Source: Syntrophobacteraceae bacterium
Lineage (GTDB): Bacteria > Desulfobacterota > Syntrophobacteria > Syntrophobacterales > Syntrophobacteraceae
DNA: 35,688 bases
Direction: 5' to 3'
Assembly: GCA_031292195.1 (NCBI GenBank)
Contig: JARLHP010000246.1
Span: 1 to 35,688, forward strand
Below are positions 1-35,688 of this stretch, piece by piece (position 1 is the first letter of the stretch; each line of letters opens with the position of its first letter). The notes beneath the pieces were generated by a model. That model was given only the letters and a program-made list of their open reading frames with translations. It ran no database searches and was not told the DNA's origin. A program made the position numbers and the translations under genes.

Positions 1-37
1 GCGCGGAGGGGACGCTCCCCCGCTCTGAAAAGTTCTT

Positions 38-199
38 GTTGGGCTGCGCTCGCTTAGCCCAACGGGTCCTGCAGGCCCCACGGGTCCCACCCAAACAAAA
101 GGGAGAGAGCATGGGATCGATCTGGGCGCCAGTTACTGGCAGTGCTGTTGGGGTTCGCTGATGCTCACCCCAACCTACAGGCTTAGCCCTACCGGATTA
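38..199. repeat. cluster of REP-like palindromes
   Basis: Two short stem-loops of the 'GTTGGG...CCCAAC' type lie in this stretch. The first pairs GTTGGGCT (38-45) with AGCCCAAC (56-63). The second pairs GTTGGGG (147-153) with CCCCAAC (168-174) and is followed by CCTACAG. A further decayed half ('TTAGCCCAACCTGCGG') ends near 199. No coding sequence is convincing here. Such hairpins with loops rich in GCGCTCGCTT are common REP-like elements in proteobacterial intergenic DNA. Any function is unknown. Confidence 0.6.
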
Positions 200-221
200 G
201 CCCAACCTGCGGATATCTCTG

Positions 222-290
222 AAATGAAGCAGGAAGAACCGCGCCCCGGAGCTTTTCATTACATTGGGTGTTCCGAGGTAACATGAAAGA
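222..290 (-). repeat. dispersed repeat D, copy 1
   Basis: The reverse complement of this stretch matches 28673-28741 over about 69 bases with scattered mismatches. The core 'GTTACCTCGGAACACCCAA' is identical in both. The two copies lie in opposite orientation about 28 kb apart, each in an intergenic region. The element has no ORF and no obvious long palindrome. Its nature is unknown. Confidence 0.6.
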
Positions 291-314
291 CTGTAGAGCG
301 TCTTATCTTTTATA

Positions 315-450
315 CGAAGTTGCATTCAAGCCGCGTCAAACAGATGGGTTTCACTGCGTTTCACCCATCCTACAGCGGCTCTCGACGGCCTGGCGTAGGA
401 TGGGTGGAGCGAAGCGCAACCCATCAGGCAAATCTTGAACGTAACCGGGT
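315..450 (+). repeat. dispersed repeat A (MITE/REP-like), copy 1
   Basis: This is the first of three copies in the window (also 15258-15394 and 19744-19886), all in the same orientation. Each copy has an outer inverted repeat related to GTTACGTTCAAGA/TCTTGAACGTAAC, then two inner hairpins built from 'GATGGGTTTCACTGCG' and 'GTAGGATGGGTGGAGCG'. In this copy the left arm is partly decayed (TTGCATTCAAG). The layout is that of a small non-coding mobile or REP-like element with terminal inverted repeats. The short ORF that crosses it is not a gene. Confidence 0.8.
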
Positions 451-531
451 GTTATGTGCGCCAGGGGCGTTAGAGTGCGAGAAGATAAGGAATCGGACGG
501 GGGAACTGGGGAGCGGACCCTTTCTGATCGG

Positions 532-555
532 GGGCGGCGCCGGTTGGCGCCGCCC
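532..555 (-). terminator. stem-loop downstream of cydB
   Basis: A perfect 10-bp stem (GGGCGGCGCC / GGCGCCGCCC) with a GGTT loop lies 25 bases past the cydB stop codon. There is no T-run on either side, so it may act as a transcript-end stabiliser or a factor-assisted terminator instead of a classical intrinsic terminator. Confidence 0.5.
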
Positions 556-580
556 GTAATGTCCCGAAATACTCTGTTTT

Positions 581-1624
581 CTAAGCTGTTTTTACTGCTT
601 TGGCATCGGCGGGCGGTCTGAACTCAGGCGCGCCGTCGGCGATCCCGAAAAACCTGTAGGCCCATATCTGGTAAGCAATTACAATCGGTACGAACACCAG
701 CGCCACTCCGAGCATGATCTTCAGGGTCAGGGGACTCGACGAGGAGTTGAACGCGGTCAGGCTGAATGCCGGATCGAGGCTCGAAATGAGAAGATTGGGA
801 TACATTCCGACGACCCCGAAAAGTGTAACGGTAAAGATGAAGACCGCGGAAGAGAACCAGGCTTTAAGCCATTGGGCCTGCCGGGCGAAAAGAAATATGG
901 AGATCAACGCCCCGACCGCGGCCAGCGGAATCACGAACAGGAAGGGGGACTTGAGGTAATTGTCATAGAGGTGCGTGGAGACGAATGTTGCGGCCAGGAA
1001 TATCACCGCGACGGCGGCCAGTGCAAACCAGAGTTTGCCGGCCAGTTTTCCGGCTCGCTGTCCGAAGTCTCCGCCGGATTTTACAGCGATCCACAAAGCG
1101 CCGTGAACGGTGAAAATCAAGGTGAAGAGAATGCCTCCCATAAGCCCATAGGGATTTAGCAAGGAAAAGAGCGTTCCGTGGCAGACTCCGGCCTTATCGA
1201 TCAGAATGCCGCGGAACAGGTTGGCGAAGGCCACGCCGAACAGCAGCCCGGGTCCGAAAGTGCCTATCCACAGGAGGGTGTCCCAGAATTTTCTCCACTT
1301 TGCCGAAGAAAACTTGAACCGGTACTCCATTGCCACCCCGCGGAAGATGAGACAAAACAAAATGAGCAGGAGCGCCGAATAGAGGCTGCTGAACATCACG
1401 GCGTAGGTCTTGGGAAAGGCGGCGAAAGTGACCCCGCCCGCGGTGATCAGCCAGACTTCGTTTCCGTCCCAGTAGGGTCCCATGCTGTTATAGACGGCTC
1501 GCTTGTCGTTTTCATCTTTGGCTATGAAGGGGGCCAGAGTTCCAATGCCGAAGTCGAAGCCGTCCAGTACGAAGTAGACGGCCCAAAGAATACCCCACAA
1601 TGCAAACCAGATTGTCTCAAGCAT
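581..1624 (-). CDS. cydB: cytochrome bd ubiquinol oxidase subunit II
   Basis: CydB pairs with CydA to form the high-affinity terminal oxidase in the cytoplasmic membrane, which reduces O2 to water with quinol. The 347-residue product is strongly hydrophobic throughout and carries the conserved N-terminal DGFDFGIG (residues 21-28) and the 'MGPYWDGNEVWL' stretch typical of CydB. I start it at the ATG at 1624, not at the longer ATG upstream, because a strong ribosome binding site (GGAGGT) precedes 1624 and the first residues (MLETIWF) match the family. It overlaps the end of cydA by 8 bases, so the two are translationally coupled. In an otherwise anaerobic gene set its likely role is oxygen scavenging. 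No small cydX-like ORF was seen after it. Confidence 0.95.
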   Translation of the reverse strand: MLETIWFALWGILWAVYFVLDGFDFGIGTLAPFIAKDENDKRAVYNSMGPYWDGNEVWLITAGGVTFAAFPKTYAVMFSSLYSALLLILFCLIFRGVAMEYRFKFSSAKWRKFWDTLLWIGTFGPGLLFGVAFANLFRGILIDKAGVCHGTLFSLLNPYGLMGGILFTLIFTVHGALWIAVKSGGDFGQRAGKLAGKLWFALAAVAVIFLAATFVSTHLYDNYLKSPFLFVIPLAAVGALISIFLFARQAQWLKAWFSSAVFIFTVTLFGVVGMYPNLLISSLDPAFSLTAFNSSSSPLTLKIMLGVALVFVPIVIAYQIWAYRFFGIADGAPEFRPPADAKAVKTA

Positions 1625-2963
1625 ATCCCACCTCCTCGTCGGTCGAACCGGGCAGGGCCGTTTCATCCTGCGGACCTTTGCGCGCATGGTCCCACATCAG
1701 GTAGAAAGCGACAACTCCCAGGAAAGCATACACCAGCACGAAGGCGGCCAGCGAGATCCCCACCTGGGCGGCGCTAATAGGAGATACGGCCTGTGAAGTC
1801 TTCATGATGCCGTAAACCACCCAGGGCTGTCTGCCCACTTCGGCCAGTATCCAACCGCACTCGCAGGCCAGGTAAGGCAGGGGGATGGCAAAAAGGAAGA
1901 GCTTGAGCAGGCCGGGGCGAGCCTCGATGGAATTACGCCGGATAAACCCGATGATTGTGGTCAGCAGGAAAAAGCCCCCCAGCGCCACCATGATACGGAA
2001 GGAAAAAAAGGGCAAGGTCACAGGCGGTCTCTCGGATCGCGGGAAAGCCTTCAAGCCCTTTACCTCGGCATCGAAATGGCGATATGCCAGAAAGCTCAGT
2101 AATCCGGGAATGGCGCCAATTTCGATGCTGTTGCGTTCTTTGGCCGGGTCGGGGAGCGCCAACAGGTATTCGGGGGCGGATTTTGTGGTATTCCACAGCG
2201 CTTCCAGGGCTGCCAGTTTTGCCGGTTGATACTTGGCGATTTCTCCGGCGTGAATGTCTCCCTGCACCATTTCAACCAGTGAGAAAAGGAGTGCGAACGT
2301 TACCGCAATCCGAAAAGAGCTTTTGAAAAAGGAAATGTTGCTTTTTTTCAGCAGATGCCAGGCGCTCACGCCCATAACGAAAAAGGCCGCAAGAATATAG
2401 GCGGCTGAAATGGTGTGGGCGATCATGTTCCAGGCTAAAGGCTGGGTGATTACGGCGGGGAAGCTGTAGAGTTCGGCCCGCCCGTTTCTAATCACGTATC
2501 CCACCGGGTTCTGCATCCAGGCATTGGCGATCAGTATCCATATGGCCGAAACGTTGGAGGCGATGGCCACGAGCCAGATGGTTATGGCATGGGCCTTGGC
2601 TGAGAGCCGGTTCCACCCCAGCGCCCACACGGCCACAAAAGTGGACTCCAGGAAGAAAGCAACCGTCGCTTCGATCGCCAGAAGCGAGCCGAAGATGTCG
2701 CCCACATACTCTGAATAGCGCGACCAGTTTGTCCCGAACTGAAACTCGAGCGTAATGCCGGTGACAATCCCGATGGCAAAGTTGATAAGAAAGATTTTGC
2801 CCCAGAAGCGGGCCATTCTTCGGTATTCTTCGTTTCCCGTCCTTACGTAGGCAGTCTCCATTATAGCCAGAAGCACGGAGAGTCCGAGCGTAAGCGGCAC
2901 AAAAAGAAAATGAAAGAATGTCGCCGCTGCAAACTGGAGTCTGGATAGCATCAGTACATCCAT
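1617..2963 (-). CDS. cydA: cytochrome bd ubiquinol oxidase subunit I
   Basis: CydA binds the three haems and the quinol of cytochrome bd oxidase. In this 448-residue protein I can place the haem ligands by comparison with E. coli: H18, H183 and M387. The conserved acidic pair is E98 and E106, and the signature GRQPW is at 377-381. The loop between the 'MVQGDIHAGEIAKYQP' region and the 'PFFSFRIMVALGG' segment is short, so this is the short-Q-loop (CIO-like) type. The start ATG at 2963 has a moderate AAGGGG upstream; an internal ATG four codons later is possible. The gene is followed directly by cydB with an 8-base overlap. Repeat B lies in its upstream region. Confidence 0.96.
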   Translation of the reverse strand: MDVLMLSRLQFAAATFFHFLFVPLTLGLSVLLAIMETAYVRTGNEEYRRMARFWGKIFLINFAIGIVTGITLEFQFGTNWSRYSEYVGDIFGSLLAIEATVAFFLESTFVAVWALGWNRLSAKAHAITIWLVAIASNVSAIWILIANAWMQNPVGYVIRNGRAELYSFPAVITQPLAWNMIAHTISAAYILAAFFVMGVSAWHLLKKSNISFFKSSFRIAVTFALLFSLVEMVQGDIHAGEIAKYQPAKLAALEALWNTTKSAPEYLLALPDPAKERNSIEIGAIPGLLSFLAYRHFDAEVKGLKAFPRSERPPVTLPFFSFRIMVALGGFFLLTTIIGFIRRNSIEARPGLLKLFLFAIPLPYLACECGWILAEVGRQPWVVYGIMKTSQAVSPISAAQVGISLAAFVLVYAFLGVVAFYLMWDHARKGPQDETALPGSTDEEVGYA

Positions 2964-2998
2964 CTGCGGTCCCCTTCATTGTGTGAGTTACGGAAATC

Positions 2999-3081
2999 TA
3001 CCGCAGAGTCGCAGAGAGCGCCGAGAAGAAACATTCAAAATAGAGGTTCTTGTCTCTGCGCTCTCTGCGTCTCTGCGGTGG
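2999..3081. repeat. dispersed palindromic repeat B, copy 1
   Basis: Two 21-base arms (3001-3021 and 3058-3078) are inverted copies of each other with one mismatch; the left arm begins CCGCAGAGTCGCAGAG. The loop is about 36 bases. The element fills the gap between rubrerythrin and cydA, both on the minus strand. A more diverged copy lies at 25341-25433 between gnd and pgi. This 'CCGCAGAG(A)CGCAGAG' motif is a known kind of abundant intergenic palindrome in bacteria. On transcription it would form a long hairpin. Confidence 0.75.
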
Positions 3082-3129
3082 AATTAAGGCCTTGAAATGA
3101 CGCCTTGCCCGGGGATTTCCCCCCTGGCC

Positions 3130-3621
3130 TCAGGCTATTTTGGTGAAGGCCTTGGCCGTCGACCCGCAAACAGGGCAAACATCGGGGGGCGCGCCCGCGC
3201 AAGTGTACCCGCAAACCGAACAGACTTGATAATCCGTTGCCGCGAGGCTATCGAGGTTATTCAGCGCCTGTTGATAAAGCGATGCGTGCTGTACCTCGAC
3301 GGCGTTTGCGTAGGAAAAGCTCTTCAGGGCCGCATCCTGACCTTCCGCTTTGGCTGTTTCGATCATGGCAGGATACATTTTTGTAAATTCGTGGGTCTCC
3401 CCGTCGATCGCCGCCTGGAGGTTCTCTTTGGTCGAGCCGACTTTTCCCATTGTCCTCAAGTGCGCCAGGGCATGGACGGTTTCAGCGTGGGCCGCCGCGC
3501 GGAAAAGCTTGGCCGCCTGCGAATAGCCTTCCTTTTCCGCCTTGTCGGCGAAAGCAAGATACTTGCGGTTTGCCTGTGATTCACCGGCAAAGGCCTCGGC
3601 CAAATTACTCATTGTTTCCAT
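3130..3621 (-). CDS. rubrerythrin
   Basis: Rubrerythrin is a cytoplasmic non-haem iron protein that reduces hydrogen peroxide in anaerobes. The 163-residue product has an N-terminal four-helix diiron domain (E14 in GESQANRKY, HAETVHALAH, and later ExxH motifs) and a C-terminal rubredoxin-like domain with C134xxC137 and C149xxC152 for one iron. I choose the ATG at 3621 because AAGGAG ends six bases before it; the ATG two codons upstream would touch the Shine-Dalgarno sequence. It stands alone between a small conserved gene upstream and cydAB downstream on the same strand. This fits a shared oxidative-stress role with the bd oxidase. Confidence 0.95.
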   Translation of the reverse strand: METMSNLAEAFAGESQANRKYLAFADKAEKEGYSQAAKLFRAAAHAETVHALAHLRTMGKVGSTKENLQAAIDGETHEFTKMYPAMIETAKAEGQDAALKSFSYANAVEVQHASLYQQALNNLDSLAATDYQVCSVCGYTCAGAPPDVCPVCGSTAKAFTKIA

Positions 3622-3627
3622 TTCCAT

Positions 3628-3633
3628 CTCCTT
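3628..3633 (-). promoter_or_regulatory. rubrerythrin ribosome binding site
   Basis: AAGGAG on the minus strand is directly adjacent to the first in-frame ATG (3627) but 6 bases from the second (3621). This decides the start in favour of 3621. Confidence 0.75.
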
Positions 3634-3672
3634 AGATTATGATTACACGCAATGATTGCTTGGCGGCCGGAA

Positions 3673-3909
3673 TTAACGACGATCTTTAGCCTTGCGAATC
3701 TCCTTTTGTTCCGGCCACGCGCCTCGCCTTATGTGATCCTGCTTTTCCTGCTCGGCGAGTTTTCTTATCTTGAATGCCGAATCCCTCAATAGCCCGTAGA
3801 GAACTCCGCACCCTACATCCTGCCTGGCCTCGTCACCCAGATCAGCCAGCTCTACCATCTTTTCAGTCAGTTGCAATGTCTTTATAAGGATTTCATTGGC
3901 TGTTTTCAT
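3673..3909 (-). CDS. small conserved hypothetical protein
   Basis: The 78-residue product begins MKTANEILIKTLQLTEKM. It is mainly helical and charged, with a basic tail (KEIRKAKDRR). No membrane segment or signal peptide is visible. GAGGG lies 6 bases before the ATG, which supports a real gene. I recall similar short proteins in other deltaproteobacteria but know of no function. It lies 51 bases upstream of the rubrerythrin start on the same strand and may share its transcript. Confidence 0.7.
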   Translation of the reverse strand: MKTANEILIKTLQLTEKMVELADLGDEARQDVGCGVLYGLLRDSAFKIRKLAEQEKQDHIRRGAWPEQKEIRKAKDRR

Positions 3910-4529
3910 CTATATCCCTCAAAAGGCTGGTTGCAGTGGATTAAAGCAATGAACATACCAATTTGGAAATTCCACAGGCAATCAATAATTATGTGTAAAC
4001 TAAGGTGGTTGCTTGGGGAAAAGAATTGCGGGGGTTGGTGTTGTGAGATAGGTGAGACACTTTTGATACACGGGGAAGGCGGAGCGGGCGAGGGGCGGAC
4101 ATTGAGACCATTGGCGTCTTACCGGTTGGAGTCGCGCCACTGGGACGAATCGTAGTGCGAATGAACCATGGGGATGGGGGAATTTTAACGGCTGTGCGAC
4201 CGTATCAGGTTGGAGTTTGAGACACTCATGTATCATGAGACAGGTTGGAGTTGATCGCGTCCATGCGTGAAGCAAAAGATAACCAAGCTTACTTTGCTGT
4301 GTTATGGTCGAGACTGTTCGACTTACCGGCATCCGGCCAGAGCCGGGAGTCCATACTGAAAGCATATCCATACCTGGAGCCTGACGACTTCAATGGGGCA
4401 CTGACATGTGGGTAATGTGAGAGGCTTTCGCGTGCCCACAGGGCAGTTCCCGGACGGACACACGGTTGGAATTCGTCCCCGTTCATGCCACAATGGAGCG
4501 GGACAAATCCTTGCGGGAGGCGCCGATCC
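3910..4529. other. intergenic region with decayed sequence
   Basis: No intact gene is supported here. The DNA has several near-repeats of 'GGTTGGAGTT' (around 4124, 4208, 4243 and, as GGTTGGAATT, 4464) and 'GAGACACT' motifs that look like remnants of mobile-element ends. A short plus-strand DUF433-like remnant (4263-4415) lies inside it. Two minus-strand ORFs across the region have no recognisable protein features. Confidence 0.4.
4263..4415 (+). pseudogene. DUF433-like C-terminal remnant
   Basis: A 50-codon reading frame ends with 'ESILKAYPYLEPDDFNGAL'. This closely resembles the end of DUF433 proteins (antitoxin-like, small HTH family), whose C-terminus reads roughly EEILEDYPYLTPEDIRAAL. 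The N-terminal part (MREAKDNQAYFAVLWSRL) does not match the family start, so this looks like a truncated leftover of a toxin-antitoxin antitoxin gene. No partner toxin is visible nearby. Confidence 0.45.
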
Positions 4530-4558
4530 AAAAAACCGGCCCCCACGGGCCAGTTTTT
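4530..4558 (-). terminator. bidirectional intrinsic terminator
   Basis: On the minus strand AAAAACTGGCCC pairs with GGGCCGGTTTTTT around a GTGG loop, with one G-T wobble. The A-run on one side and the T-run on the other make it a terminator in both directions. It lies about 48 bases past the stop codon of the EAL-HDOD gene. Confidence 0.85.
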
Positions 4559-4605
4559 ACGACCTGCCGGGATTGAGGCGCCCTGAGACGATCGGCGATT
4601 GCCCC

Positions 4606-5820
4606 CTACATGAATGCTCTATCGACCCACTCCAGAGACTGCCAATAGATGGGCGAAACTTCGTTTTGATCCATGCCAAGCCGGGAAGTCAATTCCGGAA
4701 TCGATGCCCAATCCGCCATCTCATAGGCGACCACAAGATCAAAGATTTCCTTGTATTTATTGGGCTTTCCGAGCAAAGCGTCCTTGGGGGCCGCCCCGAT
4801 AGGAATATCTTCCAGAATTTCCTCCATCGGCCGGCCCAGGAGGACGTCCATGTGCGATAGTAGTCCCATCAAGAAGAATGACGATTTCTCCTTAATCAAC
4901 TCCAGGTTATGGGCGATTGTCTCAGACATGCGCGCCCTTAGCAGGGACAGTCTCATAAGCTCAAACGGCTGGTCTTTCCCAAATTCCATGACAACTGCTA
5001 TCGATGCCCACTTCTTTATCTCATTTTCTCCCAGAAACTCCAGAGCCCGCTTTATGGACGTCACCTTTTGCTTGGTGGCAAAGTAGCTGGAATTGATATA
5101 TTTTAGAAGCTTGAAGGCAAGAGCCGGATCATGCGAGATAATGTCCTGGAGAGACTTGAAATTCAAAGCCTCGGCGCCCAGCTCCTTTAATATCCTCAGA
5201 TAGTTGATCTTATACCCCGGGATGTCCCGTCTGGCTATGATTACCGGCTTGCAAAAGTAATAGCCCTGAAAAAGAGAATAACCCATCTCGATTGCCTGGC
5301 TGACCTCTTCCCTGGTCTCCACTTTTTCGGCAAGCAGTTTCGCTCTTCCTCCCCGCAAAAGTCTTCTGGCGATTTCCACCCTCTCCTCTATTCCGGCTTG
5401 TCGGAAATCCACTTTGACTATATCCGCCAGTTCGAGGAAAGGATTATCTTCATTCCCCTGAAGAATGAAATCATCCAGGGCAAGTGTGTAGCCTTGAGAG
5501 TGAAGCTGCTTGAGTTCCTTTATCAACTCGGGGGCGGGTTCGACATCCTCCAGGATTTCCACAACCCCTATCTCTGTTGGAAGAAGCGACGCCACTCCCC
5601 GAAGGAGAAGATTCTTGGTGAAGTTGACAAAAATCTTGTTCCTCCCCGAAATCCTGTCCGATCCGATAACCAGCAGCACGTTTCTTATGACCGCAAGTGA
5701 AGCTTCGTCGCCGTCCACCCCGGTATAGTGGTTTTGGTCGCTTGACCTGTAGAGAAGCTCATATCCATAAACCTCCTGCTTCACGTCAAGTATGGCCTGC
5801 TTGGCTACAAATACGTCCAT
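4606..5820 (-). CDS. EAL-HDOD signalling protein
   Basis: The 404-residue protein has an N-terminal EAL-like domain (about 1-200) followed by an HDOD domain (about 205-390). The EAL part is degenerate: the signature Glu-Ala-Leu reads ELL in 'YGYELLYR', and the usual DDFG reads DDFI. It probably does not cleave cyclic di-GMP, as is usual for this YuxH/CdgJ-type family. The end of the fold is clear (QGYYFCKP). HDOD domains are non-catalytic HD relatives that mediate signalling. I start at 5820, where GGAGGGG precedes the ATG and MDVFVAKQAIL matches the family start; the frame stays open far upstream but that part is not protein-like. A clean terminator follows. It lies 265 bases from a hemerythrin gene on the same strand. 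Confidence 0.9.
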   Translation of the reverse strand: MDVFVAKQAILDVKQEVYGYELLYRSSDQNHYTGVDGDEASLAVIRNVLLVIGSDRISGRNKIFVNFTKNLLLRGVASLLPTEIGVVEILEDVEPAPELIKELKQLHSQGYTLALDDFILQGNEDNPFLELADIVKVDFRQAGIEERVEIARRLLRGGRAKLLAEKVETREEVSQAIEMGYSLFQGYYFCKPVIIARRDIPGYKINYLRILKELGAEALNFKSLQDIISHDPALAFKLLKYINSSYFATKQKVTSIKRALEFLGENEIKKWASIAVVMEFGKDQPFELMRLSLLRARMSETIAHNLELIKEKSSFFLMGLLSHMDVLLGRPMEEILEDIPIGAAPKDALLGKPNKYKEIFDLVVAYEMADWASIPELTSRLGMDQNEVSPIYWQSLEWVDRAFM

Positions 5821-6085
5821 GCGCCCCCCCTCCGCAAGACTCCAATGCTGTCTAGTCAAGCATGCTAAAATAGATTTTTTCGCCCACGACGCCGGCGTTC
5901 CGGTCGCGGCTTCGTCGTGTGCGGCACAGCCGCCGCGGTCCGGAACCAGCGGGGGTGCGGGGAACTCATGTCCCCCCACCCCCCCCTCTTTTGTCCTTCG
6001 CCGTGTCAATGACGCAGCCCGAACTCAACAGCATTGCCGCAAGACTCCAGCCTATCTTGCCCCGGCCGGTTTATTCGATTCGCTG

Positions 6086-6490
6086 TTAATTTCCTCTCCC
6101 GTCAAGAAAAGGAGCGTAATCTTTGTCCGTTCCCATAATATGACTGCCCACCCAGTTCTGCAGGAACATCATCACCTCCCTGGAGATTGTGACTCTGCCT
6201 TCCTGATACCCTTTGCACAGTTCGGCCACCCTGCAGGTCAGCCAGGTGTGTTTCGCTTTGTGAGTCTCGAAGTCCGGATAGCCGACGGCCTGCATCAACC
6301 GTTCTTCATCCGCGAAGTGTGTTCGGGTATAATCCAGCAGGTCCCCCAGGATTATTCCAAGGGCCTCTTTGTCTTTGCCCTCGCTCATTGCGTCGTTGAG
6401 CCGGCCAACCATACCGATCAGCTTTTTGTGCTGATCGTCGATTTCCTGGATATTGACGCTGTATTTTTCGCTCCACACCAACAAGCCCAT
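6086..6490 (-). CDS. bacteriohemerythrin
   Basis: This 134-residue single-domain hemerythrin binds O2 (or senses it) at a diiron site. All seven iron ligands are visible in the canonical order: H21, H58xxxE62, H77xxxH81 and H117xxxxD122. The ATG at 6490 is preceded by AGGGG at 7 bases; an in-frame TTG two codons upstream is less likely. The protein has no signal peptide or fused domain, so it is cytoplasmic. Its place beside rubrerythrin and cytochrome bd suggests O2 storage, delivery or detoxification. Confidence 0.93.
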   Translation of the reverse strand: MGLLVWSEKYSVNIQEIDDQHKKLIGMVGRLNDAMSEGKDKEALGIILGDLLDYTRTHFADEERLMQAVGYPDFETHKAKHTWLTCRVAELCKGYQEGRVTISREVMMFLQNWVGSHIMGTDKDYAPFLDGRGN

Positions 6491-6927
6491 GGTCAATCCC
6501 CTTTTCCGTTTCAGCTTCTCCAGCCCTCAGCCCCGTTTTCCTCCCCGCCCCTCTTGGATTAGACGACCATCGGATGGAATCGAGCCTTTTTTATTATTCG
6601 GATAAACGAGAGGTTTCCTAAAATTAATTCCAGGAGAATCTTAGCGGCAATCCGGGATCGAATTCCAAACCTCTCGTGATACCCGGAAACCACGAAAAGT
6701 CCTGGAGCGGCGTGTTTTCACCGGCCTTGCGGGCCATCAACTCTTGCCGCTGTGATCAGCCGGCGCCGCCTGTCGCGAGGCATACGGGAGTTTTCACGAA
6801 AAAAGAGCCAAAGCTCTCCGGTGACCGGCAAAATGTTGCCGGCCAGTTCCCCGAACGCAAAGCTCAAGAGTCTTGGTGGCCAAAGTTTAAAGAAAGGTGC
6901 ACTGCGGGGAAAGGTGTTCCCCCACGA
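6491..6927. other. intergenic region, no gene seen
   Basis: The stretch holds an 11-bp perfect inverted repeat pair (6606-6677), a short partial match to repeat C near 6679-6705 ('GGAAACCACGAAAAGTCC') and a small hairpin around 6825-6842 (CCGGCAA/TTGCCGG). The ORFs here show no family features, and I do not support a gene. Confidence 0.5.
6606..6677. repeat. 11-bp inverted repeat pair with 50-base interior
   Basis: ACGAGAGGTTT (6606-6616) and AAACCTCTCGT (6667-6677) are perfect inverted copies. The interior is AT-rich at first. It could be the ends of a tiny element or a long hairpin in the leader of the hemerythrin gene. I see no second copy in the window. Confidence 0.5.
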
Positions 6928-7323
6928 TCAAACGGAGTGATCTCGCAGCGATCTCAGGAAAAGCCCCAGCCCGCCAACCAGGAGAACAAGAATCGTGATC
7001 AGGTCAAAAGCGCTCATGTTGCGAAGGCTTAAACGCGTCTGGGCAATAACTCCAAATGCCAGCATCGCCAGAGACATCACCGTCAGCAGCCAGCCCAGAA
7101 CGTTGGATGAGTTATAGAAGATCATGCCGATGCCAAACAAAAAAGGGATAAGGACCATGCCGCTGGTGATTCCCATTCCCCAAAGGCCAAAGTACCGGTA
7201 TCCGAGACCCATCCCAAGGCTCACATCGATATTATGCAAAAAGAGGTACCCTCCTCCCGCCATCATTATCAGGCCTATGAAAAAATGTTCGGCGCCGCCA
7301 TCCGTACCACCGGCTCCGCGCAT
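6928..7323 (-). CDS. conserved small membrane protein
   Basis: The 131-residue product has about four hydrophobic segments: after a Gly-rich start (MRGAGGTDGG), roughly residues 14-30, 45-70, 75-95 and 107-124. A strong GGAGGGGG sequence precedes the ATG at 7323. I recall a conserved family of similar short Gly-rich four-TM proteins in proteobacteria, but no function. No operon partner is visible: the hemerythrin gene lies more than 400 bases downstream and the upstream side is decayed DNA. Confidence 0.75.
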   Translation of the reverse strand: MRGAGGTDGGAEHFFIGLIMMAGGGYLFLHNIDVSLGMGLGYRYFGLWGMGITSGMVLIPFLFGIGMIFYNSSNVLGWLLTVMSLAMLAFGVIAQTRLSLRNMSAFDLITILVLLVGGLGLFLRSLRDHSV

Positions 7324-7806
7324 ACCCCCTCCTTCTCCAAGCCCAATGTTGTGAGTTAGCGACTCAACTGTGCTGCTCTTTTTTGAGCGACGATCGTGAT
7401 CCCGAAGGGATCAAAGCCATTAGCCGGGGGTTGAGGCCGTGAGGCCGATACCCCCGGTAAGGAACGAAAAATGACGACCCCGTGAGGGGCCGCAGGTCAG
7501 AGACCCCGTCGGGGGCCGCAGGTCAGCGACCCTCAATCAAGATATCTCTGATCATATTGAATCCCACCCGACACGGACATACTCGCACCGGATGATCCGC
7601 ATCCCATAGCCAAGCCTAATCGAAATCGCCGGCGAAAAGTTTGAGACTGAAATTGCCATGATTATATATTAGATTGATCAAAAACAGAAGGTCATCATGG
7701 CGCTCAGGTCACCGCCCGCCTATTCCGGCGATTACGACCACCCGTTCCGGGGGAAATCGGAAAAAGAATCTGCCCTGAGGCAATCGGAAGCGCCACAAAT
7801 AAAACC
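7324..7806. other. intergenic region with repeats
   Basis: No gene is supported. The DNA includes a stretch of the type 'CCCGAAGGGATCAAAGCC' followed by a palindromic GGGGGTTGAGG...CCCCCGG segment (about 7401-7458), which resembles repeats common in genomes that carry RAYT transposases. A 26-base tandem repeat follows (7476-7533). Confidence 0.5.
7476..7533. repeat. 26-bp tandem repeat, two full copies plus start of a third
   Basis: Units at 7476-7501 and 7502-7527 read GACCCCGT(GA/CG)GGGGCCGCAGGTCAG(A/C). A third unit begins GACCC at 7528 and then diverges. Each unit contains a small hairpin (CCCC GTGA GGGG in the first). Confidence 0.75.
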
Positions 7807-8026
7807 CTAAAGAGCATCGCCTGGTTGCGCCTCTTTCCCTTCGCAGGCATCCTTGAGTTTGGCTAAGTCCAACTTCCTCATCTCGAGAAAGCCTGCGTAA
7901 CCCGAGCCACTTTCCCAGGCTCCTTGGCCTGCAGCATATCATCCATGGCAGCGGGAACGATTTGCCAAAAGAGCCCGTATTTGTTTTGAGCCAACCGCAT
8001 ACGCCCTTCTCTCCGCCTTCACCGGT
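7807..8026 (-). pseudogene. PhnB-like (VOC superfamily) C-terminal remnant with frameshift
   Basis: The minus strand encodes GEGGEKGVCGWLK. After a one-base deletion it continues in the next frame as NKYGLFWQIVPAAMDDML, then 'VARVTQAFLEMRKLDLAKL', and ends DACEGKEAQPGDAL-stop at 7807. This matches the C-terminal half of PhnB / '3-demethylubiquinone-9 3-methyltransferase' proteins (typically [22 protein letters not shown]). The N-terminal half is missing and is replaced directly by a transposase fragment at about 8027. It is not functional as it stands. Confidence 0.75.
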
Positions 8027-8206
8027 GAGCAGCACATGTACCTGATCGGCTGTGCCTCCAATCCGGATTGCAGTACTGTCCAGGTTTCGGGGAGCGCCTG
8101 CCAGGTATTTTAACAGTTCCACCCGGATTGATTCGTGGAGAATGGACGTGCGGGCTTTGGTGCTGAACACGATGTGAAAAATAAGGCGCGACTAGGATTG
8201 CGACAT
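8027..8206 (-). pseudogene. RAYT/IS200-like transposase N-terminal remnant
   Basis: From the ATG at 8206 the minus strand reads MSQS-stop-SRLIFHIVFSTKAR and goes on to 'NLDSTAIRIGGTADQVHVLL'. This is the start of a Y1 (HUH) transposase of the REP-associated/IS200 type, which usually begins MPQSL...HIVFSTK. Codon 5 is TAG where Leu (TTG) is expected, and the HUH motif HVH reads QVH. The catalytic Tyr region is gone, since the sequence switches to a PhnB-like remnant at about 8026. It is dead. Confidence 0.75.
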
Positions 8207-8284
8207 GTATGGAGCGCTCCCGGGCAGGATCTTTATCTGTTGCATATCCCGCCCCTTCAGCAACTGTGTTAAATGGCAAGCGCT

Positions 8285-8655
8285 TTATGCCATCTCCGGG
8301 TTCCATGGGGTCGACTTTTTGATCATGGCGTTGAGTATGGTCAAGAGCTTGCGCATGCAAGCTGTGATGGCCACCTTTGGTTTCTTTCCGGCTGCGATGA
8401 GCCGTTGATAGAATGTTTCTATGACTGGATTGAAACGGATGGCAGTCAAGGCGCCCATGTACAGGTTTGATCGGACGTCAGCGGGCGCGCGCCAGATGAT
8501 GCGCTTTCCTCGAAATTTGCCGCTGTCGCAGTCGAGGGGAGCGATACCGGCAAGAGCTGCGATCTTCTTCCTGTCCAGGCTGCCAAGTGCAGGCATACCA
8601 CCGAGGAGGTTGATCGAGAGAACCAGGCCGACACCAGGAACACTTTTCCGCCATT
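8285..8655 (-). pseudogene. IS110-family transposase C-terminal remnant
   Basis: The frame reads KSVPGVGLVLSINLLGGMPALGSLDRKKIAAL, then IAPLDCDSGKFRGKRIIW, 'NPVIETFYQRLIAAGKKPK' and ACMRKLLTILNAM, ending at a stop. This is the transposase_20 domain at the C-terminus of IS110/IS1111 transposases. The N-terminal DEDD half is absent and an in-frame stop precedes the fragment at about 8690. Confidence 0.85.
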
Positions 8656-8695
8656 TCGTGCGGCCGTGACAATTTGAGTGTCAGAAATGGGCTAT

Positions 8696-8722
8696 GATAA
8701 AAGCCGGAGGAAAACTCCGGCC
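8696..8722 (-). terminator. intrinsic terminator of the RRM gene
   Basis: On the minus strand GCCGGAG (8721-8715) pairs with CTCCGGC (8709-8703) around a TTTTC loop and is followed by TTTTATC. It lies about 37 bases past the RRM stop codon. Confidence 0.88.
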
Positions 8723-8758
8723 TTCATCACAGTTCTATCGGCAATGATATTGCGAAGC

Positions 8759-9262
8759 CTAGTAGGAACGTCTGCCCCCACCGGAACGACCACCTGAGCC
8801 GTGGCGAGAACCGTCTCTGCCCTTCGGCCCGGATCCACCGCCGCTCCGACCGCTTTTCGTGTCGTAGATCCCCAGATCGTTGGCATCGGTTGCACCACGT
8901 GTCCGGCTTATACCATAGCTATTGCCGGAAGATCGGGAAGCTGAACCAGGACCTGACCCGCCCCGGTTATTGTTGGCGTAGCCGCCGCCGGTACGCTCAC
9001 GGCTTGGCCCTCCGCCGGATTCCCGGGGCCTTGCTTCATTCACTTTTATGGCGAAGCCATTTATTTCTTTGCCGTTCAACCCGGCGATGGCAGCCAATGC
9101 CTGATCCTGGTTAGGCATCGTGACAAAACCGAATCCACGCGATTTGAGAGTTTCATGGTCCATGACGATTTTAACGGAATCTACCTCGCCAAACGCATCA
9201 AACTCTTTCTTCAACTCCTCTTCTCTCATCTTAAATGAGAGGCTTCCTACAAAGATGTTCAT
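8759..9262 (-). CDS. glycine-rich RNA-binding protein (single RRM)
   Basis: The 167-residue protein starts with one RNA recognition motif (about 1-80): RNP2 is IFVGSL (3-8) and RNP1 is SRGFGFVTM (about 41-49). The rest is a low-complexity tail rich in Gly, Ser and Arg with many GGG and RSGG repeats, ending in SGGGRRSY. Proteins of this layout are small bacterial RRM proteins, often cold-induced, thought to act as RNA chaperones. AAGGA precedes the ATG at 9262 by 5 bases, and an intrinsic terminator follows. Its neighbours on the other strand include a DEAD-box helicase, which fits an RNA-remodelling theme. Confidence 0.93.
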   Translation of the reverse strand: MNIFVGSLSFKMREEELKKEFDAFGEVDSVKIVMDHETLKSRGFGFVTMPNQDQALAAIAGLNGKEINGFAIKVNEARPRESGGGPSRERTGGGYANNNRGGSGPGSASRSSGNSYGISRTRGATDANDLGIYDTKSGRSGGGSGPKGRDGSRHGSGGRSGGGRRSY

Positions 9263-9846
9263 GCTTGTCCTTTTCGAATGATGCCCTTTGAACCAGATCC
9301 GATTGATTCCAATCGACCATAAAAATAGTGCGAAGACTCACCGGAGGCCTCAATGAAGCATTTAATAAGACGAGATTTAGCGTGGAATAACGACACTATA
9401 TTAATCGACTTCACCAATTTAATTTGATCTCATTTTTAATTTGATCTCATTTTCCACCCTGCTATTTTAAATATCACAGTCGATAAAATCAACGAGTAAA
9501 AGCAGGAGTCGGGCAGTAATTTTTTCGCCTGACGGCCGCATTTCGCATCTGGCTCCCGCGTGCGGCATTATACAGTAAAGATGTAGATCCCAAAGAGAAA
9601 AAAGTCCCGGGGCGAAGAGAACTTCTTGCGCCTGGCCGGCTCAGGACCGCCGGCTCGTATGCCGCCTTGAAATGCGGCTGCGTTTAGGCTATGATCCGGG
9701 CAAGTGAACAATGGCAGACCCTGTATCATTACCCCTCTCTCACTCTATTTTGCCGACTATTCTCGCTGCCCTCGGTATTTGGTCACCCACCGAAGTTTGC
9801 AGTTTTCCAAAACAAATTACAGTTCAACAATGCGAAAGGAATCCCC
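9263..9846. other. divergent intergenic region
   Basis: This 584-base gap separates the RRM gene (minus) from the DUF3553 gene (plus). It contains an inverted repeat CGATTG-N4-CAATCG (9300-9315) about 40 bases upstream of the RRM start, an AT-rich block (about 9360-9480) with a 17-bp tandem repeat, and no convincing gene. The frame of the DUF3553 gene is open back to 9691 but that part is not protein-like. Confidence 0.5.
9419..9452. repeat. 17-bp perfect tandem repeat
   Basis: TTAATTTGATCTCATTT occurs twice head to tail (9419-9435 and 9436-9452), about 160 bases upstream of the RRM start codon, in an AT-rich stretch. It could be a pair of protein-binding sites for the divergent promoters, or simple slippage. 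Confidence 0.8.
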
Positions 9847-10377
9847 ATGCAGGGAGCGGAACTAAAGCTGTCCAAAGGCGATTGGGTATTCCATCCTCAA
9901 ATGTCTGATTGGGGATACGGGAAGGTTTTGGAGGTAATAAACGGGAGCAAAGGACGCGTGTTCTTTCTGTTCGCCGGAGAGAAGAAACTGTCCTGGGAGC
10001 ACGCCGGCTTAAACAGGGTCGAAGGCGATACAGTATCGCAAGCGGCCCTGAACGACCAGCTGAGGGAATTCAAGCTGAGGCTCGCTCAGGATCTCCTCGC
10101 CTCCGAAGAGCTTAGCCAGGGAGTGACCTGCACCGCGTGCGAATCGCTCAGTTCGAAATGCGAGTTGTGCGGTGGCGCCTCGGAGGGCCTTCGAGTTTAC
10201 AGCTTGAGCCATAAAGGACGAATGTGTATCTGTGAGGTGTGCAGAGACGGCATAATGCTGGAAACCAAAGACAAGGCGGCAGTCCAGCAAAGCATACTCG
10301 AGATGGAAAAGAGGAGCAAAAAGGAGGCTGCCGACGCCGCGAAGAAAAAGAAGAAACCAAAAATAATAAAAAAATGA
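9847..10377 (+). CDS. DUF3553 domain protein
   Basis: The 176-residue product starts MQGAELKLSKGDWVFHP, with AAAGGA six bases before the ATG at 9847. Residues about 7-60 match the DUF3553 pattern (GDWVFHPQMSDWGYGKVLEV, then RVFFLFAGEKKLSW), a small beta-rich module. The middle has two Cys pairs (CTACES and CELCGG), then CICEVC, which may bind zinc. The C-terminus is a very basic Lys tail (KKKKKPKIIKK), suggesting nucleic-acid binding. Function is unknown. The neighbours are the divergent RRM gene and a small basic protein. Confidence 0.8.
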   Translation: MQGAELKLSKGDWVFHPQMSDWGYGKVLEVINGSKGRVFFLFAGEKKLSWEHAGLNRVEGDTVSQAALNDQLREFKLRLAQDLLASEELSQGVTCTACESLSSKCELCGGASEGLRVYSLSHKGRMCICEVCRDGIMLETKDKAAVQQSILEMEKRSKKEAADAAKKKKKPKIIKK

Positions 10378-10525
10378 AACGGCTCTGAGCATACATAAAG
10401 TAAGCGTCGGTGACCAATTCCGACCACTCGTTAAAAGGCCGCGACGCCGGTTAAGATATCAGCGACTGCAACAATTTTAACCATTTCGCGAAAAGCGGGT
10501 TCGAAGGTTTGAAGGAGTAAAATTT

Positions 10526-10747
10526 ATGGGTCAAAAGTCAAAGACCACCTTTCAGAAACAGGAACGGGAAAAAGAGAAACGATTTAAACAGAGGGACAAG
10601 GAAGCCCGTCGCCTGGAAGCCAGGAAGGCCAAGGCGGAACGTAAACCTGTCACCAGTGATGAAGACCCGGATTTGGCAGGAATCAAGCCAGGTCCCCAGC
10701 CTCTCCCCGAGCAATGGCAATGGGCTGCGCGGCTGGACAGCAAGTAA
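10526..10747 (+). CDS. small highly basic hypothetical protein
   Basis: The 73-residue protein is very rich in Lys, Arg and Glu in its first half (a single charged helix, 'KQEREKEKRFKQRDKEARR') and ends with a Pro-rich tail (GIKPGPQPLPEQWQWAARL). AAGGAG lies 8 bases before the ATG. It sits 114 bases upstream of the DEAD-box helicase start on the same strand and may be co-transcribed. No family is recognised; an RNA- or ribosome-associated role is only a guess. Confidence 0.7.
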   Translation: MGQKSKTTFQKQEREKEKRFKQRDKEARRLEARKAKAERKPVTSDEDPDLAGIKPGPQPLPEQWQWAARLDSK

Positions 10748-10861
10748 GAGCGCCTGCATCTCATTTTCAGGACCATTGCCCCCACCTGCCTGAATCGTGG
10801 GCGCACAAATAAACATCGCAATTCACAAATAAGCAACTCAATTGAGGAGTCCTTTTCAAGC

Positions 10862-12271
10862 ATGTCATTTAAATCGCTCGGCCTTTCGGCCGAATTACTC
10901 CGGGCCATTGCCGATCAAGGCTACAGCAAACCAACTCCCATTCAACGCCAGGCAATCCCGGTCATTCTGGAAAGAAAAGACGTTTTGGGTGGTGCTCAAA
11001 CCGGTACGGGCAAAACCGCCGGCTTCGCCCTGCCGCTATTGCAACTCCTGAGCAAAAGTAGCGGTTCAAAGGTAAAGAATAGCATCCGCGCCCTGATACT
11101 TACCCCCACCCGTGAGCTTGCGGCTCAGGTCGAAGAGAGTGTGGCGGCCTACGGGAAATATCTGCCGCTGAAATCGGCGGTCATATTTGGCGGGGTCAAG
11201 ATCAATCCGCAGATCGAAAAACTCCGCCGAGGCGTCGATATTCTGGTGGCAACGCCGGGGCGTTTGCTCGACCATGTTCAACAGCGCACCCTGGATCTCT
11301 CGCAAGTCGAGATATTAGTCTTGGACGAAGCGGATCGCATGTTGGACATGGGATTCATTCATGACATCCGCAGGATACTTACACTCCTTCCCCGGAGGCG
11401 GCAAAATCTGCTTTTTTTCGCCACCTTTTCAAATGACATCGAAAGACTCGCCGAAAATTTATTGAACTCCCCGGTCTTGATTGAGGCGGCCAGTCGCAAT
11501 TCTGCTTCGGAGACCATTGAACAGTTGGTCCATCCTGTGGACCGCACCCGTAAACGGGAACTGCTCACTTTTCTGATCGGTTCCAATAATTGGCGGAAGG
11601 TCCTTGTATTTACCCGAACCAAACACGGCGCCAACAAACTGACCAAGCAGCTCGAACACGATGGCATCAGTGCGGCGGCCATCCACGGCAACAAGAGCCA
11701 GGCGACCCGGACCCGGACCTTGGCCGGTTTCAAAAAGGGTGAAGTCAGGGTGTTGGTGGCCACTGACATTGCGGCCCGCGGGCTCGATATCGAGCATTTG
11801 CCCCATGTGGTGAATTTTGAACTCCCCGGCGTATCCGAAGACTACGTGCACCGTATCGGCCGCACCGGCCGCGCCGAGTGCGAAGGAATCGCCATATCGC
11901 TCGTCTGTATCGATGAGCGGGATCAACTGCGGGAAATCGAAAGGGTACTCAAGCGCGAAATTCCGAAGGAAGTTATCGAGGGATATGAGCCCGACCCCTC
12001 GATCAAAGCCGAACCTATCCCCCATGGGCGAAATAATTCGAATCAGCGCCGGGGAGGTGATGCTGCGCATGGCAACTCCCGAAACGACGTGAATAGTGCC
12101 CGGCACGCCACCCGCCGAGAATACGGCGCACGCAAAGAGCGCCCCCAGGGAGGCTCTGAAGAAGCGGTTGCGCGCCGAGCACAAAATATACCGAGAAAGC
12201 AGTCGGTGAAAGGACAATGGTCCCCTGGCGGCCGGGCAATGTCAAAAGGCGAGCGTCCATCGGACAGGTGA
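10862..12271 (+). CDS. rhlE: DEAD-box ATP-dependent RNA helicase, RhlE-like
   Basis: The 469-residue protein has both RecA-like helicase domains. Visible motifs are the Q motif ([10 protein letters not shown], about 24-33), motif I AQTGTGKT (45-52), PTRELA (82-87), TPGR (131-134), DEAD (155-158), then IHGNKSQ, '[17 protein letters not shown]' and HRIGRTGR. Motif III is unusual: where the family has SAT this protein reads FAT (F186-A187-T188; codon TTC at 11417). After about residue 375 comes an Arg/Gly/Asn-rich basic tail typical of RhlE. GAGGAG lies 12 bases before the ATG, a little far. The family unwinds or remodels RNA in ribosome assembly, RNA decay or cold adaptation. Confidence 0.93.
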
Positions 12272-12698
12272 GGTTACTTTGCCTGTACCTAACAAATCTT
12301 TGAAACAGCCGCCAGAGCAGGCTCAGCGAGAATCCACCTTTCTTGCCGTGAGTTAAGCGTTTCTCCTGTTGGGCGGCATAACGAAACAATTCGCGGGATA
12401 TGTGGTAGAGCGGGGCAACCTTCCGGCAGAGATGGACCCCGCCGCATCGATGTTGGGTTCTCCCCGTTAACAAAAGCTCTTCTGCGAAGTAATCCGCGCG
12501 GGCGCCCTCGCCTGCTTCCCCAGGCCGAAACCAACCGCGATCATCCATGGGCAGGCTATGGGCTGGACGAGAAAGTCCCGTTTATCTGCCTGAAGGATAC
12601 AACGTGACCGAAACCACCCGGGATGCCACAGGCAGCCGTTTTCACACAGGAAATTCGGCGGGCCACATGGGGGTCTTGGCGCAGACCGTTTTCCAGGC
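12272..12698. other. intergenic region, no gene seen
   Basis: This 427-base stretch lies between the helicase and vapC, which converge. Open frames exist on both strands but none shows a start context or family features. I see no clear terminator hairpin. Confidence 0.5.
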
Positions 12699-13097
12699 TC
12701 AGGCCTCCCGATGCGCCGCTTCCAAGTCCGTCCGGGAAAAGTCGCCACCTTTGAAAAGAAGGGGTTCGCCAGCAAACTTTGCAAGAGCGTAGGAACAGCA
12801 GTCGCCAATGTTGAGCCCTGCCGGGTGTCGACCTTTACCGTATTTTCTCCAGGCAGACTTTGCGATTTCCAATTGCTCAACCGTCAGGGGAACAATATCG
12901 ATTTTCGCCCGGTCCATGAGAAGCTCAAACTCATGCTCCCCGCGATCGCCCTTCTTTGCTCCTATCACAATAGCTGTCTCCAATGCCGTAAGGGCACTGA
13001 CGATCCTTCTGGGCGCCCGGGCTATGGCCAGAGCAAAAAGCTCGGCTTCAGGCTCCCCAAGAAGGATTGCGATCAGGGCGGAACTATCGATAACCAC
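12699..13097 (-). CDS. vapC: VapC-type PIN-domain ribonuclease toxin
   Basis: The 132-residue protein is a PIN-domain nuclease, the toxin of a type II toxin-antitoxin pair that cleaves RNA when free. The acidic metal-binding residues are in place: D4 (VIDSSAL), E40 (ALTALETA), D99 (NIGDCCSYALA) and D119 (GGDFSRTDL). The start is GTG at 13097. It overlaps the TAG stop of vapB by one base (TAGTG), the usual tight coupling of antitoxin and toxin. Length and motifs are normal, so the toxin is probably active. Confidence 0.93.
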   Translation of the reverse strand: MVIDSSALIAILLGEPEAELFALAIARAPRRIVSALTALETAIVIGAKKGDRGEHEFELLMDRAKIDIVPLTVEQLEIAKSAWRKYGKGRHPAGLNIGDCCSYALAKFAGEPLLFKGGDFSRTDLEAAHREA

Positions 13098-13351
13098 TAC
13101 TTCGGGCTCCCCGTTTCATCGTAGCCAAGGATCTCGTCCGCCCCTCGCCGGTCCATTTCCGGCAGCATGCTGCATCGAATGGATATATTCATTATCTCAT
13201 CGGCAATTTCGGTGGGCGAACGCCGTCCCTTAAGGCGGATAAGTCGCTCTTCCAGTGCGTGGATGATCGCTTCGGTGATGTTTTCCCCGCTTTCCGCCGC
13301 AACCTCGCGGGCAAGCCTTTCCGCTTTGGGATTTCTGATACTGAGCGCCAT
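13097..13351 (-). CDS. vapB: VapB-type antitoxin (PSK family)
   Basis: The 84-residue protein begins MALSIRNPKAERLAREVA, typical of the Rv0623/PSK-type VapB antitoxins that pair with PIN toxins. The N-terminal part would bind the operator as a ribbon-helix-helix dimer and the C-terminal part (about 45-84) would block the toxin. GGGAG precedes the ATG, and a strong sigma-70 promoter lies 36-64 bases upstream. Autorepression by the VapBC complex at that promoter is expected from the family. Confidence 0.92.
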   Translation of the reverse strand: MALSIRNPKAERLAREVAAESGENITEAIIHALEERLIRLKGRRSPTEIADEIMNISIRCSMLPEMDRRGADEILGYDETGSPK

Positions 13352-13386
13352 AGAACTCTCCCGTGCCCGTATTGAAAATCTAGTGA

Positions 13387-13415
13387 AGTATATACGGATA
13401 AGGTTAAAGTCTCAA
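13387..13415 (-). promoter_or_regulatory. sigma-70 promoter of vapBC
   Basis: On the minus strand TTGAGA (13415-13410) and TATACT (13392-13387) are separated by exactly 17 bases. The predicted transcript start is near 13380, about 29 bases before the vapB ATG. Confidence 0.75.
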
Positions 13416-13441
13416 GCGCAAATCGCCCGCCCGCCGCGAAG

Positions 13442-13714
13442 TCAAGCGCCCCTGAAGGTATAGTGGTCCCCAATTTTGAGACAATAGTTTAAGCTGTGCT
13501 TCACCAGGAGGAACGAGCAGCGCCGAGCGAAGCGAAGAAGAGGAAGGTCCACACCCCCGAGTTCACGGCGAAGGTTGGTCTGGAGGCCGTCAACAAGCGC
13601 CATCTCCAGGGCTTTATTTACCGCCTCTTTTTCCGTGCGCACCCCGAAAGTCACACGCAACCTGTCGATATACTCCTGGTTCATCTCCATAGTCCTTTTC
13701 ACCATCTCGGCCAT
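13442..13714 (-). pseudogene. truncated second VapB-like antitoxin with chimeric tail
   Basis: From the ATG at 13714 (GGGGAG upstream) the frame encodes MAEMVKRTMEMNQEYIDRL, then 'RTEKEAVNKALEMALVD', the ribbon-helix-helix part of a VapB antitoxin. After about residue 41 the frame runs antisense through an IS3-family fragment, so the toxin-binding half is replaced by unrelated residues. No toxin gene follows. The DNA-binding half could still fold, so it might act as an orphan repressor, but I treat it as broken. Confidence 0.6.
13457..13591 (+). mobile_element. IS3-family left end with orfA fragment
   Basis: The fragment starts with a terminal-repeat-like sequence (TGGTCCCCAATTTTGAGACA). It then encodes EAKKRKVHTPEFTAKVGLEAV, which matches the start of IS3-type OrfA proteins (usually KKRKFHTPEFKAKVGLEAL). 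It breaks off at about 13591, where the truncated vapB begins on the other strand. No orfB is present. Confidence 0.7.
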
Positions 13715-14059
13715 GATTCTCTCCCCAAGTTGCAGCCATATATTTTTTAGTATTGTATGGCTTGTATGGCTAGACGGCAATCCGTTCCAGCCAGATTGTT
13801 CCGCCCTCCGAACACTTCCCCGCCCTTCGCAACTTCCTGTCCAGCTGAGGGAGTTGATTTCCCGGGCTATTTGCCTGAAAAAAATAAAGCTATGCCCCTA
13901 AAAATAGTCAGGTGCCGTTTTTGAAAATTTTTTCGAGGACGCCGCAAGTTTCGCCATTTTGAATTGTTTAAAGGGTAAGTGACAAAAATTTTCAGGCCAG
14001 AGCCCCGTGAGCGCGGTGTCGGGAAATCTTAATCAATCTCGAGAGCAGGAAGGTACACC

Positions 14060-15247
14060 ATGTCGAATATCGAATCGGAATCAGTTTGTGATGGCCAACT
14101 TGCCCAACCTGCGATAACCGGCAAGGGAAAAACGAAGAACCTGTACAACAAAATGGAGTGGGCCGGAGCTTTTGGCGACATCGGCACATTGATCCCGTTC
14201 GTTGTCGCCTACATAACGATCGTGAAAATTGACCCCCTGGGACTTCTTTTCATGTTTGGAATCTGTCTTTTAGGTTCTGGATTTTATTACAGGACACCCC
14301 TTCCGGTTCAGCCCATGAAAGCAATTGGAGCAGCAGCCATTGCCGGGAGGATAACTCCGGCGGCTCTTTTCGGATCGGGGATCACCACCGGCCTTTTCTG
14401 GTTTTTCGCAGGGGCGACCGGCGCCATTAACCCCATAACAAAACTCGCCACCAAACCGGTTGTGCGCGGCATCATGCTCGGGTTGGGCTTTTCTTTCATG
14501 GTCGATGGTGTTCACCGCATGGTGACCGCGCCGGTTCTTGCCGGTATAGCCCTGGTGGTCACCTATCTCCTTCTGACAAATCCGCATGTTCCCGCAATGT
14601 TCGTTCTATTGCTGATCGGGATAGTATCAGCGCCGGTCATGAACCCTGCCATACTGCACGAACTGGCGAAAATCCATGTTGGCTTCAAGCTCCCCGTCTT
14701 TGCACTCCCGGCGATTACATGGAATGATATTTTAGTGGGCACATTGCTGTTCACCATCCCGCAGATACCGCTGACCATCGGAAACGCGGTGATTGCAATC
14801 ACCGCTGAAAACAATGAACTGTTTCCCGATAGACAAGTGACGGAAAGAGGGATTGCTCTTTCTCAAGGAATAATGAATCTGGTCTCCCCCCTTTTTGGCG
14901 GTATCCCGATGTGTCACGGGGCCGGGGGCATGGCGGGGCATGTCCGCTTCGGGGCAAAAACGGGCGGCGCACTTGTAATCCTCGGCACTTTGCTGATCTT
15001 AACAGCCTTGTTTTTTAGCGAATCTGTGGCGATCATATTCAAGATATTCCCCAACGCCATTTTGGGAGTGATTTTGTTCTTCGCCGGTTCGGAGCTGGCT
15101 ATAGTCGTTAAAGACATTGGCGAGAGGAAAGCGGATTTTTACGTGATGCTGATTGTCGCCGCTTTTGCAATGTGGAATATGGGTGGAGCTTTCCTGGTCG
15201 GAATAATTCTGGACAATTCGTTGAGGCGCGGTTGGATAAAGATTTGA
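14060..15247 (+). CDS. MOT1-family molybdate/sulfate transporter
   Basis: The 395-residue protein is an integral membrane protein with about ten hydrophobic segments. It has the hallmarks of the MOT1 branch of the SulP-like superfamily: FGDIGTLIPF near the start, PVQPMKAIGA (about 82-91) and 'GGIPMCHGAGGMAGHVRFG' in the second half. Plant and algal MOT1 proteins take up molybdate; bacterial members are annotated as sulfate or molybdate transporters, and the substrate cannot be told from sequence. Unlike classical SulP proteins it has no STAS domain. AGGAAGG precedes the ATG at 14060. It appears to be a single-gene unit, with repeat A just 11 bases after its stop. Confidence 0.88.
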   Translation: MSNIESESVCDGQLAQPAITGKGKTKNLYNKMEWAGAFGDIGTLIPFVVAYITIVKIDPLGLLFMFGICLLGSGFYYRTPLPVQPMKAIGAAAIAGRITPAALFGSGITTGLFWFFAGATGAINPITKLATKPVVRGIMLGLGFSFMVDGVHRMVTAPVLAGIALVVTYLLLTNPHVPAMFVLLLIGIVSAPVMNPAILHELAKIHVGFKLPVFALPAITWNDILVGTLLFTIPQIPLTIGNAVIAITAENNELFPDRQVTERGIALSQGIMNLVSPLFGGIPMCHGAGGMAGHVRFGAKTGGALVILGTLLILTALFFSESVAIIFKIFPNAILGVILFFAGSELAIVVKDIGERKADFYVMLIVAAFAMWNMGGAFLVGIILDNSLRRGWIKI

Positions 15248-15257
15248 ACCGCCAATA

Positions 15258-15394
15258 CGAAGTTACGTTCAAGACGCGTCAAACAGATGGGTTTCACTGC
15301 GTTTCACCCATCCTACAGCGGCTCTCTACGGGCTGGCGTAGGATGGGAGGAGCGAAGCGCAACCCATCAGACAAATCTTGAACGTAACCTGGTA
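15258..15394 (+). repeat. dispersed repeat A, copy 2
   Basis: This is the best-preserved copy. The outer arms GTTACGTTCAAGA and TCTTGAACGTAAC are perfect 13-bp inverted repeats. Inside are the two GATGGGT/ACCCATC-type hairpins. It sits directly after the transporter stop codon, where it could end or protect the transcript. Confidence 0.85.
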
Positions 15395-15467
15395 TAAGAC
15401 CCGATCTGAGCGTATAGACCCGGCCTCCGACTCTAAAGAGGTGTCACCAGGCTGTTTGAGAATGAAA

Positions 15468-15472
15468 AAGGA
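15468..15472 (+). promoter_or_regulatory. ribosome binding site of the ECF sigma gene
   Basis: AAGGA lies 8 bases before the CTG at 15481. No in-frame ATG, GTG or TTG exists between the upstream in-frame stop and 15600, so this site is the main support for a CTG start. Confidence 0.55.
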
Positions 15473-15480
15473 TTTTTGCC

Positions 15481-16044
15481 CTGAACAGATCCGGCGGAAC
15501 TAATCCAAAAGATGAGAGGGACCAGGAACTGATCAAAGCCATTGGCAGGGGCGATGGACTGGCCTTTGAGACGCTCATCAAAAGTTACCAGGGGACGGTT
15601 TTGAATTTCATTTATAGATATGTGGGTGACCGGTTTGCCGCCGAAGACCTGGCGCAGGAGGTTTTTTTGCGGGTTTACCGCTCCGCCGCCGGGTTCGAAC
15701 CCCTGGGCAAAGTGTCCACCTGGATTTTCAAGATTGCTTACAACCTTTCGGTAAACGAGATTTTGCGCCGGAAAAAACTGTGCAATCTTCCCGATACGCT
15801 TGGCGTGGTTGCAGAAAAGAGGATTGAACCCGAAGCGCCCGACTCTTTCGAAGGAAATGAACTGCGGGAAGCAATGATGGATTCTATCCGACTCCTTCCA
15901 GAAAATCAGAGAGCGGCATTGCTTCTCAGGGTAAACGAAGAACTTTCCTACTCGGAGATCGGCAAAGTTCTTTCAACCTCCGTTTCAAGTGTCGAATCGT
16001 TGATATTTCGCGCCAGAGAAAATTTGAGAAAGATGCTAAAGTAA
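15481..16044 (+). CDS. ECF-type RNA polymerase sigma factor
   Basis: The product is a group 4 (ECF) sigma-70 factor that would direct RNA polymerase to a stress regulon. Region 2 is clear (AFETLIKSYQGTVLNFIYRY, then FAAEDLAQEVFLRVYRS) and so is region 4 ('LPENQRAALLLRVNEELSYS', then SVSSVESLIFRARENL). Region 2 begins before the first standard start codon in frame (TTG at 15601), so translation must start upstream. The only well-placed option is CTG at 15481, 8 bases after AAGGA, giving 187 residues beginning NRSGGTNPKDERDQEL after the initiator. ATT at 15472 is a weaker option. Sixteen bases later comes a zinc-finger anti-sigma gene and then a Spy-like sensor, so this is an operon. Confidence 0.87.
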   Translation: MNRSGGTNPKDERDQELIKAIGRGDGLAFETLIKSYQGTVLNFIYRYVGDRFAAEDLAQEVFLRVYRSAAGFEPLGKVSTWIFKIAYNLSVNEILRRKKLCNLPDTLGVVAEKRIEPEAPDSFEGNELREAMMDSIRLLPENQRAALLLRVNEELSYSEIGKVLSTSVSSVESLIFRARENLRKMLK

Positions 16045-16060
16045 AAACAGGAGGATAACG

Positions 16061-16465
16061 GTGGATCACAATAAGGTTCGGATGCATTTATCGGCATTAA
16101 AAGACGGCGAATTAAATGAAAATTTGAGAGACCCTATTGTACGCCATCTTCAGTCGTGTGATAGCTGTCGAGAGGAATTAAACGAGTTCGAAAGAATCGA
16201 CTCCACGCTCAGGGGGTTGCCGGAAATCAGTGTCTCGAAAACTTTTGTCTCCGAGATTCTTGCCAGGACTCAAGCGGCAAAGCCCACCCGTCATTGGAAA
16301 TCCATTGTGGTCCGCAGAATCGCGGATCGGTTTTTTCTCCTGGCGGCCTCGGTTTCTGAAGTGTTTCTCGGTTATGGTCCCCAAACGACAGGCTCGCTGG
16401 ATGAATTCGGGGATTTTCCTCCCTACTCGCTTGGCCACGTCTACTTCAGCCTTATCAGCCGGTAA
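16061..16465 (+). CDS. zinc-finger anti-sigma factor
   Basis: The 134-residue protein starts at GTG (16061) after a strong AGGAGG. The N-terminus is a ZAS/zf-HC2 anti-sigma domain: H9, then H29xxxC33xxC36, which binds zinc and holds the sigma factor inactive. A short hydrophobic stretch (FFLLAASVSEVFLGY, about 87-101) may touch or cross the membrane, but it is weak for a true transmembrane helix. The C-terminus (to LGHVYFSLISR) is short. It lies between the sigma gene and the membrane sensor gene, so it likely links the two. Whether it is soluble or membrane-bound is open. Confidence 0.85.
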   Translation: MDHNKVRMHLSALKDGELNENLRDPIVRHLQSCDSCREELNEFERIDSTLRGLPEISVSKTFVSEILARTQAAKPTRHWKSIVVRRIADRFFLLAASVSEVFLGYGPQTTGSLDEFGDFPPYSLGHVYFSLISR

Positions 16466-16479
16466 AAGTGAGGACGAAC

Positions 16480-16941
16480 ATGGCTCTGGAATTTTTCATT
16501 TTCGGTTTTTTGACTGCTGTTGTCATTGTCGCGGTTATCGTCGTTTCCTTTTATCTGAAAGGAAGAAGGAATCCCTCAAGCATTAAAGGTTACCTGGATC
16601 TGATACCCGATCTTTCCAATGAGCAGCGGTTGAAAGTTCAAAATATTCGCCATACTTTCCTTCCCAAAGTCGAAAAAATCAGGCAGGACCTATGCGGATA
16701 CAGATATGATCTGGCCAAGGCGCTTTTTTCCGAGCCGGCCGACAGAGGTAGAGTTCAATCGATCTCGCAGGCAATCATCAGATGCCAGTCAGAACTCGAG
16801 CAGGAGGTCATAGACCACATAATCGAAGAAAAAGAGTTGCTAAGCCGGAAGCAGCAAGAAAGATTTTTCGAAATAATTCTTGAACAATTTGCTCATGGAG
16901 GTCTGGGAGTCCATGATGTCAAGCGGCGCAGATCATCATAA
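16480..16941 (+). CDS. Spy/CpxP-like periplasmic (metal) sensor, membrane-anchored
   Basis: The 153-residue protein has one N-terminal transmembrane helix (about 7-26) followed by an all-helical periplasmic domain. It contains the pattern of the heavy-metal-sensor/Spy family: LSNEQRLKVQNIR, FLPKVEKIRQDL, then LSRKQQERFFEIILEQF near the end. Relatives include CnrX, ZraP and CpxP, which sense metals or envelope stress. I start at the ATG at 16480 because GAGG lies 6 bases upstream; a GTG four codons earlier is less suited. It follows the anti-sigma gene by 14 bases. The set resembles CnrYXH in logic: periplasmic sensor, anti-sigma factor, ECF sigma. Metal ligands are not obvious; few His and Cys are present. 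Confidence 0.8.
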   Translation: MALEFFIFGFLTAVVIVAVIVVSFYLKGRRNPSSIKGYLDLIPDLSNEQRLKVQNIRHTFLPKVEKIRQDLCGYRYDLAKALFSEPADRGRVQSISQAIIRCQSELEQEVIDHIIEEKELLSRKQQERFFEIILEQFAHGGLGVHDVKRRRSS

Positions 16942-16986
16942 CACTCCGCGATGCCCGCAACCTTCAGCCCATACCATCCGCCCCAA

Positions 16987-17505
16987 TCAGCAGCTGCCAT
17001 CTTTGGTGGATCGGCCGCGCTCATTCATGAACCGATCGTCGGCTCTGCATTTCTCCGCGTCTTGAATCTTTCCAGAGAACCAACCTATCTCACAATCAGC
17101 CTTGGAATCAAACTGAGGAACATACGGCTTTATATCGAGAAGCGGAGTCCTATCGAGAACATCGACATTTTCGATAATAAGGCGGTTTCCTTCAACCTTC
17201 ACCAATCTCACCACTGAGAGCCCGATAGGATTGGGACGCTTCGGGGCGCGGGTAGCAAACACTCCACGGCTTTCATGGTCGAGAAAAGGCTTCACGTGAA
17301 GATCAAAGCCTTTCGAGTGATGAAAATGATAGATCAGGATTACATGGGAAAACCCCTCGAGGTCTTTTACTCCGGGCATGAATTCTTCCCGAAGCTCTAT
17401 TTCTCCCCGGATCCCTTCGGCCCCTGCCGGCTGGATCGGACTTCCTTCGGCTGTTTTAAAAGGTGACCGGATAATCCCGATCGGGACATATACCACCTGA
17501 TCCAT
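16987..17505 (-). CDS. trmO: tRNA (N6-threonylcarbamoyladenosine37-N6)-methyltransferase TrmO
   Basis: The 172-residue protein belongs to the TsaA/UPF0066 family. TrmO uses S-adenosylmethionine to methylate t6A37 in tRNA. The signature APKRPNPIGLSVVRLVKVEG is at about 88-107, with IGIIRSPF (9-16), VILIYHFHHS and FLDHESRGVF. GGTGAGG precedes the ATG at 17505. It follows the methyltransferase gene by only 23 bases on the same strand and probably shares its transcript. It converges on the sensor gene at 16941. Many deltaproteobacteria keep several TsaA-like paralogues of unclear substrate, so the exact reaction is inferred. Confidence 0.88.
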   Translation of the reverse strand: MDQVVYVPIGIIRSPFKTAEGSPIQPAGAEGIRGEIELREEFMPGVKDLEGFSHVILIYHFHHSKGFDLHVKPFLDHESRGVFATRAPKRPNPIGLSVVRLVKVEGNRLIIENVDVLDRTPLLDIKPYVPQFDSKADCEIGWFSGKIQDAEKCRADDRFMNERGRSTKDGSC

Positions 17506-17528
17506 GACAAAACCTCACCCGCCAAAAT

Positions 17529-18794
17529 CTAAATCGATGGCGTTGGCACATCCATCCAGGCGGTTGCCTTCCCGACCCGTTGGCTGCTCACTATCTGTGC
17601 GGTCACAGTATTGACATCGATGAATCCAACCGGAGTTCGGGATGTTCCAAAGGCAAACAAGTTTTCACCGGCCAGACGCTCTTTTCCCGCATGATCGACT
17701 TCCACGAAAATAATTCGGCGATACGGGCAATTTTCACAATTTAGATTGTGCGGTACCGCTATCGGGCAATGATGTTTTCTGGCTATTGCCGGGTCAACGC
17801 CATGCATCCTGGCCATCTGTTCGGCTGGTGATCGCCTTAAATGCTCGAATGGATGGATCACCCAGTCGGTTATCAGGGCAAAGGTATTATGTCCATGGTG
17901 CAAATGAAATGCTCCCCCGGTATCGGCAATCATTCCCTGCATGATGTAATCTCCAGGCATGACATAAGCCAGGTAGTCCTTTTTGGCGTCTAAGAACTCA
18001 AGCCGGGTGAGGTTTATTTTCTCAAGAACCGTTTGCCCTTTAACGGAATCTTCCGGAAGGATGGAGACGACAGTGATGTTTCCAGCCGTTCTCAGTCCAA
18101 GGGATTGCAGGGTGATAGATCGCAGAAGAAAGCCGGCGCCGATGACGATGGCCACAATCGAGAAACTCACGACACCATGTTTTAGCGCGCCGTGCATCGA
18201 CCGGAACGGAAGGCAGAGGAACTTTTCGACAGGTTTTGGAAAGAACATCGCCGTATTGTGGATGTAATTTCTATAACCTTCCCCGTACAGGCTCAACATT
18301 CTCCGTTCCTCTTCTTTGGCGAGGGCGTAATAGAGAACGAACATGATGGCTAAGGACGCCAGTACGAGGAATCTGGCCCAAAGTATGGCCATTCCGGTTC
18401 CCCAAAGCCCGAGGGCAAGGTACTGCGGGTGCCGGATATATTTATAAAGCCCCTTTTGGGCAATGCCCCCTTTGAAAACCTTTCCCCAATAAACCTGAAG
18501 GCAGCAGATAATAAAAGTCAGGGCGCCGACCAGAAAGAGGATGGAGCCGAGAATCCGAACGGCTTTCAGAAAAAGCGTTGGCGGCAGTATCATGTGCGGC
18601 AGGAAAAAAGCGGTTAACCATCGAGTGGCCGTGTAGTTGCCCAGCCAGTGAAGGAAGGGATTGAATACCGAGTAGAAGAAGAAGGCGAAAGGGCTAATCA
18701 TGATCATGACCTCAAAGGCCATGAGGAAGAAGACGATGATGCCGCCCCGCGCCGCCAAGCTTTGGAGCTTTCCCGAAAAGTTCGTTCTTCTCAT
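17529..18794 (-). CDS. ICMT/PEMT-like membrane methyltransferase with unrecognised C-terminal domain
   Basis: The 421-residue protein has two parts. The first half is a membrane methyltransferase of the isoprenylcysteine carboxyl / phospholipid N-methyltransferase fold, with about five hydrophobic segments and the motif GLYKYIRHPQYLALGLW followed by EEERRMLSLYGEGYRNYI. After one more transmembrane helix (about 205-222) comes a soluble domain of about 200 residues that I do not recognise. It has a His cluster (HLHHGH), a HHCPIAVPHNLNCENCPYRR stretch with CxxC, and FGTSRTPVGFIDVN. The ATG at 18794 has AAGGGG 9 bases upstream; the longer TTG start is less likely. An Fnr-type site lies just upstream and the Crp/Fnr gene is its upstream neighbour. 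TrmO follows. Confidence 0.75.
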   Translation of the reverse strand: MRRTNFSGKLQSLAARGGIIVFFLMAFEVMIMISPFAFFFYSVFNPFLHWLGNYTATRWLTAFFLPHMILPPTLFLKAVRILGSILFLVGALTFIICCLQVYWGKVFKGGIAQKGLYKYIRHPQYLALGLWGTGMAILWARFLVLASLAIMFVLYYALAKEEERRMLSLYGEGYRNYIHNTAMFFPKPVEKFLCLPFRSMHGALKHGVVSFSIVAIVIGAGFLLRSITLQSLGLRTAGNITVVSILPEDSVKGQTVLEKINLTRLEFLDAKKDYLAYVMPGDYIMQGMIADTGGAFHLHHGHNTFALITDWVIHPFEHLRRSPAEQMARMHGVDPAIARKHHCPIAVPHNLNCENCPYRRIIFVEVDHAGKERLAGENLFAFGTSRTPVGFIDVNTVTAQIVSSQRVGKATAWMDVPTPSI

Positions 18795-18827
18795 CACTTC
18801 CGTCCCCTTTGCTGATAACTTCCCCAA

Positions 18828-18870
18828 ATTATCGGCTATTGGATTTAATAATCATATGATTTGAATCATA
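18828..18870 (-). promoter_or_regulatory. Crp/Fnr-type operator and promoter for the methyltransferase gene
   Basis: TATGAT-TTGA-ATCATA (18855-18870) is an inverted repeat with the Fnr-family layout TTGAT-N4-ATCAA (one changed base per half). Downstream on the minus strand GATAAT (18833-18828) is a good -10 box. If transcription starts at 18821, the palindrome is centred exactly at -41.5, the classic class II activator position. The regulator gene itself ends 12 bases away at 18882. The match was found by eye. Confidence 0.7.
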
Positions 18871-18881
18871 CGGAAGAAATT

Positions 18882-19529
18882 TTAATCCGCACACTGTTCG
18901 AGCAGGGTCCGGCTCATTATTTCGATTCTCTGTCCATCGAAGCGGACCATCCCTTCAATCTCAAGCTCCCTGGCTGTGCGGTAGAATGTCTCATGAGTCA
19001 TACCAAGCAGTGTGGCGATTGATTTCCGATGCGCTGGAAGGGTCACCGAATCGTGGTTCTGGATTTCCGAAAGCAACAGGATATAGCTGATAATGCGGGC
19101 CTTGGGTGTTTTTATGGAAAGCTCCTCCATGCGCTGTCGCAGATCGATCACTTCCAGGGAAAGGAATCGGATCCACGCACAGGCGAACCGAGCATCCTTT
19201 CGAAGTATTTCCAGGAAGCCGTCTTTATTTATCCTCCACAGAGTACTGTCTTTCAAAGTTTGCGCGTAACAGTGGTATTTACCGGAGAAAATGCTGGCCT
19301 CGGCCAGGGTGTTGCCGCCGTCGGCAATCGCGAGTGTGATCTCCCTGCCACCGGGAGAAACCCGGTAGAGGCGCACCGCACCGCTGGATACGGCATAGAA
19401 GCCGCGGGACTCATCACCGGGGGCAAAAACTATCGTTCCTTTCTGGACCGAAACGGGCTCGGAAATGGCCCGAAGCTGATCAAAATGTTCCGCCGTAAGG
19501 TTTGAAAAACAGCGAAATTGTTCAAACAT
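18882..19529 (-). CDS. Crp/Fnr-family transcriptional regulator
   Basis: The 215-residue protein has an N-terminal cyclic-nucleotide-binding fold (about 1-120; 'GFYAVSSGAVRLYRVSPGGR') and a C-terminal winged helix-turn-helix (RKSIATLLGMTHETFYRTARELE). It lacks the N-terminal Cys cluster of oxygen-sensing Fnr, and the ligand-binding loop does not follow the cAMP consensus. It may be a haem- or NO-type sensor like Dnr, but the ligand is unknown. Start: ATG at 19529, with AGGAG 7 bases upstream; the GTG two codons earlier is too close. It sits directly upstream of a gene that carries a matching operator. Confidence 0.92.
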   Translation of the reverse strand: MFEQFRCFSNLTAEHFDQLRAISEPVSVQKGTIVFAPGDESRGFYAVSSGAVRLYRVSPGGREITLAIADGGNTLAEASIFSGKYHCYAQTLKDSTLWRINKDGFLEILRKDARFACAWIRFLSLEVIDLRQRMEELSIKTPKARIISYILLLSEIQNHDSVTLPAHRKSIATLLGMTHETFYRTARELEIEGMVRFDGQRIEIMSRTLLEQCAD

Positions 19530-19743
19530 ACCCACGCTCCTCTCCAGTTTTCCCTTTAATACCCCATTGGCGGGTTGAAGGCAAAAAGACCATGACTATC
19601 CAGCGCGGATATGCCGCGCTATCCGATGGTCTGAGCACGAAAATATCAATCCCGACTTGCTTCATTGGACCGGAATGACTATCGAAATAGGCAGTTTTGA
19701 AATTTTGGTTGCCCGGAAGCCATAAAATCGGCTCGGGCTGATT

Positions 19744-19886
19744 CGAAGTGGCGTTCAAGACGCGTCAAACAGATGGGTTTCACTTCGTTTCACCCATCCT
19801 ACAGCGGCTCTCGACGGACTGGCGTAGGCGTAGGATGGGTGGAGCGAAGCGCAACCCTCAGGCAAATCTTGAAGGCAACCTGGCAT
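19744..19886 (+). repeat. dispersed repeat A, copy 3
   Basis: Same element and orientation as 315-450 and 15258-15394, with a 6-base internal duplication (GTAGGC twice near 19825) and changed outer arms (GGCGTTCAAGA / TCTTGAAGGCAAC). The changes in the two arms partly compensate each other, so pairing is kept, which hints that the hairpin matters. Confidence 0.8.
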
Positions 19887-20024
19887 GAGATTCTGTCCAC
19901 TCATCGCTTCACACTTTTGGATGCCCCCCACATCCAGCCGGTCCGTGCAGCCCGGGTTTGCCGAAGCAGACTCTTCGTGGACTGATTTCCTTGCAGCGAT
20001 TTGTGTTCAATGAAAGGGATATTC

Positions 20025-20909
20025 ATGAATACGGGTAGGGACGAATCGTTATGGACGGCGTGGCGCCTTGCACTGTTGGTGACCGTGGCGGCGTTGGTTC
20101 TGATTAGCCAGGAGGCATCTGTTGTATCAGCAAAAAAGAGACTGCTTAACATAAACACCGCCAGTCAGGCTGAACTGGAAGCCGTAAAAGGTGTAGGCCC
20201 GGCCACAGCCGGGAAAATCATCGTCAACCGGCCCTACAAATCTCTGGAGGAACTCCATAAGGCCGGGCTGTCGGCTAAAAAGATCAAATCCCTTGAATCC
20301 GCCCTCACCGCCGGGCCGGCGCCACCTGTTCCTGAAAAAAGAAAAAGAGGCGAGCCTAAAGCGACCACCGGGCCCGGAGAGTCAAAAGCCGCGGCTCCTG
20401 AAATGAAAGAGCCTGTCGACCTGAACACCGCTTCTCTCAGAGCATTGGAAGCCCTGCCGGGTGTGGGTGCGGCCACGGCGAAGAGAATTATCGCCGCCCG
20501 CCCCCTCAGGAGCATCGATGATTTGAGCAAAGTGAAAGGTTTGAGCAGAGCCAAGGTGGAGGCACTGAAGGGTAAGGTCACCATATCGGCACAAAAGGGC
20601 TCACCCGCTCCGTCAGGCCCGGCACCGACTGCCGAAACGCCTTCTACCGGCCCGAAATCGGCTCCGCGGGCGAAACCAGCGATGCCTGCCAAGGAGAAGG
20701 CGCCTACCGAAAGACTGCTCCCCGGACAAAAGGTGGACATCAACACAGCCAGCAGGGAGGAACTGGACAAACTCCCCCAAATCGGTCCCGTCAAAGCGCA
20801 GGCGATCATCGACGGCCGGCCGTATCAAAAAATCGAAGATGTAATGAGGGTGAAGGGCATTAAAAAACATATTTTTGACAGGATCAAAGACCACATCACG
20901 GTGAAATGA
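20025..20909 (+). CDS. secreted ComEA-like protein with three helix-hairpin-helix modules
   Basis: The 294-residue protein has an N-terminal membrane anchor or signal segment (about 11-35) and then three ComEA-type HhH modules. They begin LNINTASQAELEAVKGVGPA (41-), VDLNTASLRALEALPGVGAA (131-) and VDINTASREELDKLPQIGPV (237-). Each carries the NTAS start and the VKGxxxxxx end of the HhH fold that binds DNA backbone. Pro/Ala/Lys-rich linkers (about 95-130 and 188-235) separate them. ComEA normally has one module and binds incoming DNA in natural transformation; three in a chain is unusual. Start: ATG at 20025 with AAGGG 6 bases upstream. A small secreted protein gene follows at 70 bases. No other competence genes are in view. 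Confidence 0.87.
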   Translation: MNTGRDESLWTAWRLALLVTVAALVLISQEASVVSAKKRLLNINTASQAELEAVKGVGPATAGKIIVNRPYKSLEELHKAGLSAKKIKSLESALTAGPAPPVPEKRKRGEPKATTGPGESKAAAPEMKEPVDLNTASLRALEALPGVGAATAKRIIAARPLRSIDDLSKVKGLSRAKVEALKGKVTISAQKGSPAPSGPAPTAETPSTGPKSAPRAKPAMPAKEKAPTERLLPGQKVDINTASREELDKLPQIGPVKAQAIIDGRPYQKIEDVMRVKGIKKHIFDRIKDHITVK

Positions 20910-20978
20910 CCGGTTCGCAAACCCGACCTTTAAACTGCCGGGGCGAACGCTTCGGCGCCTGTACGAGGAGGGCTTTCA

Positions 20979-21266
20979 GTGAAACACGTTCTCGCAGCGC
21001 TTGCAATCATCGGATTTTTTTCGTCCTTCGCCTTTGCCGCGCAGGTCAAGACCTACCAGGTGACAGGACCGGTCCTGGAAGTTACCGCCGACATGGTGGT
21101 GGTGCAAAAGGGCAAGGAACGCTGGGAGATTGCCAGGAACCCCGACACCAGGGTCACGGGGGATCTCAAGGTGGGCTCGAAAGCAACAGTCGAGTATCGC
21201 ATGCTGGCCACCAGCGTGGAAGTCAAGCAACAGGCAAAAGGTAAAGAGACCAAGAAAAAGAAATGA
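20979..21266 (+). CDS. small secreted protein of unknown function
   Basis: The 95-residue product starts at GTG (20979) after GAGGAGGG. It has a clean signal peptide (LAALAIIGFFSSFAFA, cleavage likely before AQVK) and then a small beta-rich domain of about 55 residues ('TGPVLEVTADMVVVQKGKER', then DTRVTGDLKVGSKATVEY), which resembles OB-like DUF5666 domains. It ends in a Lys-rich tail. It is 69 bases after the triple-HhH gene and probably in the same transcript. The function is not known. Confidence 0.8.
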   Translation: MKHVLAALAIIGFFSSFAFAAQVKTYQVTGPVLEVTADMVVVQKGKERWEIARNPDTRVTGDLKVGSKATVEYRMLATSVEVKQQAKGKETKKKK

Positions 21267-21316
21267 GAGGGCGCAGTCGACTGCTTTTTGGTCTCATGCG
21301 CTTCTACGCCGGGAAA

Positions 21317-21436
21317 ACTTTTCGAGACAGTAGCTCACGTCTCCCCGAGACACCCTGAAACCACAAAAAGTCCGTGGTTTGATCCCTCCGCCCGTGGTTT
21401 ACGCAATCCCGGCCGGGGCGGTCCCACCGCCCCGCC
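21317..21436 (+). repeat. dispersed repeat C, copy 1
   Basis: The sequence from ACTTTTCGAGACAGTAGCTC through GAAACCACAAAAAGTCCGTG to GGCGGTCCCACCGCC recurs at 22097-22197 in the same orientation. It includes two hairpins: AAACCAC/GTGGTTT and GGCGG/CCGCC. It ends just 5 bases before the stop codon of the minus-strand yidB-like gene. Confidence 0.8.
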
Positions 21437-21440
21437 GGTC

Positions 21441-21845
21441 CTACCGCCTTCCAAGGAGTTCTTTGCCTTTGTCGAGCCAGCCCCCCTTGGGAATATTCCC
21501 CTCGGAAGTGATCTTGTCGATTAGGGTCGGCAATAGCTCCGAGAGCTTCAATTTGGTCTCGTCAGGGGAGAGGTTGGCTTTTTCCGCCAGTTGCTGGATC
21601 ACGTTGCTGCCCAGTACCTCATGAACCTGTTGGGGGGTAATGGCCATGTTTTCCCCGTTGCCCACCCAGGACGAGATAACCTCTCCCAGGCCTCTTTGTT
21701 CGAAGGCCTGTATGAGTCCCTCCAGACCGCCTGTCTCGCGGCTCGTCAGCAGCCCCATCACTCCTTGGGCCAATCCTGCCTGTTCGTCCTGCGAACCCTT
21801 GATCAAGCCCAAAACCTTTTGCACCATATCCTCGATAAAACTCAT
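21441..21845 (-). CDS. YidB-like DUF937 protein
   Basis: The 134-residue protein matches the DUF937/YidB family: the start is MSFIEDMVQKVLGLIKG, the middle 'FEQRGLGEVISSWVGNGEN', then ITPQQVHEVLGSNVIQQLA and LSELLPTLIDKITSEGNIP. It has no signal or membrane segment. The family function is unknown. AGGAGG precedes the ATG at 21845, which I prefer over the longer open frame upstream. It appears monocistronic, with repeat C directly after its end. Confidence 0.88.
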   Translation of the reverse strand: MSFIEDMVQKVLGLIKGSQDEQAGLAQGVMGLLTSRETGGLEGLIQAFEQRGLGEVISSWVGNGENMAITPQQVHEVLGSNVIQQLAEKANLSPDETKLKLSELLPTLIDKITSEGNIPKGGWLDKGKELLGRR

Positions 21846-22096
21846 CTTGCTTTTCCTCCTGTTCAAATCTTCATCATCAAAAGCAATTCCGGATGGTGAT
21901 GTCGTTAGCCATCCCATTCTCCGGACGGCAGCTAGAGGAAACTTAAGGTCTTGGGACAAAGGATAATATGAGAAGAATTGCGTATTTGGGTATTGCAAAA
22001 GAAGTATACACGCGGGCTGTGGAAATTATGCCCCCCGCACGTTGCCAAAATATCGCAGCAAGCTGCGGCAGGGTCAGGTTTGCTGCAAATAAGACC

Positions 22097-22197
22097 ACTT
22101 TTCGAGATAGTAGCTCCTCACGTCCCCCCAGGACACCATGAAACCACAAAATGTCCGTGGTTTAGGCTTGGCAATCCCGGCCGGCGGTCCCACCGCC
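22097..22197 (+). repeat. dispersed repeat C, copy 2
   Basis: This matches 21317-21436 but lacks the short middle piece with the second GTGGTTT. Its last 36 bases (22162-22197) form the end of the rpiA reading frame. Both copies lie in the same relation to the 3' end of a minus-strand gene. Confidence 0.8.
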
Positions 22198-22908
22198 ACG
22201 TTTGGTCAGGTGCTGAATGCCCCCCGGGCCGGCGACGATGACGTCGTGGGCCAGGTTCAAAAAGAGGCCGTGCTCGACTATTCCCGCCCGCGATTGCAGT
22301 TTATTCGCCAGTTCCTGGAGGTTATCGATGGGCCCGAAGCGGCAGTCAAGGACCAGGTTGCCCTGGTCGGTTCGAAACTCGCCGCCCCCCGATACGCACC
22401 GGAGCACCGGCTGAGCGCCCAAAGACGACAGGTAGCGCGCCTGGGATTTCCACCCGAAGGGCAGCACCTCGACGGGCACAGGCCATTTCGTCCCCAACCG
22501 TGGCGACAATTTGCTTTCATCCACTATGATAATCTCGCGGCGGCTGGCCTGGGCGGCGATTTTTTCCCGCAAAAGCGCCCCTCCCCCTCCCTTGATCAGG
22601 TTAAGACCGGGGTCGACTTCGTCTGCGCCGTCGATTGTGACGTCTATGTCCTGCGGCAGGTCTTCGGCCAGCATCGGCAGGCCCAGCGCGGCAGCCTCCC
22701 GCCAGACAGAGCCGGACGTGGCGAATGCCACAATATCGCGCAGCCGGCCGCTCCCGTACAACGAAGCGATGCGGCGGACGGCGTAAGCCGCGGTGGAACC
22801 CGTGCCCAACCCCACGGTCATTCCGGAGCGGATGAAGTCAACCGCATACTCCGCCGCTTCCAGTTTGAAGCGCGCCAGGGTCTCGGGGCTATGGACCGCG
22901 CCGGTCAT
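22162..22908 (-). CDS. rpiA: ribose-5-phosphate isomerase A
   Basis: RpiA interconverts ribulose 5-phosphate and ribose 5-phosphate in the non-oxidative pentose phosphate pathway. The 248-residue protein has the family motifs VGLGTGSTAAY, 'DGADEVDPGLNLIKGGGGAL', DESKLSPRLG and GIVEHGLFL. Start: ATG at 22908, which overlaps the pgl stop as ATGA, so the two are coupled; the longer open frame upstream is the pgl coding region. The normal C-terminus (GPGGIQHLTK) is followed by about 12 extra residues, of which the last 11 codons and the stop lie inside repeat C. The active-site parts are intact. Confidence 0.94.
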   Translation of the reverse strand: MTGAVHSPETLARFKLEAAEYAVDFIRSGMTVGLGTGSTAAYAVRRIASLYGSGRLRDIVAFATSGSVWREAAALGLPMLAEDLPQDIDVTIDGADEVDPGLNLIKGGGGALLREKIAAQASRREIIIVDESKLSPRLGTKWPVPVEVLPFGWKSQARYLSSLGAQPVLRCVSGGGEFRTDQGNLVLDCRFGPIDNLQELANKLQSRAGIVEHGLFLNLAHDVIVAGPGGIQHLTKRGGGTAGRDCQA

Positions 22909-23660
22909 GACTGCTTCCCAAGCCTTGCGGCCGCCGCCCGGTCGACAAGCCAGCGTGCTTCCCCCGAGACCGGCCGGACTGCCTGGGCCGGCAGAACGAG
23001 AGGCTCGTAAGGCCCTTCGAGAACTCGCTGCAGCATTTCGGCCTTCCCTTCTCCGGACACCAGAAACACCACCTGCCTGGCGCCATTGATGACCACCGGG
23101 GTCATCGTGATGCGCCACATTCCAGCCACCTCGACGTAGCAGGCCATTACCCGCCGCTCTTTTTCCGTTACCGCGGCCAGTCCGGGAAAAAGCGACGCCG
23201 TGTGGCCGTTTTCTCCCATCCCCAGCAAAATGAGGTCAAAGCCTTCGGAAGGAGGGCCCCCGGCTACACCAGGGCTGCAGAAAACCCGGCCAAGAGCCTC
23301 CTCGTAGTCTGCCGCACCCTTTTCAGGCACGTCCTCGCCATGAATGCGGTAGATATTTTCGGGTGGAAGCGGAACCTTGTCGAGCAGAACGGTCCTGGCC
23401 AGAAAATAGTTGCTGCGCGGGTCCCGGGGTGAGACGCAGCGTTCGTCTCCAAAAAAGACCAGGACCCTGGACCAGTCGATAGCCTCCCGGCAGTCGGGGC
23501 CGGCCAGGCGGGCGTAGACCGGTCGGGGAGTCTCACCGCCGCATAGAGCAATCGTAAAGCGTCCGCGCTCCGCGATAGCCCTTGCAGCCGATTCAACGAT
23601 CAAGTCGGCCGCACCGGCGACCAAACTCTCCTGGTCAGGGTGGACGACGACCTTCGACAT
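22905..23660 (-). CDS. pgl: 6-phosphogluconolactonase
   Basis: The 251-residue protein is of the DevB/NagB-like lactonase type, which hydrolyses 6-phosphogluconolactone to 6-phosphogluconate. Motifs are TIALCGGETPRPVY, VLVFFGDERCVSPRDPRSN and 'LILLGMGENGHTASLFPG'. AAGGAG lies 8 bases before the ATG at 23660, which sets the start. It is 17 bases after pgi and overlaps rpiA by 4 bases, so it is inside a tight operon. No glucose-6-phosphate dehydrogenase gene is in view to supply its substrate. Confidence 0.94.
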   Translation of the reverse strand: MSKVVVHPDQESLVAGAADLIVESAARAIAERGRFTIALCGGETPRPVYARLAGPDCREAIDWSRVLVFFGDERCVSPRDPRSNYFLARTVLLDKVPLPPENIYRIHGEDVPEKGAADYEEALGRVFCSPGVAGGPPSEGFDLILLGMGENGHTASLFPGLAAVTEKERRVMACYVEVAGMWRITMTPVVINGARQVVFLVSGEGKAEMLQRVLEGPYEPLVLPAQAVRPVSGEARWLVDRAAAARLGKQS

Positions 23661-23677
23661 GGCATGAGCTCCTTGCG

Positions 23678-25315
23678 TCAGTCCGAGCCCTTCAGGCGGC
23701 GATAGCGCCCGATGAGCGCGTTGGTGGAACTGTCGTGTCCGAGCTTGGGCGCCTGCGCGCCGGTGAGTTCGGGGGTTATCCGCCCTGCCAGCACCTTGCC
23801 CAGCTCCACCCCCCACTGGTCGAAGGAGTCGATGTTCCAAATTACGCCCTGGGTGAAAACATTATGTTCATACAGGGCGACCAGGCTGCCCAATATTTTT
23901 GGCGTCAACCTCTCGGCCAATATTACGTTGGTCGGACGGTTGCCTTCGCAAACACGAAAAGGTGTCTGAAAATCGGGGGAACCCTCGGCGGCCAGTTCTT
24001 CGGCGGTTTTCCCGAAGGCCAGCGCTTCGGCCTGGGCGAACATGTTGGCCATCAGCAGATCATGATGATGGTCGAGTGGGCTAAGAGGTCGGCAAAAACC
24101 TATCAGGTCGCAGGGGATGAGCTTTGTGCCCTGGTGAATGAGTTGGTAAAAAGAGTGTTGCGCATCGGTACCCGGCTCGCCCCAGATAATGGGGCCGGTT
24201 TGGTAGTCCGCAAACCGCCCGCCGAGATCGACATGCTTGCCGTTGCTTTCCATTTGAAGTTGCTGCAGATAGGCGGGAAAGCGTTTCAGGCAGGAAGCGT
24301 AGGGCATTATGCCCATGGTCTGCGCCCCGAAAAAATTATTGTACCAGACCGTAAGAAGGCCCATGATCGCCGGGAGGTTGCTCTCCAGAGGAGAAGTGCG
24401 GAAGTGCTCGTCCATGTCGTGAAAGCCGGCCAGCATATCCCGGAAATTTTCCGGCCCCACAGCCAGCATTGTGGAAAGCCCGATGGCCGAGTCCATGGAG
24501 TAGCGGCCCCCCACCCAGTCCCAGAAGCCGAACATGTTGGCCGTATCGATCCCGAACTGCCGGACTTTGGCGTCATTGGTGGAAACCGCGACGAAATGAG
24601 CCGCCACGGCGTCTTTGCGGCCGAGCGCCTCCACCACCCATTGCCTGGCGGTAAGAGCGTTGGTCATGGTTTCGAGCGTGGTGAAGGTCTTCGAGGAGAT
24701 AACAAAGAGCGTTTCGGCGGGGTCCAGGTCCTGCGTGGCTTCCGTGAAGTCGGCCCCATCCACGTTGGAGACGAATCGAAAGTTCAGGGTGCGCCGGCTA
24801 AAAGGCCGAAGCGCCAGGTAGGCCATCTCCGGGCCAAGGTACGAACCGCCGATGCCGATGTTGACAACATTTTTGATGCGTTTACCAGTACAGCCCAGCC
24901 ACCGGCCGTCGCGGACCCGGTCGGAAAAATCCGTCATCCGGTCGAGCACCGCGTGGATATCCGGAACCACGTCACGACCGTCCACCATAATGGACGCGCT
25001 CCGGGGCGCGCGCAAAGCGGTGTGCAGCACTGCCCGATTTTCGGTGACGTTTATCTTCTCACCCCGGAACATGGCGTCCCGCCGGGCTTCAAGGCCGCGC
25101 TCGCGGGCAAGGCCGACCAGCAGGGACAAGGTTTTTCCCGTAATCAGATTCTTGGAATAATCCAGAAAGAGGCCTGCGCCTTCCGCGCAAAACCTCTCCC
25201 CCCGGCCCGGGTCTTCGGCAAAGAACTGCCGCAGGCCGGCGCCGCCCATCTCTTCGCGGTGAATCTTCAGTGCTTGCCATGCCTGCGTTTCCGTGGGTCT
25301 TGGACCATCGGTCAT
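23678..25315 (-). CDS. pgi: glucose-6-phosphate isomerase
   Basis: The 545-residue protein interconverts glucose 6-phosphate and fructose 6-phosphate. It has both SIS domains and the family signatures: [18 protein letters not shown], '[18 protein letters not shown]', [20 protein letters not shown] and [15 protein letters not shown]. The length equals that of the E. coli-type enzyme. I start at the ATG at 25315, with AAGGG 7 bases upstream and [16 protein letters not shown] matching the family; an ATG ten codons earlier is possible. A long plus-strand open frame across this gene is its shadow. It lies 128 bases after gnd, with repeat B in the gap. Confidence 0.96.
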
Positions 25316-25340
25316 CGTTATTCCCTTCGTTTTAAGGAAA

Positions 25341-25433
25341 TCCACCGCAGAGCCGCGGAGAACGCTGAGTAAAGAACACTATAAATATATACAAGCTTTT
25401 CCCTCTGTGCTCTTTCGCAACTCTGCGGTGCAT
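25341..25433. repeat. dispersed palindromic repeat B, copy 2
   Basis: The arms CACCGCAGAG (25343-25352) and CTCTGCGGTG (25421-25430) are perfect; the inner parts are more diverged than in the copy at 2999-3081. It lies within the gnd-pgi gap and could attenuate or process the operon transcript. Confidence 0.7.
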
Positions 25434-25443
25434 TTTCCAGCCT

Positions 25444-26454
25444 TTATTCCTTCTCCCGATGGCCGCCGAATTCCCAGCGCATGGCGGAGAGGACCTTATC
25501 GGCAAAATCATCCATGCCCCTGGAACTAAATCGGCTGAAAAGCGCCGATCCGATGACCGGGGCCGGTACGCCTTCATCGATGGCCGCCTGCAATGTCCAG
25601 CGCCCTTCGCCCGAATCGGACACTCGGCCGGCGAAACAGGCCAGGTCGGGGTTCTTGTAGAGGGCGTCGGCGGTCAAATCGAGCAGCCACGAACTGATAA
25701 CGCTGCCGCGCCGCCATACTTCGGCGATGTCGGGCAGGGGGAATTGGTACCTGTAAAACTCCGGCCGGCGTAGCGGCGCGGTCTCCGCATCCACAGCCTC
25801 GAATCGCTCCCCGATGTCGGCATTCTTGAGAATATTGAACCCCTCCGCCAGGGCGGCCATCATACCGTACTCTATGCCGTTGTGAATCATTTTCACAAAA
25901 TGCCCCGCGCCGTTGGGGCCGCAGTGCAGATAGCCGTTTTCGGCCGGGGAAGGAACCCCTGTACGGCCGGAGGTGCGGGGAATCTCGGAGGCTCCGGGGC
26001 ACAGCGCCTCAAAAATGGGCTCCAGCCGTCGGACAGCTTCCGTCTTGCCTCCGATCATCATGCAGTAGCCCCGCTCCAACCCCCAGACGCCGCCGCTTAC
26101 GCCCACGTCCACGTACTCGATGGACTTTTCCTTCAAAACCCCCGCCCGGCGGATATCGTCGTGGTAGTAGGAATTGCCTCCATCCACCACGATGTCGCCG
26201 GGTTCGAGAAGTTTTGCCACATCTTCCAGCACCTTGTCCACAATGGCCGCGGGCACCATCAGCCACACGGCGCGCGGCGCGGGCAGCATCGTTATCATTT
26301 GGCCGAGGTCCGCGGCGCCTTTGGCGCCTTGGTCCACTATCTTTTTCAAAGACCCGGCGTCGCGGTCATACATGATACACTCGTGACCCGCCTTGATCAA
26401 GCGGAGCGCCATGTTTGCGCCCATGCGCCCGGCCCCGATCATTCCCAGTTGCAT
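25444..26454 (-). CDS. gnd: 6-phosphogluconate dehydrogenase, short NAD-type
   Basis: The 336-residue protein oxidatively decarboxylates 6-phosphogluconate to ribulose 5-phosphate. It has the Rossmann motif GAGRMGANMALRLIKAGH (7-24), DGGNSYYHDD, GVSGGVWGLERGYCMMIGG and the catalytic HFVKMIHNGIEYGMM. It is of the short (YqeC/GndA-like) class, not the 470-residue class. The acidic pair in MYDRD (D30, D32) at the end of the second strand favours NAD over NADP, by family knowledge. AAAGGAG lies 8 bases before the ATG at 26454. It is the first gene of the gnd-pgi-pgl-rpiA operon. Confidence 0.94.
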   Translation of the reverse strand: MQLGMIGAGRMGANMALRLIKAGHECIMYDRDAGSLKKIVDQGAKGAADLGQMITMLPAPRAVWLMVPAAIVDKVLEDVAKLLEPGDIVVDGGNSYYHDDIRRAGVLKEKSIEYVDVGVSGGVWGLERGYCMMIGGKTEAVRRLEPIFEALCPGASEIPRTSGRTGVPSPAENGYLHCGPNGAGHFVKMIHNGIEYGMMAALAEGFNILKNADIGERFEAVDAETAPLRRPEFYRYQFPLPDIAEVWRRGSVISSWLLDLTADALYKNPDLACFAGRVSDSGEGRWTLQAAIDEGVPAPVIGSALFSRFSSRGMDDFADKVLSAMRWEFGGHREKE

Positions 26455-26808
26455 AGCTGTTCTCCTTTGCAGGTTCTTGTGTTCTCCAGGGCCACATTAA
26501 TCTACGAATGAAGCTGGGTGGGATAAAGATCGAAATCGGAATATTTTAGCACAAAAAAGGCGGACCTCTTTTCGCAAATCCTCGAACCGCTATTTTGGGG
26601 AGGGATTAGGTTGAATTGCAAAGAAACACGGTGGGAGAACCGGAAGGTAGCAAACGTCCGCGGCCAAAAGGCGGGCTGCCCCGCCGCCTATCGTTGCCCT
26701 GAGCCCCGAGGCCGGGCGGGCGGCCGGCCTCAGAGCTTGAAATAACGGTCGTCCCACCCGGGCAGCTTACTTTTGACTCGGGACATTACCGGACGGTGAC
26801 AACAACCA
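26455..26808. other. intergenic region with two strong hairpins
   Basis: No gene is supported. GGCGGG/CCCGCC (26670-26685) and GAGGCCGG/CCGGCCTC (26708-26731) are perfect stems. They lie after the end of the 26809 gene and before gnd, both on the minus strand, and may end transcription from upstream without a T-run. The gnd promoter should be between about 26460 and 26640, but I see no clear consensus. Confidence 0.5.
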
Positions 26809-27876
26809 TCACTTCACAGGCTTCACTGGCAGGCGAATGCGCTGTCCGACCGGGGGGATATCCGGGGCCAGAAGAGGACCGGGCGTAAACTGACCGAGTT
26901 TGAAGTTCGTCCCCATTATCAACATCGGCATAACCCCTTTCGCTTTAAACGCCCCGGGGTTCAAAGCAAGATATTGGACAATGAACCTCCTGGCGACCGC
27001 CGGACCTTTCTTCTTGATCAGCTTTCCAATCTCCTCCGGGCTGAAGCTTTGTCCATAGGATGAATAGAGGCCGGCCAACCGCACTTGAGACACAGGAAAA
27101 GCTCCGGGCGCACCGGAGATCGACTCCTTGGGGACATTCCCCCCGTTTTCGCCCGCCGCCCAATACTTGATGCCCCGATTTTGCCCATTCACCAGGCATC
27201 CTTCGGGAAAACGCATTATGCCCCGCGCCGGGACCCAACTGGCTGTTCGCATACTGGTGATGCGCTCCGCAGGGTTAAGTTGTATCGTCAGTTGCCCCTT
27301 GAAATCGATTTCATCGCCCAGGCCTTCCCGGGTCATTTCTTTGGCCGTCAACAAAAGTCTTGGCCTTTGTGCGCCCTCTGCGCCGTAAACTTCAAGGTCC
27401 CTGATAACCAATCTGGACCCCAGAAAGGACATATCGTCATTTGTGCCCCGGGGACCGGCCAAAGCCAGGGCCGTCAGGAGCCACAGATCGGGGCTGTTCG
27501 CCCAGCCCAGAAGACCCGCCGGGGTCCCCGCCCTGGTCAAAACGCGGACATGAGATAAGATTACGTCCTTAAAAGATGTAAATACCGCTTTGCCGCATCG
27601 CCGGTCTTGGGAGATAACGGTCTCTGCTTGAAGATTCCAGTTTCTACCCTTCTGGTCCATCGGTACGAATTCGATGCCCCGCAGAGACGAAGAGCACACG
27701 GCCGCGGTGCCCTCAACTTTTCGTTTCATCCGATTCGTGACCACAAAAAATAGAATGAGACAGACCCATACGGCTGCGACGGCAATGGGGACGCGCAGAA
27801 GCAAACCGATCAGAACCGCTCTCCAGCCTCCGGCCTTCAAACGCAACCTGGATATGGCTCGAAAACTAAGGACCAT
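26809..27876 (-). CDS. membrane-anchored protein of unknown function
   Basis: The 355-residue protein has a basic N-terminus, one transmembrane helix (about 19-47) and a long extracytoplasmic part. The stretch NWNLQAETVISQDRRCGKAV is faintly like LptC-type domains (LPS export), but I would not assign it. A later helical part ('SPEEIGKLIKKKGPAVARRF') and a Pro-rich end are visible. GGAGG precedes the ATG at 27876 by 4 bases. The upstream gene on the same strand encodes a small secreted protein, 190 bases away. No function is claimed. Confidence 0.7.
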   Translation of the reverse strand: MVLSFRAISRLRLKAGGWRAVLIGLLLRVPIAVAAVWVCLILFFVVTNRMKRKVEGTAAVCSSSLRGIEFVPMDQKGRNWNLQAETVISQDRRCGKAVFTSFKDVILSHVRVLTRAGTPAGLLGWANSPDLWLLTALALAGPRGTNDDMSFLGSRLVIRDLEVYGAEGAQRPRLLLTAKEMTREGLGDEIDFKGQLTIQLNPAERITSMRTASWVPARGIMRFPEGCLVNGQNRGIKYWAAGENGGNVPKESISGAPGAFPVSQVRLAGLYSSYGQSFSPEEIGKLIKKKGPAVARRFIVQYLALNPGAFKAKGVMPMLIMGTNFKLGQFTPGPLLAPDIPPVGQRIRLPVKPVK

Positions 27877-28066
27877 CGCCCCTCCGGCGCCCCCTCATAA
27901 TGCATTTAAAGAGCGGCCCCGCTCCACGTCCGACAAACCGGGCAATCCGCCGGTGTCGGGGTGGCCGAGGCAACCCGGTGCTGAAAACCCAGACCAAATG
28001 GCTCCTATGTCCGGATGAGTCCCGAAAGATCATGGTTGCGCGCCGCTACAGTCGCCTTACCGGCGA

Positions 28067-28567
28067 TTATTTTGCCGCGAATCCCCAAAAGGCTGTGCCA
28101 ATTACTTTGGAGCTGCTGTCCATGGCGTAGACCATAACGACCAGGCTCTGGCCGGCCTTGATCTTCGGCAGCCCCATTGAAATTTGAAATGGAATCAAAA
28201 TAGTAGCGCCGGTAGGGGAGCCGCTGCTGTTAAAGAACCACGACTTGACCACTTGATCCTTTGAAATAACAGTAGTGGTGTTTGGGCCGGAAACCACCTG
28301 CCCCGTCCACGGATTGATTATAATGGACTGCACTGTACCCCAGGTTATGGAATTTTGCTTTGTGGAGCCGTCGGAGTTGAAAGTGGGCTGAAGATTATTG
28401 GTGGGGTTGATCGTGAGGCTGATCGATGCGCTGGGATGCGCGGTTATAGGCCCGGAAAGGTTCATTGAGATGGGGTTGCCGGAACCTGCCCGGGCAGCCG
28501 GTACGATCGTCAAAGCCGTCACAAGGGCAAAAATCGCAAAAACACATCCCAAACAGACTTTTTTCAT
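28067..28567 (-). CDS. small secreted protein of unknown function
   Basis: The 166-residue product has a clear signal peptide (MKKVCLGCVFAIFALVTAL, cleavage likely after AARA) and a mature part rich in Ser, Thr, Asn and Gly with alternating hydrophobic residues, suggestive of a beta-sandwich. AGGAGG lies 8 bases before the ATG at 28567; the GTG just upstream is less well spaced. No family is recognised. The long, partly AT-rich non-coding region upstream sets it apart from its neighbours. Confidence 0.75.
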   Translation of the reverse strand: MKKVCLGCVFAIFALVTALTIVPAARAGSGNPISMNLSGPITAHPSASISLTINPTNNLQPTFNSDGSTKQNSITWGTVQSIIINPWTGQVVSGPNTTTVISKDQVVKSWFFNSSGSPTGATILIPFQISMGLPKIKAGQSLVVMVYAMDSSSKVIGTAFWGFAAK

Positions 28568-28672
28568 CACTTACTCCTCCTTTTCTTCGTTTAAAATCTC
28601 TTCTGGCCGCTTACACAAAACTCACCCCATCCGGGACCACGCCCTAAAACACATGCAGCCCAAAGGGCGCAT

Positions 28673-28741
28673 TCTTTCAGGTTACCTCGGAACACCCAAA
28701 TCAATGAAAAGGTTCGGGACGCTTTTCTCCCGGCTTCTTTT
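28673..28741 (+). repeat. dispersed repeat D, copy 2
   Basis: This is an inverted copy of 222-290, with the core GTTACCTCGGAACACCCAA conserved. It lies about 105 bases upstream of the secreted-protein gene. Confidence 0.6.
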
Positions 28742-29613
28742 CGAGCGGTGGCCCATGCCCCACCGGCCCACCCGGAAAAAACCAAAAGCCGCTGTGAACC
28801 GGGGTGGCCTCACAGTGTACGAGGCGCCAAGCGCCGGGAGGGGCCTACAGGGATTTTTCAGAGCAGCCTTGCTCCTAAAAAATTTACAATTCTGTGATCT
28901 TCAGGGCTGAAGGCGATTTCCCCCTGTAACTTTGATCGACGGTGAAACATGGCGGAGCGACTCTTCATCATCTCTCTCCGGATTTTTTCCGCCTTTGATC
29001 AGGCCAGGGCAAGAATTTTCGCCCGGGGACATGGAACCGCTTCAATTCATGCGAGTCTTTAGTACCTGGAATACAAGTGCGGTCCGAAGGTGGTGATTTT
29101 GAATGCGCTTTATGGGCTTTACCAGCGTACGACAATAAAATTACCGAACATACCCGACGGGTCATGCCATAAAGGCAACCAAATAAACCATCCGCATCCG
29201 GTCTTTAATGTCCCCTATTTTTGCTTACGCTCAGCAATTTATCTCCTATGCATGGATTGCTGCTTTCTATTACAACTACCCCACGAACAGGTAAGTGTCA
29301 ATGCATTTGCGCTACAATCACATCAATACGCTCTGTGGCTCAATAACGGATATTTATGCACCTTCCCAATAAAGCTCTATCTTCAAAGTCGCTCCACCAT
29401 TATATCAAACAGTGTTTGCAACATTGATCGTATTCCTAATCATTGCAGCTTAATCTAATATTAATAATGAATTTACAAATGATAATTACGCAGGAATAAT
29501 TGCCTTTGAATAATGACTAATGACGTACCGTATCATGTATTGAAATGAGAAGCTGACACAGAACCTGAGAACCGAGGTCGCAATAAAACTGTCGCCGGCC
29601 GGAAATGGCGGGT
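28742..29613. other. long intergenic region, partly AT-rich, no gene supported
   Basis: The first part (to about 29050) has a few hairpins, such as CTGTGA/TCACAG (28793-28816) and GGCGC/GCGCC (near 28824-28836). From about 29100 to 29550 the DNA is clearly more AT-rich than its surroundings, with runs such as TAATCTAATATTAATAATGA. A 122-codon plus-strand frame at 29090-29458 has no ribosome binding site or family features. The stretch may be transferred DNA or a large regulatory region. Confidence 0.5.
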
Positions 29614-29634
29614 GCGGGGCGCACACCGCCCCGC
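29614..29634. terminator. stem-loop after the Ehr operon
   Basis: GCGGGGCG (29614-29621) and CGCCCCGC (29627-29634) form a perfect 8-bp stem with a 5-base loop, 60 bases past the last gene of the operon. A short T-run (GCTTTT) is present only on the plus-strand side, so for the operon it may be a Rho-assisted or stabilising hairpin. Confidence 0.5.
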
Positions 29635-29694
29635 GCTTTTAGTTCTTTGCATCTTGGTATTAAAGCAGCGCCACGGCCATGGAGTGGAATATCT

Positions 29695-30450
29695 TCAGGA
29701 AATCCGTCCAATCAGCCGCAGAAGGCCGTCAAGGATAGTAAGAGGGCTCGGCGGACAGCCGGGAATGTGGAGGTCCACGGGTAAAAGCCCCCCTGCCCCG
29801 TTGTGGACTTCTTCATGATCGATGAACGGCCCGCCCGCTATGGCGCATGAACCGACCAGGATGACCACCTTGGGCTCCGGCACGGCCCGGTAGGTTTTTA
29901 GCAGGGCCAGACGCATGTTTTCCGGGACCGGCCCCGTTATCAGCAGTCCGTCCGCATGCCGGGGAGAGGCCACAAATTGAATTCCGAACCGCCCGAGATC
30001 CCATCCCACAGTCCCCAGCACGTTGGTGTCGGCTTCGCACGCGTTGCACCCACCGGCGCTCACCTGGCGCAGCTTTAGCGACTTGCGGAAAAGACGGTTC
30101 GCCGGTGTGGCCGTGATACGCCCCGCAGGCCGGGAGGCCGCCCCGACGATCAGGTTTTCACGCACCGATTCGGCCATACTGTAATCGTTTGTAAACCGTA
30201 TGGCCTGGTGCGGGCATGCATCGGCGCAACGGGAGCAAAAGAGGCATTTGCCCAGATCGATTCCCGGCGGGTTGCAAACGATGGCCCCGGTCGGGCAGAC
30301 TTGCCCGCACAGATCGCAGCCCGGCTCGCACCTTTCCGGGAAAACGGCCGGCCTTCCCTGATAGCGATCGGATAAGGCGGGCGGAGGACCGTCCGGAAAA
30401 TCAATGGTTCGATGTTTCTGTTGAAGCCTTGCCCACAGGATGTCGAACAT
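29695..30450 (-). CDS. hyfI: Ehr/Hyf-like electron-transfer subunit: ferredoxin domain fused to HyfI-type small subunit
   Basis: The 251-residue protein joins two parts. Residues about 35-95 are a two-[4Fe-4S] ferredoxin (C41, C45, C48, C52 and C69, C72, C75, C79), like HyfH/NuoI. Residues about 130-245 are a hydrogenase small subunit/NuoB-like domain with four cluster ligands: C135 and C138 (GGCNACE), C202 (GSCAIAGG) and C232 (PGCPPSP). So the iron-sulfur electron path is intact. AAGGTG precedes the ATG at 30450. It is the last gene of the operon, 20 bases after the large subunit. The complex sits on the cytoplasmic side of the membrane. Confidence 0.9.
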   Translation of the reverse strand: MFDILWARLQQKHRTIDFPDGPPPALSDRYQGRPAVFPERCEPGCDLCGQVCPTGAIVCNPPGIDLGKCLFCSRCADACPHQAIRFTNDYSMAESVRENLIVGAASRPAGRITATPANRLFRKSLKLRQVSAGGCNACEADTNVLGTVGWDLGRFGIQFVASPRHADGLLITGPVPENMRLALLKTYRAVPEPKVVILVGSCAIAGGPFIDHEEVHNGAGGLLPVDLHIPGCPPSPLTILDGLLRLIGRIS

Positions 30451-30470
30451 ACCAGCACCTTGAGTTGATG

Positions 30471-31988
30471 TTACAGATCATGGCCGCAATAGGACAGGTT
30501 GAAACTCTTGTTGCAGAGCGGGAAATCGGATATCTGCTGCCCTCGTAGCGCATAGGCCAGTCCGAACCAGTTGTGAAACGACGGGTCGACCACCTTGTAG
30601 CCGGCAAATTTACCTTCCGAATCGGTAAGAGCGACGTGGCAAATTTCACCCCGCCAGCCCTCGACAAGCGATACAGCGATGCGGCCGGGGCCAGCGGCAC
30701 GCGGGGTGGCGCGCTCGGTCCCGCCCGGAAGCCCTCTTAGCTGCTCGCGGATGAACGCGATGGACCGCTGGATTTCCAGCCACCGCACGTAGCCGCGCCC
30801 GAAGACATCTCCGGTGAGGCCTGTGGATACGGGGATCTGATAGAGCTGAAAAATACCGTTTGGCATGTCGCACCGGATATCCCGCTCGATTCCGCAGGCC
30901 CGCGCGGCAGGTCCAACCAGGCCCATTGCCACGCCATCCCGGACGCCGATCGCCCCGGTCCCCTCGAACCGGGCCATGACCGAAGAAGAATTCCAAAGCA
31001 AACCCACTGCCACCGAGAGGTCTTTTTCAAGGGTGTCAAGCCGGTTCAGCAGTTCGTCCCGCCTCTGTCCGTCCACATCGAAACCGGTCCCGCCGGGTCT
31101 TACCAGCCCCCGGCCGAAGCGGTTTCCGCAGATAAGAGCGCTCATGTTGAGCACGTCTCCACGTATCCGGCCGCAGTAGGAAAGCGTTGGAAGGTATCCC
31201 ACGTCTCCGGCCAGCGCCCCCAGGTCTCCCGTGTGGTTTGCGATCCGTTCGAGTTCCAGGGCCACGCCCCGGAGCACTTGAGCTTTAGCCGGGACATTTG
31301 TGCCGCTAAGGCCTTCCAGGAGTTCGCAGTAGGCCAGCGTGTGCCCGATCGTGGTGTCTCCCGAAAGCGTCTCCATGTAATGGACCGTACGCCGGTCGGG
31401 CCCTCCGATGAGCTTTCGCTCCACTCCCCGGTGCTGGTAGCCAAGAGATATTTCCAGGTGGAAAACATTCTCCCCGTGGCACTGAAAACGAAAGTGCCCC
31501 GGCTCGATGATCCCGGCGTGCACCGGGCCGACCGCCACCTCGTGGACCTCATCGCCCGCCACGCGAAAAAAGTCGGCATCGCCGATCTGGGCAACAGCCT
31601 TTCCGGACTCACCCACCCGGTAGGGAGCATGGAACCGGATCGGTTTTAGCCACGGGTGGCCGCAGGGCTTGACCTGCCATTGCTCGAAGATCTCGCGCTC
31701 GAACCAGTGGGCCTGCGGGCAATAGGGGGTTATGGAATCATATCGGTTGCCCTCGAGATCGGTGTAAAGGAGCAAGACCACCGCTTGAGCGTCATGGGAG
31801 AGAACTGCCCAAAGCCTTACTCTGCCCCCTTCGCTCGGCCGGGCGAATAGAGCCGATATTCGCAGTCCCTGTTTTACCGCTTCGATGATGGATTCGCAAA
31901 AATCGGCGCAACCCATTCCGGTGGCATTGGAGACATCCGTTGCCTGGCCGTTGCTCATGGAAAATATTTTAGAAGTCGGGACCGACAT
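30471..31988 (-). CDS. hyfG: Ehr complex large subunit (HyfG/NuoCD-like) lacking nickel ligands
   Basis: The 505-residue protein is a NuoC-like domain (about 30-125; CPQAHWFEREIFEQW) fused to a hydrogenase-large-subunit/NuoD-like domain (about 150-505; HLEISLGYQHRGVERKL). In true group 4 hydrogenases the first nickel motif is CGxC followed by H; here the aligned residues are SGDT (209-212) with H216 kept. The C-terminal DPCxxC reads FNLSYC (C501), so at least three of the four nickel-binding Cys are missing. This is the pattern of energy-converting hydrogenase-related (Ehr) complexes and of NuoD, so no H2 chemistry is expected. Start: ATG at 31988 with GGAG 10 bases upstream. The reaction is unknown. 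Confidence 0.9.
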   Translation of the reverse strand: MSVPTSKIFSMSNGQATDVSNATGMGCADFCESIIEAVKQGLRISALFARPSEGGRVRLWAVLSHDAQAVVLLLYTDLEGNRYDSITPYCPQAHWFEREIFEQWQVKPCGHPWLKPIRFHAPYRVGESGKAVAQIGDADFFRVAGDEVHEVAVGPVHAGIIEPGHFRFQCHGENVFHLEISLGYQHRGVERKLIGGPDRRTVHYMETLSGDTTIGHTLAYCELLEGLSGTNVPAKAQVLRGVALELERIANHTGDLGALAGDVGYLPTLSYCGRIRGDVLNMSALICGNRFGRGLVRPGGTGFDVDGQRRDELLNRLDTLEKDLSVAVGLLWNSSSVMARFEGTGAIGVRDGVAMGLVGPAARACGIERDIRCDMPNGIFQLYQIPVSTGLTGDVFGRGYVRWLEIQRSIAFIREQLRGLPGGTERATPRAAGPGRIAVSLVEGWRGEICHVALTDSEGKFAGYKVVDPSFHNWFGLAYALRGQQISDFPLCNKSFNLSYCGHDL

Positions 31989-32043
31989 TTACAGTAAACT
32001 CCGGGAAATAGAGAAAATACGCATCACCGTGCCCATGGCGGCC

Positions 32044-33549
32044 CTAGCCTCCGATCGCCCTGGCCGCATGTTCCAGCAACCCTTTGAGGGCCGGGGGCAG
32101 ATAGAGACCCAGGACCAGCACCGCCAGGCCGAGCACCAGCGGAGGGATTACCGTCAGCGCCGATTCGCCCGCGGGGGCCGGAAAATCTCCGACGCCCGGC
32201 AAGTCCGCCGCCGCCCGCTCCACGGGTGCGCCCTGGCACATCCTGAAGACTATGGCCGCCATGCCGATAAAAATGACGCTCAGCAGGACCAGATAGACCA
32301 CCGCAATGACGATCCGCCCCTGGTCCAAGGCCGATTTGAGGATGATCAACTCGCTCAGGAACGGCCCGAAGGGAGGTGAGCCGGTTATGGCCAGAAAGCC
32401 CGCCACCCACAGAACGCCGGAAATGGGCAGCAGTTTTGCCGCTCCCCTCACCTCCGGGGCGGACTTGGTTTTGTAGGCGGTTAGAATGTTTCCGGCCACC
32501 AGGAAGAGCATCCCCTTGGTCAGGGAGTGATTTACAGCGTGAAAGAGCGCGCCGAAATAGGCCGCGCCTCCCAACCCCACCGCCAGCGAGAGAATCCCCA
32601 TGTGCTCGATGCTCGAATAGGCCAGCATGCGCTTGTAATCGCTCTGAGCGACGATAAAGAGGGCCGCTACGGTCATGGAAAGAAGACCGAACCCCAGAAG
32701 GATGTGCTGCCCGAACTCTCCCAGCCCGGCGGCCTGGCACACCTGCAGGATTCTTAGCACCGCCAGGAAGGCGCAGTTTAGCAAAGCCCCGGAGAGCAGC
32801 GCGGACACCATCGAGGGCGCTTCGCTGTGCGCATCGGGAAGCCAGGTATGCATGGGAGCAAGCCCCAGCTTGGTTCCGTATCCTACGACCAGTAAAAGAA
32901 AGGCGACCTTCAGCCACAGCGGGTGCAGAAGACCCCCATGGGAGATAAGGCTGCTCAAAAGCAGGGGGACCGATTTATCCGGACCAAGCGTTGCGGCCAC
33001 GGCCAGGCAGAAATTCCCGAGAAGCGCCAGACCGATGCCCACCGAACAGATCATGAGGTACTTCCAGGTGGCTTCCAGGGACCTCCGATGCCGGTGAAAA
33101 TAGATGAGCGGCGCGCTGGAAAGGGTGGTGGCTTCCACCGCCACCCACAGCAGGCCGAAATCCTGTCCCAGGCAGACCAAGCTCATGGTGGCCAGAAAAA
33201 ACAGCAGGCAGCAGGTGAACGTGGCCTCGCGGGCATTGCTGAAAAGGAAGCCTCCCTCGAAGTCCTGGCGATTTCCCCAATCCTCTCTTTGGAAATACCC
33301 CACCGAATAGAAGGAAGCGGCCAGAAACAAGAAGCTCACGATGCTCAGGAAAAGCAGCCCCAGGTCGTCCAGCAGAAGCCAGCAGCCAAATGCGGGAGCA
33401 GGCCTGTGCACCCATGCCAGGCCCGTCAGCGCACAGTGGGCGACAGCGGTCGCCAGCAAAATCAGTCGGCGAAACCGGTCGGAGGGCACAAACAGGGCCG
33501 CGACGCCCGCTATAATCGGCAAAAGGAAAAAAAGCAGAATCATCGTCAT
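32044..33549 (-). CDS. hyfF: HyfF-like antiporter-type membrane subunit
   Basis: The 501-residue protein is a NuoM/NuoN/Mrp-like ion-translocating subunit with about 13-14 transmembrane helices. Motifs typical of HyfF are WVAVEATTLSSAPLIYF, then SLEATWKYLMICSVGIGLAL, 'KLGLAPMHTWLPDAHSEAPS', DYKRMLAYSSIEHMGI and the conserved Lys in HSLTKGMLFLVAGN. These include the Glu and Lys residues of the proton path. I start at 33549, where the hyfE stop and this ATG overlap as TGATG; an ATG two codons later is possible. The open frame extends upstream only as the shadow of hyfE. Confidence 0.92.
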   Translation of the reverse strand: MTMILLFFLLPIIAGVAALFVPSDRFRRLILLATAVAHCALTGLAWVHRPAPAFGCWLLLDDLGLLFLSIVSFLFLAASFYSVGYFQREDWGNRQDFEGGFLFSNAREATFTCCLLFFLATMSLVCLGQDFGLLWVAVEATTLSSAPLIYFHRHRRSLEATWKYLMICSVGIGLALLGNFCLAVAATLGPDKSVPLLLSSLISHGGLLHPLWLKVAFLLLVVGYGTKLGLAPMHTWLPDAHSEAPSMVSALLSGALLNCAFLAVLRILQVCQAAGLGEFGQHILLGFGLLSMTVAALFIVAQSDYKRMLAYSSIEHMGILSLAVGLGGAAYFGALFHAVNHSLTKGMLFLVAGNILTAYKTKSAPEVRGAAKLLPISGVLWVAGFLAITGSPPFGPFLSELIILKSALDQGRIVIAVVYLVLLSVIFIGMAAIVFRMCQGAPVERAAADLPGVGDFPAPAGESALTVIPPLVLGLAVLVLGLYLPPALKGLLEHAARAIGG

Positions 33550-34193
33550 CAATCTCGTAAGGCGCTCAGCCGGTCGGTGTCCATGTGGTCGAATTCCCGG
33601 CTGATATGAAAGATCGTGATGCCCATTACAAAAACGGCCATAAACGCGTCGAGCAAAATCCCCAGTTCCACCAGCAGCGGCTCGCTGAGAGCAAAAGCCA
33701 GGCCGAAAGCATAGATGCCGTTTTCCATCACCAGGTATCCCAGCACCTGGGTGAGGGCTTTGCGGCGGCTGACAATGACGAAAAGACCCACCATGATGGT
33801 GAACATGGCCAGCGGCAACACCATCGGGGAATGGTCCGGCACGGGCAGGGGAAGTTGCCTGCCAAACCACATTGCCGCCGCCAGCAGGACCGCCCCGATC
33901 ATGAGAGAGAGCGTGTAGCCCACCAGGGGCTCCATTTCGCGGCGAACGTTGGCGGAGCGAAGGGCGCGCAGCAGCAGCCAGGGAAAGAAAAAGCCTTTGA
34001 GTATCACTGTCGCGCCCGAAAGCGCGCACGCCCGCACCGTCAGGTAATGGGGGCCCACCAGCAGGGGCAGCATGCCCAGCAAAACGCCCTGGCAGGCTAC
34101 GGCATAGATGCAGGCCGAGATCCGGCTCGAGGCGATGAGCCTCAGATTGGTCAGGATCAGGATCGCGATCACCGCGTCGGTGAACAGTTTCAT
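33549..34193 (-). CDS. hyfE: HyfE-like membrane subunit
   Basis: The 214-residue membrane protein has about six transmembrane helices. It matches HyfE, which contains a NuoK-like part: 'QVLGYLVMENGIYAFGLAFA' with the membrane Glu of NuoK, and LGILLDAFMAVFVMGITIFHI. It begins one base after the hyfC stop and its own stop overlaps the hyfF start. The spacing shows strict operon organisation. Confidence 0.9.
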   Translation of the reverse strand: MKLFTDAVIAILILTNLRLIASSRISACIYAVACQGVLLGMLPLLVGPHYLTVRACALSGATVILKGFFFPWLLLRALRSANVRREMEPLVGYTLSLMIGAVLLAAAMWFGRQLPLPVPDHSPMVLPLAMFTIMVGLFVIVSRRKALTQVLGYLVMENGIYAFGLAFALSEPLLVELGILLDAFMAVFVMGITIFHISREFDHMDTDRLSALRD

Positions 34194-34194
34194 G

Positions 34195-35136
34195 TCAGCT
34201 CCAAAGTATCAGCGCCAGGGCGAAAGTGGAGAGGAATCCGGCGCTCACCAGCAACTGGGGAACGCGGGTGAGCCGCAACCTGGCCATTGCCGATTCGATA
34301 ACGCCGGTCAAAACGGCCAGAACGAAAAGGCCAAGAATGACCGCCCCGGCGTCCAGCCAGGTATTGCCGGTCCGGACCGGGACAAGCAGGCCGGCCAGAA
34401 GCGCGCCCAGGGCCCACAGCTTGAGGGAGGCCCCGTAGAGGATCATGGCGAAATCCGGCCCGCTGTGATCGAGCACCATTACTTCATGGATCATGGTGAG
34501 TTCGAGGTGGGTATTGGGATCGTCAAATGGCACGCGCGAGTTTTCGGCCAGAAAGACCACCAGGAGCGAACCTGCCACCATCAGCAGCGCCGGGCCGGAG
34601 CGCACCCAGGTGGCAAGGGACAAACGGGAATACATGGCGGAAAGCGAAAAGAGAAAACCATGAACCGGGGAGGCCGGGTTTCGTCCGGCAAGCCAGATGG
34701 TCGCCAGGGCCATCAAAAGGACCGGTTCGGCCAACGCCGAAAACTGCACTTCGCGGCTGGCCCCCATCCCTTCGAAGGCCGAACCGGTGTCCAGGGCGGC
34801 GATCACCGTAAAAAACCGCATGAGCCCCAGCAGATATGCCATGAGGATCAGGTCTCCGGGAAAGCTCACCGGGGCCGAAGCGCCTCCCAGCGGCAGCACC
34901 GTCAGCACGGCCACGGCCGAGACCAGGCCCACCACGGGGCCCGCCCGAAACACCCAACTGGTCGTGCGGCTGTAGACTCCGCCCTTCCTCACAAGCTTTG
35001 CCAGATCGTAGTAGAGCTGCAGGAGGGGCTGTCCGTCCCGGCCCGCAACCACGGCCTTGGTACGATTGATTATGCCCGGCAGAAGCGGGGCGAGCGCCAG
35101 GGCAAGCACGGGAAGCGCCAGTCGACCGTAGTTCAT
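34195..35136 (-). CDS. hyfC: HyfC/NuoH-like membrane subunit
   Basis: The 313-residue protein is the NuoH/HyfC/EchB-type subunit that links the soluble arm to the membrane arm. Conserved pieces include GRDGQPLLQLYYDLAKLVRK, DTGSAFEGMGASREVQFSA and 'RVPFDDPNTHLELTMIHEVM', which carry the acidic residues next to the quinone or proton entry site. It has about eight transmembrane helices. It starts 4 bases after the hyfB stop. Confidence 0.93.
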   Translation of the reverse strand: MNYGRLALPVLALALAPLLPGIINRTKAVVAGRDGQPLLQLYYDLAKLVRKGGVYSRTTSWVFRAGPVVGLVSAVAVLTVLPLGGASAPVSFPGDLILMAYLLGLMRFFTVIAALDTGSAFEGMGASREVQFSALAEPVLLMALATIWLAGRNPASPVHGFLFSLSAMYSRLSLATWVRSGPALLMVAGSLLVVFLAENSRVPFDDPNTHLELTMIHEVMVLDHSGPDFAMILYGASLKLWALGALLAGLLVPVRTGNTWLDAGAVILGLFVLAVLTGVIESAMARLRLTRVPQLLVSAGFLSTFALALILWS

Positions 35137-35140
35137 CGTG

Positions 35141-35688
35141 TTACCTCAAACACCAGATTAGAAGAACAAAGAGTGTCAGAGCAATGTAGAGAATATAGAG
35201 CTGCACACGGCCGGATTGCAAAAACCGGAGCATCAGCGCCACTTTTTCCACCGCCTTAAAGATCGGCCCGTATAGGCTCTTCAGGAAAAAATCCTCGGAG
35301 TGCGATTCGAACGCGGCGCCCTCGGGAAAGAACACGCCCGGGTCCCCGGAGTCGCCCGCCGGTCCCCCCCCCTTCAGGAAGGAGGGCTGGTGAGACCGAA
35401 TGCGCAAAATTGTTCCAAACATGGCGGTAAGAGGCTGAGCAAAAGAGGATGCGGTGTACTGCATGCTTGCCGCCGGCCTGGCATAGCCGCAATCCCAGGT
35501 GCCTTCGCTCGTGGAGATGGGACCCCGAAGAACTCGGCGACGAAACAGCGCGAGCAAAATCACCCCCAGGACCACCAGCCCGGATATGCTTGAGACTTTG
35601 AATAGAGCACTCGAAGCGGGGGCGAGGCCACTGCGCACCGCGTCGATCGAAAAACCGGAGACCGCCGCCACGGCATGGCCCAAAAACC
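35141..35688 (-). CDS. hyfB: HyfB-like antiporter-type subunit, C-terminal part (runs off the window)
   Basis: Only the last 180 or so residues lie in the window; the gene enters from the right edge. The visible part ends a NuoL-like domain and contains the HyfB signature 'TWDCGYARPAASMQYTASSF' followed by AQPLT, then an extension and a final transmembrane helix (LYILYIALTLFVLLIWCLR). The N-terminal antiporter core is outside the window. It is the first visible gene of the operon hyfB-C-E-F-G-I. Confidence 0.9.
   Translation of the reverse strand, partial: FLGHAVAAVSGFSIDAVRSGLAPASSALFKVSSISGLVVLGVILLALFRRRVLRGPISTSEGTWDCGYARPAASMQYTASSFAQPLTAMFGTILRIRSHQPSFLKGGGPAGDSGDPGVFFPEGAAFESHSEDFFLKSLYGPIFKAVEKVALMLRFLQSGRVQLYILYIALTLFVLLIWCLR

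Follow-up and report, generated by a model that had tools for sequence, protein, structure and literature searches.

A nickel-free Ehr complex in a Syntrophobacteraceae bacterium: a putative redox-driven ion pump and its adjacent HTH-EIIA gene

INTRODUCTION

What does a hydrogenase-like membrane complex do once the ligands of its nickel site have been lost? This question is raised by an operon of a Syntrophobacteraceae bacterium encoding an Ehr complex, that is, an energy-converting/Ech hydrogenase-related complex of the kind encoded by GSU0739-0745 in Geobacter (PMC6349859, PMC7894505, PMC10284858, PMC4378227; here and below, statements from the literature refer to the portions of the cited sources that were consulted). 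Published Ehr complexes, with which ours is compared here by their description, have the same subunit set and no Ni ligands, and they are already known as a widespread class of unknown function. For one Geobacter strain, a paper from 2026 describes Ehr as non-functional (PMC13194489).

RESULTS

A six-gene Ehr operon at the end of a contig

The window, i.e., the whole stretch of 35,688 nucleotides analyzed, corresponds to an entire contig of an assembly of 311 contigs. The presence of a six-gene Ehr operon on its minus strand (35686-29695) was confirmed, with the first gene truncated by the contig end; the window being the whole contig, the operon head therefore lies beyond that end. The initial annotation had reported an Ehr-type operon with SGDT and LSYC in the large subunit, and its open reading frames, coordinates, and residues hold. 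The features are as follows:

35141..35686, minus strand: EhrA, HyfB/NuoL-like antiporter subunit, C-terminal 181 codons only
34195..35136, minus strand: EhrB, HyfC/NuoH-like, 313 aa; Pfam NADHdh, 5.9e-28; aligned with relatives
33549..34193, minus strand: EhrC, HyfE/NuoK-like, 214 aa; Pfam Oxidored_q2, 5e-8
32044..33549, minus strand: EhrD, HyfF/NuoM/N-like antiporter subunit, 501 aa; Pfam Proton_antipo_M, 6.1e-48
30471..31988, minus strand: EhrL, HycE/HyfG/NuoCD-like large subunit, 505 aa, Ni-free
31353..31364, minus strand: EhrL residues 209-212, SGDT, occupying the place of CGxC
30474..30500, minus strand: EhrL residues 497-505, NLSYCGHDL, the C-terminus, at the place of DPCxxCxxR
29695..30450, minus strand: EhrS, 251 aa, NuoI-like ferredoxin domain fused to a NuoB/HycG-like domain
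30214..30330, minus strand: two [4Fe-4S] motifs of EhrS, Cys 41-79, each Cys in 79-83 of 83 rows
29755..30048, minus strand: proximal N2-like cluster of EhrS, Cys 135, 138, 202, and 232, each in 81-82 of 83 rows

The EhrA fragment was named by means of an ortholog profile (258 bits), there being no Pfam match for the short piece alone. The N-terminal part of ehrA was found at positions 2-1105 of another contig of the same genome (C271, locus L151); the two contigs are not joined. The ATG start of ehrD at 33549 overlaps the ehrC stop. Pfam support for the operon also came from Complex1_49kDa (6e-33) and Oxidored_q6 (2.8e-23), and EhrC matched the NCBIfam hydrogenase 4 membrane subunit model at 2.3e-30, which is under the cut-off of that model. 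One operon thus combines genes for large and small subunits of the group 4 type with genes for membrane subunits resembling HyfB/C/E/F. Its head is on another contig, and a comparison with E. coli hyf revealed no counterparts of HyfA and HyfD in it.

The pump-like membrane subunits had initially been considered to be all retained. Their key residues are indeed intact, but the HyfD counterpart is missing from the operon. The equivalents of NuoM E144 and K234 were observed in 57/57 EhrA and 42/42 EhrD sequences, and that of E407 in 57/57 EhrA and 40/42 EhrD. The K265 position is occupied by Asn in all 42 EhrD sequences, as it is in HyfF.

The eight ferredoxin-type cysteines and the N2-like cluster read from the sequence in the initial annotation were all located in EhrS (conserved in 79-83 of 83 rows). 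The former are of the NuoI type (Cys 41, 45, 48, 52, 69, 72, 75, and 79), whereas the proximal-cluster cysteines of the NuoB/HycG type show the CxxC spacing of HycG and not the adjacent pair of complex I. A ferredoxin-like domain is therefore present, although fused to the NuoB-like small subunit and not a separate subunit as first described; this fused 2[4Fe-4S] domain suggests that the electron donor to EhrS may be ferredoxin.

Loss of the nickel ligands and conservation of the pocket

We analyzed the four Ni-ligand columns in an alignment of 136 EhrL sequences (123 distinct). They were occupied by A (118), S (11), C (4), G (2), or T (1) in the first column, by T (127), S (5), or A (4) in the second, by S (135) or A (1) in the third, and by G (136) in the fourth. 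Cysteine was thus found in 4, 0, 0, and 0 rows, in agreement with the initial proposal that there is no Ni site, while the CGxC/CxxC ligands were present in the controls HycE, HyfG, L033, L016, L034, and L057. Cys501, in the LSYC motif, was considered as a Ni ligand at a shifted position and rejected: it aligns with HycE Ser533, not with C531 or C534, and four Ehr-like proteins of greater distance have Ser at its position.

A C-terminal processing protease had been put forward as a further check. HycI-family protease genes were found in this genome on contigs C100 and C87 only, and none at the Ehr operon. In 135/136 rows, EhrL has 0 residues beyond the column that holds the cleavage Arg in HycE, but taken alone this stop has no diagnostic value, as it is shared by three controls that are genuine hydrogenases; a cleavable C-terminal tail is a feature of HycE and HyfG and not of every group 4 enzyme.

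The hydrogenase proton-gate residue Glu162 was present in 136/136 EhrL sequences, as were His252 and Glu405 of the hydrogenase wire (136 each; Arg363, 135) and the canopy Arg446 (136/136). The canopy Asp was replaced by Asn in 130/136 sequences. Residues C492, N493, and K494 (CNK) were each found in all 136, and the NLSYCG tail is nearly invariant. The segments of the former NiFe pocket have the top conservation in EhrL (0.98, 0.97, and 0.92 versus a mean of 0.69). In the predicted EhrL model the pocket is the low-confidence part, residues 154-169 and 501-505 having a pLDDT of <50. The closest solved large subunit is HycE (E 1.3e-55, TM 0.82). In the tree, which included no named Geobacter record, the window EhrL and 39 further Ehr-like rows grouped in a single clade (support 100/98), and NuoD grouped with Ni hydrogenases, apart from Ehr.

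Distribution and selection

Close orthologs (68-90% identity) were found in 7 of the 25 other genomes of the family, and a scan of genome contigs confirmed at least 553 relatives. The dN/dS ratios of ehrL, ehrS, and ehrB against congeners were 0.09-0.17. Operon order and the adjacent regulator are conserved over many phyla. In three loci (L157, L162, and L164), the operon has seven genes, including a second ehrA like the one named ehrA-2 in Geobacter.

An HTH-EIIA gene adjoins most Ehr operons

Of 64 distinct Ehr loci, 59 have a gene encoding a winged-HTH/EIIA-Ntr fusion (PF12728 plus PF00359) immediately upstream. In the genome studied here it lies on C271 beside the N-terminal ehrA part, and both Pfam domains were matched. 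The upstream gene for which a search had initially been suggested exists, but it encodes this regulator and not an accessory or maturation protein. Among 395 genomes, 47 contained Ehr and 40 the regulator, with both in 33 (p 3e-30); within the family, the fusion was present in 6/8 Ehr carriers versus 0/18 other genomes. A regulator match of >200 bits was absent from 14/47 Ehr genomes. These comprise three with a diverged fusion lacking the phospho-His (L157, L162, and L164), nine with no fusion gene nearby (L155, L156, L158-L161, L163, L165, and L166), G002, which has a different regulator, and G067, which was left out of the inspection. In G178, the regulator is located ~23 kb away from ehrL. 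The EIIA half matched 1a6j (2.9e-22) and also PtsN folds, its phospho-His is retained in most lineages, and EI and HPr genes exist in the window's genome.

Tandem TGTCC boxes precede the regulator in many lineages

TGTCC pairs spaced exactly 10 bp apart were observed in 23 of 75 distinct promoter regions, and pairs at 9-12 bp in 24 (shuffles: mean 0.08, maximum 1). The boxes co-vary with the recognition helix (30/30 versus 5/45, p 4e-16), the helix motif EK[TS][IV]YRW having been picked after inspection and the rows being related to one another. No box pair occurs in 45/75 regions, including those of the window's clade (L151, L037, L038, and L039), the recognition helix of which differs. Two other candidate elements before the regulator were rejected: a sigma-54 promoter was found in 0/75 regions (0.06 expected), and no perfect dyad was common to more than 2 of the 75.

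On direct repeats, BldC subunits are arranged head to tail, each covering 9 bp (PMC5859096). By its published description, this MerR-like winged-HTH type resembles the PF12728 half of the Ehr regulator, and EIIA-Ntr (PtsN) resembles the PF00359 half. The Ehr regulator, for which DNA binding is predicted, differs from both in being a fusion of the two, in its 10-bp box period, and in its linkage to Ehr. The published Ehr accounts examined make no mention, in the portions consulted, of the HTH-EIIA gene or the boxes; neither was found described in the literature searched, and the fusion class may be undescribed.

DISCUSSION

We moderately favor the interpretation that Ehr is a functional redox ion pump that does not involve H2 and is under dedicated HTH-EIIA control. 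Ehr would belong to the complex I/group 4 hydrogenase superfamily and neither make nor use H2. The pump is probably ferredoxin-fed, with a re-specified acceptor site and dedicated PTS-type control. Electrons would be supplied to the 2[4Fe-4S] domain of EhrS by a soluble carrier of low potential, for which ferredoxin is the likeliest candidate, and would pass on to the hydrogenase-type proximal cluster, the ligands of which are seen in the sequence. An acceptor would then be reduced in the remodeled former NiFe pocket, with protons arriving via the retained gate and wire residues, and the energy would move ions through EhrB, EhrC, EhrD, and EhrA, where the key charged residues are intact. The linked winged-HTH/EIIA-Ntr protein, encoded at the operon head, may set expression; its phospho-His would be read by the PTS in most lineages, and its HTH half would bind the promoter of its own operon, in many lineages at the tandem TGTCC boxes 10 bp apart.

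Ehr shares with E. coli formate hydrogenlyase/Hyf the gate Glu, the wire, the canopy Arg, and the CxxC of HycG, but differs in having no Ni ligands, no C-terminal tail, an Asp-to-Asn canopy, and a ferredoxin domain fused to the small subunit. With complex I (NuoCD, NuoB, NuoI, and NuoH), it shares the fold, the FeS path, the antiporter residues, and the absence of Ni, but it is without the quinone His/Tyr. The proposed acceptor site combines the hydrogenase gate and proximal cluster with no Ni, no quinone His/Tyr, the Asp-to-Asn canopy, CNK, and NLSYCG.

A complex I-like ferredoxin:quinone oxidoreductase, holding the headgroup of the quinone where complex I does, would fit the NuoH-like subunit, and a quinone acceptor has been suggested for a possible FDH-Ehr complex (PMC6349859). 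However, the equivalents of the complex I residues His38 and Tyr87 are Ile161 and Gly210 in 136/136 EhrL sequences, which lends no support to the quinone link of the initial annotation, and the proximal cysteines are spaced as in HycG, those of complex I being adjacent (PMC7684303). We therefore consider this alternative unlikely, while a quinone held otherwise than in complex I is a tentative candidate with somewhat less than an even chance. The interpretation initially given to the locus is thus partly supported.

A dedicated formate (or other) dehydrogenase partner, as in the FDH-Ehr complex proposed in Riflemargulisbacteria and Saganbacteria (PMC6349859), would be consistent with the greater abundance of Ehr on formate in Geobacter (PMC7894505). 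We regard it as rather improbable, since no dedicated dehydrogenase gene was seen beside the operon: the N-terminal [4Fe-4S] motif pattern was found in 0/130 loci, many of which are short and for which the pattern had no positive control, and no molybdopterin dehydrogenase was recognized by eye among the 25 most shared neighbor clusters listed; a partner might be encoded elsewhere. Similarly doubtful is that HTH-EIIA would have its main role in direct contact with the Ehr pump and not in transcription. The analogy is with PtsN, which in its unphosphorylated form inhibits the YcgO antiporter (PMC11808508), and weaker HTH-EIIA paralogs adjoin a ClC-type gene in 12/12 loci (one Pfam-checked), but the boxes lie at the regulator's own promoter and co-vary with its recognition helix; both roles may hold.

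Polysulfide reduction at the proximal cluster, as in an MBS-like sulfane reductase, is very unlikely. Pyrococcus MBS/Mbx likewise lost the Ni ligands and is without the complex I His/Tyr, but MBS is described as having a three-Cys proximal cluster and no gate Glu (PMC7684303), whereas Ehr has both the four cysteines (81-82/83) and Glu162 (136/136), MbsL being outside our alignment. Finally, a functionless hydrogenase remnant drifting under relaxed selection, which the loss of all four Ni ligands might suggest and which has been claimed for Geobacter sulfurreducens KN400, where evolved strains carried missense changes in ehrA-2 and ehrB (PMC13194489), is very unlikely because conservation in EhrL peaks at the former NiFe pocket and the FeS and pump residues are intact; the dN/dS ratios, the operon order and regulator shared by many phyla, and the detection of Ehr subunits in G. 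sulfurreducens, more abundant with formate (PMC7894505), also argue against it.

Conservation thus argues that the Ehr family is alive and carries out proton-coupled chemistry at a re-specified site. Evenly balanced, in our view, is the joint proposal that Ehr in many phyla is controlled by a BldC-like HTH/EIIA-Ntr factor that reads the phosphorylation state of the PTS and binds its own promoter at TGTCC boxes arranged head to tail, and that the former NiFe pocket represents yet another type of acceptor site within the complex I superfamily, with a substrate other than protons. Ehr could also extend the range of acceptor chemistries in the respiratory complex I superfamily. The regulator, for which an operator is predicted in many lineages, offers a handle on when cells want Ehr, and its regulon and inducing condition are reachable by ordinary genetics.

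Among the genes neighboring Ehr operons, an acyl-CoA dehydrogenase-like gene and a flavin disulfide reductase-like gene were each observed in three loci; for the former, two of the three are one contig represented twice.

The Ehr operon and its upstream gene

The Ehr complex of the window, a hydrogenase-like membrane complex with large subunit EhrL, small subunit EhrS and membrane subunits EhrA to EhrD, belongs to a known but unexplained class. In the sections available to us, five articles describe its missing Ni ligands and give its function as unknown, citing Coppi 2005 and Marreiros 2013 (PMC6349859, PMC7894505, PMC10284858, PMC8691401, PMC4378227). The window is the whole of contig C145 (35,688 bases). 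The genome (5.5 Mb, 94.9% complete) comprises 311 contigs, and the operon appears to be distributed over two of them:

Window, right end, minus strand: ehrA (partial)-ehrB-ehrC-ehrD-ehrL-ehrS
C271 (locus L151; separate contig), 2-1105, minus strand: N-terminal part of ehrA
C271 (locus L151), 1137-1979, minus strand: HTH-EIIA gene preceding ehrA (longest ORF; likely start 1829)

Pfam matches were obtained for every ehr gene of the window except the short ehrA piece. The hydrogenase-like operon without a Ni site reported in the initial annotation is confirmed. Two consecutive EhrA genes, full-length or nearly so, occur in the Ehr operons of L070, L090, L092, L099, L109, L111 and L113. At 581-2963 of the window, two ORFs resemble, by eye, cytochrome bd oxidase subunits.

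EhrL lacks the Ni ligands and has a remodelled pocket

In a profile alignment to HycE, (A/S)GDT falls on CGIC, and NLSYCG on DPCYSC. In 136 large subunits scoring over 500 bits (123 distinct), the four Ni-ligand columns contain Ala (118), Ser (11), Cys (4), Gly (2) or Thr (1); Thr (127), Ser (5) or Ala (4); Ser (135) or Ala (1); and Gly (136). Since CGIC and DPCxSC were seen in six genuine hydrogenases of the same alignment (HycE, HyfG, L033, L016, L034 and L057), the approach is able to detect Ni ligands. The shifted cysteine considered in the initial annotation was checked: the Cys of LSYC (column 501; 134/136) lies opposite HycE Ser533, between the ligands C531 and C534, and was ruled out as a Ni ligand by the alignment. 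Four Ehr-like rows at greater distance (L194, L180, L181 and L168) have Ser in this column. An AlphaFold2 model of EhrL (46 sequences) had a mean pLDDT of 85.7, with values under 50 at 154-169 and 501-505, which form the pocket itself; its closest PDB structure is HycE (TM 0.82).

Using residue roles taken from the accessible part of PMC9474812, we found the proton-gate Glu (HycE E193) conserved as E162 in 136/136 EhrL, as were the His and Glu of the wire (136/136 each), its Arg (135/136) and the canopy Arg (136/136). The canopy Asp, described there as strictly conserved, is replaced by Asn (130), Ser (4) or Gly (2). The quinone residues of complex I, His38 and Tyr87 in Thermus numbering according to the available text of PMC7684303, correspond to Ile161 and Gly210, each in 136/136 EhrL, as placed by counting along the HycE profile alignment. 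C492, N493 and K494 are likewise invariant, and conservation within EhrL is highest in the pocket segments (0.98 for 151-165, 0.97 for 496-505 and 0.92 for 481-495; mean 0.69). The same text describes MBS, the Ni-less Pyrococcus relative, with a three-Cys proximal cluster and no gate Glu. The Ehr residue set thus differs from those of hydrogenase, complex I and MBS as described in that source, and this sharper description of the pocket is new here.

Iron-sulfur ligands and pump residues are conserved

EhrS is a NuoI-like 2[4Fe-4S] domain fused to a NuoB-like domain. Each of its eight ferredoxin Cys is retained in 79-83 of 83 rows and the four proximal Cys, which share the CxxC spacing of HycG, in 81-82. 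Equivalents of NuoM E144 and K234 were present in 57/57 EhrA and 42/42 EhrD, and that of E407 in 57/57 and 40/42, respectively. K265 is retained in 56/57 EhrA and is Asn in 42/42 EhrD, a feature shared with HyfF. Against four congeners, dN/dS was 0.09-0.13 for ehrL and 0.12-0.17 for ehrS, and 0.09-0.15 for ehrB against three (dS 0.67-1.20). Ehr was called nonfunctional in Geobacter KN400 in the consulted portion of PMC13194489; the conservation of EhrL, EhrS and the pump sequences argues against this for the family, not necessarily for KN400.

The neighbourhoods of 130 loci were clustered, and the 25 clusters shared most widely were inspected by eye. No molybdopterin dehydrogenase was recognised among them; 3 loci had an acyl-CoA dehydrogenase-like gene (two of these loci are duplicates of a single contig), and 3 had a flavin disulfide reductase-like gene. 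A sequence pattern of FDH-type enzymes, run without a positive control, gave no match in the 130 loci. The simplest reading is a soluble electron donor, for which we infer ferredoxin. The ferredoxin- or quinone-linked ion pumping without H2 proposed initially is partly supported: Ni ligands are missing and Fe-S and pump residues are kept, but the quinone His and Tyr of complex I are absent.

Distribution and descent

A scan of genome contigs confirmed at least 553 relatives. By record name, the best 80 of these (57-89% identity) come from Desulfobacteraceae, Planctomycetota/Phycisphaerae, Acidobacteria, Verrucomicrobia, Lentisphaerae, Omnitrophota, Elusimicrobia, Zixibacteria, Methylomirabilota, Hydrogenedentota, Latescibacterota, Myxococcales and others. 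Matches at E <= 1e-150 were found in 47/395 sampled genomes of the phylum, and close orthologs in 8/26 of the family. In a 64-row tree, 40 Ehr rows form a single clade (100/98), and a 100/99 branch separates Ehr and every other Ni-less type (that of L180, L194 and L015/L032) from Ni hydrogenases and NuoD; the tree is rooted at its midpoint, where the program warns of converging long branches. If the ancestor had nickel, it was lost separately by Ehr and complex I.

Two genomes of the window's genus encode a second Ni-less hydrogenase-like complex (L201, 8328-9926, G018:C333; L202, 10237-11853, G022:C185) in its own operon and on a separate tree branch; SGTS replaces CGxC, and the C-terminal motif is FGLSNAE. 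The Ehr-like complexes of L180, L181 and L168 (13988-15589) carry SGDS and NGSYSGHDL.

A conserved HTH-EIIA gene adjoins Ehr

Upstream accessory genes, suggested initially as a check, were sought, and the HTH-EIIA gene was found before ehrA on C271. It fuses an HTH (PF12728) to an EIIA domain (PF00359) that matches PtsN (1a6j, 2.9e-22, and by fold); its model (mean pLDDT 87.8) shows a winged HTH. The phospho-His motif is retained in 76/77 matches over 200 bits, and adjacent EI and HPr genes are present on contig C135 of the window's genome.

Where a locus offers 800 bases or more of room, the gene usually lies directly upstream (61/66 such loci; 59/64 without duplicates). The exceptions are L041 (G002), with a PHB_acc_N (PhaR-type) regulator gene (3716-4264) in its place, L081, with a divergent HTH-EIIA, L048, L058 and L095. 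Elsewhere the gene is divergently placed (L169, L170 and L172), downstream (L167 and L168) or about 23 kb away (G178). Within the family, 6/26 genomes, all Ehr carriers, had a full-length match above 250 bits, as did 0/18 genomes without Ehr; of the other two carriers, G002 lacks the gene and the Ehr contig of G022 is cut. In the phylum sample, 33 genomes had both, 14 Ehr only, 7 the regulator only and 341 neither (Fisher 3e-30, the genomes not being independent). An Ehr operon adjoins in 4/7 regulator-only genomes (contig ends truncate three of these operons, and that of L179 scored below threshold); the remaining three have an Ehr-like operon (L180, L181) or a contig end (L176) beside the regulator. 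Among the 14 Ehr-only genomes, three have a diverged upstream fusion that has lost the phospho-His (L157, 15388-16128; L162, 4114-4854; L164, 3114-3833), possibly switching from PTS to another input; G002 has none, nine show none nearby, and G067 was outside this check. Because 9/47 phylum carriers show no regulator nearby, our confidence in the best explanation, a functional non-H2 redox ion pump under dedicated HTH-EIIA control, is slightly lower. Weaker paralogs (L182-L193) adjoin a ClC-type channel/antiporter gene in 12/12 loci, one confirmed by Pfam as Voltage_CLC.

A candidate operator in part of the family

We analyzed 75 distinct 150-base regions upstream of HTH-EIIA. TTGACA occurred in 33 (6.2 in shuffles). 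Two TGTCC copies lie on the same strand 9-12 bases apart in 24 regions (0.08 in shuffles, maximum 1), and the distance is exactly 10 bases in 23. A pair at 10 bases was found in 2/631 upstream regions of other ORFs of the same loci and in 10/2,920 random windows from these loci, which may include regulated promoters. TGTCC was the best 5-mer in each of 20 random halvings and recurred in 9-15 of 38 held-out regions. In raw counts, a -35-like TTGA[CT][ACT] precedes the boxes in 18/23 regions (none in 5), at 27-30 bases in 11 forward, 10 in 3 reverse and 32-43 in 4.

With a one-mismatch partner, 30/75 regions had a pair (0.5 expected). An EK[TS][IV]YRW helix, a motif chosen after inspection, was present in 30/30 regulators with a pair versus 5/45 others (p 4e-16, ignoring the kinship of the rows). 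In the window's clade (L151, L037, L038 and L039), the regulators carry another helix and no pair is found upstream; TTGACA is retained, followed in L151 by a 17-base spacer and CATTTT. The pair was found in 0/12 regulators next to ClC genes. According to the available part of PMC5859096, the MerR-like winged-HTH protein BldC binds to direct repeats in a head-to-tail arrangement, each subunit taking 9 bases. For part of the family, the TGTCC boxes may be regarded, from sequence, as a candidate HTH-EIIA operator.

Neither the regulator nor the boxes were found mentioned in the open-licence literature searched, nor, in the portion seen of a PTS-Ntr review (PMC13104625), of helix-turn-helix, hydrogenase, DNA-binding or fusion; this silence is weak evidence of novelty because the search covered open-licence papers only. 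New here are the conserved gene beside Ehr and, for some family members, its candidate operator. The Ehr-like complexes of L180, L181 and L168 likewise stand next to an HTH-EIIA gene that has TGTCC boxes.
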